Shown: one piece after another, positions 1-64,000 of the stretch
Layout of the letters: every line of letters begins with the position of its first letter
Position numbering within the stretch: position 1 is the first letter of the stretch
Made by a program: the position numbers and the translations under genes
Notes under the pieces: generated by a model
Told to the model about the DNA's origin: nothing
What the model saw: only the letters and a program-made list of their open reading frames with translations
The model's database searches: none
Assembly: GCA_023150835.1 (NCBI GenBank)
Contig: JAKLKB010000003.1
Location: 1 to 64,000, forward strand
DNA: 64,000 bases
Direction: 5' to 3'
Source: Myxococcota bacterium
GTDB lineage: Bacteria; Myxococcota_C; UBA6777

Positions 1-38
1 ATCTTGATCGTGATCTCCAACTTTCCTTCGACTGCCAT
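1..38 (-). CDS. 5' end of an unidentified gene running off the window
   Basis: An ATG on the minus strand at 38 opens a frame reading MAVEGKLEITIK up to the window edge. It is preceded by a strong Shine-Dalgarno sequence (GAAGGAG, six bases before the ATG), which is the main support for a real start. Only 12 residues are visible, so no family can be named. The gene lies downstream of two other leftward genes and may share their transcript, although about 145 bases separate it from the preceding stop. Confidence 0.5.
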   Translation of the reverse strand, partial: MAVEGKLEITIK

Positions 39-183
39 CGTTGACTCCTTCGTTTGAAAAGATCTCGGTGAATCCGAGAACACAGGGACTCTCCAAGCCC
101 CTTTGAGAAATGCGCCGACTTTGACACGGATCTCTCGGCCTTTACGCGCCGACCACGCACTTTGCTGCATGAATCAAACGGTG

Positions 184-906
184 CTAGAGCTTCCATAGTC
201 CGAAGCGTTGCAAAACATCCCGTATGAGTTCGGCGGGTGGGGTCTGGGTACGACGCATCAAGCGAGGGATGTTCTTTCTCTCGGTCGCATGGGCGCTTTT
301 GTCGCGAGCGCGTAACGGTTCCAGCCATTCCCGCACCGTCTTGGTTTCTCCGCCCACAGAGACCCGATAATCGAGACATTCCGCATCACTCCACGCGGAA
401 AAGCCCGTCCCGCCTTTAGGGTGCGTTACGGGTGCGCTCGTTGCGGCATTCTTCGATGGCGGTGACGATGAAGGCTGCGCGACGTTAGCCTCTTGGGAGG
501 TCGGGAATCCGCTCGATGGTTCCGCGTGTTGCGGCTCGGCAGGGGATGCCTGTTCTTCTGGTGGCGAGGACACAGGATCGCTTGTTCTTGGAGGTACAAA
601 AGACACGGATACACCCGACTGAATCGCTTGCTCAAATCTGGCCACAGCCTCCTCAAATCTCCCCATGCCTTCGATCCATGCAGACACCACAGATGGCAAA
701 GGTTCGGTGTGTTCATTGGGGTGCTTTTGCGGTGCAAACGCCGTGCAAAGGCACCACGCCACCACATCCGCTCTCGATACGCCCCATGCGTCCGCGTGAG
801 CTTTCAAAAGAGCCGAAGCTTGTGGGGGTAAGCGCAATGTGTGACTCTCTCGTTTGCCTTCCAAAGCGAGGTGCAGATCCGAGGGCTTGTTTTGTGTCGG
901 GTGCAT
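184..906 (-). CDS. hypothetical protein, ribbon-helix-helix-like N-terminus
   Basis: A 240-residue protein that I do not recognise as a whole. The ATG at 906 is chosen because AAGGAG lies about ten bases upstream; an in-frame upstream start at 948 lacks such a site. Residues 15-55 (RESHTLRLPPQASALLKAH and the following helix) have the strand-helix-helix pattern of ribbon-helix-helix DNA-binding or mobilisation accessory proteins; this is pattern reading only. Residues 105-160 are a low-complexity Pro/Ser/Glu/Ala linker, followed by a charged C-terminal domain with many Arg residues. It lies 100 bases downstream of the SLOG gene on the same strand. DUF2493-type SLOG genes are often found on plasmids and phages, so a role in replication or mobility is possible but unproven. 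Confidence 0.65.
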   Translation of the reverse strand: MHPTQNKPSDLHLALEGKRESHTLRLPPQASALLKAHADAWGVSRADVVAWCLCTAFAPQKHPNEHTEPLPSVVSAWIEGMGRFEEAVARFEQAIQSGVSVSFVPPRTSDPVSSPPEEQASPAEPQHAEPSSGFPTSQEANVAQPSSSPPSKNAATSAPVTHPKGGTGFSAWSDAECLDYRVSVGGETKTVREWLEPLRARDKSAHATERKNIPRLMRRTQTPPAELIRDVLQRFGLWKL

Positions 907-1008
907 AGCGGGTGCGCTCCTTTGTCCGTCGTTTCGCCAAAGCATCACGCATGCACCCTAACGCGGGTGCGCTTCTTTGGCAAGCCCCCATCGTCCCCCA
1001 AACCCCGC

Positions 1009-1368
1009 TCACACACGGAAGACAAAAACAGAAAGGCCCGATGCTTGGGCCATCTGGATCGTGTGCTGTGTACCCCGCGACCGACCATCCCACACCGCGA
1101 TCAACTGGCCCGCCTCTCCTGCATAGGCGACCATCTGTTGGTTGCGGCGTGGCCCTGCACTCCGTCCAAAACGCGACCAGTCGGGCAAAAAGCGACGCAC
1201 AGGTATCCAATGCAAGCGGGCGTACCGCTCTGCCAAACGATCCACCCCATACGCTCCACCCGATACCACCTCCGCGACGGAAAAGCCCGATGCTTCGATG
1301 GCGCGGCACACCACACCAAAGTCTCGGATGCTCCGCGAACCTGCGATGATCGTACGCTGCCCTACCAC
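1009..1368 (-). CDS. SLOG-family (DUF2493) nucleotide-binding protein
   Basis: A 119-residue protein with the hallmarks of the DUF2493/YspA-type SLOG (Rossmann-like) family: TIIAGSRSIRDF at the N-terminus, the glycine-rich VVSGGAYGVDRLAERYA, then GPRRNQQM and a C-terminal HTIQMAQASGLSV segment. SLOG proteins are thought to bind nucleotides or nucleotide-derived ligands, and many sit in mobile or conflict-related loci. GTG at 1368 is taken as the start because GGGAGG lies seven bases upstream; a GTG at 1410 would add 14 residues that do not fit the family. It is followed by the ribbon-helix-helix-like gene on the same strand. The actual ligand and role are unknown. Confidence 0.8.
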   Translation of the reverse strand: MVGQRTIIAGSRSIRDFGVVCRAIEASGFSVAEVVSGGAYGVDRLAERYARLHWIPVRRFLPDWSRFGRSAGPRRNQQMVAYAGEAGQLIAVWDGRSRGTQHTIQMAQASGLSVFVFRV

Positions 1369-1506
1369 GACCCAACCTCCCAAGCAAACGCACGCTGACC
1401 ACGCACCCACCGCAGGATGCGAAGGCTACACGCGCAAAAGCCCCGCTACACACACAGGGCGCACTGCCTGAGGGCAAAAAAAGAACTCTTCGGGCCACGA
1501 GCCGCA

Positions 1507-1691
1507 GTCTAGGGTTTGCCCGACCCTTGGGAGGGACACGCTTTTTTGCCTCAAAAAAGCTGCCCTAGACGGCCAGGCGAGGGGGCCGGTATACTTTTGA
1601 ACCCTCAGGCGAAGCCTTCTTTGTTCCGAGGGGTGGGCGGGCGGGTCATGGGCCGACGAATCGGGGAGGGGCTGGCCCGTCGCCGCCTGAG
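1507..1691. repeat. cluster of nested inverted repeats in gene-free DNA
   Basis: GTCTAGGG (1507-1514) pairs with CCCTAGAC (1563-1570) and encloses a perfect hairpin, GCTTTTTT (1540-1547) with AAAAAAGC (1553-1560). A second pair, CTCAGGCG (1604-1611) and CGCCTGAG (1684-1691), follows. No convincing gene lies between 1369 and 2735. The folding suggests a structured RNA or a chain of small elements leading into the palindromic array at 1799. I cannot assign it to a known RNA class. Confidence 0.5.
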
Positions 1692-1798
1692 TGCAGGGCC
1701 AGCGCCGATGCGGTACCCCGACCCGTGAGGAGGCCCTACCACCAAAAAGAGGCGAGCGCATGCGAAGCCACCCTATAGAGATCCCATACGAAGCCCCA

Positions 1799-2735
1799 GC
1801 GGGCCGAAGGCGCGGCGAAAACGAAGCCCAAAGGGCTGAGTCGCCGACCTTCGGCCCGCAACGGCGGAGAGTTGGGGAGATCGTGTATGAAGAGATCGAA
1901 GGTGTAGAGAACGGGTTCTTGTGCATCGCACGTGATCGTAAGCATCACAAAAACACGATGGCTGCGAAAGAATCAGAGAGGCTCACCGTAGCAGATCGGA
2001 GCGAACAAAAACACAAGCTACACAACGCACGAAAACATCGGATGATTCGACAGTCTCGCAATGTTCAACGCCGACACACGCCACAGCGATCAACGTGAAC
2101 ACCCACAACGCCGAAGGGATGGGGCGTCCCTCGCATCCGTACGTATCACAAACCGCGATGAGAGCGGGTTAATCGCCCTGTTTCATCCAAACAGAGAGAG
2201 AGCTTCCAGCGGGCCTTCTGCGCGGCGAAAACGAAGCCCAAAGGGCTGAGTCGCCGACCAAGGCCCGCAACATCCGACTTACGGGGAGATCGAAAAGAAG
2301 GTGTAGAAATCAGGGTCTTGTGCGTCGTACGTGATCCAAAACCACGATGGTTGCGAAAGAATCAGACAGGCTCGCCGTAGCAAATCGGAACAAACAGAAG
2401 CACAAGCAGCGCAAGCTACGCAAGGAAACGCTTGTTGCGATATCAACACCGAAACAAGCGCAACGTTTCTTTCCAAACCACCACAACAACACACTCAAGG
2501 CGGGCCTTCTGCGCGGCGAAAACGAAGCCCGCAAGGGCTGAGTCGCCGACCGAGGCCCGCAACATCCGACTTACGGGGAGATCATATCTGGAAAGGTCGA
2601 AGGTGTAGAGAACGGGGCCTTGTGCATCGCACGTGATCGCGAGCAACACAAAGGTACGATGGATACGGAAGAATCAGAAAGGATCACCGTAGCAGATAGA
2701 AACAAACGGAAGCGAAAGCAGCGCAACCCCCCGTA
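1799..2735. repeat. tandem array of three palindrome-headed repeat units
   Basis: Three units start at 1799, 2209 and 2500 and measure about 410, 291 and 236 bases. Each opens with a 60-base nested palindrome (1799-1859, 2209-2268, 2500-2560): an outer stem starting GCGGGCC and closing GGCCCGC, a middle GGCGA/TCGCC stem and an inner AGCCC/GGGCT hairpin. Each palindrome is followed by conserved sequence containing GGGGAGATC, GGTGTAGA, a TTGTGC-GTGATC block and a GAATCAGA block. Outer stems differ between copies in a paired way (GAAGG/CCTTC in unit 1, TT/AA in unit 2, TT/GA wobble in unit 3). Frames on both strands break between copies, so the conservation is not obviously coding. A half copy lies at 3410-3441. 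Confidence 0.8.
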
Positions 2736-3056
2736 TTACGGTTCTGTACGCTCTTCTTTCTTCAGCGAAGCAAAGGCTTCTCCCACCAACTGTCCCAATT
2801 CGGCGCGCAAAAGCTCTGTCACTCCTTGCTTGATCAACCATTCCCGCAAGGCTCGGTTGATCAGGCTTTGGTATCCTCTTTCCCCTGCCCTCTTTTTGAA
2901 TTCCTCGATCAGTTCGCCATCCAAACGAATTGTGATCTTTGTTTTCCCGCTTTCTGCACGTCTTGCTTCTCGCTCTCGCAATCCCGTTTGTTTTTCCCGC
3001 CTTGGCGCAGTTTCCCGCATCCATGCCTCGTAATCAACTTCTTTGTTCGTACTCAT
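2736..3056 (-). CDS. brnA: BrnA-family antitoxin
   Basis: A 106-residue CopG/ribbon-helix-helix antitoxin of the BrnA type. Residues 39-60 (KTKITIRLDGELIEEFKKRA) form the DNA-binding strand and first helix, followed by GYQSLINRALREWL typical of BrnA. The N-terminal 38 residues are charged, as expected for the toxin-binding segment. The start overlaps the end of the BrnT gene by 23 bases, the usual toxin-first order of brnTA operons. In known systems BrnA neutralises BrnT and represses the shared promoter. A palindrome ATGTACAT beside the predicted promoter could be its operator. Confidence 0.88.
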   Translation of the reverse strand: MSTNKEVDYEAWMRETAPRREKQTGLREREARRAESGKTKITIRLDGELIEEFKKRAGERGYQSLINRALREWLIKQGVTELLRAELGQLVGEAFASLKKEERTEP

Positions 3057-3315
3057 CTACCCACCTTCCCGTCGCTTCAAACGCAGTGATGATTCGGCAC
3101 AACGGCAACTCTTCGTCGCTGTACACCACAACCAAGAGCCGCCCTGTTTCCGTCTGGCCCAGCCATATCCAACGCTCTTCTTCCCATTGCGCTTCATCGG
3201 CTTGTTCAAAACCATTCGAATCTTCGAGCGCGTTGACAACTTCGTAGAACATCACATCGTGCTTTTTCTGCACTTTTCGGTACTTCTCTTCATCCCACAC
3301 ATACCCCACGTCCAT
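3034..3315 (-). CDS. brnT: BrnT-family ribonuclease toxin
   Basis: A 93-residue protein matching the BrnT toxin family, which has a RelE-like RNase fold: N-terminal YVWDEEKYRKVQKKHDVMFY, then ALEDSN, EEERWIWLGQTETGRLLVVV and a C-terminal RIITAFEATGRWVDEYEQ. In BrnT the KHGV-FEEA helix and the C-terminal R--SAR-AT strand contribute to RNA cleavage. Here the latter reads RIITAFEAT, so the usual second Arg of SAR is Phe, a possible weakening of the active site. The ATG at 3315 is chosen because AGGAGG lies eight bases upstream. It is the first gene of the brnTA operon. Confidence 0.87.
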   Translation of the reverse strand: MDVGYVWDEEKYRKVQKKHDVMFYEVVNALEDSNGFEQADEAQWEEERWIWLGQTETGRLLVVVYSDEELPLCRIITAFEATGRWVDEYEQRS

Positions 3316-3354
3316 TCTTTCTGAACCTCCTTTGCGATGGACAAATGTACATAC

Positions 3355-3384
3355 AACATATGCACCACCAAAGCAAAACGTCAA
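3355..3384 (-). promoter_or_regulatory. putative brnTA promoter and operator
   Basis: On the minus strand TTGACG (3384-3379) and TATGTT (3360-3355) are spaced 18 bases apart, a plausible sigma70-type -35/-10 pair 40 bases before the brnT start. A palindrome ATGTACAT at 3345-3352 abuts the -10 box and is a candidate binding site for BrnA autorepression. Confidence 0.45.
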
Positions 3385-3409
3385 CGACGCTTGTCGAAAA
3401 GAACCCAAA

Positions 3410-3441
3410 GCGGGCCGAAGGCGCTTGCTTGTCGACGCAAG
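3410..3441. repeat. half copy of the palindromic array element
   Basis: GCGGGCCGAAGGCG repeats the left arm of the unit at 1799. The right arm is missing and is replaced by a small CTTGC/GCAAG hairpin. It lies on the far side of brnTA from the array, so the toxin-antitoxin pair is bracketed by copies of the element. Confidence 0.6.
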
Positions 3442-3484
3442 AGATGACAAAGATTAGCCGTTTTTGTTATCAAAAGAGATCTCT

Positions 3485-3562
3485 ATGAACGTATCACTCG
3501 CCCCCGATCTGGAAAAGTTCATTGAAAAAAAACTCGAAACGGGCCTGTATAGCTCGGCCTCT
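3485..3562 (+). pseudogene. parD: truncated ParD-like antitoxin
   Basis: The first 26 codons (MNVSLAPDLEKFIEKKLETG, then LYSSAS) match the N-terminus of ParD/CopG type II antitoxins, which typically read MNVSLTPELEQFV and then GRYNSASEVVREAL. Homology stops at about 3562 and the sequence passes into repetitive DNA leading to the R1 element at 3606. No ParE toxin follows. The gene therefore looks decapitated by insertion or deletion at the repeat. It is read in the direction opposite to brnTA. Confidence 0.75.
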
Positions 3563-3605
3563 GATCGGGGCGCAGGGTGTGAGACCCTCTGTTGTTCGTC
3601 TCTGT

Positions 3606-3722
3606 GTAGGAGTTACGCAGTTGAAAAGGAAACCCCTGAGATGTCAGCACATTGTAGGGGCGGTTCGCGAACCGCCCGCGCCCGAACATGGGCCTTTTTC
3701 GTATCCAACCGCGTAAGTCCTC
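3606..3722 (+). repeat. R1 MITE-like element, copy 1
   Basis: Terminal inverted repeats (GTAGGAGTTACGCAGTTG at the left, CAACCGCGTAAGTCCTC at the right) enclose a core with the perfect hairpin GGGGCGGTTCGCGAACCGCCC and GAACATGGGCCTTTTTCGTA. The same 120-bp unit occurs at 14875 and 30541. It codes for nothing and has the form of a miniature inverted-repeat element. Confidence 0.85.
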
Positions 3723-3723
3723 T

Positions 3724-3895
3724 CTGTGTATAGAAGTGACGCCGTTGCAAAAAAAAGCCGTGCTCGCGGACGCCCAAGCGACAGAGTCATTCGCCTTGAA
3801 AAACCTGCGATCTCTTCGCCGATACAGGGTCCATAGAGCCGCGCTCCCTTGTGGGGCGTGGGGTGACACCCCACCAAACAAAAAGCAAAAGAAAA
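3724..3895 (+). repeat. R2 interspersed element, copy 1
   Basis: About 170 bases beginning TAGAAGTGACGCCGTTG and containing the family blocks CAAGCGACAGAGTC, ATCTCTTCGCC and a closing hairpin around GGGGTGACACCCC. It follows R1 directly. Other copies lie near 7094, 13344, 15001, 26795, 33555 (partial), 34853, 36800 and 59062. Confidence 0.8.
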
Positions 3896-3915
3896 AACAA
3901 ACAAAGAACACCGAT

Positions 3916-5175
3916 TCACCGCAAAAACACGCGCTCACCCCAAGGACAAGCGAAGTCACCCGCGCAGGTGAGAACCCACAACACAGGCAAAACGGGCGGA
4001 GATTCGGGGAAAGGGCCGAATCCATCGGTAAAATAGACGACACCTTCGGGACGATGCTGGCGGAGGAAGTCGCCTTGAAAGGGAGGGCGAAGGTCGGTGC
4101 CACCGCGCCCCATGACGGAGCGCAAAGGCCCGCCTTTGTAGGTGGAGACGCGATGGATGATCGCATCGCATTCAACGAGCAAGATCGTGGAGAGCGAGAC
4201 GAGGTGTTGGAGTTGTGTGCTGATGGCGAGGAGTTCTTGGGTCGAGATGCTTGCGGAGGTATCGATGACCACGAGCAGACGGGGTTTTTCGCCTTGAGAG
4301 ATCAAGCGCCGTCGGCCCGGGATCAAGCCGACGTGTTGGGGAAAGCGTCGGTTGGGGGTATCGTAGCGATGGATCGGCTTGCGCAGGCGACTGGCAAAGA
4401 TCTGCAACGCGGCCTTCCAATCCATCGAGCCTTTGGGAAATTGGGAAGGATGGACTTGAGCGAGCATCTCTTGGAGGTAGGCGGGTTCGCGGCCTGCGAG
4501 GCGATGGTGAGAGGGCTGTTGTTTGGCTTCTTCAGCGACAGCTTCAAGGATCTTTTCGACGGCACGCTCACGAAGGAGCATCGAGGGCAAGTGTCGGCCA
4601 AGAGCAGAAGAATTCTCTCCGACGGCATCAGCCTCACCTTCGGCATCGCAGACGATCAGCCACAGATGGCTATCCATCAGGGCTTTGAGTTTGGATTCCG
4701 GGTCTTTGCCTTCGGCGAGAGCCTTCACCAAGCAGTCATAACGGGTCATGGTGCTTTGATGGGGTCGGATGCCGTATTCATAAAAGCCATCAATGGTCAT
4801 CGGATGACCCGGCAAAGGCTCTTTGATGTATTCGTTGGCGGATATCTCCATCGCGACGGTCATCAGGGGCGCAAAGGCGACATCGAAGAACTTGGTGTGG
4901 CTGGTGTGTCCCAAGACGACGTGATGGATCTCGTGCAACAAAACGCCTGAAAGATACGGAAGACGCGCAGGGTTAGAGAAGTACGAAAGCGAGACGTGCA
5001 GATACAAACGACCTTGGCTTTCGGAAACGCCCATCACTTCGACGCTTTCATCGGCAAGAATGGTCATCCTTGCCAACACCGCTACATACAACGGATAGCG
5101 TTGTAAAAACCCCATCGGGCGGAGCGTTTGAAAGAACCAATCTTGCGGTACGGCTTGCGGTGTGGTTTGTGACAT
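3916..5175 (-). CDS. DUF2201 protein: metallopeptidase-like plus VWA-like domain
   Basis: A 419-residue protein of the DUF2201 type. The N-terminal putative metallopeptidase domain carries the zinc motif LLHEIHHVVLGH (HEIHH at 81-85, His90). The C-terminal VWA-like domain has the MIDAS motif DTSAS at 305-309 and the downstream GRGGTDLRPPF threonine site. Such proteins are encoded with a MoxR-type AAA ATPase and are thought to act as a chelatase- or chaperone-like pair. Here the AAA gene lies upstream on the same strand, separated by 550 bases of repeats. No signal peptide is seen, so it is probably cytoplasmic. The start at 5175 has GGA eight bases upstream. Confidence 0.85.
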   Translation of the reverse strand: MSQTTPQAVPQDWFFQTLRPMGFLQRYPLYVAVLARMTILADESVEVMGVSESQGRLYLHVSLSYFSNPARLPYLSGVLLHEIHHVVLGHTSHTKFFDVAFAPLMTVAMEISANEYIKEPLPGHPMTIDGFYEYGIRPHQSTMTRYDCLVKALAEGKDPESKLKALMDSHLWLIVCDAEGEADAVGENSSALGRHLPSMLLRERAVEKILEAVAEEAKQQPSHHRLAGREPAYLQEMLAQVHPSQFPKGSMDWKAALQIFASRLRKPIHRYDTPNRRFPQHVGLIPGRRRLISQGEKPRLLVVIDTSASISTQELLAISTQLQHLVSLSTILLVECDAIIHRVSTYKGGPLRSVMGRGGTDLRPPFQGDFLRQHRPEGVVYFTDGFGPFPESPPVLPVLWVLTCAGDFACPWGERVFLR

Positions 5176-5207
5176 AGCGACTATCCAAACGATTGAGGCG
5201 TCACGCG

Positions 5208-5597
5208 AAATCCGCCTATGGTGTGATCGACATCTGTAGGGGCAGCCCCCTGTGGCTGCCCGACCACAGGGCGTTTACAACTTGTGACCGCTATCATAAA
5301 GTCTTTGCTTGCCAAAGTGTGGCTGCCCGACCACAGGGCGTTTACAACGGATCGCATCGACCCTTTGTGTACACTTCTCTCGGAACTCGTATGGCGCAGT
5401 ACTCCGAGTCTCATAAGTAAGTATCACTAAGTTTCTTCAGCTTTCGCGCCCGAAGAACGGGTTCGTTCAAAACAGATGGCGATGAAGAGGTCACCGACGC
5501 AACAGATCGAGGGCAGGCACGGGGGCCTGCCCCTACGAAACACCGTGTGATTTCCAACACGTAGGGGCAACCATGTGTGGTTGCCCTTGCTGAAATG
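5208..5597. repeat. R3-type repeats filling the gap between the AAA and VWA genes
   Basis: The 549-base gap 5176-5724 contains no convincing gene. At 5208-5288 lies an R3 copy (CGAAATCCGCC, then GTAGGGGCAGCC, then GGCTGCCCGACCACAGGGCG). The last block is repeated at 5322-5348. At 5511-5597 two more hairpins occur, GGCAGG-CCTGCC and GTAGGGGCAACC-GGTTGCC. These hairpins probably separate the MoxR and VWA genes and may attenuate their co-transcription. Confidence 0.7.
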
Positions 5598-5724
5598 TGT
5601 TGCCTCTTGATGCCTCTCTCATGGCGTTGGTTTGAACGGACCCCGAAGAACCTTGCTGCTCAAGCACCAAAGTTACAAAAATCAAGCGATACTGACTTAC
5701 CAACCAACACCGAACAAGAGGTGC

Positions 5725-7035
5725 CTATCCAAGCAGTCCGAGGTCTTTGAGGTCTTTTGCAAAGCTGTGCAACATGCGCTCGGGAAGGGCTTTGCAGATC
5801 TCCAAGAGGTCGCGAAGGGCTAGGCGGACGGAGTTGTTTTTGCGAAGCATCTGGAGCTTTTCGTGATGGCGAAAGAAGGCGATGGTTGCGCGGAAAAACA
5901 AGCCCAACCAATGATCGTGGCGTTCTTTAACCCATGCGCGGAGGGTCTTGGCGGCGGAGGACGTCTTGAAGTTGCCTTCAAGCAGCGCATCGGGCGGATA
6001 CAAGGACGGCAACAAAGCGAAGGCCGAAGGATTTTTGAAGAGAGCTTCTTGCAACGATTCACGGGAATCCCCGGGCAGCGCCTGCAAAAGGGAATGGATC
6101 GAAGAAGAAGAGAGGCGCTTTTGATCGAGGCGCAAAGTGATCTCAGCGGGTGCTTGCAGCAAAGGGCGCAAGCGTTGGCATAGCTCATCGACTTGATCGG
6201 TCTTTCCGACGTCGATCCAGCCCGCCAAACGCGCCAAGACAGCAGGATCTTTGTCTGCCGAAGCCAGCCAGAGATCGGGATCAAAGAGATCTTCTTCGCT
6301 GCCGATATGCTGCATCTCAGGCCGTGCAAGCAAGACATCGACCCAAGAAGGCGGAAGATATCCACCCAAAAGCTCCGCCAGAAAAGAGCGATCAGCACGA
6401 TCCATCGGCGAAAGCCCCGCCAAAAGGCGCGAAGCATACGTCCATGTACGCGGTGGTACGGTCTCAAAGAAGCGATCGTGATCACGCGCCATCCCCAAGA
6501 TCGCCCGATGAATCCCCGCATCGACGGCCCACGCAAGCCAATGCGTGCGATCTGCATAAACACGAACTTGCAGAAATCGCGCACGCAGCGCAGGATCGAG
6601 CGGTGTGACATGATAATCTTCTCCTTCGGGGTTGATCGCAGCACAAGTCGACCAGCCTTCTGGGAGAGCGTAGCTATGGAGCTTTCGAGCGGTGAGTAGC
6701 TGGAGTGCGGGTTGCTGCATATAACGCTCGGCGCGATTGAGCTCTTCAAGCATCAACACACCTGCCCCATCTTGCGGCAAGATCGCAGGAGCCGCATACA
6801 CGGTGCGCCCATCTTGGATCTGCGGAAGACCCACCAGATCAGGTGGCTCCAACAAGCTCAGATCCAACACGCAACAACCGATCCCCAACTGGCGCGCTGT
6901 CTCCTGCAAGATCTCGCTCTTTCCTATCCCCGTAGCGCCTTCCAACAACACAGGCAAACGCGCTTGATACGCCGCCTTTAACAAACGAACCAGTCTCGCC
7001 CCAACCGGCAACGATACCATCCACTTCGTCTCCAT
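5725..7035 (-). CDS. MoxR-type AAA+ ATPase
   Basis: A 436-residue AAA+ ATPase. Walker A is GATGIGKS at 33-40 and Walker B is LMLEELNRAE near residues 94-103, followed by the sensor region CAAINPEGEDY and an arginine-rich DPALRARFLQVRV segment. This is the MoxR/CbbQ pattern, with the ATPase domain in the first 230 residues and a helical lid and extra domain after it. MoxR ATPases work with VWA-domain partners to remodel or metallate target proteins. The probable partner here is the DUF2201/VWA protein downstream at 3916-5175. The start at 7035 has AAGGA about ten bases upstream. The target is not indicated by the context. Confidence 0.87.
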   Translation of the reverse strand: METKWMVSLPVGARLVRLLKAAYQARLPVLLEGATGIGKSEILQETARQLGIGCCVLDLSLLEPPDLVGLPQIQDGRTVYAAPAILPQDGAGVLMLEELNRAERYMQQPALQLLTARKLHSYALPEGWSTCAAINPEGEDYHVTPLDPALRARFLQVRVYADRTHWLAWAVDAGIHRAILGMARDHDRFFETVPPRTWTYASRLLAGLSPMDRADRSFLAELLGGYLPPSWVDVLLARPEMQHIGSEEDLFDPDLWLASADKDPAVLARLAGWIDVGKTDQVDELCQRLRPLLQAPAEITLRLDQKRLSSSSIHSLLQALPGDSRESLQEALFKNPSAFALLPSLYPPDALLEGNFKTSSAAKTLRAWVKERHDHWLGLFFRATIAFFRHHEKLQMLRKNNSVRLALRDLLEICKALPERMLHSFAKDLKDLGLLG

Positions 7036-7093
7036 CCACTTCTATCCTTCCTCTTCTTGATAAGCGTCCGTCTTGTTGTGTTGGGTTTATTTT

Positions 7094-7317
7094 ATGGGGC
7101 GAGGTACCAAACCCCGCAAGGGACTATCGCCCCTTGACCCCATATTGGCGGAAGAACAAAAGCGTTTCAAACCCACAGCGCTGCCGCTTGGGGTGGCGCG
7201 AACACGGGTTTTTTGGCCACTACACCACTTCGGTGCGGATCCTTGACAGACCAAATCAAGACAACGACTCTGTCGCTTGGCCATTCACAAACACGGCTTT
7301 TTTCAACCGTGCAAGTC
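7094..7317 (-). repeat. R2 element, one full and one partial copy
   Basis: In minus orientation, 7094-7222 carries the R2 blocks (AACCCCGCAAGGG, CCCCTTGACCCC, CGCGAACACGGG). A second shortened copy follows at 7250-7317 (GACTCTGTCGCTTGGCC, CACGGCTTTTTT, GTGCAAGTCC). The 323 bases between the AAA gene start (7035) and the Septu start (7359) hold no other gene. The PtuA promoter must lie inside or beside this element. Confidence 0.75.
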
Positions 7318-7358
7318 CGAAGAAGATCGAAAAAAACGAAAAAACGGAAAGTCCACCG

Positions 7359-9353
7359 ATGAGCGCATACTACGCATCTCTCAGCAAAGCACCGTGGACG
7401 CTCGTCTACCGCGCACAACTGCCTGAGGACTTCAACGAATTCCTTGTTGCTCTCCCCAACGGCGGCCCCGAATCCAAAGACCCGATCGACTGGCGATTTC
7501 TCGAAGAAGGCGAAGATCGCTCACTCCCGCAAGGCTATCTTCCCTTCCATACACTCCACAACACAGCGATCCAACCCATCGAAGCAGCCCAACCCATCGA
7601 AGCAGCCCAACCCATCGAAGCAGCCCAACCCATCGAAGCAGCACAACCCATCGAAGCAGCACAACCCATCGAGGCAAAACGCGGCTTTGTTCCGCAAGAT
7701 CGACCACGTGGCCTTCGACATTGGGCCAACGTGCTGCTCCGAAAAGAAACCTACCGTGTTGTAGAGTTCTACCTTCACAAAAACGAAACACGCTTGATCG
7801 CGGGAAAAGCCCTCTCTGTTTTTGTTTTGGAGCCAATGCTTCCAAAGAGCCTCTTTCCCTCCGATGATACAGAGCGATACGAGGGGCTTTCGGTGGGTTC
7901 GTGTCTTTCGTTTGAAGATGATCGGCTTTGGTACATCTGCGCGTTTGAAACGGCGTCTTTGAACGAGCCGCTACGCGTACACTGCCGTTTGTTGCAACTT
8001 GGGCTAAACCTCGTCCAGATCGGGAACTATCGGGGATTTCCATCTCTGTCCGTCTGCTTTTCTTTTCCCTGCACCGTGATCGTTGCTCCCAACGGCGCAG
8101 GAAAAACCGCCTTCTTAGACGCCACCGCCAGCCTACTGCGCACGTTGTTAGATGACATCGAAGGCAAGGAAAAACGGCCGATCCTTCAACCATTCGACAC
8201 ACGCCGCACACAAAGCCCACAACACGCGATGGAGCCTGTCTTTCCAACAACGTTGCTGGCCCTTTACGCTTGGCCGAACGAATGGAGCCGATGGGGGCTT
8301 GAAAAAACTTCCGAAGACACGGATCACGCCATTCCTCGGCGAAGAACTTGGGATGCGAACGTGCTCGCTACAGCCCATCACCTGCGGCATGCCGTTCAGA
8401 ACGATCTTTTGGACGCAAGCCGCACTCCCACAACGCTTCCTGTGTTCGCTTATTACGGGACGCAACGCTTGTGGGACACGCGGCAGATCGCCCCAAGAAA
8501 AAACAAAGATCCGACTCCAAATGCCCGACTGCGCGGCTATCAAGACTGTTTGCATTCCTCTGCACGATATGCGTCGTTTGTGGACTGGTTTCGGCGCTAC
8601 GCATCAGAAGCGCAGTTTCGCCCCAATTCTCCGCATCAACCGAAAGAACGATTGGAATGCGTACGCAACGCGATTCGGCACGTTCTTGCTCCTCAAGGCA
8701 TCGAAGATATCGCATGGGACTTTGTTGAAGAAACAGTCGTTGTGCAACATCGCACTCAGGGGACTCTTCCTGCGGATGCGATGAGCGACGGTATCCGCAC
8801 AATGCTTGGGCTTGTGGGCGATCTAGCGCATCGCGCAGTGCGACTGAATCCGCACCTCGGTAAAGAGGCGGCCAAACAATCCGACGGACTGGTCTTGATC
8901 GATGAAGTCGATCTACACCTCCACCCCGACTGGCAACAACATATCCTCGCGCTGTTGTTCGCGGCGTTCCCCCGCCTCCAATTTGTGGTGACCACACACA
9001 GCCCACAGGTGCTTTCGACCATCCATGCCGACGCCATCCGCGTCCTTTCTGTAGACGAAGAAGGAGCCGTACACGTCCTCACGCCGACCCAACAAACACG
9101 CGGAGTTGAAAGCCCCGACGTGATGGCCTCGGTGATGAGGATCGATCCGCTGCCTCCAGTACCCGAGGCATACTGGATACAAGAATACCGCGAATTAGCC
9201 GAACAAGGCTCCGCCGATACACCAGAAGCCCAAAGAAAAAGAGAACGGATCGAAAAGCACTTTGGCTCCCAACATCCGCTGTTGCTAGGGATCGATCGCC
9301 TGCGACGATTCCAACAATTCAAACAGCGCCGCGCATCCAACACCGAACAATAA
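7359..9353 (+). CDS. ptuA: Septu defence ATPase, PtuA-like
   Basis: A 664-residue ABC/OLD-type ATPase. Walker A is APNGAGKT at 243-250; Walker B is LVLIDEVD at 511-518, followed by LHLHPDWQQHILALLFAAFP and the switch region VVTTHSPQVLSTI. The gene directly downstream encodes a PtuB-like HNH nuclease, so the pair fits the Septu anti-phage system, also found as the effector of retron Ec78. In those systems PtuA senses infection and controls PtuB. The protein is longer than usual because of about 240 residues before Walker A, including a six-fold EAAQPI repeat. The ATG at 7359 (GGAAAG eight bases upstream) is preferred to an upstream ATG at 7134 inside the R2 element. No reverse transcriptase or msr-msd is visible nearby. 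Confidence 0.85.
   Translation: MSAYYASLSKAPWTLVYRAQLPEDFNEFLVALPNGGPESKDPIDWRFLEEGEDRSLPQGYLPFHTLHNTAIQPIEAAQPIEAAQPIEAAQPIEAAQPIEAAQPIEAKRGFVPQDRPRGLRHWANVLLRKETYRVVEFYLHKNETRLIAGKALSVFVLEPMLPKSLFPSDDTERYEGLSVGSCLSFEDDRLWYICAFETASLNEPLRVHCRLLQLGLNLVQIGNYRGFPSLSVCFSFPCTVIVAPNGAGKTAFLDATASLLRTLLDDIEGKEKRPILQPFDTRRTQSPQHAMEPVFPTTLLALYAWPNEWSRWGLEKTSEDTDHAIPRRRTWDANVLATAHHLRHAVQNDLLDASRTPTTLPVFAYYGTQRLWDTRQIAPRKNKDPTPNARLRGYQDCLHSSARYASFVDWFRRYASEAQFRPNSPHQPKERLECVRNAIRHVLAPQGIEDIAWDFVEETVVVQHRTQGTLPADAMSDGIRTMLGLVGDLAHRAVRLNPHLGKEAAKQSDGLVLIDEVDLHLHPDWQQHILALLFAAFPRLQFVVTTHSPQVLSTIHADAIRVLSVDEEGAVHVLTPTQQTRGVESPDVMASVMRIDPLPPVPEAYWIQEYRELAEQGSADTPEAQRKRERIEKHFGSQHPLLLGIDRLRRFQQFKQRRASNTEQ
7570..7676 (+). 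repeat. in-frame 18-bp minisatellite in ptuA
   Basis: About six copies of the 18-base unit CAACCCATCGAAGCAGCC encode tandem EAAQPI. Some units differ at a single base (GCC or GCA). The repeat sits in the N-terminal part of the ATPase, upstream of Walker A, and its length is a multiple of three, so slippage would change the linker length without breaking the frame. Confidence 0.95.
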
Positions 9354-9364
9354 AGAGACCGCAG

Positions 9365-10024
9365 ATGCACAAACTCGACCGCGAGAGCATTCCTGTTCCG
9401 ATGTGCCTCGCACACTACAAACACGGAGCAGATCACTGGAAAGACGTCTCTTCTGCCGACAAACAGACGATTCGCGAGGGCCTCCAACAGATGCAGGCAG
9501 GTTTGTGCGCCTATTGCGAAAGTGCTCTCAGCCAACTTTACCAACACATCGAACATTTCCGCCAACAAGCGCACTTTCCTCAATTCGCCTTCCGATGGAA
9601 CAACCTCTTTTTGTCCTGCGACCAACAGGACTCCTGCGGAAGATACAAAGACAAACAACCTTTCCATTCCTACAAGCACGAAAACTTACTGGATCCTTGC
9701 GTGGACGATCCTGACGCTTTCCTGTCTTTTACTTCGGACGGAGCCATCCACCCAAGAAAAAACCTCGGAGCAAAACAAAGACAACGAGCCGAAGAAACGC
9801 TGCGCATCTTTGGATTAGACGCAAATTGGGGCAGGCTTCGGAGGATGCGCCAACAAACCCTCAAAGGCTATCAACTTCAGAAGGGGTTCACAGACATGAT
9901 CGAGGATCTCGAAGCGTTGACAGAAGAAGAAAGATCCGAATATCTCTCCGAAGAGATTGCCGCGATCCGCAACCATCCATTCTGTACAACGATCCGTCAT
10001 TTTCTCGAAGGCTGTCTCGAATAG
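9365..10024 (+). CDS. ptuB: Septu HNH nuclease, PtuB-like
   Basis: A 219-residue protein of the HNH family named after retron-associated endonucleases (TIGR02646 type). The zinc and active-site elements are CAYCE (C48, C51), HIEHF (H61-H64), WNNLFLSC (N79, N80, C85) and CGRYK (C91). This is the order C-x2-C, IEH, N, C expected for PtuB. It begins 11 bases after ptuA, so the two are surely co-transcribed. In Septu, PtuB is the DNA- or RNA-degrading effector activated through PtuA. The active-site residues appear intact. The C-terminal 80 residues are helical and acidic. Confidence 0.87.
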   Translation: MHKLDRESIPVPMCLAHYKHGADHWKDVSSADKQTIREGLQQMQAGLCAYCESALSQLYQHIEHFRQQAHFPQFAFRWNNLFLSCDQQDSCGRYKDKQPFHSYKHENLLDPCVDDPDAFLSFTSDGAIHPRKNLGAKQRQRAEETLRIFGLDANWGRLRRMRQQTLKGYQLQKGFTDMIEDLEALTEEERSEYLSEEIAAIRNHPFCTTIRHFLEGCLE

Positions 10025-10109
10025 AACCGCACCTCCCCAAAAAGACCGTGAACAGGGGGAGAGAGCAGATGCCAAACGCGCCGAATCCGCAACATCGAAG
10101 GAGACGTTG

Positions 10110-13100
10110 ATGACGAAAGACTCTAGCCCGCGCAACATCGCCCCTCAAGACTTTTTCGCAACAGGCGGGGTCTGGCGTAGCCTTGATCTGCGTTGGGAAG
10201 TCGGGCAAGTCCTCAAGGATCGCTACCGCCTACTTGAGCAGATCAATCGCGGTGGGATGGCGGATATCTGGAAAGCCTTTGATCAAGAAGCCGAACGCAT
10301 CGTCGCGATCAAGCGCCTCGGCGAAGAACTCTTGCGTGAAGAAGCCGCCCAACAGCGCTTTTTGCGCGAGATCCAAACACTCAGCCAACTGGATCATCCC
10401 GATATCGTCCGTCTCTACGACCTTTCGCCCGAAGGGATGTTCTTTGTCATGGAATACCTCGAAGGCAAGGATCTACGGCATCTATTGAACGAGCAGCGCA
10501 GCTTGCCTCTGCACGATGCGCTAGAGATCTTCGCGAAGATGGCGGATGTTCTCGTCTTTACACACCAAAAAGGATTGATCCACCGCGATCTTAAACCCGA
10601 AAATGTGTTTTTGCATCCGCCCTATCCTTGGGGCGTAAAGCTGCTTGACTTTGGCATCGTCTACACGATGGAAGGCACACGCTACACCGCAACGCTTTCG
10701 CGCCTTGGGACGGCCTATTACATGGCTCCCGAACAACTCCATCCCGGCCCTTCGATCACCGAAAAAGCCGATGTGTATAGCTGCGGTCAGATGCTTTATG
10801 AAGCTCTGAGCGGTCGCGTCGTCCAAGCCAAAGCACCGCAACTCGACAAAGTATTCCGCCAACGCATCGAACAAGGCCAGCTTCCGCCGAGGGTGCTTCC
10901 CGAGGCGCTTCGGCCTGTTGCGATGGAGATATTGACCGAGCTTCAAACGTGGATCGATCGGGCCTTGGAATACGAACCCGAAGAGCGCTGCGCCATGAGC
11001 GAACTTGCTGACGCGCTCAAGGCATTCCATCAACGCTACACCGAGGCTCGGCAAAACCAAGCAGGGACGCACAAAGCCGCGATCTTGCGAACGCTTGCAA
11101 GCAACGAAAAAGCGGCCCCGCTGCGCGAACATCTCGAAGAAGTCTGCACGATGTATCCCGAATCGACATTGCTACGGGATCTTTCGATGCAGCTTCAAGA
11201 AGGCATCCAAGCAAGCGATGCCCTTGCCGCGCAACTCCAACACGCCGAACCACCGCTCGATCTGGAAGATCGACGCCAACGATGGAAAGATGCTGCCGAA
11301 CAAGCCCACTATCCCGCGATCTTTTCGAACCACACCTACGCCCAAGGCATCAAAGCCGCGTATGCTGCGCTGATGGAAGCTCTCAAAGAAAACAAGCGCC
11401 TGATCGAACAGCGCGGCCCGCTCCATGCCCGCGAGATCTGGCAAACCCACCAGACCCACGCCAAGACATGGCGCGCACATGACGCCTATCTACAAAGTCT
11501 GCTCGCACAGATGCAAAGCGTCCCCACCTTGATCCGAAAACTCGCAGACATCGAGAACACAGAACTGTCCCCTGAGCAACGTGAACAAAGCTACCAGATC
11601 GCGCAAACAGCCTTGCGTGCGCTCGGTCGCTCCGTCTTGCCGACGCTGATCGATGCGCTTTCCACCGAAGATCCAGCCCTTCGCAGCGGCCTGCTCCCCT
11701 GTCTCGCCTCATGGGGCGAGGACAGTCGGCCTCTTTTGCGCGAAGCCCTCCAAAGCCCACAAGCCCCCCTCCGCCAAGGCGCTGCTTCGGCCTTGGGCCA
11801 GCATCCTTCGATCCAAAGCGATGACTTCAAAGCCCTTGGGAAGCTGCTCGGCGATCCAGAAGAGCCGGTACGAATCGCTGCCGCTGAAGCCCTCGCTGCT
11901 CCGCACCAAAAAGCAGGTTTCGACGAACTGCTCGACCGCATCGACCCCAACCAGCCAGAACGCAGCATGGCCGTGTTGCATGGCCTCCGCTGCTACGCGA
12001 TGAACGATCCGCAATCCCTGTCCTCCTACCTCTCCAAGATCGCTTCCTTGCTGGAACCCGACCACCGCACGCTGCGAGAAGCCGCGCTCCAAACTCTCCT
12101 GTCTGCGGGAGAAGCAGGTGCGACCTTTTTGCTTGCCTGTGAAGAAGCGTTCCTCTCGCTGTTTTGGGAACAACGCTACCAAGCCGCTTTAGCCTTTGCG
12201 CGGTATGCCAAGCGGCATTGGACAAAGCTGCTCAAAACTTCTGACACCGACAACTGGTGTACCCAAGAAGCCCGACTGTTCGCACTGATCGAATACTTTG
12301 TCGAACATCCGCCCGCCCCTCACAAGATCTATCCTCTCGATACCAACGAGATCGTTGCCTTTGACAAAGCCGCAAGCATCGCTGCTTTGCTTTCCTTACC
12401 CACACAAAATCGAGATATCGTTGCGGCGCTCGGCAATTTTGATCGAGACGTGATGTTATCGCTCATCCACCGTTTGCAACAAAACTTCCCTATCGAAATA
12501 CGCCGAATGGCCGCCCAAGCCCTCGCCCAGATCGGCCCCCTTGCGTGGGAAGCTGCCGAACCCCTTTCTCAAATCGTCGCAAAACCCGATGATTCGGTGG
12601 AATTGCTCGTGGACACACTCAAAGCCCTTGCCGCCATGCAAACAGCCGCTTTTGATGCGCTCCCTCACGTCCGCACTTTGCTACAACATCCTCACGCCGA
12701 AGTATGCGATGCTGCAGTCAAAGCCATCACCGCCATCCACCATCCCTCTCGCTCGATGGATAGAGCCATCATGTTTTTTGTGGATCCGAAAAAGAAAGCC
12801 CTTTTTTCTTATTTATGGTCTATCGCTAAAGTCAACATCTCACGTGATTTTACAGAAGAAATCTGGCAAAACGTCGGCTTATCCACAAAACAACGAATCA
12901 AGGCACTCTTCAGCCTTTCTAAGAAAAGCAGGACAAAGGAATCTATCTACCCCAGACAGCACTTCTATCTGGGCTGGTTAAATCTAGATAGAAGTGCGAA
13001 TGCTCTGGACGCTGTACTTTTCCACGCAGGTCCACTGCGAACCGAAACGGTCAGCTTCTTGGCGGAACTCAAACCATCGGATGCTTTGTATGCGCCTTTG

Positions 13101-13226
13101 ATGCAGGCTCTTTCGGCGTTGGACGAAGATGCAACGATGCTGTTGCTGGGTAAGATCGAAAAGGCCGGAGATCGGGAGAGGATGAAAGAGATGATACAAA
13201 AAGCACGGAGATGGCGAGGCGAATGA
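10110..13226 (+). CDS. Ser/Thr protein kinase with HEAT repeats
   Basis: A 1038-residue protein. Residues 38-330 form a PknB-like kinase: glycine loop INRGGMADIWKAF, catalytic Lys68 (VAIK), HRDLKPEN at 158-165, DFG at 180-182, and TAYYMAPEQ in the activation segment. The kinase is followed by a helical coiled region and, from about residue 500 to 870, a series of HEAT-like repeats (for example FDALPHVRTLLQHPHAEVCD). No transmembrane helix is evident, so it is likely cytoplasmic. ATG at 10110 is chosen for the AAGGAG seven bases upstream; the open frame extends back into ptuB. It starts 85 bases after ptuB on the same strand and could be transcribed with the Septu genes. Whether it belongs to the defence unit is unknown. 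Confidence 0.88.
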   Translation: MTKDSSPRNIAPQDFFATGGVWRSLDLRWEVGQVLKDRYRLLEQINRGGMADIWKAFDQEAERIVAIKRLGEELLREEAAQQRFLREIQTLSQLDHPDIVRLYDLSPEGMFFVMEYLEGKDLRHLLNEQRSLPLHDALEIFAKMADVLVFTHQKGLIHRDLKPENVFLHPPYPWGVKLLDFGIVYTMEGTRYTATLSRLGTAYYMAPEQLHPGPSITEKADVYSCGQMLYEALSGRVVQAKAPQLDKVFRQRIEQGQLPPRVLPEALRPVAMEILTELQTWIDRALEYEPEERCAMSELADALKAFHQRYTEARQNQAGTHKAAILRTLASNEKAAPLREHLEEVCTMYPESTLLRDLSMQLQEGIQASDALAAQLQHAEPPLDLEDRRQRWKDAAEQAHYPAIFSNHTYAQGIKAAYAALMEALKENKRLIEQRGPLHAREIWQTHQTHAKTWRAHDAYLQSLLAQMQSVPTLIRKLADIENTELSPEQREQSYQIAQTALRALGRSVLPTLIDALSTEDPALRSGLLPCLASWGEDSRPLLREALQSPQAPLRQGAASALGQHPSIQSDDFKALGKLLGDPEEPVRIAAAEALAAPHQKAGFDELLDRIDPNQPERSMAVLHGLRCYAMNDPQSLSSYLSKIASLLEPDHRTLREAALQTLLSAGEAGATFLLACEEAFLSLFWEQRYQAALAFARYAKRHWTKLLKTSDTDNWCTQEARLFALIEYFVEHPPAPHKIYPLDTNEIVAFDKAASIAALLSLPTQNRDIVAALGNFDRDVMLSLIHRLQQNFPIEIRRMAAQALAQIGPLAWEAAEPLSQIVAKPDDSVELLVDTLKALAAMQTAAFDALPHVRTLLQHPHAEVCDAAVKAITAIHHPSRSMDRAIMFFVDPKKKALFSYLWSIAKVNISRDFTEEIWQNVGLSTKQRIKALFSLSKKSRTKESIYPRQHFYLGWLNLDRSANALDAVLFHAGPLRTETVSFLAELKPSDALYAPLMQALSALDEDATMLLLGKIEKAGDRERMKEMIQKARRWRGE

Positions 13227-13514
13227 GGATGGGACGAGGTGTACCCCTCATCCCCCCGCCCCCCTTCTCCCCGCTGTCGCGGAGGCGAAGGGGGAGAAAG
13301 AGGGCAGATCAGGCGATCGTCTCGATTTCGTGAGCGGATGTAGAAGTGCGGCGCATTGGACAAAAAACCTCGTGCATTGGCCAAAAATCCCCGTGTTATC
13401 GGCACTTCAAGCGACAGAGTCGTTGGTTTGAAAAACCGCTGATCTGTTCGCCAACACGGGGTCAAGGGGCGGCAGTCCCTTGCGGGGTATGGGGCAGCGC
13501 CCCACAAAATCACC
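13227..13514 (+). repeat. GC-rich hairpin plus R2 copy
   Basis: At 13240-13305 a C-rich/G-rich palindrome (CCCCCTTCTCCCC pairing with GGGGGAGAAAGAGGG) follows the kinase stop and could act as a transcript end, though no T run follows. At 13344-13514 lies a plus-oriented R2 copy (GTTATCGGCACTTCAAGCG, ATCTGTTCGCC, GGGGCAGCGCCCC). The 343 bases between the kinase and the RNase Z-like gene contain nothing else. Confidence 0.75.
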
Positions 13515-13569
13515 CCCTACCCAACCAATAAACCATCTCCCCTAAAAACTAATCCAACCCCAAAAGACC

Positions 13570-14595
13570 CTATACAACGGAGATATCCCAATGTTCGGGG
13601 AAGCGGGTATTGGGGAAGATAGCGCGGGCTTCGTCGAGCATGGCGAGCCATTCGGTGGGGGCGTAGCGACGGGAGAGATGGAAGAGGACGAGTTCTTGGA
13701 TCTGGGCGGCTTTGGCGAGTTCAGCGGTGAGTTGTGTGGTCATGTGGAAGTAAGCGCGGGCAAGGGAGAGATCAGCGTGGCAGTACTGTGATTCACAAAT
13801 GACGGTGCGGACGCCTTGGAGGGCGTTAACGAGGTGGGAGGAGGCGGCATCGTCGAGCAAGAAGTCGGTCAGGTAGGCGACGGAATCGCCGATGGTTTCG
13901 GTGAGGAGAGCGGCCCGAAGCTCGCCGAGAGTGAAGGTGCGTTCGCCGATGCTGATCTCGGCGGAAGCATCGCCGTCTTGGGGGATGGCTTTGATGCGCT
14001 GCATCCAAGGCCCGGGGCGAAGGCCCATTGCGCTCACGCGATCCATAGCGATGTTGCGTTTGGGTTGTTCACGGACGATATAAGCGAGGGTGGTGGTGCG
14101 GTGATCCATCGTTAGAGCGTCGATGGTGTAGGTTGAAGTATCGATGATACGGGTATTTGTGAGCGATAGAGGTTCTTCGGAGTGGGCGATGGCGAAGGCT
14201 TCGGCGAGTTGGTAGCGGGTGCGCAAGATGGCGGAGGGATGGACTTCGTGGACCCGCCAAGCGACATCTTCCATCTCGCAGTGGAGGTTCCACAAAAAGC
14301 CTTGGAAGCGGTGCTGGAGGATACGGGCCGTTTCAGGAGGCCCCCAGATCACGTTGGGACGGTTGTTTCGGCTGTAGAGGCATCGGAAAAAAGCATCAAA
14401 GCCAGCGATATGATCCATGTGCTGATGAGAAAACAGCAGGGCATCGACTTCGAGCAGCGAACCGAAGGGTACGGTCGCCAAGCATCCTTCGCCGCAATCA
14501 AACAACAACCGTGTGATCCCTTGTCCGCTATCGATCTCCATCCACAAAGCGTTGTCGGATTCGGGCTGCCCGAGGACTTGAATACGGATACTCAT
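13570..14595 (-). CDS. RNase Z-like metallo-beta-lactamase-fold hydrolase
   Basis: A 341-residue MBL-fold protein. The motif FSHQHMDH (H57, H59, D61, H62) provides the two-metal site, preceded by LLFDCGEG and followed by GFDAFFRCLYSRN as in the tRNase Z group. Downstream metal ligands are represented by TMDHRTTTLAY (the H-x-T-x-S/Y region), VAYLTDFLLDD and a C-terminal LVLFHLSRRY. RNase Z enzymes process tRNA 3' ends, but several relatives cleave other substrates. The length fits a short bacterial RNase Z. ATG at 14595 is chosen because AAGGAG is seven bases upstream. It stands alone between repeat elements, and tRNA processing is an inference from the family. Confidence 0.8.
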   Translation of the reverse strand: MSIRIQVLGQPESDNALWMEIDSGQGITRLLFDCGEGCLATVPFGSLLEVDALLFSHQHMDHIAGFDAFFRCLYSRNNRPNVIWGPPETARILQHRFQGFLWNLHCEMEDVAWRVHEVHPSAILRTRYQLAEAFAIAHSEEPLSLTNTRIIDTSTYTIDALTMDHRTTTLAYIVREQPKRNIAMDRVSAMGLRPGPWMQRIKAIPQDGDASAEISIGERTFTLGELRAALLTETIGDSVAYLTDFLLDDAASSHLVNALQGVRTVICESQYCHADLSLARAYFHMTTQLTAELAKAAQIQELVLFHLSRRYAPTEWLAMLDEARAIFPNTRFPEHWDISVV

Positions 14596-14874
14596 CAAAG
14601 CGCTCCTTTCGTATGGCTCGCCTTCCTCGCAAGGCGGCGATCAGCCGAAGCGCAGAGAAAGCGTAGATTGCAGCGCCTAGACGGTCGAAGCTTTGAAAAG
14701 TGCGCTTGCAGGAAAACCAACGCGATGGTATGTTGCGCCGTTCGGTGTAAGCGCGAACGCATACGCCGTATTGTTGGCGATTTTGCGCAAACAACGCACA
14801 CCGACGCATCGCATCTCACCGATGCAGTGCGACAAGCTCTGCTCGAAAACCAACCGTTGAGTTTTTTTGAACTA

Positions 14875-14998
14875 CGGATAGGACTTACGCAGTTGAAAAG
14901 GGAAGCCCTGAGATATCAGAACGTTGTAGGGGCGGTTCGCGAACCGCCCACGCCCGAACATGGGCCTTTTTCGTATAGAACTGCGTAAGTTCTATCCG
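14875..14998 (+). repeat. R1 MITE-like element, copy 2
   Basis: The most symmetrical copy: CGGATAGGACTTACGCAGTT at the left pairs with AACTGCGTAAGTTCTATCCG at the right, with the GGTTCGCGAACC hairpin in the middle. The DNA between the RNase Z-like start (14595) and this element shows no supported gene. Confidence 0.9.
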
Positions 14999-15000
14999 AA

Positions 15001-15172
15001 TAGGAGCGACGCAGTTGGCCCAAAAAACCCGTGTTCGCGGTGTTTCAAGCGACAGAGCCGTTGGTAAAAAAAACGATGATCTCTTCGCCCCTCTCGGAGT
15101 CAAGGGGCGACAGTCTATGGCGGGGCGTGGGGTGAAACCCCACAAACACCCTCCGACTTCGTAAGTCCGACA
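15001..15172 (+). repeat. R2 element, copy with both termini
   Basis: Starts ATAGGAGCGACGCAGTTGGCC and ends GACTTCGTAAGTCCGA. Both ends are variants of the R1 terminal repeat, which links the R1 and R2 families. The core has CAAGCGACAGAGCC, ATCTCTTCGCC and GGGGTGAAACCCC. It lies immediately upstream of the acyltransferase gene. Confidence 0.85.
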
Positions 15173-15207
15173 CGGAACAAATCGAGACAGAGGAAAGGGG
15201 AAACATC

Positions 15208-16098
15208 ATGCTCTCTCGGCTCTTTTTACTGTTGTCGTCGTTGCTGGTGGTGGTGATCAACATCATCTATCCGACGGTATGGTACACCTCGCTCAAGTTC
15301 TTTCAGTTTGTGTGGTGGTTGAGAGGAAAAGAGCTGCCGCGCACATACACCGATAAGTTTGCGACAGCGTGGGGGTTATTGCAGATCGGGGCGGCATTTC
15401 CCGTGAATCGAACGAAGATTCGGATGGAAGTCTCGGAGAAAGCGAAGGCATACGAAGGTCCGATGTTGGTGATGATGAACCATCAGTCGACGTTCGATAT
15501 CGCGGCGGCGTATTACACGCTGTGGAAGTTGGGTCGGAATCTGCGGTGGGTTTTGAAGAAAGAGCTGCTGAAAGTGCCGGCCATCGGGACCGCGTGCTAC
15601 GAGACGAAGTGTGCATTTGTGGATCGTACGGATCGAAAGAAGGCGGAAGAAGAGTTGTTGCGCTTTTCCAAGCAGATCGAAGAGGACGGTGTGAGCGCGG
15701 TGATCTTTGTGGAGGGGACGCGTGCGACGCCGAAAAAGATGGAGAAGTCGGATTACAGATATCAGTTGAATCCGAAGCCGATGGGGATATCGATCTTGCA
15801 TGAGCAGCTTCCACATTGGCCGATCTTGAGCGTGACACTCGACTGGGTGGGCAAGACAGGGACGACGATCTTTAACACGTCGATTTGGGGGGCGACCTTG
15901 CGGATCGATTGCCAACTCTTTATGCCAGACGAGATCCCAGCCGATCACGACGGCTTTGTAAAATGGTTGTTTGAGGTCGATTGGCCACGCCGAGAAGCCT
16001 TGATCGAGTCGTGGCGTCTCGAAGCAGGGCTTTTGCCCGCAGCCACCTCCCAAGACAACAAAGCACCCACCGAAGCCTCTGAGATGCACCGTGCTTGA
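15208..16098 (+). CDS. PlsC-type acyltransferase
   Basis: A 296-residue lysophospholipid/glycerol-3-phosphate acyltransferase. An N-terminal membrane helix (residues 2-24) is followed by the catalytic NHQSTFD motif (His92, Asp97; the HX4D box), the FVEGTRA box near 168 and a proline-rich WPILSV segment. Members transfer fatty acyl groups to the sn-2 position of lysophosphatidic acid at the inner membrane. The ATG at 15208 has AGGGGA upstream. The last 25 residues are a hydrophilic tail. The gene converges on the GDYXXLXY gene with only one base between the stops. Confidence 0.9.
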   Translation: MLSRLFLLLSSLLVVVINIIYPTVWYTSLKFFQFVWWLRGKELPRTYTDKFATAWGLLQIGAAFPVNRTKIRMEVSEKAKAYEGPMLVMMNHQSTFDIAAAYYTLWKLGRNLRWVLKKELLKVPAIGTACYETKCAFVDRTDRKKAEEELLRFSKQIEEDGVSAVIFVEGTRATPKKMEKSDYRYQLNPKPMGISILHEQLPHWPILSVTLDWVGKTGTTIFNTSIWGATLRIDCQLFMPDEIPADHDGFVKWLFEVDWPRREALIESWRLEAGLLPAATSQDNKAPTEASEMHRA

Positions 16099-16099
16099 T

Positions 16100-16714
16100 T
16101 TAGCGAGGAAGCGAGGAAGCGCTAGAGGGGCGAGATGACGCAGAGGATCGAGATGATGTGGAGGGTCGTGGTGGGGGCGACATGACGGGGGCTTGGGGGG
16201 GTTGAGCGGTGCGTGCGGATGGACGTTTGGGGGCTACGATGCGTCGAAGATCGTCGTTGCACAAGCCGACCAGTACGGCATTTCCAGCGGAGGTGACTTT
16301 TAATTCGGCGTAGCGTGCGCGGTCGTACCACGTTGCACGCCCTTCTTGAAAGAAGAACGATTCAGCACCGAGTTGGACGCGGTTTTTTCGGAACTTGTAT
16401 TGAAAGAAGATCTCGTTGGCAGCGAGCGTTTCGGAGCCGCTGTCGAGCCGACGAAAAGACCCGACACCTTGCGCATCGACGGAGAGAACCAAGCGACCGC
16501 TGGGTGGGAGCCTTTTGTGCTGACGTTCGGCTTGTTCGCTGATCTGATAGCGCAAGATCATGTAATCGCCTTGCATCAAAGATCGCGGATCGACGGGAGC
16601 CAAGCGCAAATAGACCGACTTCCCTTCGCGCAAAAGCTGCTCTTTTTGAAAGATCAGCCAGTTGGGGACCACCAAAGCGACGGCTGTTGCGACCCAAAAG
16701 ATCGTATTACGCAT
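16100..16714 (-). CDS. GDYXXLXY-motif protein
   Basis: A 204-residue protein defined by GDYMILRY at 49-56 after an N-terminal membrane helix (residues 4-22) and YLRLAPVDPRSLMQ. The family is named for this motif and is nearly always encoded with DUF4401/DUF2157 membrane proteins, as here. Its biochemical function is unknown. The C-terminal 45 residues are a Pro/Ser/Arg-rich tail. ATG at 16714 is chosen for the AAGGAG seven bases upstream; it overlaps the end of the DUF4401 gene by eight bases, which indicates translational coupling. Confidence 0.88.
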   Translation of the reverse strand: MRNTIFWVATAVALVVPNWLIFQKEQLLREGKSVYLRLAPVDPRSLMQGDYMILRYQISEQAERQHKRLPPSGRLVLSVDAQGVGSFRRLDSGSETLAANEIFFQYKFRKNRVQLGAESFFFQEGRATWYDRARYAELKVTSAGNAVLVGLCNDDLRRIVAPKRPSARTAQPPQAPVMSPPPRPSTSSRSSASSRPSSASSLPR

Positions 16715-17855
16715 GATGTTGCTCCTTGGCTGAGGCGGTGGAGGGGGCTTCAACAAAGCGAAGAAAACGGTACAAGCCCAACAAGATCAGGCCCGGGATC
16801 ATCAGCGCGAACGATTTGACAAGCAAAGTGACGTTCATGTTGTAGTAGTACGCGGAAAGAAAGAACAGCAACGCCACAACACTCAAGCCCATTAAAAAGC
16901 GGTCGCGCTCTGCAAAGCCCAAGGTTCCGAACAATCCAGCGATCAAGACGCCCGGGGTGTTGTAGGAAAAGCCGCAAAACAGAAGCATCCCAAATCCAAC
17001 GACCCAAACTTCGGTGCCAAGGGCCTTTTGCTCACGTTGCAACAAGCGCCACGCCACCCCCAACCACACCACCCCGATGCCCACAGCAGAAGGGATCCAC
17101 GACAAGACCCGAAACTTTCGGCTGACTTCTGGCAAGGCCGAAAAGATCAAGACACACACCAACGACACCGCGATACCGTTCCCAAGCACACTCCAAAGAT
17201 TCTCTTTCGTTCCCAACCAGCCGCGCTCTCCGAACCAAGGAAGAGACTCGTCGCCTTGAGAGTGGCCCGAACGCATCCACCAACAGATCGGAAGCAAGGC
17301 TGCGTACACGATCACCAAGACATGGATCGCGTGAGGTTGTTTCTGATGGATCACTCCAAACAGCGCAGTACTCCCAAATAGGACTGCCAAAAAACGCAGA
17401 ACGAGCGATGTGTTGAACAAAAACATCACGGTCTGCAAAACCACCACGATCAGTAAAAATTGAACGAGAGCATCGGAGCCTGACAACGATTTGGAAAGGC
17501 CAAAAAGCATCAAGATCTGACCGACGAGACTGGCCGCGATCATCAGTTGTTCAATGAAGTCACCGAGCCTTTGGCGCAACAAGTAGGCCGCCACAAGACA
17601 AGCCGCAGCGCCAAAAACAAAAGCTGCGCCGTGGTGTTTGTAGATCTCGGTGACTCCCAAAAAGATCGAGAAAAAGATCGCGGCGAGCCAAGCACCGATC
17701 CCTACCAAAAAGCGAACATACCAAGGAGTCGAATCGACCGCCTGCAACAGACGTTGTGAGAGCTTTTCTTCGGTCGCTGTATCCAAAAGCTGATGCTCGC
17801 GCCATCGCTCCAAAAGCTGCTGCCATCGTTTCTTTTCGTTATTTGGATTGGGCAT
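16707..17855 (-). CDS. DUF4401 multispanning membrane protein
   Basis: A 382-residue integral membrane protein with about ten hydrophobic helices after a charged N-terminus (residues 1-40, WQQLLERWREHQLLD). It matches the DUF4401 family and is the middle gene of a three-gene operon. Its start overlaps the end of the DUF2157 gene by 17 bases and its end overlaps the GDYXXLXY gene, so all three are translationally coupled. The family has no assigned activity. The conserved trio suggests an inner-membrane complex with a periplasmic GDYXXLXY subunit. Confidence 0.85.
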   Translation of the reverse strand: MPNPNNEKKRWQQLLERWREHQLLDTATEEKLSQRLLQAVDSTPWYVRFLVGIGAWLAAIFFSIFLGVTEIYKHHGAAFVFGAAACLVAAYLLRQRLGDFIEQLMIAASLVGQILMLFGLSKSLSGSDALVQFLLIVVVLQTVMFLFNTSLVLRFLAVLFGSTALFGVIHQKQPHAIHVLVIVYAALLPICWWMRSGHSQGDESLPWFGERGWLGTKENLWSVLGNGIAVSLVCVLIFSALPEVSRKFRVLSWIPSAVGIGVVWLGVAWRLLQREQKALGTEVWVVGFGMLLFCGFSYNTPGVLIAGLFGTLGFAERDRFLMGLSVVALLFFLSAYYYNMNVTLLVKSFALMIPGLILLGLYRFLRFVEAPSTASAKEQHHA

Positions 17856-18855
17856 GGTGATGTACCTTTCGCAACAAAAAGGCCGCAAGGGCCACTTCCG
17901 CGATCACAAGCAAGCTCAAAAAGAAAAAGGTCTCTAGCCCGTCTTTCATCCAGCGGCCTACAAACACCGTTGAAACCACCACAAAACTCAGGGCGACCCC
18001 CACCAACGCAAACAGATCTACGCGGCGGAGCGCATACACCCACACCAGCAGCGGCATTCCAAGGACATAACCAAGCACCCAAAAAGGCCGAAAATGCGGG
18101 AGTTCATCGTGCATATAGCGGCTTTCCGTGATGACGAGGACCATCGCCGTAGATAGAGCATACAGGATCACGATCAACAACATACGAGGCACCCATCTCA
18201 CGGGGGTTTGCAACCACGGAAAGCGACGAATAGAGAGGTATTCCCACACGGCCAAGGCCACCGCATTCATCGCCATCATCGCGGATAATGCGGAAAGTCC
18301 ACCCAGACGATCTGGGATGACTTGAGCGCAAAACAACACGACCGTCAAAAGAACCAACACCCACCACACAAACCACGCAGCCGCAAGACGGCTGATCAGC
18401 ACCCACCCAAACACCAACAAGAACCATCCCAAAAACAACGTGAAGGCATCAGCCCCTGTCTGATACGTCTGCCCATACACCGCCAACAGCGGCCCCACCA
18501 ACAAGATCGCCAGCAACAGCGAAGCCTGCCCTCCAAGCTTCTCCAATCCCCGCTGCCAAGCGATCAACGCCGCCCCAAGGATCGCGATCTCCAACAGGCC
18601 GAACTTCACAAAACGCCCCATATTGGCCCAGTTGTAAGCAAAGAAAAAGATCACCCCCGCCACCAACAAACCGATGCCTAAAAACAAAAACACATACGAC
18701 ACAAACGCCCGCCATGTGATCCACGACGCACGTTCTTTCCCGATCCATTCGAGCGCATCCGTATGCGCTTCTTTCGACAAAAGACCTTCTTTTTCAAAGG
18801 CATCCAACTGCTCTGCCTTCACTTCGGTTCGTAACGCCCATGCGATATCAGCCAT
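17839..18855 (-). CDS. DUF2157 multispanning membrane protein
   Basis: A 338-residue membrane protein, first of the DUF2157-DUF4401-GDYXXLXY operon. The soluble N-terminus (residues 1-45) precedes the signature region YVFLFLGIGLLVAGVIFFFA-YNWANM and about ten membrane helices. DUF2157 proteins are widespread and uncharacterised. The last residues (VHHHAQSK) are histidine-rich. The start ATG at 18855 is downstream of the large lipoprotein gene on the same strand, with 24 bases between its start and that gene's stop, so all four may share a transcript. Confidence 0.85.
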   Translation of the reverse strand: MADIAWALRTEVKAEQLDAFEKEGLLSKEAHTDALEWIGKERASWITWRAFVSYVFLFLGIGLLVAGVIFFFAYNWANMGRFVKFGLLEIAILGAALIAWQRGLEKLGGQASLLLAILLVGPLLAVYGQTYQTGADAFTLFLGWFLLVFGWVLISRLAAAWFVWWVLVLLTVVLFCAQVIPDRLGGLSALSAMMAMNAVALAVWEYLSIRRFPWLQTPVRWVPRMLLIVILYALSTAMVLVITESRYMHDELPHFRPFWVLGYVLGMPLLVWVYALRRVDLFALVGVALSFVVVSTVFVGRWMKDGLETFFFLSLLVIAEVALAAFLLRKVHHHAQSK

Positions 18856-18879
18856 CGCGTCTTCCCTCCGTTGTTGTCC

Positions 18880-21321
18880 TCAAGGAACGATCTTCCCAAA
18901 AAAGAGATCAAATCCCAAGGGCTTATCTTTTCCATCAAAACGAGCGCCTTGGTATTCGACAGCCCCATCAAATGACGCAGCATAAAAGAGGCTGTCTTCC
19001 CCATCCACAAAAAAAACAGGCAGGCTTTGCAGAAAAAGACCGAAATTTCCGCCGATCTTTTGAATCGAATCAACCCACGTCGGCTCTCCGCTCATGGAGA
19101 GGCGCGAAAGGAAAATACTTTCTCTTTGTGTGTTGAGTTCTTGTTTTCCAAAAGTCATCTTTTTTGCGAAACGGCCCGTCATGTGGGGATTTTCTTTGGA
19201 GTCCAACAGAATCCCCAACGCTTCACTGCCCGCCTCTCCAACAAATGCTTTGCTCCAAAGCGCTTTACCTTGCGCGTCGAGGCCGACAACAAAAGCGTGT
19301 GCGTCGCTCGTTGGAGCCAAATGTTCAGGCAAGAGATCGACTTGCAGCTTTCCTCGAAAAGAACCCGCCACAAACACCCGTCCATCCGAAGCAACAGCGA
19401 TTCCACCGAATCGATCGTTTTCCTTTCCACCCAACGCACGCAGCCAAACCACCGCGTGTTGCGCGTTTAATTTCATCACAAAGATATCCGTGTCGGTAAG
19501 AGACTTCGAGGTGACGATCTGAGATCCCTCAGCAAAAATGCTTTGGAATGCGCCCGCCAAAAAGAGATCACCATTGCGTGCGAGATGGAAGCGTGGCCGT
19601 TGCATCTCACTTTGAAATCCTCTGATGGACAAAGCTTTTCCTTCAGCATCAAACTTCGCCAAAAAAAACGTTTTTGTCAGACCCGCTGAAGCAGCGCACC
19701 TTGGAGCATTTGCGTCGGCTCCAAGCTTTGTCTCAGACCCCACAAACCCTCCCAAAAGCAACAGCGTCCCATCCTCCGCAAGTTGGAGTTGATAGGCTTC
19801 TTCTTGGCTTGTCGTTCCGTACGATCTCGCCCACAAGATCTGACCATCCCGATCGATCTTCAACAAAAAGAGGTCTGTCCCCCCCGCTGCTTGTAGGCGT
19901 TGGCCGCCCTCCAAAAGATCTGTCTTGTAAGCCCCTGCGATGTAGCAATGCTCCAAAGCATCACAAACCACGCCTGCTGCCTTGGCAAACCCTTGTGAAC
20001 GAAGATGTTTGCTCCATCCCACCGCGCCTTCTTGGTTGAAGCGGACGACAAACACATCACTCGATTCTGTAAGCGTACCCGACTGAAAACTATCTTTTCC
20101 AAGAATTACCTTCCCCGAAAAATCGCCCACAAAGACCAACGATCGAGACGATTTGAGATAGCCAAACCCCCTAGGGACGGCCTCTGGAACGATCGTGTCG
20201 GCGAGGTATTGCGTCTGCATCAAGTTCATCCAACTGCAATGCTTTTGTGGGCAAGAGCAAACCCCCTTCTGGCAAGTCTTTTGAAAAAAGCAGCGGTTCC
20301 CACACGCGCCACAATGCCCACGGTCGGTCTGTAGATTCGCGCACTGGCCGCCGCAATCCGTCGGAGAATCCACACCACAAGTACAACGTCCCCCACTACA
20401 GACCTCGCCTGATTCACAGGTTCGACCACAAGCCCCGCAATTACGGGCATCACTCAACACATTGAAGCAGCGCTCTCCACAACAAGCCTCTCCTTGGAGA
20501 CAATCGGCTTCCTCACGACATGGCTTAATCGGAGAGACACAGACCATCTTCCCTTCGTCCGTTTGTACAGGGATCTTTTGACCGACGCACTCGCTCCATA
20601 CCCCTTCTGCCAAGCAGGTCTGTATGCCCTCTTTACACCCCGACTGTCCGATGGTTTTGGTTGGCCCACCATAACACCGCTGCGTCGACTTCGATTCGCA
20701 GCGACAACCTTCGTCGATCAACCCGTTGCAATTGTTGTCCAAACCATCATTGCAACGTTCGGAGATGGACAAGATCTGATCCAGACAAGGCCCCCACAAA
20801 AAATCATCTGCACAATACTGATAACCTGCTTGGCAAATACCTGTATTTAACAAAGAAAGATTCCCAGAAAAGCAGCTTCTTTTTTCTCCCGGGGTCGCAC
20901 ACTGGCACGATGCGCTCAATTCATCGTTCTGGCCGTTACAATCGTTGTCAAGACGATCACACACTTCTTTTTGAGGCAAGATCTGCCCCAAGCAAGGTGA
21001 CCAGACCCCAGAAGAAAGGCAGATCTTCTTCCCGCCACGACAAAGCCCCACATCCAACGTGCCCGCAGGCCCTTCATAACAAGATTGTTCTTGTCCAGCC
21101 TCGCACACCGAGGACTGGCAACGACCGCTCAAGCAATAGACCAACGGGGCACTGGCAGCGCAATCGCTGTGTTGAGAACAAGGTCTTTCTGCTTTTTCTA
21201 GGCATCCAGAAAAACACATCCCACACAACAACACACCCAACCAACCCCACCGCAAAGCCGGTCCCAACCCTCGCAACAAGCCTCTTCCCAACACGCCCGA
21301 TCCAACATCTTTATTTGCCAT
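18880..21321 (-). CDS. large lipoprotein with MopE motifs and beta-propeller-like repeats
   Basis: An 813-residue lipoprotein. The signal peptide ends in LLCGMCFSGC, giving lipidation at Cys39. Residues 40-360 are cysteine-rich with MopE-like units (VCDRLDNDCNGQND, RCNDGLDNNCNGLIDEGC), Q-C-YGGP spacers and stigma-type CGACGRTC and CGACGNRC modules. Residues 370-813 contain about nine repeats of the form VFVGDFSG, DVFVVRFNQEGAVGWSKHL and YIAGAYK, which resemble SBBP-type beta-propeller blades. These are common in myxobacterial surface proteins. It is probably displayed on the outer membrane. The start has GGGGA ten bases upstream, and the promoter region is shared with the divergent M16 protease. 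Confidence 0.85.
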   Translation of the reverse strand: MANKDVGSGVLGRGLLRGLGPALRWGWLGVLLCGMCFSGCLEKAERPCSQHSDCAASAPLVYCLSGRCQSSVCEAGQEQSCYEGPAGTLDVGLCRGGKKICLSSGVWSPCLGQILPQKEVCDRLDNDCNGQNDELSASCQCATPGEKRSCFSGNLSLLNTGICQAGYQYCADDFLWGPCLDQILSISERCNDGLDNNCNGLIDEGCRCESKSTQRCYGGPTKTIGQSGCKEGIQTCLAEGVWSECVGQKIPVQTDEGKMVCVSPIKPCREEADCLQGEACCGERCFNVLSDARNCGACGRTCESGEVCSGGRCTCGVDSPTDCGGQCANLQTDRGHCGACGNRCFFQKTCQKGVCSCPQKHCSWMNLMQTQYLADTIVPEAVPRGFGYLKSSRSLVFVGDFSGKVILGKDSFQSGTLTESSDVFVVRFNQEGAVGWSKHLRSQGFAKAAGVVCDALEHCYIAGAYKTDLLEGGQRLQAAGGTDLFLLKIDRDGQILWARSYGTTSQEEAYQLQLAEDGTLLLLGGFVGSETKLGADANAPRCAASAGLTKTFFLAKFDAEGKALSIRGFQSEMQRPRFHLARNGDLFLAGAFQSIFAEGSQIVTSKSLTDTDIFVMKLNAQHAVVWLRALGGKENDRFGGIAVASDGRVFVAGSFRGKLQVDLLPEHLAPTSDAHAFVVGLDAQGKALWSKAFVGEAGSEALGILLDSKENPHMTGRFAKKMTFGKQELNTQRESIFLSRLSMSGEPTWVDSIQKIGGNFGLFLQSLPVFFVDGEDSLFYAASFDGAVEYQGARFDGKDKPLGFDLFFGKIVP

Positions 21322-21480
21322 GAATTTCCCCGATGGTGGTTGCTCTTCTCAAAAAAAAGACCACTCTATGTTTTCCTGCCCTGCCTAGAAAACAGCAGGG
21401 AAGACGATTTGCTTCTTGGCATGACGGAACATACTCCCACATGCTTATCAAAAAAAGCCCAAAACTGCAAAGGACGATCT

Positions 21481-24453
21481 ATGTCACGAGCGATCACCCC
21501 CGCCGCCACCCACGACGCCGAAACCGCCTTATACGGATTCCGTATCACCCAAGTGACCGTCATCGAGGACATCAAAGTCCGCGCTTATGAGGCCACGCAC
21601 GAAAAAACAGGCGCACAAGTCCTCCACCTCCACTGCAACGACGAAGAGAACTTGTTTTCCGTCGGTTTCCGCACCCCTCCCCCCGATTCAACGGGCGTTG
21701 CGCATATCCTCGAACACAGCGTTCTCGCAGGTTCCGAAACCTACCCAGTCAAAGATGCCTTCAATGAACTCGGCAAGCGCACCCTCAACACCTTTCTCAA
21801 CGCGATGACATGGCCCGATCGCACCGTGTACCCCGTGGCTTCGGCGGTTCGTGCAGACTACTTCAATCTTGCCCGTGTATACGCTGATCTGGTGTTTCAC
21901 CCGCTGCTGCGAAAAGAGACCTTGCTTCAAGAAGGCCACCATCTCGAACTCGCCGATCCAGACGATCCGAACAGCCCGTTGATCATCAGCGGCATCGTCT
22001 ACAACGAGATGAAGGGCGTTTATGCTTCTCCTGAAAGTCTTGCCTATCGCGCCATCCAGCAAGAACTTCTCCCCAACACTCCTTACGGACTCGATTCGGG
22101 CGGAGATCCCGACAAGATCCCCGATCTCACCTACGAGGCCTTTGTCGACTTTCACCGACGATACTACTCCCCCTCAAACGCCCGCTTTTTTCTCTACGGC
22201 GACGTACCGCTCGATCAAAACCTTGCCTTTCTTGCCGAAGTACTGGCTCCTTTTGAGCGCGTACGAGTGGACTCTTCTCTTCCTGCACAACCGCGATTTA
22301 AGGAACCACGCCAAGTCAACGAGTCCTATCCTGTCGGTGATGACGAGCCTTTGGAGAAAAAAACCTTTGTCTCGTTGTGCTGGTTGGTGGGCGAGACCGT
22401 CGATGTTTTGGATAACTTGTTGATGGAGATCGCGATCAACGCCATCTATGGGACTTCTGCGGGTCCGCTGCGCAAGGCTTTGGTGGACTCGAAGCTTGGT
22501 CAAGATCTCTTCCCTTCTTCGGGCTTTGACAACGATATCCGCGAAAGCATTACACACGTCGGACTGCGTGGAACCGATCCCCAAAAGGCCGAAGACATCG
22601 AAGCCTTGATCTTTTCAACGCTGCGCCAGATCGTCAAAGAAGGCATCGATCCTGCGTTGATCGAAGCAACCTTCCATCAGATCGAGCTTTACGGCAAGGA
22701 GATCAACCCACCTTTTCCGATCATGCTGATGATGCGCGCCAATCCACCGTGGTTTTTTGGCGGCGATCCCAAGTCTGGGCTGACCTTTTCGACCTTGATC
22801 GAACAAGCCCGCGCTGCCTACCAAGCCAAGCCGCGCCTGTTTGAAGAGATGTTGCGCGAGCGCCTTATCGAAAATCCCCATCGCATCCGCTTGATCTTGC
22901 AACCCTCCAACACGCTCGCCCAAGAAAAACAAGCCGCCTTCCAAGCCAAGATGGCTGAACGCAAAGCCCAACTCAGCCCCGCTGAGATCGAATCCATCCG
23001 CCAAGAAGCCCTTGCCCTCAAAGAGTCCCAAGAAGCGCCGCCCGATCCCGAAGCCCTCGCCACCCTCCCCCAACTCGACCTCCACGATATCCCTCGTGAT
23101 GTCCGAACCATCCCCACCCAGATCCACTCGCTCGAAGGGGTGGAGATCGTCGAACATCCGCTGTTTACGAATGGTCTTGTGTACGTCGGTCTATCTTTCG
23201 ATATGAGGGATATCGCCGAACAGCACATCCCCTATCTCCCGCTGTTTGGGCGCGCCACCGTAGGACTTGGGGCAGCGGGCTTCACCTACGATCAGATGGC
23301 CGTCCGTATCGCCCAACACACGGGCGGTTTTGGAGCAAGCCCCACCGTTGGCCGCCACCTCCACAACCACGCTCCCTTTCAGCGCGTCCTGCTTGATGGA
23401 AAGTTCCTCCCACGCAACACCGACGAATTCTTTTCTATCCTGACGGATCTGCTCACCGCCTCCAACACCCGTGAATACGAGCGCCTGCGCGATCTGATCC
23501 GCGCTGCTGCCAGTCAAGCGCACAGCCGATTGATCCCGAGCGGCCACAACTTCGCCTATCTACGGGCCGCCGCTGCCTTAGACTTCACCCACTGGCGGCG
23601 CGAACAATGGGAAGGCACCACACAGATCCAATTCCTCCAAGGTCTTGTTCGCCGTCTTGACGAAGAGACCGAAGCGATCGCTCTACACATCGCCGACCTC
23701 CAAGCCCAGATCTTTGTGCGCAACCGCTTGCAGATCCACATCGCCGCTGATCCAGAGATCCTTGACGAGATCCACCCCCGTCTATCGGCCTTCTTGCGCG
23801 ATCTCCCCGCAGGCTCCCACGCGATCCCCACACCACCACCTCATCTCGATCTGCCCCGTCACATCGGTGTAGAGATCCCCGCAGAAGTCAACTACGTCGC
23901 GCAAGTCCTCCAAATGCCCGATATGCTTGATGCACGCGCCCCTGCTTTCGAGATGCTGGCCGAAGTCCTTTCCAACGATCTGCTCTATCAAAAGATCCGC
24001 GTTCAAGGCGGAGCCTACGGCGGTTTCTCGTTCTACTCAGGCGACTCGGGCTTGCTTCCGATGATGTCCTACCGCGATCCCAATCTGATCGAAACCCTCC
24101 AAGTCTTCGCAAACGTCGCTGAATACGCCAACTCCGACGCCATCAACGACGAAGCCATCGACGCTTCCCGCCTCGGTGCGGTCGGTGCGCTCGACCGTGT
24201 GCTTGCCCCCAAACAACAACTGGATGCGGCTCGGCGGCGGATGCTGCTCGGTATCACAGACGAGGATCGCCGTCGCTTCCGTATCGGTCTCCTTGAAGTC
24301 GACGCTCACCAAGTCCGCCAAGCTGCCGCCCTTCTCACACAAGCCACACAACACGCCACCACCGCTGCCCTTGGCGCTCGTGCCCGTCTCGAAGAAGCCA
24401 ACGCCCGCCTGTCTTCTCCCCTCACCCTCGTCTCCATCTCACCCAAATCCTAA
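21481..24453 (+). CDS. M16C family zinc metalloprotease, presequence-protease-like
   Basis: A 990-residue inverzincin. The motif HILEH at 75-79 supplies two zinc ligands and the catalytic Glu, followed by the M16C signature ELGKRTLNTFLNAMTWPD and YPVAS. The third ligand is expected about 75 residues on, near ETLLQEGHHLEL. Length and motif order match PreP/Cym1-like single-chain M16C enzymes with two halves joined by a linker (residues 480-540, rich in Gln/Ala/Glu). These degrade peptides in a closed chamber. No signal peptide is seen. ATG at 21481 has AAAGGA upstream; an ATG at 21340 would add an unlikely leader. It is divergent from the lipoprotein gene. Confidence 0.9.
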   Translation: MSRAITPAATHDAETALYGFRITQVTVIEDIKVRAYEATHEKTGAQVLHLHCNDEENLFSVGFRTPPPDSTGVAHILEHSVLAGSETYPVKDAFNELGKRTLNTFLNAMTWPDRTVYPVASAVRADYFNLARVYADLVFHPLLRKETLLQEGHHLELADPDDPNSPLIISGIVYNEMKGVYASPESLAYRAIQQELLPNTPYGLDSGGDPDKIPDLTYEAFVDFHRRYYSPSNARFFLYGDVPLDQNLAFLAEVLAPFERVRVDSSLPAQPRFKEPRQVNESYPVGDDEPLEKKTFVSLCWLVGETVDVLDNLLMEIAINAIYGTSAGPLRKALVDSKLGQDLFPSSGFDNDIRESITHVGLRGTDPQKAEDIEALIFSTLRQIVKEGIDPALIEATFHQIELYGKEINPPFPIMLMMRANPPWFFGGDPKSGLTFSTLIEQARAAYQAKPRLFEEMLRERLIENPHRIRLILQPSNTLAQEKQAAFQAKMAERKAQLSPAEIESIRQEALALKESQEAPPDPEALATLPQLDLHDIPRDVRTIPTQIHSLEGVEIVEHPLFTNGLVYVGLSFDMRDIAEQHIPYLPLFGRATVGLGAAGFTYDQMAVRIAQHTGGFGASPTVGRHLHNHAPFQRVLLDGKFLPRNTDEFFSILTDLLTASNTREYERLRDLIRAAASQAHSRLIPSGHNFAYLRAAAALDFTHWRREQWEGTTQIQFLQGLVRRLDEETEAIALHIADLQAQIFVRNRLQIHIAADPEILDEIHPRLSAFLRDLPAGSHAIPTPPPHLDLPRHIGVEIPAEVNYVAQVLQMPDMLDARAPAFEMLAEVLSNDLLYQKIRVQGGAYGGFSFYSGDSGLLPMMSYRDPNLIETLQVFANVAEYANSDAINDEAIDASRLGAVGALDRVLAPKQQLDAARRRMLLGITDEDRRRFRIGLLEVDAHQVRQAAALLTQATQHATTAALGARARLEEANARLSSPLTLVSISPKS

Positions 24454-24474
24454 CACCGCCTAAATCTTCTTCGA

Positions 24475-25152
24475 TCACCCGAGATCTTCTTCCTTGACAT
24501 CATACACAACGGGTTGTGCGCGATAATCTTGAAGTTTTTTCATCCCTTTGAGCGTGCGCGCCAGCACTTTTTGCATCACTTGGTAGTTTGGAAGCTGGTG
24601 GCGGCGAAAGAGTGCGTATCCGCTCCACATCAGCTGTGCGCAGATATCCACGGGAACTTGCCCAGTTTGCGCACCAAGCCCGGGGATGGCCACCGAACGG
24701 ATCGGATCTGCGGGGTGTTTGTCGTTGTGGATGTGGATGGCTTGAAACGCCGCAGCGCAAGCCAACGCAACATTGACGGTTCCGCTGATGTCTTGGGCGG
24801 ATTCGTTCATGGTAGGTGTGGAGATCAGATAGCGCGGGATCTCCGCCCCCGTCTCCACACAAGTCGCACAACCCACCGGCAAAAAGCCATCGAATTGTTC
24901 CGCGATCGCGAATTGTACGCGCTCTTGGATGATATCGCCAAAATGCTCCACCAACACCCGATCCAATCCCCCGTCCATCTCGCCATGCGAGTTGGTGGGC
25001 GTCACCCAAGCATCGACCTCTTGCCGCAAGATCGAACCGTGACGGATCTCCAACTCCAACTCATCCAACGTACCCTCTCGCGCCAAAAATACTTCGCGCC
25101 AAGCCTTCATCATCTCTCGGTTGAGATCGATCAACACCACTTTTGTTTTCAC
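24475..25152 (-). CDS. macro-domain protein (ADP-ribose-binding)
   Basis: A 225-residue protein with a macro domain over most of its length: LEIRHGSILRQEVDAWVTPT, then NSHGEMDGGLD (the loop that contacts ADP-ribose), CATCVETGAEIPRYLI, and SVAIPGLGAQTG as the phosphate loop. Macro domains bind ADP-ribose and many remove it from proteins or nucleic acids. GTG at 25152 is chosen because GGGAGG lies six bases upstream. The gene is 76 bases downstream of the PARP gene and on the same strand, so a writer and a reader or eraser of ADP-ribosylation are encoded together. The substrate and whether it hydrolyses the bond cannot be read from sequence. Confidence 0.88.
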   Translation of the reverse strand: MKTKVVLIDLNREMMKAWREVFLAREGTLDELELEIRHGSILRQEVDAWVTPTNSHGEMDGGLDRVLVEHFGDIIQERVQFAIAEQFDGFLPVGCATCVETGAEIPRYLISTPTMNESAQDISGTVNVALACAAAFQAIHIHNDKHPADPIRSVAIPGLGAQTGQVPVDICAQLMWSGYALFRRHQLPNYQVMQKVLARTLKGMKKLQDYRAQPVVYDVKEEDLG

Positions 25153-25228
25153 CGCGAACCTCCCTTCGGATCGGCCTTTCACGCCTCATCCATCCATGTC
25201 CGACACAGCCTCCACCGCACCGAACCGC

Positions 25229-26683
25229 TCAGTACCATACGCGACCACCGCGAAACTCCACAAGATACGCCAGTTTCTGCTGTTTCTCGTCGTATACCAC
25301 AAACTCATCGTCTTCGAATTCCGTCCCGCGAACTCCGTGACAACTATGATACCCCTTCGGTGGAGCCTTGATACCGTACGTGATCTCTTCGTATTGCTTG
25401 ACGTGACCCAGCGCAACTTGGGCGATCGCCATGATCGAAGTTCCTTTTTTTCCCGCCGAAGTATAGCCCGAACTCGTACAAGCAGCGTTCCCAAAATACA
25501 TACCGCTCCCCAACCACCCTTCGTCCGTACGACCCACACCAAGCTTCACCACCACCTTCGGCATCAAGAGACCCCGCGACAAGATCCCCACCCAGTTTTG
25601 GATCCGCGAGCCATGAAAAAGCAGTTGATCGTTTCCGATATCGGCCAGATAACGGGCCTCTTCTTCGGGACGCGACACTTTGTAGATCTGCAAGACTTCG
25701 ATATCGTCCGTATCCACTTGGCTTTCCAATACCAAATCCTTGATCTTTTTGTGCTCGCTGCTTTTCGCCTCGATCGCTTCGACAGAACAGCCCAAAGCGG
25801 CATACTCTTCTTCTTCCTTCGCCTCGTGCAACAAGCCGCTCTCACCGTTGACGCGCAACATATCCTTCATCAATTGCAACGTCTCTTGTTTGGTTTGGTA
25901 GTTGTTTAAATCGCGGATAATCGCGGCTTCAGCAGCTTCACGGCTCCGACCAAAACGGTGCGGGATCACGGTGTAAAAAGCACTTGATAAATCGCGCAAG
26001 GTTTCCGCCACTTTCGGCGTCTGCTTTTTCTTTTGGAGCTGTTTGTAGATATCACCAAGGATCGATTCTCCCTGCTCGATCTGTCCGATGGTGAGGACAC
26101 CAAGAGGCGTCTCGATACCATGCGCGGTCACTTTGGCCTGAACACGCGAAGTCAGCGCTCCCACCGCTTCGTCGTACAGATAACGCACCAAACCACGCAC
26201 GGTCTCCTCCAGTCGCGGCAACGAAACTTTCGGCTCAGCGGGCTTTTCAACCTCGTTCACTTCGATCCGCTGCAAGGTCTTTTCGTCGACCTCGCCGCTG
26301 CTGCTTCCTCGTGCTTTTTGTGAGCCGATCTTGCTGCTCGCCAACGCCACTTCGCGGTAGCCTTTGCGCGCCGAAGTCTTTTCTTTGTAGATCTGATCGT
26401 ACACCGCTTCCGCTTCGGGCTTGCTATCGAGATAACGACACTCTTTCTGCCCGCTGTCTGGATTGTTTTCCAAATCATCTGTGCGGCCATAATGCGTAAA
26501 AACCCGAAACGCTTGACCTTTTTTGATGGCTTTCGCGTGATGCAACTCGATGGCGTAATACTTGTTTCGATTGGTCTTGATATCCGTCACTTGCAACACG
26601 GCCTTCTTGAGGATCTCGAACTCTTCTGGATACTTCGGTTGCCCTGCGTCATCCCACTTCCACGTCACCACTCGAACCGCCAT
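25229..26683 (-). CDS. bacterial PARP: WGR, helical regulatory and ART domains
   Basis: A 484-residue poly(ADP-ribose) polymerase homolog. Residues 1-115 resemble a WGR domain (VFTHYGRTDD, with Tyr in place of Trp). Residues about 165-300 match the PARP helical regulatory domain, including TPLGVLTIGQIEQGESILGD. Residues 330-484 form the catalytic ADP-ribosyltransferase fold with an intact H-Y-E triad: His357 (LLFHGSR), Tyr396 (GSGMYFG) and Glu460 (DDEFVVYDE). The triad with Glu is the signature of PARPs that build polymers. No zinc fingers are present, as in PARP2/3. ATG at 26683 has AAAGGAG upstream. Its partner is the macro-domain gene just downstream. A role in DNA-break response or phage defence is inference. 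Confidence 0.92.
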   Translation of the reverse strand: MAVRVVTWKWDDAGQPKYPEEFEILKKAVLQVTDIKTNRNKYYAIELHHAKAIKKGQAFRVFTHYGRTDDLENNPDSGQKECRYLDSKPEAEAVYDQIYKEKTSARKGYREVALASSKIGSQKARGSSSGEVDEKTLQRIEVNEVEKPAEPKVSLPRLEETVRGLVRYLYDEAVGALTSRVQAKVTAHGIETPLGVLTIGQIEQGESILGDIYKQLQKKKQTPKVAETLRDLSSAFYTVIPHRFGRSREAAEAAIIRDLNNYQTKQETLQLMKDMLRVNGESGLLHEAKEEEEYAALGCSVEAIEAKSSEHKKIKDLVLESQVDTDDIEVLQIYKVSRPEEEARYLADIGNDQLLFHGSRIQNWVGILSRGLLMPKVVVKLGVGRTDEGWLGSGMYFGNAACTSSGYTSAGKKGTSIMAIAQVALGHVKQYEEITYGIKAPPKGYHSCHGVRGTEFEDDEFVVYDEKQQKLAYLVEFRGGRVWY

Positions 26684-26794
26684 CGCCAACTCCTTTCGTT
26701 TCTCAAACACCGACAACGCCCTTCGCTCTGTCGTACGCTTGGCTCTCTTTCTTGACGCATCCTGACACACTCGCGTAAAAAATCAAATCCATAG

Positions 26795-26976
26795 AGGACT
26801 TACGCGGTGGGGTTTGTTTGGTGGGGTTTTACCCCACGCCCCACAAGGGAGCCCGGCTCCCTTGACCCCGCATTGGCGAAGAGATCACAGGTTTTTCAAC
26901 CAGACGACCCTGTCGCTTGAGCTTGTACGAACACGGCTTTTTTGGGCAACTGCGTAAGTCCTATCCTATATCGAGG
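26795..26976 (-). repeat. R2 element with both R1-type termini
   Basis: Flanked by ATAGAGGACTTACGCGGT at the left and GCAACTGCGTAAGTCCTAT at the right, with the R2 core in minus orientation between (GGGGTTTTACCCC, CCCTTGACCCCGCATTGG, CTGTCGCTTGAGC). It lies between the PARP start and the zinc-ribbon paralogs; the remaining sequence of this 457-base gap holds no gene. Confidence 0.88.
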
Positions 26977-27140
26977 ATGACGTCAGCCCCACCAAAAGAA
27001 AAGGTCGATGCAGGCATCTTTTGGCGAATTACCCCTTGCGCTGCTCCGCCAATTTACGCAAGATTCAAACCCACCAAACGCCACTCCGAGAGAACCCAAA
27101 AGTCTACGCAATCCCCTCACTCCAAGCAAAGGAACCCACC

Positions 27141-27920
27141 ATGCAGATATCTTGTCCTAGCTGCAAAAATCCCGTGATGTTCGAAGATATCAATCACAAA
27201 AAACGAATCGCCAAATGCGCTTCTTGTCACGAAGTCTTTCGTTTTTCTGAAGATGACCTCACCACCACAAACTCCTCACACAAAGCCAACGAATTAGACA
27301 CTCCAGACGCCCAAGAAACAAAAGAGGAAAGTCACACAAAAGCCCCTCCAAGATCCGCCGATCCCTCTCAAGAACCCGCATTATTCGCCCTTCCTTCAGG
27401 CGTAACGCTCCAACGCGACGAGCAACAACTGCGCATCCACTGGCGTTGGTATACACCCGTGGCCTATCTCATGGTGTTCATCGGCATCGCTTGGAATGTC
27501 TCCCTGCTCTCGATGATCTGGAAAACATTCAGCGGTGATTTCATTGCTGAAGTCGTTCCGTGTTTTTTTCTTGTCTTTGGTTTCGGCCTAATCTACGCTG
27601 GCATCGTATTCCTCGTCAACGAAACCACGATCAGCGTCCAACACAAAACACTCTCCATCCGCCATACTCCTTTGCCTTGGTCGGGAAATCGTACCTTTTC
27701 TGTTGATGATCTCGAACAATTCTTCTGCAAACAACACATCTGCCGTAAAAAACGCGAAACATCGGTGGGCTACGGACTTTATGCCATCTCACGCAACGGA
27801 AAACAAATCGAGATCCTCAATGGCATCGAAGATCCCGAAAAAGTATGGTTCATCGAGCGAATTCTCGAAGAGCACCTTGGCATCGCCGATCAAAGAGTAT
27901 TCGGCGAATACAAGGGCTAA
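27141..27920 (+). CDS. zinc-ribbon membrane protein, paralog 1
   Basis: A 259-residue protein. The N-terminus is an MJ0042-like zinc ribbon (CPSC at 5-8 and CASC near 29-32, followed by EVFRFSEDD). A polar linker leads to VTLQRDEQQLRIHWRW, two membrane helices (about 108-130 and 140-165), and a C-terminal domain with ISVQHKTLSIRHTPLPW and ERILEEHLGIADQ that looks PH-like. Two close paralogs follow. The function is unknown; the layout suggests a cytoplasmic zinc sensor tethered to the inner membrane. ATG at 27141 is fixed by AAAGGA upstream and by the shared MQISCP start in all copies. Confidence 0.8.
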   Translation: MQISCPSCKNPVMFEDINHKKRIAKCASCHEVFRFSEDDLTTTNSSHKANELDTPDAQETKEESHTKAPPRSADPSQEPALFALPSGVTLQRDEQQLRIHWRWYTPVAYLMVFIGIAWNVSLLSMIWKTFSGDFIAEVVPCFFLVFGFGLIYAGIVFLVNETTISVQHKTLSIRHTPLPWSGNRTFSVDDLEQFFCKQHICRKKRETSVGYGLYAISRNGKQIEILNGIEDPEKVWFIERILEEHLGIADQRVFGEYKG

Positions 27921-28216
27921 TACGAGATCCGCCTGTTGAGTGATCGTAAAAACGTAGGGGCAGCCCCCTGTGGCTGCCCAAGGATAGGGCGTCTGGGCGC
28001 TATCCTTCGAGCACAGATCACTCGGATTTCGTATCAGAGGGTGTTTGCGAAATAGCGATATCTTTTGGACTGGTACACAGAAACATCGGAGGAATGGACG
28101 TCTTGTGATGTCCCCTCTTATACGAAATCCGCCCGTTGAGTTATCGTAAAAATGTAGGGGCAGACAGGTGTGGCTGCCCAACCATCGGGCGGTTCGCGAA
28201 CCGCCCCTACATCATG
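27919..28216. repeat. two R3 elements between paralogs 1 and 2
   Basis: Copy one (27919-28040) opens TACGAGATCCGCCTGTTGAGTG and closes AGATCACTCGGATTTCGTA, so it too has inverted ends, with GTAGGGGCAGCC-GGCTGCCC inside. Copy two (28120-28216) starts TACGAAATCCGCCCGTTGAG and switches into the GGGCGGTTCGCGAACCGCCC hairpin of R1. That makes it a chimera of two repeat families. Confidence 0.85.
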
Positions 28217-28282
28217 CGATCATACATGACGCGGAGATATCGCGTTCAGATCTCGCTATGTTAGACACCCTCTAACCGATAT

Positions 28283-28337
28283 CACGCTCGCATCGCCGAT
28301 CAAAAAGTATTCGGCGAATACAAGCGCCGATCGGCTC
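28283..28337 (+). pseudogene. remnant of a paralog 3' end
   Basis: CATCGCCGATCAAAAAGTAT and the following TCGGCGAATACAAG copy the last 40 bases of paralog 1 almost exactly. They lie 60 bases upstream of paralog 2 with no reading frame before them. It looks like the stump of a further tandem copy lost by recombination or repeat insertion. Confidence 0.75.
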
Positions 28338-28397
28338 GACATCGAAAAAGAAACCCCCAAAGGACGAAGCAACCCACTCCAAGCAAAGGAATCCACC

Positions 28398-29243
28398 ATG
28401 CATCTCTCTTGTCCTAGTTGCAAAAATACCGTGATATCCGAAGATATCAACATCAACAAAATGATCGCCAAATGTGCTTCTTGCCAAGCCGTCTTTCGTT
28501 TTTCCGAAGACGACCTCGCCACCGCAAGCTCCCAACATAACACCAACGACCAAGAAGCCCCCATCAAGGAAGAAAGCACGGGTAGAGAACACAGTACAGA
28601 CTCGAATGACCCATCCCAAAAACGCCCCCAAGAACCCATGGTTGGGTTGTTTTGGTTGTCAGGCTTGATCGACTTATTTCAAAAATACCTCCAAGAGCCC
28701 GCCCAACCCGACGTCCTCGCAGGCGTAACGTTCCAACGTGACGAGCAACACCTGCGCATCCACTGGCGTTGGTTTCGGCCTGCCGCTTACTTCGTGGCGG
28801 GCGTTAGCTTGTTTGTGAACCTTTTCTTGATCTCTTGGATGAGAAACGTTGTGGGGAGTGGTTTGGGGGAAATCCTGTTTTCGTTACCTTTTTGTGTGGC
28901 GGGCGGGGGCCTTATCTTCTTGACCCTCGCTCTCTTCCTCAACGAAACCACCGTGACCGTCCAACACGGAAAACTCTCCATCCGCCACGCCCCGTTGCCT
29001 TGGTGGGGCAATCGCACCCTTCCCATCGAGGATCTCGAACAACTCTTCTGCAAAAAAAATCTCACACACAGCAAAGACGGTAAAACAGGCTTCTACGAAC
29101 TTCACGCCATCTTGCGCAACGGACAACAGATCACTCTACTTCAATACCACGAAGAACCCGAAAAAGTCTTATTCATCGAACAACTTCTCGAAGAACACCT
29201 CGGCATCGTCGATCAACCTGTACTCGGCGAATACAAGGGCTGA
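28398..29243 (+). CDS. zinc-ribbon membrane protein, paralog 2
   Basis: A 281-residue paralog of the protein encoded at 27141. It keeps the zinc ribbon (CPSC, CASC), the QAVFRFSEDD block, VTFQRDEQHLRIHWRW, two membrane helices and the C-terminal PLPWWGNRTLPIEDLEQLF and EQLLEEHLGIVDQ motifs. The linker is about 20 residues longer than in paralog 1. It ends eight bases before the open frame leading to paralog 3. The start is set by AAAGGA nine bases upstream and the conserved MHLSCPSC. Confidence 0.8.
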   Translation: MHLSCPSCKNTVISEDININKMIAKCASCQAVFRFSEDDLATASSQHNTNDQEAPIKEESTGREHSTDSNDPSQKRPQEPMVGLFWLSGLIDLFQKYLQEPAQPDVLAGVTFQRDEQHLRIHWRWFRPAAYFVAGVSLFVNLFLISWMRNVVGSGLGEILFSLPFCVAGGGLIFLTLALFLNETTVTVQHGKLSIRHAPLPWWGNRTLPIEDLEQLFCKKNLTHSKDGKTGFYELHAILRNGQQITLLQYHEEPEKVLFIEQLLEEHLGIVDQPVLGEYKG

Positions 29244-29332
29244 TCGGCTCAATGCCCAGCAGAGACAGTCTAGAACAAACAAAACCCTACATCTCCCGCA
29301 ATTTCCCCTCAATCCAAGCAAAGGAGCCCACC

Positions 29333-30139
29333 ATGCAGATCTTCTGCCCCCACTGCAAAAATCCGATCAATTCTGAAGGCATCAACCTTGACAGGCTGAT
29401 CGCTAAATGTACTTCTTGCCGTGCTGTCTTTCGTTTTTCCGAAGACGAACTCGCCACGACAAGCCCCGAACGCGATGACAACAACCCAAAGCCTACCACG
29501 GCTCAAGACACAGAAGAAAACAGCCTCAGAAAAGGCCCTATCAACCGCCCTCAAAGACGTTCTCCTCGTATCCAAGAGCCGATCCCCCTCGATGTTCCCG
29601 AAGGCATGACGCTGCAACACGACGAACATTCTCTGCGTGTCCGTTGGCGCTGGTTTACGTTTGAAGCGAGCGCTGTCGCGCTTGTTTGCGCGCTCTTCGT
29701 CGGCGCGGCTCTGGCCCTCTACAACGAAACCAAGTCGAGTTACGCGTATGACTCTCTCTGGCCCATTCTGTTCTTAATCCTGTGCTTTCTCGGCGTAAGC
29801 ATGGCCCTTTTGTACTACTCTCTCGCACTTCTCATCAACGCCACCACCCTCACCATCCAAAACGGGCTGTTGTCTATCCAGCACGCCCCTTTGCCTTGGT
29901 GGGGCAACCGCACCCTTCCTGCCGAAGAATTCGAGCAGTTCTACTGCAAACAACGTGTCTCCCGCGGGAAATACCGCCTGTTCTTTACCTACGAACTCCA
30001 CGCCATCTTGCGCAAAAAACAACGAATTAAACTTCTCTCGGGAATAAGTGAGATAGAAAAAGTCTTATTTCTCGAACGACTCATCGAAGATCATCTCGGC
30101 ATTGTCGATCGACCTGTACTCGGTGAATTAGAACCTTGA
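29333..30139 (+). CDS. zinc-ribbon membrane protein, paralog 3
   Basis: A 268-residue third copy with CPHC and CTSC zinc-ribbon pairs, RAVFRFSEDE, MTLQHDEHSLRVRWRW, two membrane helices and the C-terminal APLPWWGNRTLPAEEFEQFY and ERLIEDHLGIVDR. Divergence from paralog 2 is highest in the linker and first membrane helix and lowest in the C-terminal domain. AAAGGAG lies seven bases before the ATG. A fourth copy downstream is broken. Confidence 0.8.
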   Translation: MQIFCPHCKNPINSEGINLDRLIAKCTSCRAVFRFSEDELATTSPERDDNNPKPTTAQDTEENSLRKGPINRPQRRSPRIQEPIPLDVPEGMTLQHDEHSLRVRWRWFTFEASAVALVCALFVGAALALYNETKSSYAYDSLWPILFLILCFLGVSMALLYYSLALLINATTLTIQNGLLSIQHAPLPWWGNRTLPAEEFEQFYCKQRVSRGKYRLFFTYELHAILRKKQRIKLLSGISEIEKVLFLERLIEDHLGIVDRPVLGELEP

Positions 30140-30186
30140 GCGGCAAGCCAAGTTCTACACAAGCTAAAGAAAGCACAGCAGGCACA

Positions 30187-30396
30187 ATGCAACACCTTTG
30201 TCCGATCTGCAAAACTCCCATGCGCCCCAAGATATCAACCCAGAGAAACAAACCGCACTTTTCCTAACGGCAACCAGACGGCACTCTTGGAAGGGGCGGA
30301 CGATCCTCAAATGATCCATTTCGTGAAATCGGTACTCGACGAACATCTCGATATCACCGATACGCCCGCACCCGACGAACACAAGGGCCGATCAAC
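30187..30396 (+). pseudogene. fourth zinc-ribbon paralog, internally deleted
   Basis: The ATG at 30187 opens MQHLCPICKTPMRPKI, a recognisable zinc-ribbon start, but the frame stops after 26 codons. The following DNA, in another frame, encodes NGNQTALLEGADDPQMIHFV and DEHLDIT, matching the paralog C-terminus (RNGKQIEILNGIEDPEKV and EEHLGIA). Everything between, including the second zinc pair and both membrane helices, is missing, so the copy was destroyed by a deletion of roughly 550 bases. Confidence 0.82.
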
Positions 30397-30540
30397 CCAA
30401 CGCTCGTTTGAATTGGACGATCGCTCCCGCGCCTCTTGCCAAGTTCACGTTTCGGCCTATGCTCAAACACCAACACGCGAAAGGCCGCGTTGACAAGAAG
30501 ACAACAGCTTCTTGCCAACGTCGCCTTTCCACATAATTAC

Positions 30541-30664
30541 CGATAGGACTTACGCAGTTGAAAAGGGAAACCCTGAGATATCAGAACGTTGTAGGGGCGG
30601 TTTGCGAACCGCCCACGCCCGAACATGGGCCTTTTTCGTATCGAACTGCGTAAGTCCTATACCG
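30541..30664 (+). repeat. R1 MITE-like element, copy 3
   Basis: CGATAGGACTTACGCAGTTG at the left and AACTGCGTAAGTCCTATACCG at the right enclose the R1 core with GGGGCGGTTTGCGAACCGCC. It ends 24 bases before the beta-CASP start codon, so the promoter of that gene must lie within or upstream of the element. Confidence 0.9.
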
Positions 30665-30687
30665 ATAAAAATAAAGGAAACGATCGG

Positions 30688-33531
30688 ATGAAACTGACTT
30701 TTTTGGGCGGTGCAGACGAAGTGGGAGCTTCTTGTACGCTGGTGGAGATCGCAGGAAAGCGGATCTTGGTGGATTGCGGCATCCGTATGAATCCACGTGA
30801 TGGCGATAGCCTACCGTGGCTTGCGCCGATCCAAGAGGGCGGTGGATTGGACGCGATCATCCTGACTCATGCGCACATGGATCACCTTGGCGCGATGCCG
30901 ATTATCCACCAAAGCTATCCCAACGTGCCGATTTATATGACTCCTCCGACGGTTGCCCTTTCGCAGATCCTTTTGCTCGACTCGCTCAAGATCATGCAAG
31001 GCAACTACGAGCGCGAAGGCGATATCCCCTTGTATCCGCCAAATGCCGCCGAAGGACTCTTGCAACAAGCGCGTCCCGTACACATGAAACAAGAGCTTCG
31101 GCTTTTTGATGGGAAACTGTCCGTCTTTTTCTTTCCTGCGGGCCATATCCTCGGAGCAGCCTGTGTCTACCTCGTTTCCAAAGAAGGCTCGATCTTGATG
31201 GGCGGCGATATCTCTTGCACCGACCAACTCACCATCCCCGGCCTCGAACTCCCCAAGATCCGCCCCGATGTTGTCGTCATGGAGTCCACTTACGGGGGAC
31301 GTTTGCACGCCAACCGCAAGGCCGAAGAAACACGCATCATCCAGCAAGTCCAAAAAGTCCTCGAACAAAAAGGAGCCATCCTCTTTCCCGCTTTTGCCAT
31401 CGGACGGGCGCAAGAGGTGATCTTGATCTTGTCGCGTGCGATGGAAAAAAAGCAGATCCCCGAAGCACCGATCTTTATCGACGGTATGGTCAAGCAAGTC
31501 TGCGGCATCTACCGCTCTTTCCCCGAATACTTGACCTCGTGGATGAAAAAGCGCACCGAGCGGCTCAGCGATCCCTTCTTCTTTGAAAAAGGTGCGGCGA
31601 TCCCCGTCTATTCGCCCCAAGAGCGCGAAAAAGCCGCCAAGCTCCGTCCTGCGATCTTTGTCTCTAGTTCAGGGATGCTCACAGGCGGTCCAAGCCCCTT
31701 TTACGCAAGCGAACTCGCCGAACACGAAAACTGCTGGATCGGCATCACAGGCTACCAAGACGAAGAAGCCCCGGGCCGTCGTATCCAAGAAGTCTTCAGC
31801 GCAGGAGGCGGCGAACTCGACCTGTACGGAAAGCGCGTCAAACTTCGCTGTGGCGTCGGCACATACGGACTCAGCGCACACGCAGATACCTCGCAGATCG
31901 TTTCTGTGCTCCATGCCCTCGCACCCCGCGAGATCTTCTTGGTTCACGGAGATGAAAAGGCCCGTGAAGCCCTTCAAACGGCCTTGATCCAAGCAGGAAC
32001 CGAAAACGTCCACCTCCCCCACATCGGCGAAGAAAACGAACTCAAGGGGACGGCAGGGGGATATCTTTGGCGAGAACGCCGCCAACATCACCCTGCCTAC
32101 AAAGCTGCCGCCGAAAAAGCCCGTACAGGCCGCGATGCCGAGATCGAGTCAGGACCGCTCACCCACGCCAGTCTACTCCCACTCTCCACCCTCTTGCTCC
32201 AACGCGACGGCGCAAACCGCGCTTACACCGCAACCGAAGCGATGGAAGCATGGGGCTACCCTCCCGCCGCCATCACCAAAGCCGAAGTCGAGCGCATCAA
32301 CGAACTCTTGCGCGCCCCCGACGCTCCCTTCCGCGCTGACCGCAGCAACAAATACCTCTTCCGTGTCCGCGTCTTCCAAAACGACCCGCGCACCGCCATC
32401 GACAAAGCCAACGAAGCCTTCGATCACCTCGAACAAGCCCAAGCCCCCTCAAAAACCACGCTCCCCAAACCTTCACAAAACGCCGATCCATCGGCATCAC
32501 ACGAAACCATCTCCCAACGCCACACCCCTCCAACTGTCCGCCTCCCCCACAACAAGCGCAAAACCACCGCCCCCGCATCCCCCCTAGACATCGACCAATC
32601 CGACGATCTCCCCTCCAAACCTCTCCCCCAAGCCCGCGTGCTTCAAATCGTCGACGAACTCTTCCCGCCCCAAACCACCCTCTACAAACGCAGCATCACA
32701 CCCGGTCTTGATTGCATCACCCTCGCCTTTCACTTCCCACACACCGCCCAGCGCGTCTACCAAACCCAACTCCAACAACTCCGCGATCGCACCCGTTGGG
32801 CTGTCCAACTCCGTCCCCAACCCCACCTCCAAGCCCTCCAAGAAAAAGCCCTCGAACTCCTTGCGGGCCGATGGACTTTCGAGGGATCGATCCCTGTCCA
32901 CCTCGATCGCCTTGCGATCGTCTTGCCGATTACTGTACTCCCCGAACAACACGAAGACTTCGCCGCCATCCAACGCCAATTCACCCAAGAAACGGGCTTT
33001 TCTCTCGAAGCCAAAGACTACGTTGGACTTCTCCCACCTTCTCTTTCACCCACCTCTCTTTCTCACGAAGAACAACTCCACGGACTCCCCCAGTCCTCGG
33101 GCGCGATCCGTCTGGCGGTCGCCCAAAAAATGGAGATCAACGCCGCCTACCAGCACATCCGCGATACCTTTGCCTCCTTGCCACACAAACCCTACAAGAT
33201 CGGTCTAAAAGGAGGAACCTTTATCGAACTCGCCTTTGTTACTCCCAAAGTCGGCGCATTGTACCGAAATAAACTGGATCAAATTCAAGAAGAGATCGGT
33301 CGCATCATCCGTATTTATCCCCAAGCCAATCAGCACGAACTCAAAGGGCTTGCGCGACGCTTGCTTCCTGCTCCTTGGAACACCTTTCTCGCCAAAGAAC
33401 CCCAATACACGCACGGTCAAGACGTGATCCGTGTCGTCATGACTAGCGCCCCGCCTACCGAGATCCAAACCCTTGCCCAAAAACAATTTTACGAACAGAC
33501 GCTTTTTAAGTTAATCTTCTCCCTACGCTAA
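30688..33531 (+). CDS. beta-CASP metallo-beta-lactamase nuclease with long C-terminal extension
   Basis: A 947-residue protein. Residues 1-480 are a CPSF73-like beta-CASP ribonuclease: HAHMDH at 61-66 (metal site), GGDIS, ESTYGG, FAIGRAQE, SSSGMLTGGP and SAHADTSQI (the beta-CASP motifs), with HGDE near the end. The remaining 465 residues are unusual: a region with RADRSNKYLFRVRVFQ, a Pro/Thr-rich linker (about 600-650), and a C-terminal part with two stretches alike in pattern (around 680-760 and 860-940), which suggests a duplicated domain. Typical family members end near 450-550 residues. ATG at 30688 has AAAGGAA upstream. The RNA substrate is unknown. Confidence 0.87.
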   Translation: MKLTFLGGADEVGASCTLVEIAGKRILVDCGIRMNPRDGDSLPWLAPIQEGGGLDAIILTHAHMDHLGAMPIIHQSYPNVPIYMTPPTVALSQILLLDSLKIMQGNYEREGDIPLYPPNAAEGLLQQARPVHMKQELRLFDGKLSVFFFPAGHILGAACVYLVSKEGSILMGGDISCTDQLTIPGLELPKIRPDVVVMESTYGGRLHANRKAEETRIIQQVQKVLEQKGAILFPAFAIGRAQEVILILSRAMEKKQIPEAPIFIDGMVKQVCGIYRSFPEYLTSWMKKRTERLSDPFFFEKGAAIPVYSPQEREKAAKLRPAIFVSSSGMLTGGPSPFYASELAEHENCWIGITGYQDEEAPGRRIQEVFSAGGGELDLYGKRVKLRCGVGTYGLSAHADTSQIVSVLHALAPREIFLVHGDEKAREALQTALIQAGTENVHLPHIGEENELKGTAGGYLWRERRQHHPAYKAAAEKARTGRDAEIESGPLTHASLLPLSTLLLQRDGANRAYTATEAMEAWGYPPAAITKAEVERINELLRAPDAPFRADRSNKYLFRVRVFQNDPRTAIDKANEAFDHLEQAQAPSKTTLPKPSQNADPSASHETISQRHTPPTVRLPHNKRKTTAPASPLDIDQSDDLPSKPLPQARVLQIVDELFPPQTTLYKRSITPGLDCITLAFHFPHTAQRVYQTQLQQLRDRTRWAVQLRPQPHLQALQEKALELLAGRWTFEGSIPVHLDRLAIVLPITVLPEQHEDFAAIQRQFTQETGFSLEAKDYVGLLPPSLSPTSLSHEEQLHGLPQSSGAIRLAVAQKMEINAAYQHIRDTFASLPHKPYKIGLKGGTFIELAFVTPKVGALYRNKLDQIQEEIGRIIRIYPQANQHELKGLARRLLPAPWNTFLAKEPQYTHGQDVIRVVMTSAPPTEIQTLAQKQFYEQTLFKLIFSLR

Positions 33532-33554
33532 AAGCAGCCGACACGACAGCAGCG

Positions 33555-33625
33555 AGTCGCTGACAAAACCCCCGTGTTCGCGAGGCTTCAAGCGGAGCCA
33601 TCCTTTTATCCAACTGCGTCGATTT
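33555..33625 (+). repeat. partial R2 element
   Basis: Only the R2 blocks CCCGTGTTCGCGAGGCTTCAA and TCCAACTGCGTCGA are present, between the beta-CASP gene and the glycosyltransferase gene. It is a decayed copy. Confidence 0.65.
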
Positions 33626-33643
33626 TGAGAGGGAGAAACCACA

Positions 33644-34843
33644 ATGCGAATTTTGTATGGCGTCGTCGGCGAAGGCATGGGCCACGCCACCCGTAGCAAG
33701 GTGGCTTTGACACACCTACTCTCCAAAGGACACGATATCGAGGTCGTGGTCTCGGGCAAAGCACACAAGTTTCTCCAAGATAGTTTCGCACAACACCCGC
33801 GCATCCGCATCCGTGAGATCCAAGGACTCACACTCGCCTTTCGGGAAAATGAGATGGATCTCGGTGGAACCGTCCTCGAAAACCTACTCAAAGCCCCCAG
33901 TAGCCTGCTGCACAACAGCCTCACCTACCTTGAGATGCAGTTCGACGGCTTCCAACCACAGGCCGTCATCAGCGACTTTGAGTCATGGGCCTACCTCTAC
34001 GCCGCCAACCACATGATCCCTTTTATCGGCATCGACAACCAACAAGTCATCAACCGTTGCGCTCACAACACCTACATCACCAACGACAACAGCCCCGAAT
34101 ACTGGATGACCAAGATCTTTACCAAGGCCAAACTGCCGGGCGCTTACCATTACCTCGCCACCAGCTTTTTCTTCCCACCCGTCAAAAAACCCCGCACCAC
34201 CTTGATCCCGCCGATCTTGCGACCCGAGATCCTCCAAGCCCAACGCGACCCCCACGATCACATCCTTGTCTATCCTTCCGCTGCTCTCCGAGGGCAGATC
34301 GTCCCGATTCTCCGCGATCTTCCCTACAACTTCCGCGTCTACGGTATGCCCGAAGCCAAGCAAGACGGCAACGTCCAACAGCAGCCCTTTTCCCAAACAG
34401 GCTTCATCGAAGACTTTCGCACCGCTCGCGCTGTGATCGCAGGTGGCGGATACTCCATGATGGGCGAAGCTGTCCACCTGCACGTCCCTATGTTTGCCGT
34501 CCCGATCAAAGGCCAGTACGAACAAGAGATCAACGTCCGCTATCTCAAACAGCTCGGTTATGGCGACTGGAGCTTCCAGATCGAACGCGACCGCCTCGCT
34601 CGCTTCCTTGATGATGTCCCTCGCTACACACAAAACCTCCAACGCCGCTACGTCCCCCGCGACAATCAAATGCTCTTTGGCTGCCTCGATGAACTCCTTC
34701 ACGCCATCTCTCTCAACGAACCTCCCCCCGCCACGCTCCAAAGCCCCGCCATGCGCAAATACCAAGGCCCCCTTCTTCCCGAAGAAAAATCAGGCGATAT
34801 CCCTTGGGATGAGATCGCCAACCCCTTGCTCGACACACCCTAA
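33644..34843 (+). CDS. MJ1255/VC2487-type glycosyltransferase
   Basis: A 399-residue GT-B fold protein. The N-terminus MRILYGVVGEGMGHATRS is the signature of the MJ1255/VC2487 family, which resembles UDP-GlcNAc:undecaprenyl-type and MurG-like transferases. The second Rossmann half carries GGGYSMMGEAVHLHVPMFAV and GQYEQEINVRYL, the usual donor nucleotide-sugar site. No signal peptide or membrane helix is seen, so it likely acts at the cytoplasmic face. The start has AGGGAG eight bases upstream. Neither donor nor acceptor sugar can be inferred from context. Confidence 0.85.
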   Translation: MRILYGVVGEGMGHATRSKVALTHLLSKGHDIEVVVSGKAHKFLQDSFAQHPRIRIREIQGLTLAFRENEMDLGGTVLENLLKAPSSLLHNSLTYLEMQFDGFQPQAVISDFESWAYLYAANHMIPFIGIDNQQVINRCAHNTYITNDNSPEYWMTKIFTKAKLPGAYHYLATSFFFPPVKKPRTTLIPPILRPEILQAQRDPHDHILVYPSAALRGQIVPILRDLPYNFRVYGMPEAKQDGNVQQQPFSQTGFIEDFRTARAVIAGGGYSMMGEAVHLHVPMFAVPIKGQYEQEINVRYLKQLGYGDWSFQIERDRLARFLDDVPRYTQNLQRRYVPRDNQMLFGCLDELLHAISLNEPPPATLQSPAMRKYQGPLLPEEKSGDIPWDEIANPLLDTP

Positions 34844-34852
34844 TTCTTCACT

Positions 34853-35040
34853 TCACACAGGACTTTTGCTGTCAAACCCATGCGGTGGGGCGTTGCCCCA
34901 CGCCCCACAAGGGAGCGCGGCTCCCTTGACCCCGTATTGGCTGGACAAGCAGACGTTTTTCAAGCCAACGACGCTGCCGCTTGAACCTCCACGAACACGG
35001 CTTTTTTGGCGGCAAGTGACACTCCTTCACACAGGACGAA
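34853..35040 (-). repeat. R2 element, minus orientation
   Basis: Contains GGGGCGTTGCCCC, CCCTTGACCCCGTATTGG, CGCTGCCGCTTG and CACGGCTTTTTTGG. The flanks TCACACAGGAC occur on both sides (34854 and 35026), which could be a target-site duplication. Confidence 0.75.
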
Positions 35041-35044
35041 CTCC

Positions 35045-36769
35045 ATGTCTCAACCTTCTTCGACAGCACCTACGCTTTTTTCCCGTGGCGACGTCAACGG
35101 ATTTTGGGCGCTTTTTGCCGACAACCTCGCCAACATGGTCATCATCAGCAGTATCTGTCTGGGCGTCTTTCAGATCCCCCACGCGATCGTCTTTGGTCGG
35201 ATCTTGCCGGGCTTAGGCGTTGCTCTCTTGGTGGGCCTTGCCTTTTACGCGTACCTTGCGCGGCGTCTCGCCGCCAAAGAGGGCCGCACAGACGTTACCG
35301 CCCTTCCTTACGGCATCTCCACACCTGTCCTCTTTGTTTACCTCTTCGGCGTGATGATGCCTGCCTATCTTGTGGGCTTAAAGGCAGGACTCCCCGCCAA
35401 AGACGCTGGCACCCAAGCATGGCAGATCGCGATGGCCGCCGCGCTTGTCGGTGGAATCATCGAAGCATCGGGGGCTTTGATCGGACCCTACCTCAAACGC
35501 ATCACTCCTCGCGCTGGAATGCTCGGAACTCTCGCAGGGATCGCGCTTGTTTATATCGCAACCGTCCCGCTCGCCGAGATCATGGAACACCCGCTTATCG
35601 GCTTTCCTGCGCTGATCATCGTCTTGATCGGACTGGTCGCTCATTACCGCCTACCTGCGGGTATTCCTGCCGGCTTGCTCGCTATCCTTGTTGGCGTTGT
35701 GATGGCCGCCGCTACGGGCCAGATCAAACCACCCACCCCAAACCAACCCACCCTCAGCTTACATCTGCCCTTTCCACTCTTTGACGACCTGATCATCGGC
35801 CTGCGCCTGTTGTTTGTGCAATTCCCCGCGCTGCTTTTGGCGATCATCCCGATCGAGATCTACAACTTCATCGAAACCATGAACAACGTCGAAAGTGCCG
35901 AAGCTGCGGGCGATCACTATCCTGTCCGAACCTGCCAATGGATGGACGGCGTCGGAACGATGGCCGGCGCGCTGTTTGGCGGGCCTTTCCCTACCACCGT
36001 ATACATCGGACATCCCGCTTACAAACGCCTCGGCGCTCGCAGCGGTTATGCACTCGCGGTCGGTCTCGTCTTTTTTCTGATCTCGATCTTCGGACTGATG
36101 GATCTTTTTCATCGATGGATTCCCGTCGCAGCCGTCGCTCCGATGCTTGTCTTTGTCGGCATCACCATCGCAGGGCAAGCCTTCCAAGCCGTCCCTGCAC
36201 GCCATGCTGTCGCCGTGGCCTTCGCCTTGATCCCTCACGTCTCCGATATCCTTGTCAAACGCATGGGCGGCGTCTTGCGCGAAACCAGCGGATGGCTCGC
36301 TCATCCCTCTGTCCCTGCGCTCCAAACCAAACTCGATGCCCTTCGCTCCGAAGCCCTTCATCCAGAACTCTTACAGCGCTTCCTCCAAAATGGCTATATC
36401 CACTACGAGGGCCAACTGATGCTCTCCAAAGGAGCTATCCTCGTCGGCCTGTTGTGGGGGAGCATCGTCGCTTTCCTCATCGACCGCAAAACCCACGAAG
36501 CAGCCGCCTTTTGCTTTGCTGCCGCTGCACTCACATTCTTTGGCATCATCCATATCCCCCAAGGCTTCGGCTTTTACCCCACACATCCCCTCGTCTACAG
36601 CTATCTGTTGCTTGCCCTCTGTTCCCTCGGACTGCGCTTCCTCCCCGAAGAACCCGCACCCGACACTCACGCCAACGAACCCCCTCCAAATCCCAAAAAT
36701 CGCCCTCCCAAAAATCGCCCTCCCAAAAATCGCCCTCCCAAAAATCGCCCTCCCAAAAATCGCCCTTGA
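35045..36769 (+). CDS. NCS2-family permease
   Basis: A 574-residue permease with about 12-14 membrane helices. TALPYGIST and the following helix, IETMNNVESAEAAGDHYPV and GVGTMAGALFGGPFPTTVYI match the NCS2 (xanthine/uracil/AzgA) family, which moves purines or pyrimidines with protons. Residues near 455-485 form a hydrophilic loop. The C-terminus ends in a charged repeat (PKNRP units) encoded by a minisatellite. ATG at 35045 gives the expected short N-terminus before GDVNGFWALFADNLANM. Substrate specificity cannot be read. Confidence 0.83.
   Translation: MSQPSSTAPTLFSRGDVNGFWALFADNLANMVIISSICLGVFQIPHAIVFGRILPGLGVALLVGLAFYAYLARRLAAKEGRTDVTALPYGISTPVLFVYLFGVMMPAYLVGLKAGLPAKDAGTQAWQIAMAAALVGGIIEASGALIGPYLKRITPRAGMLGTLAGIALVYIATVPLAEIMEHPLIGFPALIIVLIGLVAHYRLPAGIPAGLLAILVGVVMAAATGQIKPPTPNQPTLSLHLPFPLFDDLIIGLRLLFVQFPALLLAIIPIEIYNFIETMNNVESAEAAGDHYPVRTCQWMDGVGTMAGALFGGPFPTTVYIGHPAYKRLGARSGYALAVGLVFFLISIFGLMDLFHRWIPVAAVAPMLVFVGITIAGQAFQAVPARHAVAVAFALIPHVSDILVKRMGGVLRETSGWLAHPSVPALQTKLDALRSEALHPELLQRFLQNGYIHYEGQLMLSKGAILVGLLWGSIVAFLIDRKTHEAAAFCFAAAALTFFGIIHIPQGFGFYPTHPLVYSYLLLALCSLGLRFLPEEPAPDTHANEPPPNPKNRPPKNRPPKNRPPKNRPPKNRP
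36689..36769 (+). repeat. 15-bp minisatellite at the end of the NCS2 gene
   Basis: Five and a half copies of the 15-base unit AAAAATCGCCCTCCC encode the C-terminal PKNRP repeats and run to the stop codon. The copies are identical, so the array is young or kept homogeneous. Confidence 0.95.
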
Positions 36770-36799
36770 TTCGAGGCTTTCAGAGGTTCGGATCGAGTC

Positions 36800-36919
36800 G
36801 ACGCCATCGAAAAAGAAACGACGTGCTCGCACCATACCAAGCGAGAGAGTCGCCTGTGTGAAACACTTGTGTTCATTTCGCCAACACGGGGTCCATAGAG
36901 CCGCGCTCCCTTGCAGGGC
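36800..36919 (+). repeat. R2 element, plus orientation
   Basis: Blocks CGACGTGCTCGCACC, CAAGCGAGAGAGTCG, TTCATTTCGCCAACACGGGG and the start of the GGGGCAGCGCCCC palindrome. It runs directly into the 270-bp element that begins at 36920. Confidence 0.75.
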
Positions 36920-37192
36920 GTGGGGCAGCGCCCCATAGGCGTTAGGTGAAGCGGAGGAAAGCCCCCCACCCCGCCCTCCCCCGTGAACAGGGGAGGGAGC
37001 GAAAGTCGGAAGCATCGGGGATTTTGTTTTTTCATGACGCACGCTGTATGCACGACACGCAGACGCTGCCCGTTCCAACTTCCCCCCGTTCACGGGGGGA
37101 TTGAGGGGGGGCGACAAAAGAAACGGCGATCAGGCTAGACTATCCGGTGTTTCCACCTTAACAAGGCGCGTATGGGGCAGCGCCCCACAAAG
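36920..37192 (+). repeat. left copy of 270-bp inverted repeat
   Basis: Starts at GTGGGGCAGCGCCCCATAGG, passes through CCTCCCCCGTGAACAGGGGA, ATGACGCACGCTGTATGCAC and CCACCTTAACAAGGCGCGTA, and closes with the same GGGGCAGCGCCCC palindrome. The reverse complement of almost the whole unit is found at 59160-59427. It codes for nothing convincing; the 562-base gap after the NCS2 gene contains only this and the R2 copy. Confidence 0.9.
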
Positions 37193-37331
37193 CAAACCCA
37201 AAAAGCTACTCCTCTTTGAGACCAGACCTCCGCTCAGCGGGTCGTAGCCTCGGCTCCATCCTGTTGTATCTGCATCCGGATCTCTGAAACGCCTTCCTCT
37301 TCCAACCACAACACACCTTGGGAGCGTCCCC

Positions 37332-38666
37332 ATGCACAAGATCGGATTGTTTTTTGGTCTGCTTCTTTTGTTCTCCATCGCCGCTTGCGAATCGGTCCCA
37401 CCCACCCACGAACAAACCCCTGAAATCGTCCTCGAAGCGGCCCTCGAAGCCACCGCAGAGTCCGCCCCCACCGAAACCCCCTCCACAGAAAAAACCTCCG
37501 AAGCCAACACCGAACCAACTCCCCAAGAAGTCCCCCTCCCCACCGAGACTCCCGCAGATACCGCAAACGAACCCACCGCCGAAGCCACTTCGCCCCCCGA
37601 CGGCAGCATCCCTGAATCTACGCCCGAATCTACGCCCGAATCTACGCCCGAATCTACGCCCGAATCTACGCCCCCGACACTTCCACCCGCAGGAAACCCC
37701 AACGGCAAATGCGCCATACCCACAGAAGCTCAGACGGAAGACACCTCCAAACCCACGACTGTTGTCGGCACAGGAACCCCACAAAGCTGCACTTCCGATG
37801 CCTTTGTTAACGCCGTAGCCAAGGGCGGGATCATCACCTTCAATTGCGGTCCCAACCCCATGACGCTCACACTCACCCGCACCGCCAAGATCTTTAACGA
37901 CAAAGGCCCCAAGATCGTGATCGACGGTGGAAACAAGATCACCCTCAGCGGCGACGGAAAACACCGCATCCTTTACCAAAACACCTGCGACCAACAGCAA
38001 AAATGGACGACTTCTCACTGCCAAAACCAAGATCATCCCCAACTCACCGTACAAAACATCACCTTCATCAAAGGCAACGCCAAAAACCTCGACCCCTACG
38101 GTGGCGGCGCGATCTTTGTGCGCGGGGGCCGCTTCAAGATCATCAACGCCCGTTTCTTCAACAACCTCTGCGATGATACAGGCCCCGATGTCGGCGGGGC
38201 AGCCGTCCGCACCCTCAGCCAGTACAACAACCTCCCCGTCTACGTCGTCAACAGCACCTTTGGCGGTCGCACTGATCTCGGCAACGTCTGCTCAAATGGC
38301 GGTGGACTGAGCAGTATCGGCGTCTCTTACACGGTGATCAACAGCCTGTTCTCTCACAACCGCGCCATCGGCAACGGAGCCAACCCCGCCAAAGCCGGCA
38401 CCCCGGGCGGCGGTAGCGGCGGAGCCATCTACAACGACGGCAACACCTTCACGCTTTCCCTCTGCGGCGTTCACATCCACAACAACACCGCCAACGAAGG
38501 CGGCGGAGCCATCTTCTTCGTCAGCAACGACCGCTCTGGCAAACTGATCATCCAAGACTCTTTGCTCGAAAACAATCCTAGCAAAGGCTTTGAAACCAAA
38601 GGATATCCCGGCATCTTTGTACTCGCGAACGGTCCACCACAGATCACCAACTCCACTCTCAAATAA
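37332..38666 (+). CDS. lipoprotein with parallel beta-helix
   Basis: A 444-residue lipoprotein. The signal peptide IGLFFGLLLLFSIAAC puts the lipid on Cys19. Residues 20-118 are a Thr/Glu/Pro-rich linker ending in five ESTP repeats. Residues 130-444 contain repeated short strands (VQNITFIKGNA, GGAIFVRGGRFKIINARFF, GGAIYNDGNTFTLSLCGVHI, GGGAIFFVSNDRSGKLIIQD) typical of right-handed parallel beta-helix (PbH1) polymorphic repeats. Such domains bind or cleave polysaccharide or serve as adhesins. No catalytic residues are obvious. GGGAG lies seven bases before the ATG. Confidence 0.82.
   Translation: MHKIGLFFGLLLLFSIAACESVPPTHEQTPEIVLEAALEATAESAPTETPSTEKTSEANTEPTPQEVPLPTETPADTANEPTAEATSPPDGSIPESTPESTPESTPESTPESTPPTLPPAGNPNGKCAIPTEAQTEDTSKPTTVVGTGTPQSCTSDAFVNAVAKGGIITFNCGPNPMTLTLTRTAKIFNDKGPKIVIDGGNKITLSGDGKHRILYQNTCDQQQKWTTSHCQNQDHPQLTVQNITFIKGNAKNLDPYGGGAIFVRGGRFKIINARFFNNLCDDTGPDVGGAAVRTLSQYNNLPVYVVNSTFGGRTDLGNVCSNGGGLSSIGVSYTVINSLFSHNRAIGNGANPAKAGTPGGGSGGAIYNDGNTFTLSLCGVHIHNNTANEGGGAIFFVSNDRSGKLIIQDSLLENNPSKGFETKGYPGIFVLANGPPQITNSTLK
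37614..37673 (+). repeat. 12-bp minisatellite in the beta-helix lipoprotein
   Basis: Five identical copies of GAATCTACGCCC encode ESTPESTPESTPESTPESTP in the surface linker. Slippage would change linker length in steps of four residues. Confidence 0.95.
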
Positions 38667-38817
38667 CACCCACGCCCCACCAACCCACGCCCCACAAACT
38701 CAACCACACCATCGCTGTCCATAAAAAGATTTCAAGATTTTTTGAGACCCGACGTACCCCCCACCGACTATCACGAGCAAGACGGCCCGTTTCCCACCAA
38801 AGGACGATACATCCATC

Positions 38818-39552
38818 ATGTGTCCCTTGACCTTGCCACCCATTGCACGCGAAAGTCACGCCCCTGCATGGCCCCCAAGCCACGCAGAGCAGCCACCGCT
38901 GTCCACTCTATTCACTCCTAGCGAGGGACTTGCAAGCGTGAAACCAGAAAAAACCCCGTCATGGGAAGAAGATGAAGAACTTGCCCGCCGACTCATTACT
39001 CGCGAGCGCCAAGCGTTTGATATCTTTTATCAAAGATACGCTCCTGTGCTTTTACGCCGCCTATATCGGATGACAGGAGATCGCCAGCAGGCTCAAGAAT
39101 TCTTACAAGAAGTCATGATCGAAGTAATCGAATCCTTACAAAACTACAGAGGCACAGGCGCGCTCGGTGCTTGGATCAATCGCATCGCCACCTTCATCAT
39201 GATCGACCACTTCCGACAAAAACAACGCCACGCGGGGTTTTGGGAGCGCTGGTCCAACCAACTCGCGTCGCTCCATGAACGCCCCACTCCTCTCCCGCAG
39301 CAAGCCATGGAAAGCGACGAGATGCGCGAACTTGTCCGCGCTCAGCTCGAATACCTCTCGCCACGCAAACGGATGGCTATCCTTCTGTGCGATATCGAAG
39401 GGCTTTCCCTTGAAGAAGCCAGCGAACAAATGGCTATCCCCGCAGGGACTGTCTCTTCGCGTTTGCATCACGGCAGGCGAGAACTCAAACAACGCATCAA
39501 GAATGAACTCAAACGACGCGGTTTAGCCGTAGAGGACGCCCTCCATGAATAA
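38818..39552 (+). CDS. ECF-type RNA polymerase sigma factor
   Basis: A sigma70-family protein of up to 244 residues. Region 2 is ERQAFDIFYQRYAPVLLRRL to AWINRIATFIMIDHFRQ; region 4 is LSPRKRMAILLCDIEGLSLE with EEASEQMAIPAGTVSSRLHH as the helix-turn-helix. The first 45 residues are proline-rich and may not be translated: ATG at 38818 has AAAGGA only at a poor distance, while GTG at 38939 gives a more usual ECF length. The downstream FecR-like gene overlaps its end by eight bases, so this is a sigma/anti-sigma pair controlling envelope genes. Confidence 0.87.
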   Translation: MCPLTLPPIARESHAPAWPPSHAEQPPLSTLFTPSEGLASVKPEKTPSWEEDEELARRLITRERQAFDIFYQRYAPVLLRRLYRMTGDRQQAQEFLQEVMIEVIESLQNYRGTGALGAWINRIATFIMIDHFRQKQRHAGFWERWSNQLASLHERPTPLPQQAMESDEMRELVRAQLEYLSPRKRMAILLCDIEGLSLEEASEQMAIPAGTVSSRLHHGRRELKQRIKNELKRRGLAVEDALHE

Positions 39553-40918
39553 GACACACCACGACAACACAACGCCGCCAACCTCTCCGCCTCGTGGACT
39601 CGAACGCTCCCCGTTATCGGACGCCGAAGAAGCGCAGATCTTACAACACGCTCGCGATCATGTATGGCAGCGCTATAGCCAAAATCTTGCACCACAAGCC
39701 AGAACTGAGCGAACCCGCCCGTACGACAAACCTCACAACGAGCCTCGTTCCGCCTTCGCTCCTTCGCGGCTCTGGCCGCTCGCTCCTGTCGCGGCCCTTG
39801 CTGCGGGGATGCTGCTCTGGTGGAAACCCTCGAAACCACCGACAGAACCGCTCTCCTTCCAAGGCGAAGCACGTATCGGAAACCGACCTTCTTCACAACA
39901 CACAAAAACGTCCTTCACACAACGCTCCCTTGCGCTGATCACCCAACAAAAGTCCGCCACCCTCCAAGCCGCAAAGCGTTGGCATATCACGATCGCCGCT
40001 CAAAGCGCCCTTGCCATCGAGCAGATCCATCCGCAACACCACCGCCTACAGCTTCGCAAAGGTGCGATCACGGTCGACGTCACCCCCCAACAGATCCAAC
40101 TCTTCGAGATCGCGTTGCCGCATCACCACATCCACGTCAAAGGAACCCGCTTTACTGTCGAGCGAACCCCTCGCGGATGGCATGTCGAAATGGAAACAGG
40201 ACGCATCGCCCTTGTCCCCGCAACTCCCCAACTCTCCGCAACTCCCCGCACTCCCGCACCGATCTTTTTACAACATGGCCAAGGGGCGCGTGTCGCCCAA
40301 TCCACCGGCAAGATCGAGACCTATCCACTCCCTCCAACCTCTCACCGCGATCCCTCCAAGCGCGTCGCATGGTGGCTCGCTCAAAACGCCCCACACATCG
40401 CCCTGCGTTGGTTGGCCGATCGCCTTGAACGCTACCCCAACGAAAAAGTCTTTTATGCGCGAAACCTCCAAGAGATCGCCGAATACTACCGCGCCAAAAA
40501 AGATATCCCCCGTGTCCTCTCGATCTTGGTCGATATCCACAAACGCGATATCCCCAATGAAAGCGAACTCGCTCTCCCCGAAGCCTTGGCCCTTTGCCGC
40601 ACCGTCGCAACCCATCCCGCTTGTATGCAAGTCTTCCAACTCTCCCTCCAACAAAAGAACCCCGGCCCCTTCGCCGAACATGCCCTCTTTTGGTTGGCCG
40701 TCGGCCTACACCAACAAGGCGCTTCTTCTCAAAAAGAAAGCAAGAAACTTCTGTGGCGTTATATCCAACAATTCCCCAACGGCGAGCATCTCCCTCGCGT
40801 CCTCGCGCTCTTGCAAAAAACCACCCCCTCCCATCAACTCTGTGCGTCCATCGCCAAACACCTCCCCAAACACAACCAACGGCCCACATGGTGGAATCGT
40901 CTATGCGCCCCGCGTTGA
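39545..40918 (+). CDS. FecR-domain membrane protein, putative anti-sigma regulator
   Basis: A 457-residue protein. A cytoplasmic N-terminus (residues 1-75) precedes one membrane helix (LWPLAPVAALAAGMLLWW), then a FecR domain whose core is LQLRKGAITVDVTP and HHIHVKGTRFTVERTPRGWH plus VEMETGRIALV. The C-terminal 180 residues are helical, TPR-like (IAEYYRAKKDIPRVLSILVD). FecR proteins regulate the cognate ECF sigma factor across the membrane. The start overlaps the sigma gene by eight bases. In this lineage FecR domains also occur in structural proteins, so anti-sigma function is likely rather than certain. Confidence 0.83.
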   Translation: MNKTHHDNTTPPTSPPRGLERSPLSDAEEAQILQHARDHVWQRYSQNLAPQARTERTRPYDKPHNEPRSAFAPSRLWPLAPVAALAAGMLLWWKPSKPPTEPLSFQGEARIGNRPSSQHTKTSFTQRSLALITQQKSATLQAAKRWHITIAAQSALAIEQIHPQHHRLQLRKGAITVDVTPQQIQLFEIALPHHHIHVKGTRFTVERTPRGWHVEMETGRIALVPATPQLSATPRTPAPIFLQHGQGARVAQSTGKIETYPLPPTSHRDPSKRVAWWLAQNAPHIALRWLADRLERYPNEKVFYARNLQEIAEYYRAKKDIPRVLSILVDIHKRDIPNESELALPEALALCRTVATHPACMQVFQLSLQQKNPGPFAEHALFWLAVGLHQQGASSQKESKKLLWRYIQQFPNGEHLPRVLALLQKTTPSHQLCASIAKHLPKHNQRPTWWNRLCAPR

Positions 40919-41781
40919 TCGTGGAATCGCCTACGCACCCCACGTTGCTCTCTGCTTATCGGATCTCACAAGACTTTCCTCCATCTCACACTCGTTCGCT
41001 TTTGTCTTTACGAGGTGCGCTTCTTTTTCTCTTCTTCTTTTTTCTCTACTCGTATGGCTGCGGTATGGAATCCATACAGCTTCTCCCAGACGGTTCTGCT
41101 CAAACGGAGACCGACCCAGACGCCTCTCCCAACGACAACCCCACCGACACCGAAGCCAGCCCAACCGAAGATCCACACCCCAAAGAAACCACCCCAGAAA
41201 CAGCCGTCGAACTCCCCCCCCCCGACGCCACTTGCCCCAACGCCCAAGGCGACGAGATCCAGATCTGGCTCTCCCCCAAAAAAGACAGCCTCTTCTTGAT
41301 CGGGAAAGCTGGAACACAAGGCGCTTCCGCTTCTGTACGTTTCGTGATGCCACCCTTTTGGGTGCCGACACCTTCCATCCTTTGGAGCGATGCCCAAGGA
41401 TTATTCGCAGCCAAGATCACACTCGATCTTCAAAACGATCAAGATATCTTCGTTCAAGCAGCGACGTGGTGTCGTAAATTCAATATCTCTTTGCTCGCAG
41501 ATCGTATGCGAGAACGCTACCTCGAATCCATCTCCATCCCGATCCTTCGCGTCGGCCAATCCACCACGCTCCGCTTCCGCTTGCTCGGTATCCCCGCATC
41601 CAATCCCGTCGCCTTCTCTTCTCACCCACAGATCGCACAGATCGAAAACGTCACCTCGCAACGCACCGCCCAAGAAACCCTTCTATCCGTCTCCGTCCGC
41701 GCACGCACCCAAGGCAGCTTTACCTTGCTTGTCTTCGATCCTTCCTCCCTTCCCTTTACCGTTCAACTCAACGTCGAATAG
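40888..41781 (+). CDS. putative lipoprotein of the sigma/FecR operon
   Basis: A 297-residue protein whose start region overlaps the end of the FecR gene by 31 bases. A hydrophobic stretch with LLFLFFFFLYSYGC suggests a lipoprotein signal with Cys near 57, but the leader before it is long, so a later start (for example GTG at 40921) is possible. A Thr/Pro/Glu-rich linker follows, then a domain with two cysteines and beta-strand patterns (TTLRFRLLGIPASNPVAFS, TLLSVSVRARTQGSFTLLVF) that looks immunoglobulin-like. I do not recognise a family. It is likely exported and controlled with the sigma factor. Confidence 0.65.
   Translation: MVESSMRPALIVESPTHPTLLSAYRISQDFPPSHTRSLLSLRGALLFLFFFFLYSYGCGMESIQLLPDGSAQTETDPDASPNDNPTDTEASPTEDPHPKETTPETAVELPPPDATCPNAQGDEIQIWLSPKKDSLFLIGKAGTQGASASVRFVMPPFWVPTPSILWSDAQGLFAAKITLDLQNDQDIFVQAATWCRKFNISLLADRMRERYLESISIPILRVGQSTTLRFRLLGIPASNPVAFSSHPQIAQIENVTSQRTAQETLLSVSVRARTQGSFTLLVFDPSSLPFTVQLNVE
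40891..40950 (+). repeat. 30-bp tandem duplication across the FecR stop codon
   Basis: GTGGAATCGTCTATGCGCCC at 40891 is repeated with five substitutions from 40921 (GTGGAATCGCCTACGCACCC). The first copy contains the FecR stop codon and candidate starts of the next gene. Confidence 0.85.
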
Positions 41782-41784
41782 CCT

Positions 41785-41985
41785 TCTTATACGAAATCCG
41801 AATGATCTGTGATCGAAGGAGAGCGCCCAGACGCCCGATTGTTGGGCAGCCACAGGGGGCTGCCCCTACATTTTTACGCTCACACTACAGGCGGATCTCG
41901 TATTCTCTGCCGTTCCTTGCGCCGCCCCCCATACACGGCGCGTCACCGAGACTCACACTACAGGCGGATCTCGTATTCTCTGCCG
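41785..41985 (-). repeat. R3 element with duplicated right end
   Basis: A minus-oriented R3 copy opens TACGAAATCCGAATGATCTG and ends CACTACAGGCGGATCTCGTA. Its last 40 bases (ACTCACACTACAGGCGGATC and on to CTGCCGTTCCT) occur again at 41950-41989, separated by about 35 bases. The rest of the gap to 42126 holds no gene other than the leader of the VWA-MopE gene. Confidence 0.8.
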
Positions 41986-42126
41986 TTCCTGCCCACACGA
42001 AATTGTTTGAAGATGTCGGCGCGTCTCGCGACAAGACTTCTCGCCCGTGTTTGTCTTTTGCATCATCATCCAAAGGGCTTTGTCATCTCCATTCATCGTC
42101 TCATGGGTCATTTGTAAGGAGTTTTC

Positions 42127-45100
42127 ATGTGTACACAACGAACCATTCTTCGCCTTTTTGGCACACGCATCAAAGAAATACTGATGGCGTGTCTGCTGGC
42201 CTTGGTCGTTTTTCTCGGGTGGGGAAAACAAGCAAGCGCTCAAAATTGCAGTGGAAATCAAAAAGCCGATGTTCTCTTGCTGCTTGATCAGTCTGGATCG
42301 ATTAGCAACGACAAAGCGTGGGACGATGCGATCGGAAATCTTTTGGATAAGTTCTCTGCAAACATCCGATTTGGTCTGATGTTTTATCGCGCAACAGGCG
42401 TTCTCGAAGTGGCCATCGCAGACAACAACGTCGCCGCGATCAAAGCCAAACTCGCTGCATCCAAACCTTCGGGACCAGCGCGTTTTCGCCAAGCGATATT
42501 GGACGCCACAGCCTACTGGGTTCAACACATCACCGCCGATCCCACCAGCACCCGCGCTCGCTACACCTTCCTGATGACCGACGGCGGCTCCAACGACGGA
42601 AGCCCTGTCCCCGAGATCACCGCACTGCGCAACCTCAAAGTGGGAGCACAAACCTACGATATCAAAACCTTCGCCGTTGGCTTCGGCAACACCATCGCCC
42701 AAACCGAACTCGACGGCTACGCCATCCCGGGCGGTACCACCAAAGGCTATCTTGCGACCACTGCCGCTGCCCTCGTCCAAGCCCTCGAAGATATCGCCAA
42801 ACAGATCGGAACCGAGGTCTGCGACGGCATCGACAACGATTGCGACGGCCAAATCGATGAAGGTCTGACCCAAGCTTGTTATTCTGGCCCCGCCGGAACA
42901 CAAGGGATCGGAGGTTGTAAGGGAGGCACCCGAAGCTGCACCAACGGGGCTTATGGGGCTTGCGTCGGCGAAGTCGTCCCCACCACCGAAGTTTGCGACA
43001 ACACCGACAACAACTGCGACGGAAAAGTAGACGAAACCTTTACCGACATCGGACAATCCTGCACCGTCGGCGTCGGCGCTTGTTTGCGCACAGGCGTCAA
43101 GATCTGCAACGCTGCAAAGACGGCCACTGCTTGCTCTGTGCAAGCAGGAACTCCCGCAGCATCCGAGACCTGCGGCAACAATATCGACGACAACTGCGAC
43201 GGACGCACCGACGAAGGCTGCGGAACAACCTGTACTGATGGACAAAAACGCGCTTGCTATACCGGCCCTTCGGGAACCGCAGGCAAAGGCATCTGCAAAA
43301 ACGGCGAACAAACCTGTACAGGCGGAAACTGGGGCAACTGTGTTGGACAGGTCTTGCCCGGCGTCGAAACCTGCGATGGGATCGACAACAACTGCAACGG
43401 AACGATCGACGAAAACCTCGCCCAAGCCTGTCGAACGGCCTGTGGCAGCGGTACCGAGACCTGTAGCGGCGGAAAATGGGCCAATTGCACCGCACGCCAA
43501 CCAAGCCCCGAAGTTTGCGGAAACAACGTCGACGACGACTGCAACGGCCAAGTCGACGAAGGATGCTCAGGCTTCTGCAAAGAAGGCGAGACCAAAGCCT
43601 GCTACAGCGGCCCCGCAGGAACGGCAGGAAAAGGCGACTGCAAGACGGGAACACAGACGTGTACCAACGGCGCATGGGGTGCTTGTACAGGCGAAATCCT
43701 CCCAACCACCGAAGTCTGCGATGGCAAAGACAACAACTGCGATGGGAGCATCGACGAAGGCGTCCGTCGCGCTTGCAAGACCGCTTGCGGCGATGGATTC
43801 GAAAACTGCACCAACGGCGCGTGGGGCAAATGCTCCGCCCCTGAACCTTCTCCCGAAGTCTGCGACGGCAAAGACAACGATTGCAACGGCAAGATCGACG
43901 AACACAAAGACTGCAAATGCAACGACCAAAGCAAACGCCCCTGTTATAGCGGCCCCGCAGGCACCGAAGGCGTTGGACCTTGCAAAGCTGGCGAACAAAC
44001 CTGCGCGGACGGTGTATGGAGCGCTTGCGTCGGTGAACGCAAACCCGCCGAAAAAGAGCTTTGCGGCAACAACGCAGACGACGATTGCAACGGCAAGATC
44101 GACGAAAATTGCGGAACACAGTGCAAAGAAGGCGAAGAACGCGCTTGCCAAGCCCTTTGTGACGCCGGAAAACAAAAGTGCGTCAACGGCAACTGGGAGC
44201 TTTGTGTCGGAACTCTCAAACCCACCATCGAGATCTGCGACGGCAAAGACAACGACTGTGACGGCCTGATCGACGAAGACCTGATCCGCTCTTGTTCCAC
44301 CGCTTGCGGAACAGGCGTCCAAAAGTGCGAAGGCGGAAAACTCGGACCCTGCCTTGCTCGCCAACCCGAAGCCGAGATCTGCGATGGACTCGACAACAAC
44401 TGCGACGGAAAAGTTGATGAGGGCGCACAATGCCCCAATGGGGCCACTTGTACCGACGGGCAATGTCCCAATGCTTGCCGAAACAGCGAATGTCCGACAG
44501 GAAAAGTCTGCACCAACGGCTTCTGTGTTTCTAAAACTTCTTGTGCAGATATCACTTGCAAAGACGGACAGTTCTGCCAAGGCGGCGTTTGCGTCGAGAC
44601 ATGCAGCGTCCTCCAATGCCCCGCAGGACTCACTTGTTGGAAAGGCCAATGTGTCGCTCCCGACTGTTACGCACTTGGCTGCCCAAGCAACCAGATCTGC
44701 GTGCGCGGCCAATGTATCACGGACCCTTGCGCAGGAGTCCAATGTCCCGCTGGTGCCGCTTGTTCCAAAGGCCAATGTGTCGCGCCTTGCAGCCCTGCTT
44801 GTGCGACAGGCGAGACTTGCAACAACGGAAAGTGCGAAAAAGACCCCTGTTCGGGGGTTTCCTGTAAAGCAGGCGAGATCTGCTTTGTTGGCCAATGCCT
44901 CGGCGATCCTTGCAAAGACGTCACTTGTCCTGCAGGCCGCGTTTGCGTCAATGGCGGTTGTACCGAAGATCCTTGCGAGCTAGTCCGCTGCCCAAGCGGC
45001 CTTGGCTGCAAAAACGGCCAATGCGAAGACCTCTGTAAAAATGTAAGCTGTGACGCTGGAAAAGCTTGTAAAGACGGAAAATGTGTCGAGAACAATTGCT

Positions 45101-46095
45101 ATAACCTCGGATGCAAAGACGGCGAACGTTGCCGACAAGGCAAGTGCGAAGCCGATCCTTGTAAGTCTGTTTCGTGCGACGCCAACGCCTTTTGCCGTGA
45201 CGGAAAGTGTATCCCTTCCTGTGCCACAGTCCAATGCACCGCTGCACAACGTTGCGTCGATGGGACTTGCGAAGCTGATCCTTGTGTCGCAGCCCAATGC
45301 TCGGGCGGCCAGATCTGCATCGCAGGCCAATGCAAAGACGATCCTTGCAAAAACGTCACTTGTTCCAACGGCCAAGTGTGCAACACAGAAGGCAAATGCG
45401 CCGATGACCCCTGCGCAGATATCCAATGCCCCACAGGTGCGGCTTGCCAAGCAGGACAATGCGTCGACGCCTGCAAAAGTGTGAAATGCCCTGACAACTT
45501 TGTCTGCAAAACAGGCATCTGTGTGGAAAAGAACTGTTATAGCGAAGGTTGCAAAAGCGGCGAGCGTTGCCGACAAGGCAAGTGCGAAGCCGATCCTTGC
45601 CTCAGCAAAACTTGTCCAAACGGCAGTTTCTGCCGAGACGGAGACTGCGTAAAGTCCTGTGCGGGTGTTTCTTGCGACAGCGGCAAACGCTGCAAGGACG
45701 GCGTTTGCGTGGATGACCCCTGCAAAGACGCTGCCTGTGGCCCCCAACAGTTCTGCAACCAAGGCACTTGCCAATCCAACCCTTGCACACAGATCGTCTG
45801 CGGCAAAAACCAAACGTGCGACCCACTCAAAGGCACTTGTACCGACGATCCTTGCGCAGATATCAAATGCCCTGACAAACAGGTCTGCGAAAACGGCCAA
45901 TGCACCGCCAATACCACCGTCGATCCCAAAAACGACGAAAAGACCATCGGTGATGGCGGCCCCAACGACGGAACCAGCGAAGAAGGCGCTGCTCCGGTCG
46001 GTTGCGGATGCTCGACCCAATCCACCGAACCGATGTACTGGCTGTTTGCTTTGTTGCTGCTCGTCGGGCTACGCAGACGCCGTCTGACGGCCTGA
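42127..46095 (+). CDS. surface protein: VWA, MopE motifs, Cys-rich repeats, MYXO-CTERM-like tail
   Basis: A 1322-residue exported protein. A signal peptide (residues 1-38, VVFLGWGKQASA) is followed by a VWA domain with MIDAS-like DQSGS in VLLLLDQSGSISNDKAWDD. Residues 235-760 contain ten MopE-type units such as VCDGIDNDCDGQIDE, spaced by Q-C-Y-GPAGT segments; these motifs bind metal in MopE. Residues 770-1270 hold about 16 short Cys-rich modules (DPCKDVTCPAGRVCVNGGC). The C-terminus GCGCSTQSTEPMYWLFALLL with a following RRRR is a MYXO-CTERM-like sorting signal, so the protein is probably anchored at the cell surface. AAGGAG precedes the ATG. It is a structural cousin of the giant protein at 51615-58889. 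Confidence 0.88.
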   Translation: MCTQRTILRLFGTRIKEILMACLLALVVFLGWGKQASAQNCSGNQKADVLLLLDQSGSISNDKAWDDAIGNLLDKFSANIRFGLMFYRATGVLEVAIADNNVAAIKAKLAASKPSGPARFRQAILDATAYWVQHITADPTSTRARYTFLMTDGGSNDGSPVPEITALRNLKVGAQTYDIKTFAVGFGNTIAQTELDGYAIPGGTTKGYLATTAAALVQALEDIAKQIGTEVCDGIDNDCDGQIDEGLTQACYSGPAGTQGIGGCKGGTRSCTNGAYGACVGEVVPTTEVCDNTDNNCDGKVDETFTDIGQSCTVGVGACLRTGVKICNAAKTATACSVQAGTPAASETCGNNIDDNCDGRTDEGCGTTCTDGQKRACYTGPSGTAGKGICKNGEQTCTGGNWGNCVGQVLPGVETCDGIDNNCNGTIDENLAQACRTACGSGTETCSGGKWANCTARQPSPEVCGNNVDDDCNGQVDEGCSGFCKEGETKACYSGPAGTAGKGDCKTGTQTCTNGAWGACTGEILPTTEVCDGKDNNCDGSIDEGVRRACKTACGDGFENCTNGAWGKCSAPEPSPEVCDGKDNDCNGKIDEHKDCKCNDQSKRPCYSGPAGTEGVGPCKAGEQTCADGVWSACVGERKPAEKELCGNNADDDCNGKIDENCGTQCKEGEERACQALCDAGKQKCVNGNWELCVGTLKPTIEICDGKDNDCDGLIDEDLIRSCSTACGTGVQKCEGGKLGPCLARQPEAEICDGLDNNCDGKVDEGAQCPNGATCTDGQCPNACRNSECPTGKVCTNGFCVSKTSCADITCKDGQFCQGGVCVETCSVLQCPAGLTCWKGQCVAPDCYALGCPSNQICVRGQCITDPCAGVQCPAGAACSKGQCVAPCSPACATGETCNNGKCEKDPCSGVSCKAGEICFVGQCLGDPCKDVTCPAGRVCVNGGCTEDPCELVRCPSGLGCKNGQCEDLCKNVSCDAGKACKDGKCVENNCYNLGCKDGERCRQGKCEADPCKSVSCDANAFCRDGKCIPSCATVQCTAAQRCVDGTCEADPCVAAQCSGGQICIAGQCKDDPCKNVTCSNGQVCNTEGKCADDPCADIQCPTGAACQAGQCVDACKSVKCPDNFVCKTGICVEKNCYSEGCKSGERCRQGKCEADPCLSKTCPNGSFCRDGDCVKSCAGVSCDSGKRCKDGVCVDDPCKDAACGPQQFCNQGTCQSNPCTQIVCGKNQTCDPLKGTCTDDPCADIKCPDKQVCENGQCTANTTVDPKNDEKTIGDGGPNDGTSEEGAAPVGCGCSTQSTEPMYWLFALLLLVGLRRRRLTA

Positions 46096-46161
46096 ACCCG
46101 ACTCGTTCTCTTCACGCATCAGGATGTATGCGAAACAAGCATTGAGGAAAAAAAGAAAAAC

Positions 46162-46542
46162 ATGAAACAATTTGGAAGAATGTTCGTGTTTCTGTGGATG
46201 ATGGCCCTTGGCGTACTGGCCTGCGGCACACCCGCTGACAAAGCAGGTGTGGGTGCATCTTGCAAACAAGACACCGATTGCAAACAAGAAGGCCAAAAAT
46301 GCCTCACCCAATTTAAGCAGGGATACTGCGGCATCGCAAACTGCACCAAAAGCGCCGATTGCCCGCAAGGTTCAGCGTGCATCACCCACACCGACGCAAA
46401 GAACTATTGCTTCCGCATCTGCGCCGACAAACCCGAATGCAACGTCAACCGCCCCACCGACGCCGAGTCCAACTGCTCAGCCAACGTCACTTTTGTAAGC
46501 GGCGAAAAAGGCATCAAAGCCTGCATCCCTCCCGCTGGTTGA
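46162..46542 (+). CDS. small cysteine-rich lipoprotein
   Basis: A 126-residue lipoprotein: signal MFVFLWMMALGVLAC with lipid on Cys21, then 11 cysteines in the pattern GASCKQDTDC, QKCLTQFKQGYC, NCTKSADCPQGSACI. This resembles the short Cys-rich units of the preceding surface protein, which ends 66 bases upstream on the same strand. Co-expression and joint display are likely, but the function is unknown. Confidence 0.8.
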   Translation: MKQFGRMFVFLWMMALGVLACGTPADKAGVGASCKQDTDCKQEGQKCLTQFKQGYCGIANCTKSADCPQGSACITHTDAKNYCFRICADKPECNVNRPTDAESNCSANVTFVSGEKGIKACIPPAG

Positions 46543-46621
46543 TAACGTCTACTCACGATATCACCGATACCACCGCCCGCAAACGCGAAAAACCTCCCGC
46601 CGGTTGAGAATGTCTGCTCAC
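46528..46621 (+). repeat. 29-bp direct repeat spanning the lipoprotein stop
   Basis: CCTCCCGCTGGTTGATAACG (46528) recurs at 46593 as CCTCCCGCCGGTTGAGAATG, each followed by TCT-CTCAC. The block AATGTCTGCTCACCCC is itself repeated at 46609 and 46628. The first copy contains the stop codon, so the region grew by local duplication. Confidence 0.75.
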
Positions 46622-46635
46622 CCCGTAATGTCTGC

Positions 46636-48126
46636 TCACCCCACCGACGTCTGCTGCTTCGGCGAAGAAGTCCGCCATGACAGCACAATGATCCACACGC
46701 AGATCACCGCTGTTAACAAGAAATTACTCGACTCCCCCCACATCCGAGCGACCACACCACCAAGCAAAAATCCACCAAGATTCCCAAGGTGGATCATCGA
46801 AGTGCCTAATCCCATGTATTTGCTGCGTTCCGAAGCCGCAACCTGCGTAGATATCACCGCATAAGGGAGGCTAGACAGCCCACTCAACCCACCACCCATC
46901 ACAAAACGCGCAAACAACACCCACCCCCAAGGCGGCCAAAGCACCAACAAAAACGAACCCACCGCGATCATCAACGACGCATGCGACATCAAATGCCGCT
47001 CCCCCGCATCATGCAAACGCCCCCACACAAACGACATCGCAAAGCTCATCACACCCGTTGCGCTCATACAAATGGACACAAACACAAGATCCTGACTCCA
47101 CCAAGAAGCCGAAACACGGCCCTCTGCGACCGCTTGTGTGATCAATTTCCCCGCATAGATCGCAAACACCGCTTGCGATAACGTCCACGCAAAGTTGCCC
47201 AACATCAAGATCCCAAACGCCACTCGCAACGAGAGATTCCGCCATCCTTCGCCCATCGCTATCCAAAGCGCCACAAACGGATTGGCCGATGGACGCCATG
47301 TATCCGCTGTTTTCGTCGTATCCGATGCGGTCGCTGTATCCGACACCTTCGCCGCATCCGATGCGGTCGCTGTATCCGACATCTTCGTCGTATCCGGTAC
47401 GGTCGCTGTATCCGACATCTTCGTCGTATCCGATGCGGTCGCTGTATTCGACATCTTCGTCGTATCCGATGCGGTCGCTGTATCCGACATCTTCGTCGTA
47501 TCCGATGCGGTCGCTGTATCCGACATCTTCGTTGTGCCCGTTCGTTCAGCATCCGCAGGCAGCCACCACCAAGACACCAACGTCGTCAACAAGATCACGC
47601 CCCCGATCAGCCAGTAGACGGGACGAAATCCAAGGGCGTGCGCCAAAGTCCCCCCGATCATCGGGCCAAGCACGAGGCCCACCGTGTTGGAAGATTGTAA
47701 GATCGAGATCGCACGACCTTGATGTTCTTCGGGGGTAATCGCGCTTAACAACCCCAGATTGGCCGCGATCACCCCCGACACCATCCCTTGCAACATCCGA
47801 ATCAACACCAATTGGAGTGGAGACGTCGCAAAACCCATCAACAACTGCGTAATCCCCAACCCAACGATCGCACGCAAGACCTGTTTTTTGTGGCCTGTGC
47901 GATCCCCCATCCATCCCCAAAATGGCGTCGCGATCAAGGTCGTAAAAAAAGGCCCCGCCAAGATCAAACTTGTGTAAAACAACCGATCTGCATCCACAGT
48001 AACGGCAAGAAACGGGTCTTTTTCGAGATAAAACGGAACGAAGGTCAGACCAAGTGTCGTCGCCATCGTGACAAGAAATTGAACGATCCAAAGAATCACC
48101 AAAACACTACGCCAAGAGACAGTCAT
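46636..48126 (-). CDS. MFS transporter with repeat-expanded central loop
   Basis: A 496-residue major facilitator with 12 predicted helices in two bundles. The loop 2-3 motif is GWMGDRTGHKK, and RMLQGMVSGVIAANLGLLSA plus GLVLGPMIGGTLA fit a drug/metabolite exporter of the DHA type. The central loop (about 205-290) consists of seven degenerate copies of the 12-residue unit TATASDTTKMSD. It is the last gene of a leftward operon after the B12-binding gene (69 bases away), so it may export the product of that pathway. The start at 48126 has only a weak ribosome site, consistent with coupling. Confidence 0.85.
   Translation of the reverse strand: MTVSWRSVLVILWIVQFLVTMATTLGLTFVPFYLEKDPFLAVTVDADRLFYTSLILAGPFFTTLIATPFWGWMGDRTGHKKQVLRAIVGLGITQLLMGFATSPLQLVLIRMLQGMVSGVIAANLGLLSAITPEEHQGRAISILQSSNTVGLVLGPMIGGTLAHALGFRPVYWLIGGVILLTTLVSWWWLPADAERTGTTKMSDTATASDTTKMSDTATASDTTKMSNTATASDTTKMSDTATVPDTTKMSDTATASDAAKVSDTATASDTTKTADTWRPSANPFVALWIAMGEGWRNLSLRVAFGILMLGNFAWTLSQAVFAIYAGKLITQAVAEGRVSASWWSQDLVFVSICMSATGVMSFAMSFVWGRLHDAGERHLMSHASLMIAVGSFLLVLWPPWGWVLFARFVMGGGLSGLSSLPYAVISTQVAASERSKYMGLGTSMIHLGNLGGFLLGGVVARMWGESSNFLLTAVICVWIIVLSWRTSSPKQQTSVG
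47300..47546 (-). repeat. 36-bp minisatellite in the MFS loop
   Basis: About seven tandem copies of a 36-base unit (on the plus strand GCGGTCGCTGTATCCGACAT, then CTTCGTCGTATCCGAT) encode the TATASDTTKMSD repeats. Copies differ at few sites. All units keep the frame. Confidence 0.93.
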
Positions 48127-48195
48127 CGAGAATGGTCTTCCATCGGGTGGGCGAAGAGAGAGCGGGATCGTGGGATCAAAGCGGAGACATCGGCA

Positions 48196-50094
48196 TCACA
48201 GCGAGATCATCGGGGGGGCATCGGTCGGATGCACCAAACGCTCGAGGCGCTGGGCTTCTTTCATCGGCTCGAACGTCGATGGATCAAGACAGTCCATTCC
48301 GCCGTGAGGTTGGGGGCCTGTGACAAGATGTTTGACTTGGTAGCGTGAATGAAAGATCCCGGGAGCGGCCATATACCCGCGCTCTATCGCAAGGGCCAGA
48401 GCTTGTGGATCCGCAAGCAACGGAGCCAGCGCATCAAGAGAAGGCCCTGCGCTGAGCAAAGCGGGCGAAGGATAAGGCAGTGCGCTCAGTTTCGCAATCT
48501 GCTGAAGCAAGAATTCTGCTTCGGAAAGCAAAAAAGCCCGACGTTCCACAACTTTTGGATCTTTCAAGTAGGGCAAGAGTTCATGTTGGTGTTGTTGAAA
48601 AACACGCACAGCGCGGCGCACCAGTTTGGAGCTATCGATCACATCTTCGGCTGTAGCGATGTGGTCGGCCTCGCAATAACTAACTTGGTGGATGATGTGG
48701 GGCTGCACCATCATCTGCAACAGCGTGGAACGTGCGAGCTGATACTTGGCGATGGCAGGATCAGGATCAAGTGAGTCGATCCCTGTCCGAGTCTCTCGCC
48801 AGATCTTCGGTCTCTGCGGCGCTTTGGCGATCACTTGTCGAGCCAGTTCCAGCCCTGCGGTCATCTTCGCAAGATCCGCAAAATCGCTCGTCTCGCGGGG
48901 CTTATTAAACTGCATCTGCAACACCAGATCACGCGAGCCATTTTGCGACATCACGGCGCTAATCAGCGCATAATCCGCACAAAACACCGTATCATGCACC
49001 CATCGGGACGACCACTGGTTGGGATCGTTCATCTCCGTGGGGATGCCGTATTTCACCAACTCACGGATCGCTGCAATGTGTTCGACAATCGACTCAGGAA
49101 CACTCATCTCCCCGCGTCCATCCAAGACATTGAACCAATACAGCGGCACAGCTTGATGCGCGCCGATCAGCATCCCCGCTCTCACACAATCGCGCACAAA
49201 CTCCACCAGATCGACCACATGAGCATACGGCTTCAACGAAGGATAATTTCCCCGCTGTGCGGCCTCGACCATCGCCACAAGATCGTCAAACACTTGGTAG
49301 GGAACCCCCCCGTCGTTTTTGCGCTCTGCGAACACGTGCGGCTTTCCGTAATAGCGTTGCGACAGATCGGAAGAACCGATCGAGATCTCATCGATCACAC
49401 GTTCGCTTGCGATACGGGCGATCCCTTCGACCGTTGGGCGGATGGTCTTGTCTGGAACACCAAAGTGGACCCGCAACACAGGGATCGGCGAGTCTTCGAT
49501 CCGCTTTGTGTACGAATGACGGGCTTCTTGCGATGGGATCGGCAAGGGCGGTTCTTCACGATACGCATCGTTGGCGACGACCTGCTTTGCGAGAACATCC
49601 AACGCTTCGATGCGCGGAGGAAACCACTCCGCATGCAGCGCAGAAAGGATCTGCGTGCGCAAAGCCCCTTGGATGCCGAAAAAGTCCAATACACGGCTTG
49701 CACCGCGCATCCGATCATTGTCTTGCGCCATCGTCCAGATCGGGCAAGGCAGCGAAGACGCGATATCTTGCATCGCACGCATGGTCTCAGGCAGGCCCGC
49801 TAACGCGACCTTCCGAACGGCTTCGCCATGTTGCTGTTTCAACAAGCCGCTCTGCGCCAAACGCCCCAACAACCCCTGAAATAGCCGCACTCCCACATCC
49901 GGGCTGAGCCGATAACTCAACCCCAAAAACAGCGGATCATGCTCATGAATCGCTTGCAAGATGACTTCTTCGGATGCACCGGGAGGTAGCACGTGACACA
50001 CGATCCCCGCCTTCTCCACCATGCGGCGGATCCGAAACAAACCTTGGGTATGTGGATCGTTACCAAGCGTACACAACACGCAGTGCATCGTCAT
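48196..50094 (-). CDS. cobalamin-binding, glutamate-mutase-like protein
   Basis: A 632-residue protein. The N-terminal 140 residues form a B12-binding Rossmann domain with GNDPHTQG (D13-x-H15-x2-G18), the base-off/His-on motif, and LGLSYRLSPD as the second loop. Residues 180-500 resemble a TIM-barrel catalytic domain of the glutamate/methylaspartate mutase type (IGAHQAVPLYWFNVLDGRGE, YGIPTEMNDPNQWSSRWVHD, LVLQMQFNKPRETSDFADL); this second assignment is from memory of the pattern and is tentative. The start overlaps the stop of the opine-dehydrogenase gene by four bases (ATGA). A carbon-skeleton rearrangement coupled to opine-type chemistry is a reasonable hypothesis, with no known pathway that I can name. 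Confidence 0.75.
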   Translation of the reverse strand: MTMHCVLCTLGNDPHTQGLFRIRRMVEKAGIVCHVLPPGASEEVILQAIHEHDPLFLGLSYRLSPDVGVRLFQGLLGRLAQSGLLKQQHGEAVRKVALAGLPETMRAMQDIASSLPCPIWTMAQDNDRMRGASRVLDFFGIQGALRTQILSALHAEWFPPRIEALDVLAKQVVANDAYREEPPLPIPSQEARHSYTKRIEDSPIPVLRVHFGVPDKTIRPTVEGIARIASERVIDEISIGSSDLSQRYYGKPHVFAERKNDGGVPYQVFDDLVAMVEAAQRGNYPSLKPYAHVVDLVEFVRDCVRAGMLIGAHQAVPLYWFNVLDGRGEMSVPESIVEHIAAIRELVKYGIPTEMNDPNQWSSRWVHDTVFCADYALISAVMSQNGSRDLVLQMQFNKPRETSDFADLAKMTAGLELARQVIAKAPQRPKIWRETRTGIDSLDPDPAIAKYQLARSTLLQMMVQPHIIHQVSYCEADHIATAEDVIDSSKLVRRAVRVFQQHQHELLPYLKDPKVVERRAFLLSEAEFLLQQIAKLSALPYPSPALLSAGPSLDALAPLLADPQALALAIERGYMAAPGIFHSRYQVKHLVTGPQPHGGMDCLDPSTFEPMKEAQRLERLVHPTDAPPMISL

Positions 50095-51398
50095 CCGACA
50101 TCCTTTTGCTTTTTGTTGAGTTCACCGCGTAAATAACGCAGCAAATACTCCGTCTCAAACCGCGCAAGATTCCGCCCCGTGTCACGAAAATCTTGCGGAT
50201 TAATGGCTCGGTAACGGTCGATCACTTCGCTGATCGGCTGATGTGCGACCCCTAGCCGCTTTGCCAGTGCTTCCAACGGAACCAGCCCTGTGGGGATATC
50301 TTCTTCGGCGTAGCGCTGTTGTGGATACGAACGCTCTTGAAAGTTCGGCGTCCGACCGATCGCGTCGGCCAACGACTCCCCCGGTATCCGATCGATACCG
50401 TAGGTGTAGCACAACCACAACTGCGCGGAGATCACGGTTTCGTTGATCGACTCCAACAACTCACCGCGCTTTCGGCGACGCGCACGTACCGTCAAGCTTT
50501 TCTCTTCATCCACCGCCTTCACTCGCGCCAAGACGTCCAAAAATTCAGCCTCGTTGTGATCGTCTTCAAATCCGATCACTTTGCATCCGGCAGCACGAGC
50601 GATCTGCAAACGGATCTGATCGATCTCTCCCACAACCCTTCCAACTTCGGGGTTTTGCGCGATCCCTTGAATGTAAAACGAAAACGTTTCTCCACGCGCT
50701 GCTGCCGCCTGAATCGCCTCATAGTTCAACACAAACGGCGCAGGATGAAACACCGCACCGATATTCCCAAGCGAAGTGGTTGCGGGCGTGCGGCTGTAAA
50801 CCAGTTGTGGGAAAAGCCGCTTAATTTGTTGCAACAGGCGCGTGGAAACCTCACCATCCACCGAGGCCACCCAGCTACGCTTGCGACGCTTGATATAACT
50901 CGAACCCGGAGAATACGACTTACACGCATACGGGCATGTCTGCAACGACACGATCGGATACTGATCGTCCAATATCTCCCACAGATAGGGCGTGGCGAGT
51001 GTACGAGAAGGCGACAGCATCAACGGAATGCGCTGCTCAACCAAGCCATCCCGCATCAACCGCGCCGTGTCCTCGTGATACACCGACGGATGCGAAAACA
51101 AGATCACATCGGTCTCAAAAAGTGCTTCCAGATCATGACCGACTTCGCTTTGACCAAGCGGAATAAACCGTTTTGTCGGTTCGATGGGGTTTTCAGGGCG
51201 TTGCAGTTCGATCCCGCCTTGGGCTTGCAAAGCACAAACGACCTCTTTCCCATGATCGGTCGTGCGCGCATAACCATACACCTCCACCTCTGGCATCTCC
51301 AACAAATCCGCAAGATAGGCTTTCCCTGACTGCGTACTCAAACCGTAGATCCCCACCCGCAACACACGATCGTTCTTTTTCAAGCCTTGCACTGTCAT
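50091..51398 (-). CDS. opine/octopine dehydrogenase-like protein
   Basis: A 435-residue NAD(P)-dependent dehydrogenase-like protein. The N-terminal Rossmann fold starts VLRVGIYGLSTQSGKAYLAD. The C-terminal half has TSLGNIGAVFHPAPFVLNYE and PTGLVPLEALAKRLGV, characteristic of the octopine/nopaline dehydrogenase (PF02317-like) helical domain, where a His in the GNxxxxHP motif is catalytic. Opine dehydrogenases reductively join an amino acid to an oxo acid; some make metallophores such as staphylopine. The expected glycine-rich G-x-G-x2-G is imperfect (GIYGLSTQSG), so cofactor use is uncertain. ATG at 51398 is chosen for GGAGGG nine bases upstream. It is the first gene of a three-gene operon with the B12 protein and MFS exporter. 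Confidence 0.78.
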   Translation of the reverse strand: MTVQGLKKNDRVLRVGIYGLSTQSGKAYLADLLEMPEVEVYGYARTTDHGKEVVCALQAQGGIELQRPENPIEPTKRFIPLGQSEVGHDLEALFETDVILFSHPSVYHEDTARLMRDGLVEQRIPLMLSPSRTLATPYLWEILDDQYPIVSLQTCPYACKSYSPGSSYIKRRKRSWVASVDGEVSTRLLQQIKRLFPQLVYSRTPATTSLGNIGAVFHPAPFVLNYEAIQAAAARGETFSFYIQGIAQNPEVGRVVGEIDQIRLQIARAAGCKVIGFEDDHNEAEFLDVLARVKAVDEEKSLTVRARRRKRGELLESINETVISAQLWLCYTYGIDRIPGESLADAIGRTPNFQERSYPQQRYAEEDIPTGLVPLEALAKRLGVAHQPISEVIDRYRAINPQDFRDTGRNLARFETEYLLRYLRGELNKKQKDVG

Positions 51399-51614
51399 CG
51401 CACTCGCTCCCTCCATAATCATCGGGGGCGGACTCCCCTTCAAGTTGATTGAAACTCACCCTCCTTGGGATGGGGCAGCCTCGATCTGTTTGAGAAAGTG
51501 CCCGCATTGGGACCCCTTCGCCTGCAAAAATCAACACCAAAACATTGGATATGTACAGATCATTCCGCGACGACGCAAGAAAGGGATGAACTTTTTCTCA
51601 TCGAAAAAACGGAA

Positions 51615-54600
51615 TCAATTACAGTCGACTTTGTAGTTGATCTCGATGGTTTGGCTGGGTTGGGGTGTGCTGGCATCGGCAAAAGCAACCGATTGCGTGG
51701 TGGGATCGAAGGTATACGTGGCGGGAGCCGCGACTTTTCCATCGACCGAGACGGAAAGCGTGTTGGCTGTAGCACTACGGGAGAGAAAGAACCGTCGTTG
51801 GAGGCCAAAGGTCGAAGCCGCAAGGGACTTGAGCGTCACGCTCCAATCGGGCGCACAGATCGACTCGGTGCTTCCGCCAAAAGCGCCTGCAAGTGTCCAA
51901 TAACGCCCGTTGGTGGTCGCATCTTGGCAAGACTTCGCTGGCATCGGCGCTGTGATCGCGGAGATCCGCACGACACGGCCACGTTGCGAACCGCGCAGAC
52001 TTTCAAAAAATTGTTGGTAAAAGCCCAAGGGTTGGGGGGATTGATCGGGTTCATCCGTGACAAAGATCACGGACAACGAAGCATCGTTGCGCAAAAAGCC
52101 CAAGTTGCAGTCGGGGTTATACAGCACAGGCGGCGTCAAAGCCCGATAAGCAGCCTCTAAGCCCTGTTCGACAGCATCGCCCGTCGTTCCGACTTGAACA
52201 AGCTGCTGAAAAGCCTGCAAAAGGTTCGGTGTTTGGGGCGTAAGGATCTTGTCGTTGCTGCCGACAAAACATCCCCCGGGGCGTTGCGTGACAGGGCCTT
52301 CTTTGGGAAGACTGGTCGTCGTCACCGCGATCCGAAAATCACTTTTGCGTGTTTGGGCTTCTTGCAAAAAGATCTGGAGGTTTTGCGATAGGCTTTGTTG
52401 GCGCTTTGCCATCGAAAAAGAGTCGTCGATCACAAACAAGATATCCGCCTTTGGACTTCCAGATTGTACGAAAATATCTTTTTGTGTATCCGAAGAAGTT
52501 CCCTGCGCTTGGATGGGAATCTCCATCTCAGGCAAAGCATCGGAGTTGTTTTGGATGCGCAGGATTCCTTGATCTTGCGTGGTATCTGTGGGCGAATACC
52601 CCAGTTCGATCTCTGCGGTTTGACCGAGTTGCAGCGTAAGCGGCGTGGGCGGAGCTTTGACGATAGAAAATTCTTTTGACGTGGCGCTGCTCAAGGCGAT
52701 GTTTTGGACAGCAAGGGCTTGGGGACAAAGGTTGTAAAGGGTGACGCGCTGCGTGCGAGCGCGGCAAGCCGTCATCGTGTCGTCAAAACGGATATCCTCG
52801 GGAACTGCGCGGATGCAAAGGCGAGACGCACTGCCGAGCAATTTGAGTTTCATCTCGGGACGTTGCGGATCATCACTTTTGACGGTGAGCAGATTCTCGA
52901 CCCAGCTTGCGCGGGTGGGGCTGTAGCGGATCTCGATCGGAAGCTGATCCGAAGGCTTGAGGATCACAGGCGTCCCGACGGGTCGGGCAAGTTGAAGCTC
53001 TCCGCTTTGCTGCGGTGTGCTGCCGTTTGGAACGGAGACCTCTGTGATCCGGCAATCTTTGAGTCCTTCGTTGACCAACGTAATCGAACGAACTTGGGTC
53101 TTTCCGATCGGGATGCGGCCAAAGTTTAAGGCCGCAGGGTTGGGGGCAAGTTGACAGGCTTCGACGCGCACAGGGGCTTCGAGAGGGATCTCGATCTTTG
53201 GTTCGTCAGCGTCATCGCTTTCGATGATGATCTTGCCCTTGTCATCGACGTTATCGGATGGACGGTACTCAACGAAAAATTCCAACGAAGCGTTGGGAGC
53301 AAGACTCAAGACCGGCCATGTCGCGGGGATCATGATGTAATCTTTCGAGCTACTCGCATCCAACGCGATGCGCTTGATCGTGCAAGCGCGATTGCCTTGG
53401 TTCGAAAGCGTCACGGTGATGGTCTTCTTCGATGGAAAATTCAGCGTTTTTGGATCGCTTTTCAGGTCGCATCCATCGGTGACTGCGTACACAGGAACGC
53501 TCACCTGCGGCTGTTTTGGATCGCTGTTTTCTAACACAAGCGTTGCTTGTTGGCGTGAAAGATCACTGCCCTTGTAGATCACAGGAAGCTCAAAAGACTG
53601 CCCGACAGGGATAGACAAGGGAAAGCGCACGCTTGGATCGACGGAGAAGGGGTTCCCTGCTGCACCTTGGATCTGCGCGGAAGTGACGGTCAGTTCGATC
53701 TCACCGCGAGAAAGGATGGCGAGCTTTCGCGTGGTCTCCTTTCCTTGCGAAGTCAGCGGGAAGATCAAAAACTCGGGAACCACTTGGATCGTTGCAGTCG
53801 CCGATTGGCCGCGCAGATTGATCGAGGGGCGCGCTGCGTTGGGTTCGGCTTCTTTGCCGACAAAAAACAGTTGGGCTTGATCTTCGCCTTGATCTTGGGG
53901 ACTGTAAGTGACTTGTATCTTTTGGGCCGCAGCACCCGACTTGATCGTCATTGGCAGCGAGGCCGACGCCGAAAACTCTCGTTCAGCCCCTTCCGAAAGC
54001 GCGAAGCCGGCGATCTCCCAATCAGCGGTTCCTCGGTTGGAAAGCTCGCAGTCAAGCGACTTTTTCTCTCCGATGCGAACGCTGCCAAAGTCCAACGCTG
54101 GCACGCATGAAAACACGGGCGACGGCGCGTTGACCAAGCTCAACAACCGCACCTCAAACTTCCCTTCTTGATCTGCGTTGTCGGCATCGCTCCACAGCAA
54201 CAAGCGGCCACTGGCTCCGCCCCCTTCAAGCGGCGCAAAACGCAAAGCGATCTTGGCCGTTTCTTTCGGTTGTAAAGTCAGCGGTAGATCGGGCGCTTTC
54301 GCCAAAGCAAACGAGGGGTGTGTCCCTGCCGAGAGCTCCAATTTGGTCACTTTGACCACCAAGGTTTCGGGGTTGCTCAGCTCGACTTCCAGCACGCTCT
54401 CTTTTCCAACGGGTGTCAGCGGAAACACGAGGTTGGTCGGTGTCACCGCAAGCTTGCTTCGTTTTTGTTGGGTCACTTCATCGCAGTTGCAGCCGCTTCC
54501 CATCGCAAGCACCGACAAGATCGCAAAAAAACCAACACGCCCAAACCATGCGCGTGCTTCCAACCGCGTAACTCCTATCACAAAAAAACGGCCCAACGGG

Positions 54601-57600
54601 GGAGCGAAGCGTTGTCCGACAGCCGCTTGCTTTGCTGTACGGAGATCCCCGCGTCCCCCTTCAAACTTTCCCAAGCATTCTCCTTTGCGGCGGCGAAGCA
54701 CAAACAGCAACAACAAACCAATCACCCAAAATGCCCGTTCTGCGGGCGGTTGTGTTGCAGAACAACCGCATCCTCCCGGAGATTGCTTTTCGGCGTTGGG
54801 GTCGTTGTCTCCGCTTCCGCCGTCCACGATCTTCGTACCTGAGCCGCCTTCGGTGTCTTTGGGTTCACTTGGCGGCGGTTCTTGCGTACCATCCGCAGCA
54901 CACTCTCCCGCCTTACACACCTGCCCTTGGGGACATTGCAACGTCAAACAAGGATCATCGACGCACTTGTTGGCCGCAGGATCACAGATGCGCCCTTCGG
55001 GGCATTTCAGCGCAGGGCATGGATCTGCAAGGCACTTTCCGCCCACACACACCTCGCCCGACGGGCATTTCACGCTCGCGCATGGGTCCTCGACGCATTG
55101 CCCTTCCACACAGCGTTTTCCTGCGGAACAAGCGATCCCCACACAAGAATCAAAGCACTTGCCCAAGCGGCAGGCTTGACCGGGCTTGCACTTCGCCGCC
55201 AAACAAGCATCCGTTTCGCACTGCCCGTTTACACAAACCGTCCCCCCCGGGCAACCGAGCCCATAACACGAGTTGTCGCGGCACTTTCCATCCCGACAAA
55301 GCTGTCCTTCTGGGCAAGTGATCGCCGCACAAGCATCGACACAACGACCTGACAAACACGCCTTGCCTTCGGGACAATCGACACCTTTGCATGGATCGCC
55401 CACGCAAAAACCTTCGATACATTGGCCGTTGTCGCTGCAATCTTGGTCTTTCTGACACGTCGCGGTGCATTTGCCTTTATAGCAGCCTTGCCCGACTTGA
55501 CATGGTGCGTTGTTGTCCACGAATCCATCGCAGTTGTTATCGATCCCGTCGCAGATCTCTTCGGCGGGCTTGGGCGCGGTGCAATCTTTCCAAAAACCGT
55601 TGATACAAGTTTCTTTGCCTTCGCCACACTCGCTTCGACAAGTGCGCGGTTCGATATCGTCGATCTTTCCATTACAATCGTTGTCTACGCCATCGCAGAC
55701 TTCGGGCTGTGGCGTGAGGCCGTCGCATCCGACAAAAACGCCCGCTTCACAAGAAGCTGTCCCTTTCCCACAAGCCCCTGTACAAGGGCGTGTTGGGATA
55801 CCTTCATCCACTTGCCCGTTGCAGTCGTTGTCTTTTCCGTCGCAGATCTCGGCTTGGGGCTGGGGAGCCGAACAACTTCCCCAGACTCCGGCCTTGCAGA
55901 CCTCTGTCCCCGCTCCACAAGCTGTCTGACAGGGACGCGAAAGCCCGTTGTCCACCGAACCATCGCAATCTTCGTCGGTATTATCGCAGGTTTCGGGCTT
56001 GGGTTGGCGTGCCGAACAAGCGCCCCAAACACCCGCATTACAGATCTGTTCGCCTGTCCCACAGGCCGATGTACACGAGCGTTTCACACCATTGTCGACT
56101 TGCCCGTCGCAGTCGTTGTCGGTGTTGTCGCAGATCTCGGGTGTTCCTTGACCTGCGGTGGCACTACAGCGTACGCCGTTTCCGTTGGTCGCACATTGAA
56201 AGATGCCCGATTGTTGGCAAGGTCCGACACCTGCGCTGCATGCTTGCCCGAGTTGCGTGAAGGTTTCATCGATCTGTCCGTTGCAGTTGTTGTCTACGCC
56301 GTCGCAGATCTCGGCGGTCGCCGCTCCTGCCGATGCATTGCACTCCGTCCCTGATCCATCGGCCTTGCAGACGCTGGTCCCTGTCTTTTGGCAAGCTCCC
56401 ACACCTGACGTACAGCTTTTGTTTTTGTCAGGGAAATCTTCGTCGACTTGTCCATCGCAATCGTTGTCCACACCATCGCATCGCTCGGCGGTGGGGATGA
56501 CTTGGCCGATGCAGTTGCCCCATTGACCGCCCGTACAAGTCTGCGTGCCTTGCTTGCAAGGCCCTTGGCCCGCTGTTCCAGCAGCCCCGCTATAACATGG
56601 GCGCGTCGTCCCGTCCGTACACTGGCAACCTTCGTCGACTTGTCCGTCGCAATCGTTGTCTTTACCGTCGCAGATCTCGGGGCTAGAGGCTCCTGCGCTT
56701 GCGCTACAAACAAGGCTTGCGCCATCCGCACTGCACAGGAAAGTTCCGCTGCGCTGACACTCTCCAAGCCCGACCGTACAGGCTTTTCCTTTATCCGAAA
56801 AGTTCTCGTCGATTTGCCCGTCGCAATCGTTGTCTTTGCCATCGCAAAGCTCCGTCGTGGGCGTTCCCGCAGAGACCGAGCATTGCGTGGCTGTACCATC
56901 CGCCCGACAAACAAACGTACCGCTGCGCAAGCACTCTCCAAGGCCCACAGTACAAGCGGTCCCCTTGTTTGCGAAGGTTTCGTCGATCTGCCCATTGCAG
57001 TTGTTGTCTTTGCCGTCGCAGATCTCGGTGCTTGGCGTCCCTGCGCTCACCGAGCATTGCGTGTTGCTTCCGTTCGCAGCACACACAAAAACGCCCGTAC
57101 GAAGGCACTCTCCAAGGCCAACGGTACAAACCGCTCCTTTGTTTGAGAACGTTTCGTCGATCTGTCCGTTGCAGTTGTTGTCGATCCCATCGCATATCTC
57201 GGCGGTTGCCGTCCCTGCGGTGGCCGAACATTGCGTGCCGCTGCCATTTGCAGCACAGACGAAGATCCCCGCACGAAGGCACGCACCGATCCCCACCGTA
57301 CAAGCCGTCCCCTTGTTCGTGAACGTTTCGTCGATCTGTCCGTTGCAATCGTTGTCCTTGCCATCGCAAAGCTCTGCTGTGGGTGTTCCTGCGGAGACAG
57401 AACACGTCACGCCATTTTGCGCAGCGTTGCATACAAGTGTCCCGTTGCGTTGACATTCTCCGACGCCCACCGTACAAGCCGTCCCTTTGGTCGGCCAAGT
57501 TTCATCGACTCGACCATCGCAGTTGTTATCGATCCCATCACAGATCTCGGCGCTGGGTGTCCCTGCGGTGACGCTACATTGAAGTGCCGTCCCTGCTGCA

Positions 57601-58889
57601 TTGCATTGCATGACACCTGTGCGCTGACAAGCTCCGACGCCCACCGTACAAGGCGCGCCTACACCCGGCAATGCGCATCCCGAGACAGTGATCTGGCAGC
57701 TTTGACGGGCATATTCGACCCCATCACCATAAACACACACATCGAAAGCATACGCTCCTGCGCTCGTTCCATTCGGCGGCGTCACGGTAATCCCCAACGA
57801 ATGAGGCCCCGTTCCTGTCGTGACGTTGGTCATCGCATCACCACTGCTCAGCCACGTTGCATAACTTGGCGGCTGATCTTTGCACAGTTCGATGCTTAGG
57901 CGGCTAATGGTCGAAGACAGCGCTTGCACGGTTTGTTGGATGAATTGAGCGATGTTGGCATTGTTCGGAAGATTGCCTTGTTGATCGAGTTGGTAAGCGT
58001 TGCCCAACGTTGTTTTCGAGTGCGTCTGCCAAAACTCAAAGACCCGCAACGGCGGCCCTCCGCCAAGACTGAGCTTGTCGGGACCGCTATAAAGCGTGAT
58101 TAGCGTGATGTTGTTGTTCTTGAGTCCGTTGATGGTATCGATCCACTTGATGTCATCGGCATTTCCAGCTACGCCATCTCGCCCGGGATCAGGCCCTGTC
58201 GTCAAGGTGTACGGATTCACCACCAAACTACATTCGTGTGGAAGCGCATCGCCATACAACACAACGAAACGCTTCGATCCTGCGCGCCATCCGACGTTTG
58301 TATCGTTGTAAAGCTCCCATAGCGCCCGACCATACGAAGCGGGATAATCTGTGTTGGGGTCTGTGCTGATCGTCCACGTGTTGATCGCGTTCGAAACGGC
58401 TGTCTTGTTGACGGTTATCCCTTGATCCAAACGATACGGATAGTCTTGGCCCGAACCGTACAACACCGCACCGCCTGTCGAGGTTTGGTAATTACAATAT
58501 TTATACGAGTTTCTGTAATCCTTAAAAGAAAAAGCCCCGAAATAAGTATCTGGGATCGCTGTCGTAATCTGGTTCATAATGCTTGTGGAGGTGGCTTTGG
58601 CCTTTGCCACCTCATCCACCATCGAAGATGTCAAGTCACTCCCAAAGATCACATCCGCCTTGGGTGGAACGGACGGCAGCGTCAGCGAGATCGTGCGGCG
58701 GATGCTTTGCCCTGCCGTCAACGTATCGTTGCAAAGGTTGGTTGCGGCTTGCTGCACAACGCCCAACGCTGGCTCGCCTGTGTCCTTGTTTTTGCCTGTG
58801 ATATCGGCTTGGTCGGGAGACACACAAGCCCAACTCCACCAAAATACCCCCATCCATACCATCCACGAACGCTGCTTCCACATACGCAT
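51615..58889 (-). CDS. giant surface protein, apparent fusion of two former genes
   Basis: An uninterrupted 2424-residue frame. Part A (1-1402): lipoprotein signal WKQRSWMVWMGVFWWSWAC, VWA-like domain with DLTSS, 13 MopE-type units (ICDGIDNNCDGRVDE), about 10 Cys-rich modules, and a MYXO-CTERM-like tail GGCGCSATQPPAERAF with RRRK at about 1400. Part B (1443-2424): a second lipoprotein signal (FFAILSVLAMGSGC), six or more ASH/choice-of-anchor-D type beta domains (LNFGRIPIGKTQVRSITLVN), and a VWA domain with DDSFS in ILFVIDDSFSMAKRQQ. An internal sorting tail followed by an internal signal peptide is not a sensible single protein. ATG at 58889 has GAGGG upstream. A TTG at 54563 with AGGAG upstream could still start part B separately (982 residues). 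Confidence 0.82.
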   Translation of the reverse strand: MRMWKQRSWMVWMGVFWWSWACVSPDQADITGKNKDTGEPALGVVQQAATNLCNDTLTAGQSIRRTISLTLPSVPPKADVIFGSDLTSSMVDEVAKAKATSTSIMNQITTAIPDTYFGAFSFKDYRNSYKYCNYQTSTGGAVLYGSGQDYPYRLDQGITVNKTAVSNAINTWTISTDPNTDYPASYGRALWELYNDTNVGWRAGSKRFVVLYGDALPHECSLVVNPYTLTTGPDPGRDGVAGNADDIKWIDTINGLKNNNITLITLYSGPDKLSLGGGPPLRVFEFWQTHSKTTLGNAYQLDQQGNLPNNANIAQFIQQTVQALSSTISRLSIELCKDQPPSYATWLSSGDAMTNVTTGTGPHSLGITVTPPNGTSAGAYAFDVCVYGDGVEYARQSCQITVSGCALPGVGAPCTVGVGACQRTGVMQCNAAGTALQCSVTAGTPSAEICDGIDNNCDGRVDETWPTKGTACTVGVGECQRNGTLVCNAAQNGVTCSVSAGTPTAELCDGKDNDCNGQIDETFTNKGTACTVGIGACLRAGIFVCAANGSGTQCSATAGTATAEICDGIDNNCNGQIDETFSNKGAVCTVGLGECLRTGVFVCAANGSNTQCSVSAGTPSTEICDGKDNNCNGQIDETFANKGTACTVGLGECLRSGTFVCRADGTATQCSVSAGTPTTELCDGKDNDCDGQIDENFSDKGKACTVGLGECQRSGTFLCSADGASLVCSASAGASSPEICDGKDNDCDGQVDEGCQCTDGTTRPCYSGAAGTAGQGPCKQGTQTCTGGQWGNCIGQVIPTAERCDGVDNDCDGQVDEDFPDKNKSCTSGVGACQKTGTSVCKADGSGTECNASAGAATAEICDGVDNNCNGQIDETFTQLGQACSAGVGPCQQSGIFQCATNGNGVRCSATAGQGTPEICDNTDNDCDGQVDNGVKRSCTSACGTGEQICNAGVWGACSARQPKPETCDNTDEDCDGSVDNGLSRPCQTACGAGTEVCKAGVWGSCSAPQPQAEICDGKDNDCNGQVDEGIPTRPCTGACGKGTASCEAGVFVGCDGLTPQPEVCDGVDNDCNGKIDDIEPRTCRSECGEGKETCINGFWKDCTAPKPAEEICDGIDNNCDGFVDNNAPCQVGQGCYKGKCTATCQKDQDCSDNGQCIEGFCVGDPCKGVDCPEGKACLSGRCVDACAAITCPEGQLCRDGKCRDNSCYGLGCPGGTVCVNGQCETDACLAAKCKPGQACRLGKCFDSCVGIACSAGKRCVEGQCVEDPCASVKCPSGEVCVGGKCLADPCPALKCPEGRICDPAANKCVDDPCLTLQCPQGQVCKAGECAADGTQEPPPSEPKDTEGGSGTKIVDGGSGDNDPNAEKQSPGGCGCSATQPPAERAFWVIGLLLLFVLRRRKGECLGKFEGGRGDLRTAKQAAVGQRFAPPLGRFFVIGVTRLEARAWFGRVGFFAILSVLAMGSGCNCDEVTQQKRSKLAVTPTNLVFPLTPVGKESVLEVELSNPETLVVKVTKLELSAGTHPSFALAKAPDLPLTLQPKETAKIALRFAPLEGGGASGRLLLWSDADNADQEGKFEVRLLSLVNAPSPVFSCVPALDFGSVRIGEKKSLDCELSNRGTADWEIAGFALSEGAEREFSASASLPMTIKSGAAAQKIQVTYSPQDQGEDQAQLFFVGKEAEPNAARPSINLRGQSATATIQVVPEFLIFPLTSQGKETTRKLAILSRGEIELTVTSAQIQGAAGNPFSVDPSVRFPLSIPVGQSFELPVIYKGSDLSRQQATLVLENSDPKQPQVSVPVYAVTDGCDLKSDPKTLNFPSKKTITVTLSNQGNRACTIKRIALDASSSKDYIMIPATWPVLSLAPNASLEFFVEYRPSDNVDDKGKIIIESDDADEPKIEIPLEAPVRVEACQLAPNPAALNFGRIPIGKTQVRSITLVNEGLKDCRITEVSVPNGSTPQQSGELQLARPVGTPVILKPSDQLPIEIRYSPTRASWVENLLTVKSDDPQRPEMKLKLLGSASRLCIRAVPEDIRFDDTMTACRARTQRVTLYNLCPQALAVQNIALSSATSKEFSIVKAPPTPLTLQLGQTAEIELGYSPTDTTQDQGILRIQNNSDALPEMEIPIQAQGTSSDTQKDIFVQSGSPKADILFVIDDSFSMAKRQQSLSQNLQIFLQEAQTRKSDFRIAVTTTSLPKEGPVTQRPGGCFVGSNDKILTPQTPNLLQAFQQLVQVGTTGDAVEQGLEAAYRALTPPVLYNPDCNLGFLRNDASLSVIFVTDEPDQSPQPLGFYQQFFESLRGSQRGRVVRISAITAPMPAKSCQDATTNGRYWTLAGAFGGSTESICAPDWSVTLKSLAASTFGLQRRFFLSRSATANTLSVSVDGKVAAPATYTFDPTTQSVAFADASTPQPSQTIEINYKVDCN
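54550..54690 (-). other. junction between parts A and B of the giant frame
   Basis: Between the RRRK tail (near 54690) and the second signal peptide lies a 40-codon linker. It contains, in minus orientation, ATAGGAGTTACGCGGTTG (54578-54561), a variant of the R1/R2 terminal repeat. The stop codon of part A is absent. The linker is best explained as the scar of a repeat element whose insertion or loss removed the stop. Confidence 0.7.
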
Positions 58890-59061
58890 ACTTCCCTCTC
58901 CTCTCACACGCCTCTGTCGTTGCGCTCGCCAAACCAAGCAGACCGCGCACCCACACAGAACAAACAAAGCGGCCATACCGCACCTTGTCGAACCCCAAAC
59001 CAAACCGCTCAAAAAAACTTTTATACACCCGCCTTTGAAGATTTCATCCCCACAAATCCCC

Positions 59062-59159
59062 CATGTTCGGACCACTTCAAGCGACTCAGACGTCGGTTTG
59101 AAAAAACGATGTTCTCTTCGCCTACACAGGGTCAAGGGAGCCGCGCTCTATGGCGGGGC
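59062..59159 (+). repeat. R2 element, plus orientation
   Basis: CCATGTTCGGACCACTTCAA, GTTCTCTTCGCCTACACAGG and AGCCGCGCTCTATGGCGGGG mark an R2 copy running directly into the 270-bp element at 59160, the same order as at 36800-36920. The 831 bases upstream of the lectin lipoprotein gene hold only repeats. Confidence 0.75.
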
Positions 59160-59427
59160 GTGGGGCAGCGCCCCATACGCGCCTTGTTAAGGTGGAAACC
59201 TCGTAGAGTCGGTCTTGATCGCCTTTTTTTTTCTCCCCCCCTCAATCCCCCCGGCCAACGGGGGGAAGTTGGAACGGGCAGCGTCTGCATCTCGTGCATA
59301 CAGCGTGCGTCATGAAAAAACAAAATCCCCGATGCTTCCGACTTTCGCTCCTTCCCCTGTTCACGGGGGAGGGCGGGGTGGGGGGCTTTCCTCCGCTTCA
59401 CCTAACGCCTATGGGGCAGCGCCCCAC
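59160..59427 (-). repeat. right copy of 270-bp inverted repeat
   Basis: The reverse complement of 36920-37192, with the same landmarks in reverse order: TACGCGCCTTGTTAAGGTGG, GTGCATACAGCGTGCGTCAT, TCCCCTGTTCACGGGGGAGG, CGCCTATGGGGCAGCGCCCC. Differences are a few substitutions and a variable stretch near 59200-59225. Confidence 0.9.
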
Positions 59428-59439
59428 AAATCTATCCAA

Positions 59440-59522
59440 CCCATCCAACCTATCCGACCTATCCGACATATCCAACTGCACCACCCCGCAGCGGAAAAAA
59501 AATGAGAGCTTTTTTTTTCGCT
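59440..59522. repeat. 10-bp degenerate repeats and an A/T hairpin
   Basis: A run of TATCCAACC/TATCCGACC units (59440-59475) is followed by a hairpin AGCGGAAAAAAAA (59490-59502) with TTTTTTTTCGCT (59511-59522). The hairpin could end transcripts coming from either side. The remaining sequence up to 59720 contains the promoter and leader of the lectin lipoprotein gene but no recognisable motif. Confidence 0.6.
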
Positions 59523-59720
59523 TCGACAACCCTCCCCGAAAACGCGATCTGCTTTTGGGGATAGCCTCGCCCCACCAAAGCAAACCCCAATAACGGAACT
59601 TTTGCTACACAAAATATTTCGTTATCATGGATTCGCTTATCTTCACTATCTGAGGCAAAAAAAAACTTTTTTCTTGCTAGAAAACGCGAATAGACTGGAT
59701 CACCAAGAAAGGATTCTTCG

Positions 59721-61196
59721 ATGCAGACGAAGCGACTTTTTTATCTTTTGACGCTCCTTGGTCTGATGGCTGTCCCTCATCTGATGGTGTCGGGTTGTGC
59801 AAGTCCCCGTTGTGGCGATGGTATCGTTCAGAAGGATTACACCGACTCAAGCGGTGCGACTGTGACGGAAGAATGTGATGACGGAAACAGCGACAACACC
59901 GATGGTTGCACCAGTTCGTGCAAGCTGGCCGTCTGCGGGGATGGGTATATCCAAACAGGGGTGGAAGAGTGCGACAACGGCAGCAAAAATGCCGATGATG
60001 CGACGTGTACCAAGTCGTGCAAGATCGCCAAGTGCGGTGACGGCCTTGTCCAAAAAGGTGAAGAGTGCGACGACGGCAACACCAACAACAACGATGCTTG
60101 CCTCAACACCTGCGTCAAAGCCACCTGTGGCGATGGCTTCGTTCAAAAAGATGTTGAAGAGTGCGATGACGCCAACAAAAACAACAACGATTCTTGTACA
60201 AACGCTTGCAAACTAAACGTCTGTGGGGACGGCTTTGTGCATATAGGTGTTGAAGCCTGTGACGATGGAAACCAAGAAGACACCGATGGTTGCACCAAGC
60301 TTTGCCGCCTTCCGACTTGCGGCGATGGCATCGTCCAAAAAGGCGAAGAGTGCGACGACGGCAACAACACCAACACCGATGCTTGCCTCAATACTTGCAT
60401 CAAAGCCTCTTGTGGCGATGGTATCATCCAAGCCGGAACCGAAGAGTGCGATGACGCCAACAAAAACAACAACGACGGATGCACCAACACTTGCAAGATC
60501 GCCAAATGCGGTGATGGTTTCGTCCAAAAAGATGTCGAAGAATGCGACAACGGCCCCAACAACAGCGACACAGGCTCCTGCACAACCGCTTGCAAAAAAG
60601 CCACTTGCGGCGACGGCTTTGTCCAACCGGGCGAAGAGTGCGACGACGGCCCGAACAACAGCAACACAGGCGCTTGTACGCTTGCTTGTAAAAAAGCCAA
60701 GTGCGGTGACGGCCTTGTCCAAAAAGGCGTCGAAGAATGCGACGACGGCAACACCAACGACGGGGATTGGTGCAACGCAACCTGCAAACGCGAGTGCATC
60801 CTTGGAAGCGCCAAAAAACTCGATGGCAACAGTTGTTATATGGCCTTTAACACCACGCTATCTTGGCGTGACGCAGCAGCCGCTTGTTCGATCGTCGGAG
60901 CGCACCTTGCCAACATCGGAAGCGCCGCCGAAAACACCCTTGTCACCGACTTGATCAAGACAGGCGCAGCCGCTTGGATCGGTTTGACCGATCAATACGG
61001 CGAAGGCACCTTTGTTTGGGACGAAGGCAAAAACCGCTATACCGCCCCCACCTTTACCAAATGGGCCGCCAACCAACCCGACAACAACCCGGGCGGCAAC
61101 GCAAACTGCGCGCAGATATCCACCACAGGCGACTGGTCTGACGAAGCCTGCACCCAACTCAAACCCTACGTTTGCAAATACACTTGGCCTCAATAG
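59721..61196 (+). CDS. DUF4215 cysteine-rich lipoprotein with C-type lectin domain
   Basis: A 491-residue lipoprotein: signal YLLTLLGLMAVPHLMVSGC, then ten tandem units of the form CGDGLVQKGEECDDGNTNNN (DUF4215, Myxococcus-type Cys-rich repeat) to about residue 355. Residues 360-490 are a C-type lectin-like domain: SCYMAFNTTLSWRDAAAAC, AWIGLTDQYGEGTFVWDEGK, WAANQPDNNPGGNANCAQI and GDWSDEACTQLKPYVCK. The QPD motif is the one used for galactose-type calcium-dependent sugar binding. It is likely an outer-membrane adhesin or prey/glycan receptor. AAAGGA lies upstream of the ATG. The next gene starts 56 bases later and shares the repeat type. Confidence 0.88.
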   Translation: MQTKRLFYLLTLLGLMAVPHLMVSGCASPRCGDGIVQKDYTDSSGATVTEECDDGNSDNTDGCTSSCKLAVCGDGYIQTGVEECDNGSKNADDATCTKSCKIAKCGDGLVQKGEECDDGNTNNNDACLNTCVKATCGDGFVQKDVEECDDANKNNNDSCTNACKLNVCGDGFVHIGVEACDDGNQEDTDGCTKLCRLPTCGDGIVQKGEECDDGNNTNTDACLNTCIKASCGDGIIQAGTEECDDANKNNNDGCTNTCKIAKCGDGFVQKDVEECDNGPNNSDTGSCTTACKKATCGDGFVQPGEECDDGPNNSNTGACTLACKKAKCGDGLVQKGVEECDDGNTNDGDWCNATCKRECILGSAKKLDGNSCYMAFNTTLSWRDAAAACSIVGAHLANIGSAAENTLVTDLIKTGAAAWIGLTDQYGEGTFVWDEGKNRYTAPTFTKWAANQPDNNPGGNANCAQISTTGDWSDEACTQLKPYVCKYTWPQ

Positions 61197-61252
61197 CGAA
61201 GATGCCCTCCCTCCGTTTTCAACAGTTTTGCTCCGCTGAGGAGGTTTTTTCC

Positions 61253-64000
61253 ATGAGGCGATTCATTCTTTCCATCATCGGCATCCTTTGGATCGCCATC
61301 GCAGCCACTTCGTGCGGCCCCGGCCCGTACTGCGGCGATGGAATCCCCCAAGAAGGCGAAGAATGCGACGATGGCAACTCCATCAATACCGATGGCTGTA
61401 CTGCGGCTTGCAAAAAAGCCGTATGCGGCGACGGTTACATCCAAAAAGGCGTCGAAGAGTGCGATGATGGCAACAAAAACGCCGATGACGCCGCTTGTTC
61501 CAAATCCTGCAAACGCTCTCTTTGTGGCGATGGCATCGTCCAAAAAGGCGAAGAGTGCGACGACGGCAACAAAAACAACAACGATGAATGTACCAACGCT
61601 TGCACCAAAGCCACTTGTGGCGATGGCATCGTCCAAAAAGGCGAAGAATGCGACGACGGCAACAAAAACAACAACGATGAATGTACCAACGCCTGCAAAC
61701 TCAACGTCTGCGGTGATGGCTTTGTCTTCGTTGGTGTCGAAGAGTGCGACGATGGCAACAAAAACGATGGCGACGGCTGCTCGAATCAATGCAAAGGCAG
61801 TCGCTGTGGTGATGGTGTTGTCCAAGCCAACGAAGCCTGCGATGACGGCAACAAAAGCAACAACGACGCTTGCTTAAACAATTGCACAAAAGCCCGTTGT
61901 GGCGATGGTATCGTCCATCTCGGCGTCGAGTTGTGCGATGACGGCAAAGACAACGGCCCCGGCAAAAAATGTACAGCCCAATGCACGCTCCCGACTTGCG
62001 GCGATGGCATCGTCCAAGCTGGCGAACAATGCGACGACGGCAACGCTTCCAACAACGACGCTTGCCTCAATACCTGCGTCAAGTCCTCCTGCGGTGATGG
62101 CTTTGTCCAACCGGGCGAAGAGTGCGATGATGGCAACAAAAACAACCACGACGGCTGCACCAACGACTGCAAGATCGCCCGTTGTGGCGATGGCATCGTT
62201 CAAATCGGTGTCGAAGAGTGCGATGATGGCAACAAAAACAACCACGACGGCTGCCTCAATACCTGCAAACGCGCTGTTTGTGGCGACGGTGTTGTGCGCG
62301 CAGGCATCGAAGACTGCGATGACGCCAACCGCGATAACACCGATGGCTGCTTGATTAACTGTCGATCGTATGATCCATGCGCCAACTTTCAGATCGATCA
62401 ACTACAACCTGCCGTCGCTTGCGTGGGACTTGTGCCCAACCGCATCAAGATCCTTGGCGATGGCTTCTTGCGTATCGACGGAACCGATCCCACCGTTCGT
62501 TTCCAAGGCAACCCCCTCACGATCACCAGTCTTACACAATGCCAGCCCGAACAAGGCAACTTCTTGCGCATCGATCGCTGCAAAGAGATCGAAGTCGCCC
62601 TCCCCGCTGGCCTCGGCGCAGGGGCCTATCAAGTGGCCGTCACCAACGCCACCACCAAACAATGCGAAGCCAAGGCGATCTTTAGTGTTGGCCCTCGACC
62701 CACTATCACCCAAGTCCGTCCCAACGAGACTTGCGAAGGCCGCTTGACCAGCTTTACTTTGCTCGGAACAGGCTTTACCCCAAGCACTCAAGTGACATTC
62801 CGTCGCGGTGGCAATACCTTTTCTCCCAACAGCTTCCGTTATGTCAGCGCCACCGAGATCGAAGTGATCTTTAACGCCCTTGATCCCGGACAATACGACG
62901 TCACCGTCTCCAACGGTGCGGGTTGTGATTCCACGCTACCGCTTGCAGTGACGGTCTACAAAAATCCCCTTGTCTTCTTTGTCGATCCCGAAGTGGCTTA
63001 CAACCAGATCAGCCTTCAAGCGACACTCTACTTGACAGGACTCAACGGCCCGGGCGTCACCTTTGTCGGTATCCGCCGCAGTGGTTCAGGAGATCCCTTT
63101 ACCAGCGTGTCCTTTACCTTTGACCCAAGCCGCCCAAGCAAAACGCTAATCGAGTTGCCCAAGAACCTCACCCCCGACGAATACGACGTGTTGGTGCGGG
63201 ATGCCAAAACGTGCGAAAACACCCTTCCCAAGGGCTTTAAGGCAACCAACACCACGACGCTCTTTGTCAAAGCCATCGATCCGCCCTTTGGTTGGGCGCA
63301 AACCGAAACAGCCGTCACACTCACCTCCGAAAATCCAGCCCCCGCTGGCAAAGTTCCCTTTCAAAACGGCGTCCGTGTCTACCTCAGCCCAAGCACAGGA
63401 ACAGGGCTTTCCTCACCGCTCAACGCGGTAGCCTTTGTCAAATCCACCGAAGTGACGGGCCTCGTCCCCAAACTTCCTGTCGGCGAATATGACGTTGTCG
63501 CCGTAAATCCCGATGGAACAGTCGGTGTTCTACAAAAAGGCTTCCGCATCACCCAAGAAGCCCCTCCCGTCATCGCCAGCATCGCTCCCGGATCGATCCC
63601 CAACTCCAGCACCGAAACCGTGATCGTGCGTGGCCAAGGCTTCCGAACAGGAGCCACGGCCCAACTCGAATGTCGCGATCCTGCCGGAACGATCACCACA
63701 CGAACGATCCCCATCACCAACACCCAAAGCACTCAAGTCACGCTGTCTATCGCTTCGGGGATATCCGCAGGCTCCGTTTGCATCGTTCGCGTCACCAATA
63801 CGGACGGAACCTACGGCGAATTCTCGGCGCTTGGTGTGACGAACCCCGCCGAAAATATCGGTGCGCCCAAGCTGTTGACCTCCAACCTTGTGACGGGACG
63901 CCGCGCCTTGGCCGCCATCTCAGGGCGTCCCACACTCAGCGCACGCTTTCTCTACGTCTTGGGTGGCGATACAGGAACCGTCGCAAACGCCCTTGATTCC
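61253..64000 (+). CDS. DUF4215 lipoprotein with IPT/TIG domains, incomplete
   Basis: The frame is open from ATG 61253 (GAGGAGG upstream) to the window end, 916 codons. The signal peptide FILSIIGILWIAIAATSC makes it a lipoprotein. Eleven DUF4215 units (CGDGIVQKGEECDDGNKNNN) run to about residue 370. Then come several immunoglobulin-like IPT/TIG domains (RIKILGDGFLRIDGTDPTVR, TSFTLLGTGFTPSTQVTFRR, ETVIVRGQGFRTGATAQLEC). The last visible residues, ARFLYVLGGDTG, look like the start of a kelch or propeller repeat. It is probably a long surface protein co-transcribed with the lectin lipoprotein. Confidence 0.85.
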   Translation, partial: MRRFILSIIGILWIAIAATSCGPGPYCGDGIPQEGEECDDGNSINTDGCTAACKKAVCGDGYIQKGVEECDDGNKNADDAACSKSCKRSLCGDGIVQKGEECDDGNKNNNDECTNACTKATCGDGIVQKGEECDDGNKNNNDECTNACKLNVCGDGFVFVGVEECDDGNKNDGDGCSNQCKGSRCGDGVVQANEACDDGNKSNNDACLNNCTKARCGDGIVHLGVELCDDGKDNGPGKKCTAQCTLPTCGDGIVQAGEQCDDGNASNNDACLNTCVKSSCGDGFVQPGEECDDGNKNNHDGCTNDCKIARCGDGIVQIGVEECDDGNKNNHDGCLNTCKRAVCGDGVVRAGIEDCDDANRDNTDGCLINCRSYDPCANFQIDQLQPAVACVGLVPNRIKILGDGFLRIDGTDPTVRFQGNPLTITSLTQCQPEQGNFLRIDRCKEIEVALPAGLGAGAYQVAVTNATTKQCEAKAIFSVGPRPTITQVRPNETCEGRLTSFTLLGTGFTPSTQVTFRRGGNTFSPNSFRYVSATEIEVIFNALDPGQYDVTVSNGAGCDSTLPLAVTVYKNPLVFFVDPEVAYNQISLQATLYLTGLNGPGVTFVGIRRSGSGDPFTSVSFTFDPSRPSKTLIELPKNLTPDEYDVLVRDAKTCENTLPKGFKATNTTTLFVKAIDPPFGWAQTETAVTLTSENPAPAGKVPFQNGVRVYLSPSTGTGLSSPLNAVAFVKSTEVTGLVPKLPVGEYDVVAVNPDGTVGVLQKGFRITQEAPPVIASIAPGSIPNSSTETVIVRGQGFRTGATAQLECRDPAGTITTRTIPITNTQSTQVTLSIASGISAGSVCIVRVTNTDGTYGEFSALGVTNPAENIGAPKLLTSNLVTGRRALAAISGRPTLSARFLYVLGGDTGTVANALDS

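What the first reader, a model, noticed from the sequence alone, without database searches (positions are those of the whole stretch)
24475..26683. Eukaryote-like PARP paired with a macro-domain protein
The PARP has the WGR-helical-ART order of PARP2/3 and an intact H-Y-E triad (H357, Y396, E460). Seventy-six bases downstream is a macro-domain gene on the same strand. This is a compact ADP-ribosylation writer plus reader/eraser operon. Bacterial PARPs are rare and their partners and roles are hardly known; DNA-break signalling or phage defence are both plausible.
Basis: partly seen in the sequence, partly recalled or inferred. Interest (0 to 1): 0.82.

Follow-up and report, generated by a model that had tools for sequence, protein, structure and literature searches.

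The report
Bacterial PARP4-type enzyme with macrodomain partner
This bacterium carries a close bacterial cousin of the human vault enzyme PARP4, next to a macrodomain protein that probably undoes its work; the two genes always occur together in the related bacteria sampled, and in three genomes they sit at the head of an anti-phage retron operon, which ties this kind of enzyme to bacterial immunity.

Summary
A 484-aa WGR-helical-ART PARP (26683..25229, minus strand) with an intact H357-Y396-E460 triad is followed 76 nt later by a macrodomain gene (GTG at 25152). The filing under PARP2/3 is wrong. The closest solved relative is human PARP4 (E 8e-47, against 5e-25 for PARP1). Tree support for the PARP4 grouping is 100/97-99, and a +5 insertion and an RTDxGxLG motif occur only in this clade.

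The pairing is conserved. Among 377 Myxococcota genomes, 6 carry this PARP clade, and the same 6 alone carry the close macro subfamily. The genes are adjacent in 6 of 8 species-level cases (window genus counted once), with mostly unrelated flanks. A bacterial PARG co-occurs (5/6 against 39/361). MVP does not co-occur significantly, although the window's genome does encode one.

In three Myxococcota genomes (two lineages) PARP and macro head a retron type XIII operon: HEAT, SWIM, a region bounded by inverted repeats, and RT. Large phage contigs encode the same PARP clade. In actinomycetes the closest other macro relatives pair with an unrelated ART.

Best reading: a dedicated, nucleic-acid-triggered ADP-ribosylation writer-eraser module, used for defence in some lineages. 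Its role in the window's stand-alone form is unproven. Nothing was tested biochemically.

The parts
25229..26683 (-). PARP gene, 484 aa, WGR-HD-ART, PARP4 (clade 5) type
26348..26605 (-). WGR domain (residues 27-112), here YGR with a TDDLxxNP insertion shared by the whole clade
   Evidence: Pfam PF05406 E 1.1e-8; alignments
25856..26212 (-). PARP regulatory helical domain (residues 158-276)
   Evidence: Pfam PF02877 E 7e-17
25250..25762 (-). ART catalytic domain with H357 (25613-25615), Y396 (25496-25498), E460 (25304-25306); H-to-Y spacing 39 and RTDxGxLG motif
26690..26696 (-). ribosome-binding site AAAGGAG of the PARP gene
   Evidence: sequence
24475..25152 (-). macrodomain gene, 225 aa from GTG (longest frame from GTG 25182, 235 aa)
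24961..24993 (-). macro ligand/catalytic loop PTN54...GGLD64 (Asn54, Asp64, matching Asn80/Asp90 of yeast YMX7)
   Evidence: sequence
25153..25228 (-). 76-nt PARP-macro spacer holding the macro ribosome-binding site
   Evidence: sequence

Best explanation
The two genes make a dedicated ADP-ribosylation writer and its partner. The writer is a bacterial member of the PARP4 (clade 5) lineage reduced to its core. Its WGR domain senses a nucleic-acid end or unusual nucleic acid, the helical domain relays this, and the ART domain transfers ADP-ribose from NAD+ to the enzyme itself or to nearby targets. The macro protein binds the product and most likely removes the target-proximal ADP-ribose; a bacterial PARG encoded elsewhere in the genome trims any chains. 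Species keep the pair because an unopposed writer would be harmful or wasteful. In some Myxococcota the same pair is built into a type XIII retron operon, so there it most likely serves as the NAD+-using arm of an anti-phage system. Shown by sequence: identities, triad, adjacency, co-occurrence, retron linkage. Inferred: DNA or RNA triggering, eraser activity, toxicity, role in the host.
For: Intact H-Y-E triad in all eight bacterial clade members read through it and in both full phage members. WGR and HD present. Macro subfamily and PARP clade occur in the same 6 of 377 Myxococcota genomes (Fisher p 2.6e-13, not corrected for relatedness). Adjacent, same strand, in the window genus, G004, G126, G237, G401 and G415, with flanks mostly unshared between lineages. 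PARG in 8 of 9 carriers against 44 of 367 Myxococcota overall (p 1.1e-4). The closest other macro relatives (49-53%) pair with an unrelated ART by fusion in Streptomyces and divergently in Nonomuraea. Retron XIII linkage in G401, G237 and G415. Macro model (pLDDT 91) matches the ADP-ribose-1''-monophosphatase 1njr at Z 18.3.
Against: No assay was possible. The His of the yeast YMX7 Asn/Asp/His set is Ser/Thr here, so hydrolysis is not assured (the role of that His is from my own knowledge). In G271 and G310 the macro gene is unlinked. Phage contigs carry the PARP with no macro gene found. The window copy has no defence genes next to it. PARP co-occurrence may partly follow genome size and ancestry.
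Confidence: 0.62

Rival explanations
1. Anti-phage abortive system in every host: the PARP is an effector released or triggered during infection, depletes NAD+ or modifies essential targets, and the macro protein is its antidote. The stand-alone form in the window works the same way without a retron.
For: PARP-macro heads a complete type XIII retron operon in three genomes of two lineages. Large phages carry the same PARP clade. Known precedent of a writer-macro pair in phage defence: DarTG (PMC10789625).
Against: No defence genes found beside the window, G004 or G126 copies; window neighbours look like housekeeping genes. Pair found in few genomes but not obviously on mobile elements.
Confidence: 0.35
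2. DNA-damage signalling: the PARP marks DNA breaks as PARP1/2/3 do, PARG and the macro protein reset the signal; no link to phages.
For: WGR-HD-ART order; PARG co-occurrence. Herpetosiphon PARP is DNA-activated and makes long chains (PMC4245714).
Against: It is not a clade 1 PARP. Two carriers, G126 and G401, have a separate PARP1-like enzyme as well. No LexA-type box found upstream.
Confidence: 0.27
3. Part of a bacterial vault: the PARP is the counterpart of vault PARP4 and works with the MVP encoded in the same genome.
For: Own genome encodes an MVP-like protein; catalytic kinship with PARP4.
Against: MVP in 2 of 6 carriers against 45 of 371 others, p 0.16. G237 and G415, whose PARP lies on a contig of over 10 Mb (about the whole genome), have no MVP; G003 has MVP but no PARP. 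No VIT, vWA or MVP-interacting region.
Confidence: 0.04
4. The macro protein is not an eraser but a reader or a processor of a small ADP-ribose derivative (such as ADP-ribose-1''-phosphate), and merely travels with the PARP.
For: Best structural match is yeast YMX7, an ADP-ribose-1''-monophosphatase; missing His.
Against: Perfect co-occurrence with the PARP clade and ART fusions of its close relatives; Asn and Asp kept.
Confidence: 0.25

Closest known systems
Human PARP4 / vault PARP (PARP clade 5)
   Same: HD-ART core 36-38% identical, best PDB hit, tree support 100/97-99, H-Y spacing 39 and RTDxGxLG shared only within the clade; WGR before HD in both (cryptic in human, PMC10450202)
   Different: No BRCT, VIT, vWA or MVP-interacting domain; 484 aa against 1724; paired with a macro gene; no consistent link to MVP
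Bacterial clade 1-like PARPs (Herpetosiphon, Clostridioides CD160, Paenibacillus)
   Same: WGR-(PARP_reg)-ART order and H-Y-E triad; PARG in the same cell in the two characterised cases (PMC5966428)
   Different: Those aligned here are only about 22-33% identical over the core and on other branches; no macro partner next door in the examples read
DarTG and SirTM-macro pairs
   Same: ADP-ribosylation writer encoded with a macrodomain eraser
   Different: Writer is DarT or a sirtuin, not a WGR-PARP; macro class differs (DarG model matches at only 16 bits)
Retron type XIII
   Same: In G401, G237 and G415 the genes after the macro gene match HEAT-ARM_XIII, SWIM_XIII and RT_XIII, with an inverted-repeat-bounded spacer before the RT
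   Different: PARP-macro is an added head; the HEAT protein shows no WGR; the window copy has no retron next to it
Yeast YMX7 (YMR087W) macrodomain
   Same: Best fold match (Z 18.3, 186 residues, N-terminal part included); Asn and Asp kept
   Different: 26% identity; catalytic His not kept; bacterial operon partner

Membership tests
PARP clade 5 (PARP4 lineage) | Catalytic domain groups with PARP4 rather than PARP1/2/3 | tested here: met
   Support 100/97-99; tree forcing PARP4 with PARP1/2 rejected, AU p 0.002. Only one eukaryotic PARP4 was available.
PARP clade 5 (PARP4 lineage) | H-Y spacing 39 with RTDxGxLG insertion | tested here: met
   All bacterial and phage clade members and human PARP4; none of the other PARPs listed
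PARP clade 5 (PARP4 lineage) | BRCT, VIT, vWA and MVP-interacting domains of vault PARP | tested here: not met
   Pfam finds only WGR, PARP_reg and PARP; 484 aa. So a member of the catalytic lineage, not a vault PARP.
Vault system | Consistent co-occurrence with MVP | tested here: not met
   2 of 6 against 45 of 371, p 0.16
PARP clade 1 (PARP1/2/3) | WGR-HD-ART order | tested here: met
   shared with clade 5, so not discriminating
PARP clade 1 (PARP1/2/3) | Groups with PARP1/2 in the tree | tested here: not met
PARP (active enzyme) | H-Y-E triad | tested here: met
PARP (active enzyme) | NAD+-dependent, DNA-stimulated ADP-ribosylation | not testable with these tools
   needs protein
Macrodomain, YMX7-like | Macro fold with YMX7 as nearest structure | tested here: met
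   Z 18.3 against at most 15.2 for others
Macrodomain, YMX7-like | Asn80/Asp90/His145 set | tested here: inconclusive
   Asn54 and Asp64 kept; His position is Ser/Thr
Macrodomain, MacroD-type | Catalytic loop Asn...GG(V/L)D with His/Asp dyad | tested here: inconclusive
   Asn, GG and Asp at the same spacing; no His at +4; the dyad is not universal in MacroD enzymes (PMC7050489)
DarTG | DarT writer and DarG macro | tested here: not met
   PARP has no PADLOC hit; DarG only 16.3 bits, E 0.0013
Retron type XIII | RT, SWIM, HEAT/ARM proteins and msr-msd next to the pair, in the window | tested here: not met
   No Y[AMVIS]DD-bearing ORF over 250 aa in the window; neighbours scanned have no PADLOC hit
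Retron type XIII | Same parts next to the pair in G401, G237, G415 | tested here: met
   RT_XIII E below 1e-154, SWIM_XIII E below 1e-159 (scanned in G401 and G237), HEAT-ARM_XIII E below 1e-53, 16-18 bp inverted repeats read in G237 and G401. No Rfam model hit.

The most novel reading that the evidence does not exclude
A PARP4-lineage enzyme and its macrodomain antidote form an anti-phage module: the WGR domain senses retron msDNA or phage nucleic acid, the PARP spends NAD+ or modifies targets, the macro protein and PARG hold it in check, and large phages captured the same enzyme. Eukaryotic PARP4 would then share ancestry with a bacterial immune effector.
Probability: 0.28. Interest if true: 0.88.

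Novelty: new variant of a known kind. Interest (0 to 1): 0.68.

Why it matters
Bacterial PARPs have been described as mostly DNA-repair-type (clade 1) enzymes gained sporadically by gene transfer, and clade 5 as a unikont invention (PMC4245714). A bacterial and phage clade with PARP4's own insertion gives PARP4 a minimal relative that can be purified and tested. The macro partner and the retron XIII link turn 'what are bacterial PARPs for' into a direct experiment in a laboratory E. coli strain, and bear on whether PARP4 descends from, or was given to, bacterial conflict systems.

Tried and rejected
Vault link: tempting because the own genome encodes MVP, but co-occurrence is not significant and two carriers with contigs of over 10 Mb lack MVP. 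PARP1/2/3 assignment: rejected by search, tree and insertion. SOS control: no known LexA-type box in 300 bp upstream of the PARP in 11 loci, and no 9-mer shared by four or more of the nine compared. Promoter and terminator scan of the window: at chance level. Genome-contig scan with a PARP4-inclusive alignment: only 3 loci, patterns too strict. AlphaFold model of the PARP: pLDDT 55, not used. Macro of this subfamily in viral contigs: none found. Hidden WGR in the retron HEAT protein: no Pfam or profile match, so 'WGR moved to the PARP' stays a guess. A uracil-glycosylase-like stretch between macro and ART in the Streptomyces fusion was seen by eye only; Pfam does not support it. Rfam on the retron loci: nothing. 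Papers on PARP with retrons: none found in the held library; the retron classification paper of Mestre et al. was not found there under the DOI tried.

Full report
WHAT IS THERE. The minus strand of 24475-26683 holds two genes. The first is a 484-aa PARP (ATG 26683) with WGR, PARP_reg and PARP domains and the triad H357, Y396, E460. The second is a macrodomain protein starting at GTG 25152 (76 nt later, good ribosome-binding site) or, less likely, GTG 25182. The unit stands alone: the next gene upstream is divergent and the gene downstream (PreP-like M16 peptidase) is convergent.

WHICH PARP. The best match among solved structures is human PARP4, E 8e-47, against 5e-25 for PARP1 and 8e-23 for PARP2. 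A Paenibacillus PARP shows the opposite order. In maximum-likelihood trees the window protein, its bacterial relatives and human PARP4 form one group at 100/97 and 100/99; a tree that holds PARP4 with PARP1/2 is rejected, AU p 0.002. Independently of the tree, the distance from catalytic His to Tyr is 39 residues with an RTDxGxLG motif in this clade and in PARP4, and 30-37 without the motif in all other PARPs aligned. Caveats: one eukaryotic PARP4 only, on a long branch. The WGR-HD-ART order does not point to PARP2/3, since human PARP4 also has a cryptic WGR before its HD (PMC10450202). The window protein is therefore a minimal clade 5 PARP without the vault-targeting parts.

HOW COMMON. It is rare. 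In a sample of 386 genomes drawn mostly domain-wide, only the window's own family and one distant hit matched. The window's phylum, as grouped in the search tool, has five genomes; three carry the PARP. Among 377 Myxococcota genomes, six carry the clade at 54-59% identity. Named relatives are Myxococcota MAG KLAP109 and Deltaproteobacteria MAG M3003. Two distinct viral sequences (252 kb, with an 80-kb contig showing the same 11-kb stretch, and 459 kb) encode full-length members at 52-56% identity, and a 268-kb contig holds only two fragments of one.

THE PAIR IS REAL. The close macro subfamily (best hit of 198 bits or more) occurs in exactly those six Myxococcota genomes and in no other of the 377, where the next best hit has 112 bits (Fisher p 2.6e-13; relatedness not corrected). 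It lies directly downstream on the same strand in the window genus, G004, G126, G237, G401 and G415. It is unlinked in G271 and G310. Flanking genes are mostly not shared between these lineages, so the pair itself is what is kept. PARP1-like enzymes of the same genomes have no such neighbour in the loci read. The closest macro relatives outside this group, 49-53% identical, are in actinomycetes. There they are fused to an unrelated arginine-type ART (Streptomyces, L034) or divergent from one (Nonomuraea, L035). The same macro subfamily has thus been paired with two different ART families.

THE MACRO PROTEIN. Its AlphaFold model (pLDDT 91) matches yeast YMX7, an ADP-ribose-1''-monophosphatase, at Z 18.3 over 186 residues; the next macrodomains reach 15.2. 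Asn54 and Asp64 of the ligand loop are kept throughout. The third YMX7 residue, His, is Ser or Thr here; that this His matters in yeast is from my own knowledge. ADP-ribose binding is likely, hydrolysis probable but not assured.

PARG. A bacterial-type PARG is encoded by 8 of 9 carriers, including the window's genome (same contig, C70:78702, about 53 kb away), and by neither PARP-less relative G002 nor G003. In Myxococcota 5 of 6 carriers have one against 39 of 361 others (p 1.1e-4). This favours poly-ADP-ribose as the product, weakly, because large genomes may simply hold more of everything.

RETRON LINK. In G401, G237 and G415 the operon runs PARP, macro, HEAT protein, SWIM zinc-finger protein, spacer, reverse transcriptase. 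PADLOC calls the last three proteins HEAT-ARM/WGR_XIII, SWIM_XIII and RT_XIII at E below 1e-53, 1e-159 and 1e-154; SWIM was scanned in G401 and G237, and the G415 SWIM is read from homology. Gaps are short: 27 nt from macro to HEAT in G237 and G415, about 100 nt in G401. The spacer before the RT is bounded by inverted repeats, 16 perfect base pairs in G237 and 18 with one G-U in G401, of unrelated sequence, as expected of retron a1/a2 repeats. G237 and G415 are near relatives, so these are two independent lineages. The window, G004 and G126 copies lack these genes next door. The pair can evidently live alone or inside a retron.

VAULTS. The own genome encodes an MVP-like protein. But MVP occurs in 47 of 377 Myxococcota and in only 2 of 6 carriers, p 0.16, and G237 and G415, each with a contig of over 10 Mb, lack it. 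A working link is unlikely.

MECHANISM. Shown: intact writer, conserved macro partner, co-occurring PARG, association with a defence operon in some genomes. Established for relatives: WGR binding to DNA ends loosens the HD and opens the NAD+ site in PARP1-3 (PMC10450202); a bacterial PARP, that of Herpetosiphon, is DNA-activated and makes long chains (PMC4245714). Inferred: the same relay here, with an unknown nucleic-acid trigger; modification of itself or neighbours; removal by the macro protein. The defence role is inferred from linkage in two lineages and should not be carried over to the window copy without a test.

LIMITS. Genome handles are mostly unnamed; absences may reflect incompleteness. 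The whole-genome protein search scored only a few candidates per genome in large runs. I did not verify phage hallmark genes on the viral contigs and rely on IMG/VR. The PARP structure model failed and was not used.

Noticed in passing
own genome G000:C216, L005 10-2562: An 850-aa major vault protein homologue (MVP_shoulder E 6e-18) in a bacterium; MVP is present in about 12% of Myxococcota genomes sampled.
   Followed up: partly
L036 934-6934, L039 10175-16138, L040 1508-7462: Type XIII retron operons in Myxococcota with a PARP-macro head; SWIM-RT spacers bounded by inverted repeats (read in G237 and G401).
   Followed up: partly
L095 4983-10520 (459-kb viral contig): Phage PARP4-type gene lies 3 kb from a nicotinate phosphoribosyltransferase gene (NAD+ salvage) and near a weak Ro60-like gene at 962-2578.
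   Followed up: partly
L104 5001-5341 (268-kb viral contig): Two fragments of the same PARP clade (residues 14-83 and 426-476) lie back to back, as if the middle of the gene was deleted.
   Followed up: no
L034 4971-7376 (Streptomyces sp. Caat 7-52 plasmid): One 801-aa protein joins the macro subfamily to an arginine-type ART with an unassigned middle region; in Nonomuraea (L035) the halves are divergent genes.
   Followed up: partly
Genomes G126 and G401: Each encodes three different PARP types: PARP4-like, PARP1-like and a third, deeply branching type.
   Followed up: partly
window 27021-30139: Three tandem paralogous proteins of 281-299 aa with a CPxCK-type zinc-ribbon-like N-terminus and hydrophobic segments; no Pfam or PADLOC match.
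   Followed up: no
L036, L037, L039, L040 macro genes, C-terminal tails: The macro proteins of these genomes end in a short acidic DFDDxE-type tail, absent from the window protein; could be a docking or modification site.
   Followed up: no
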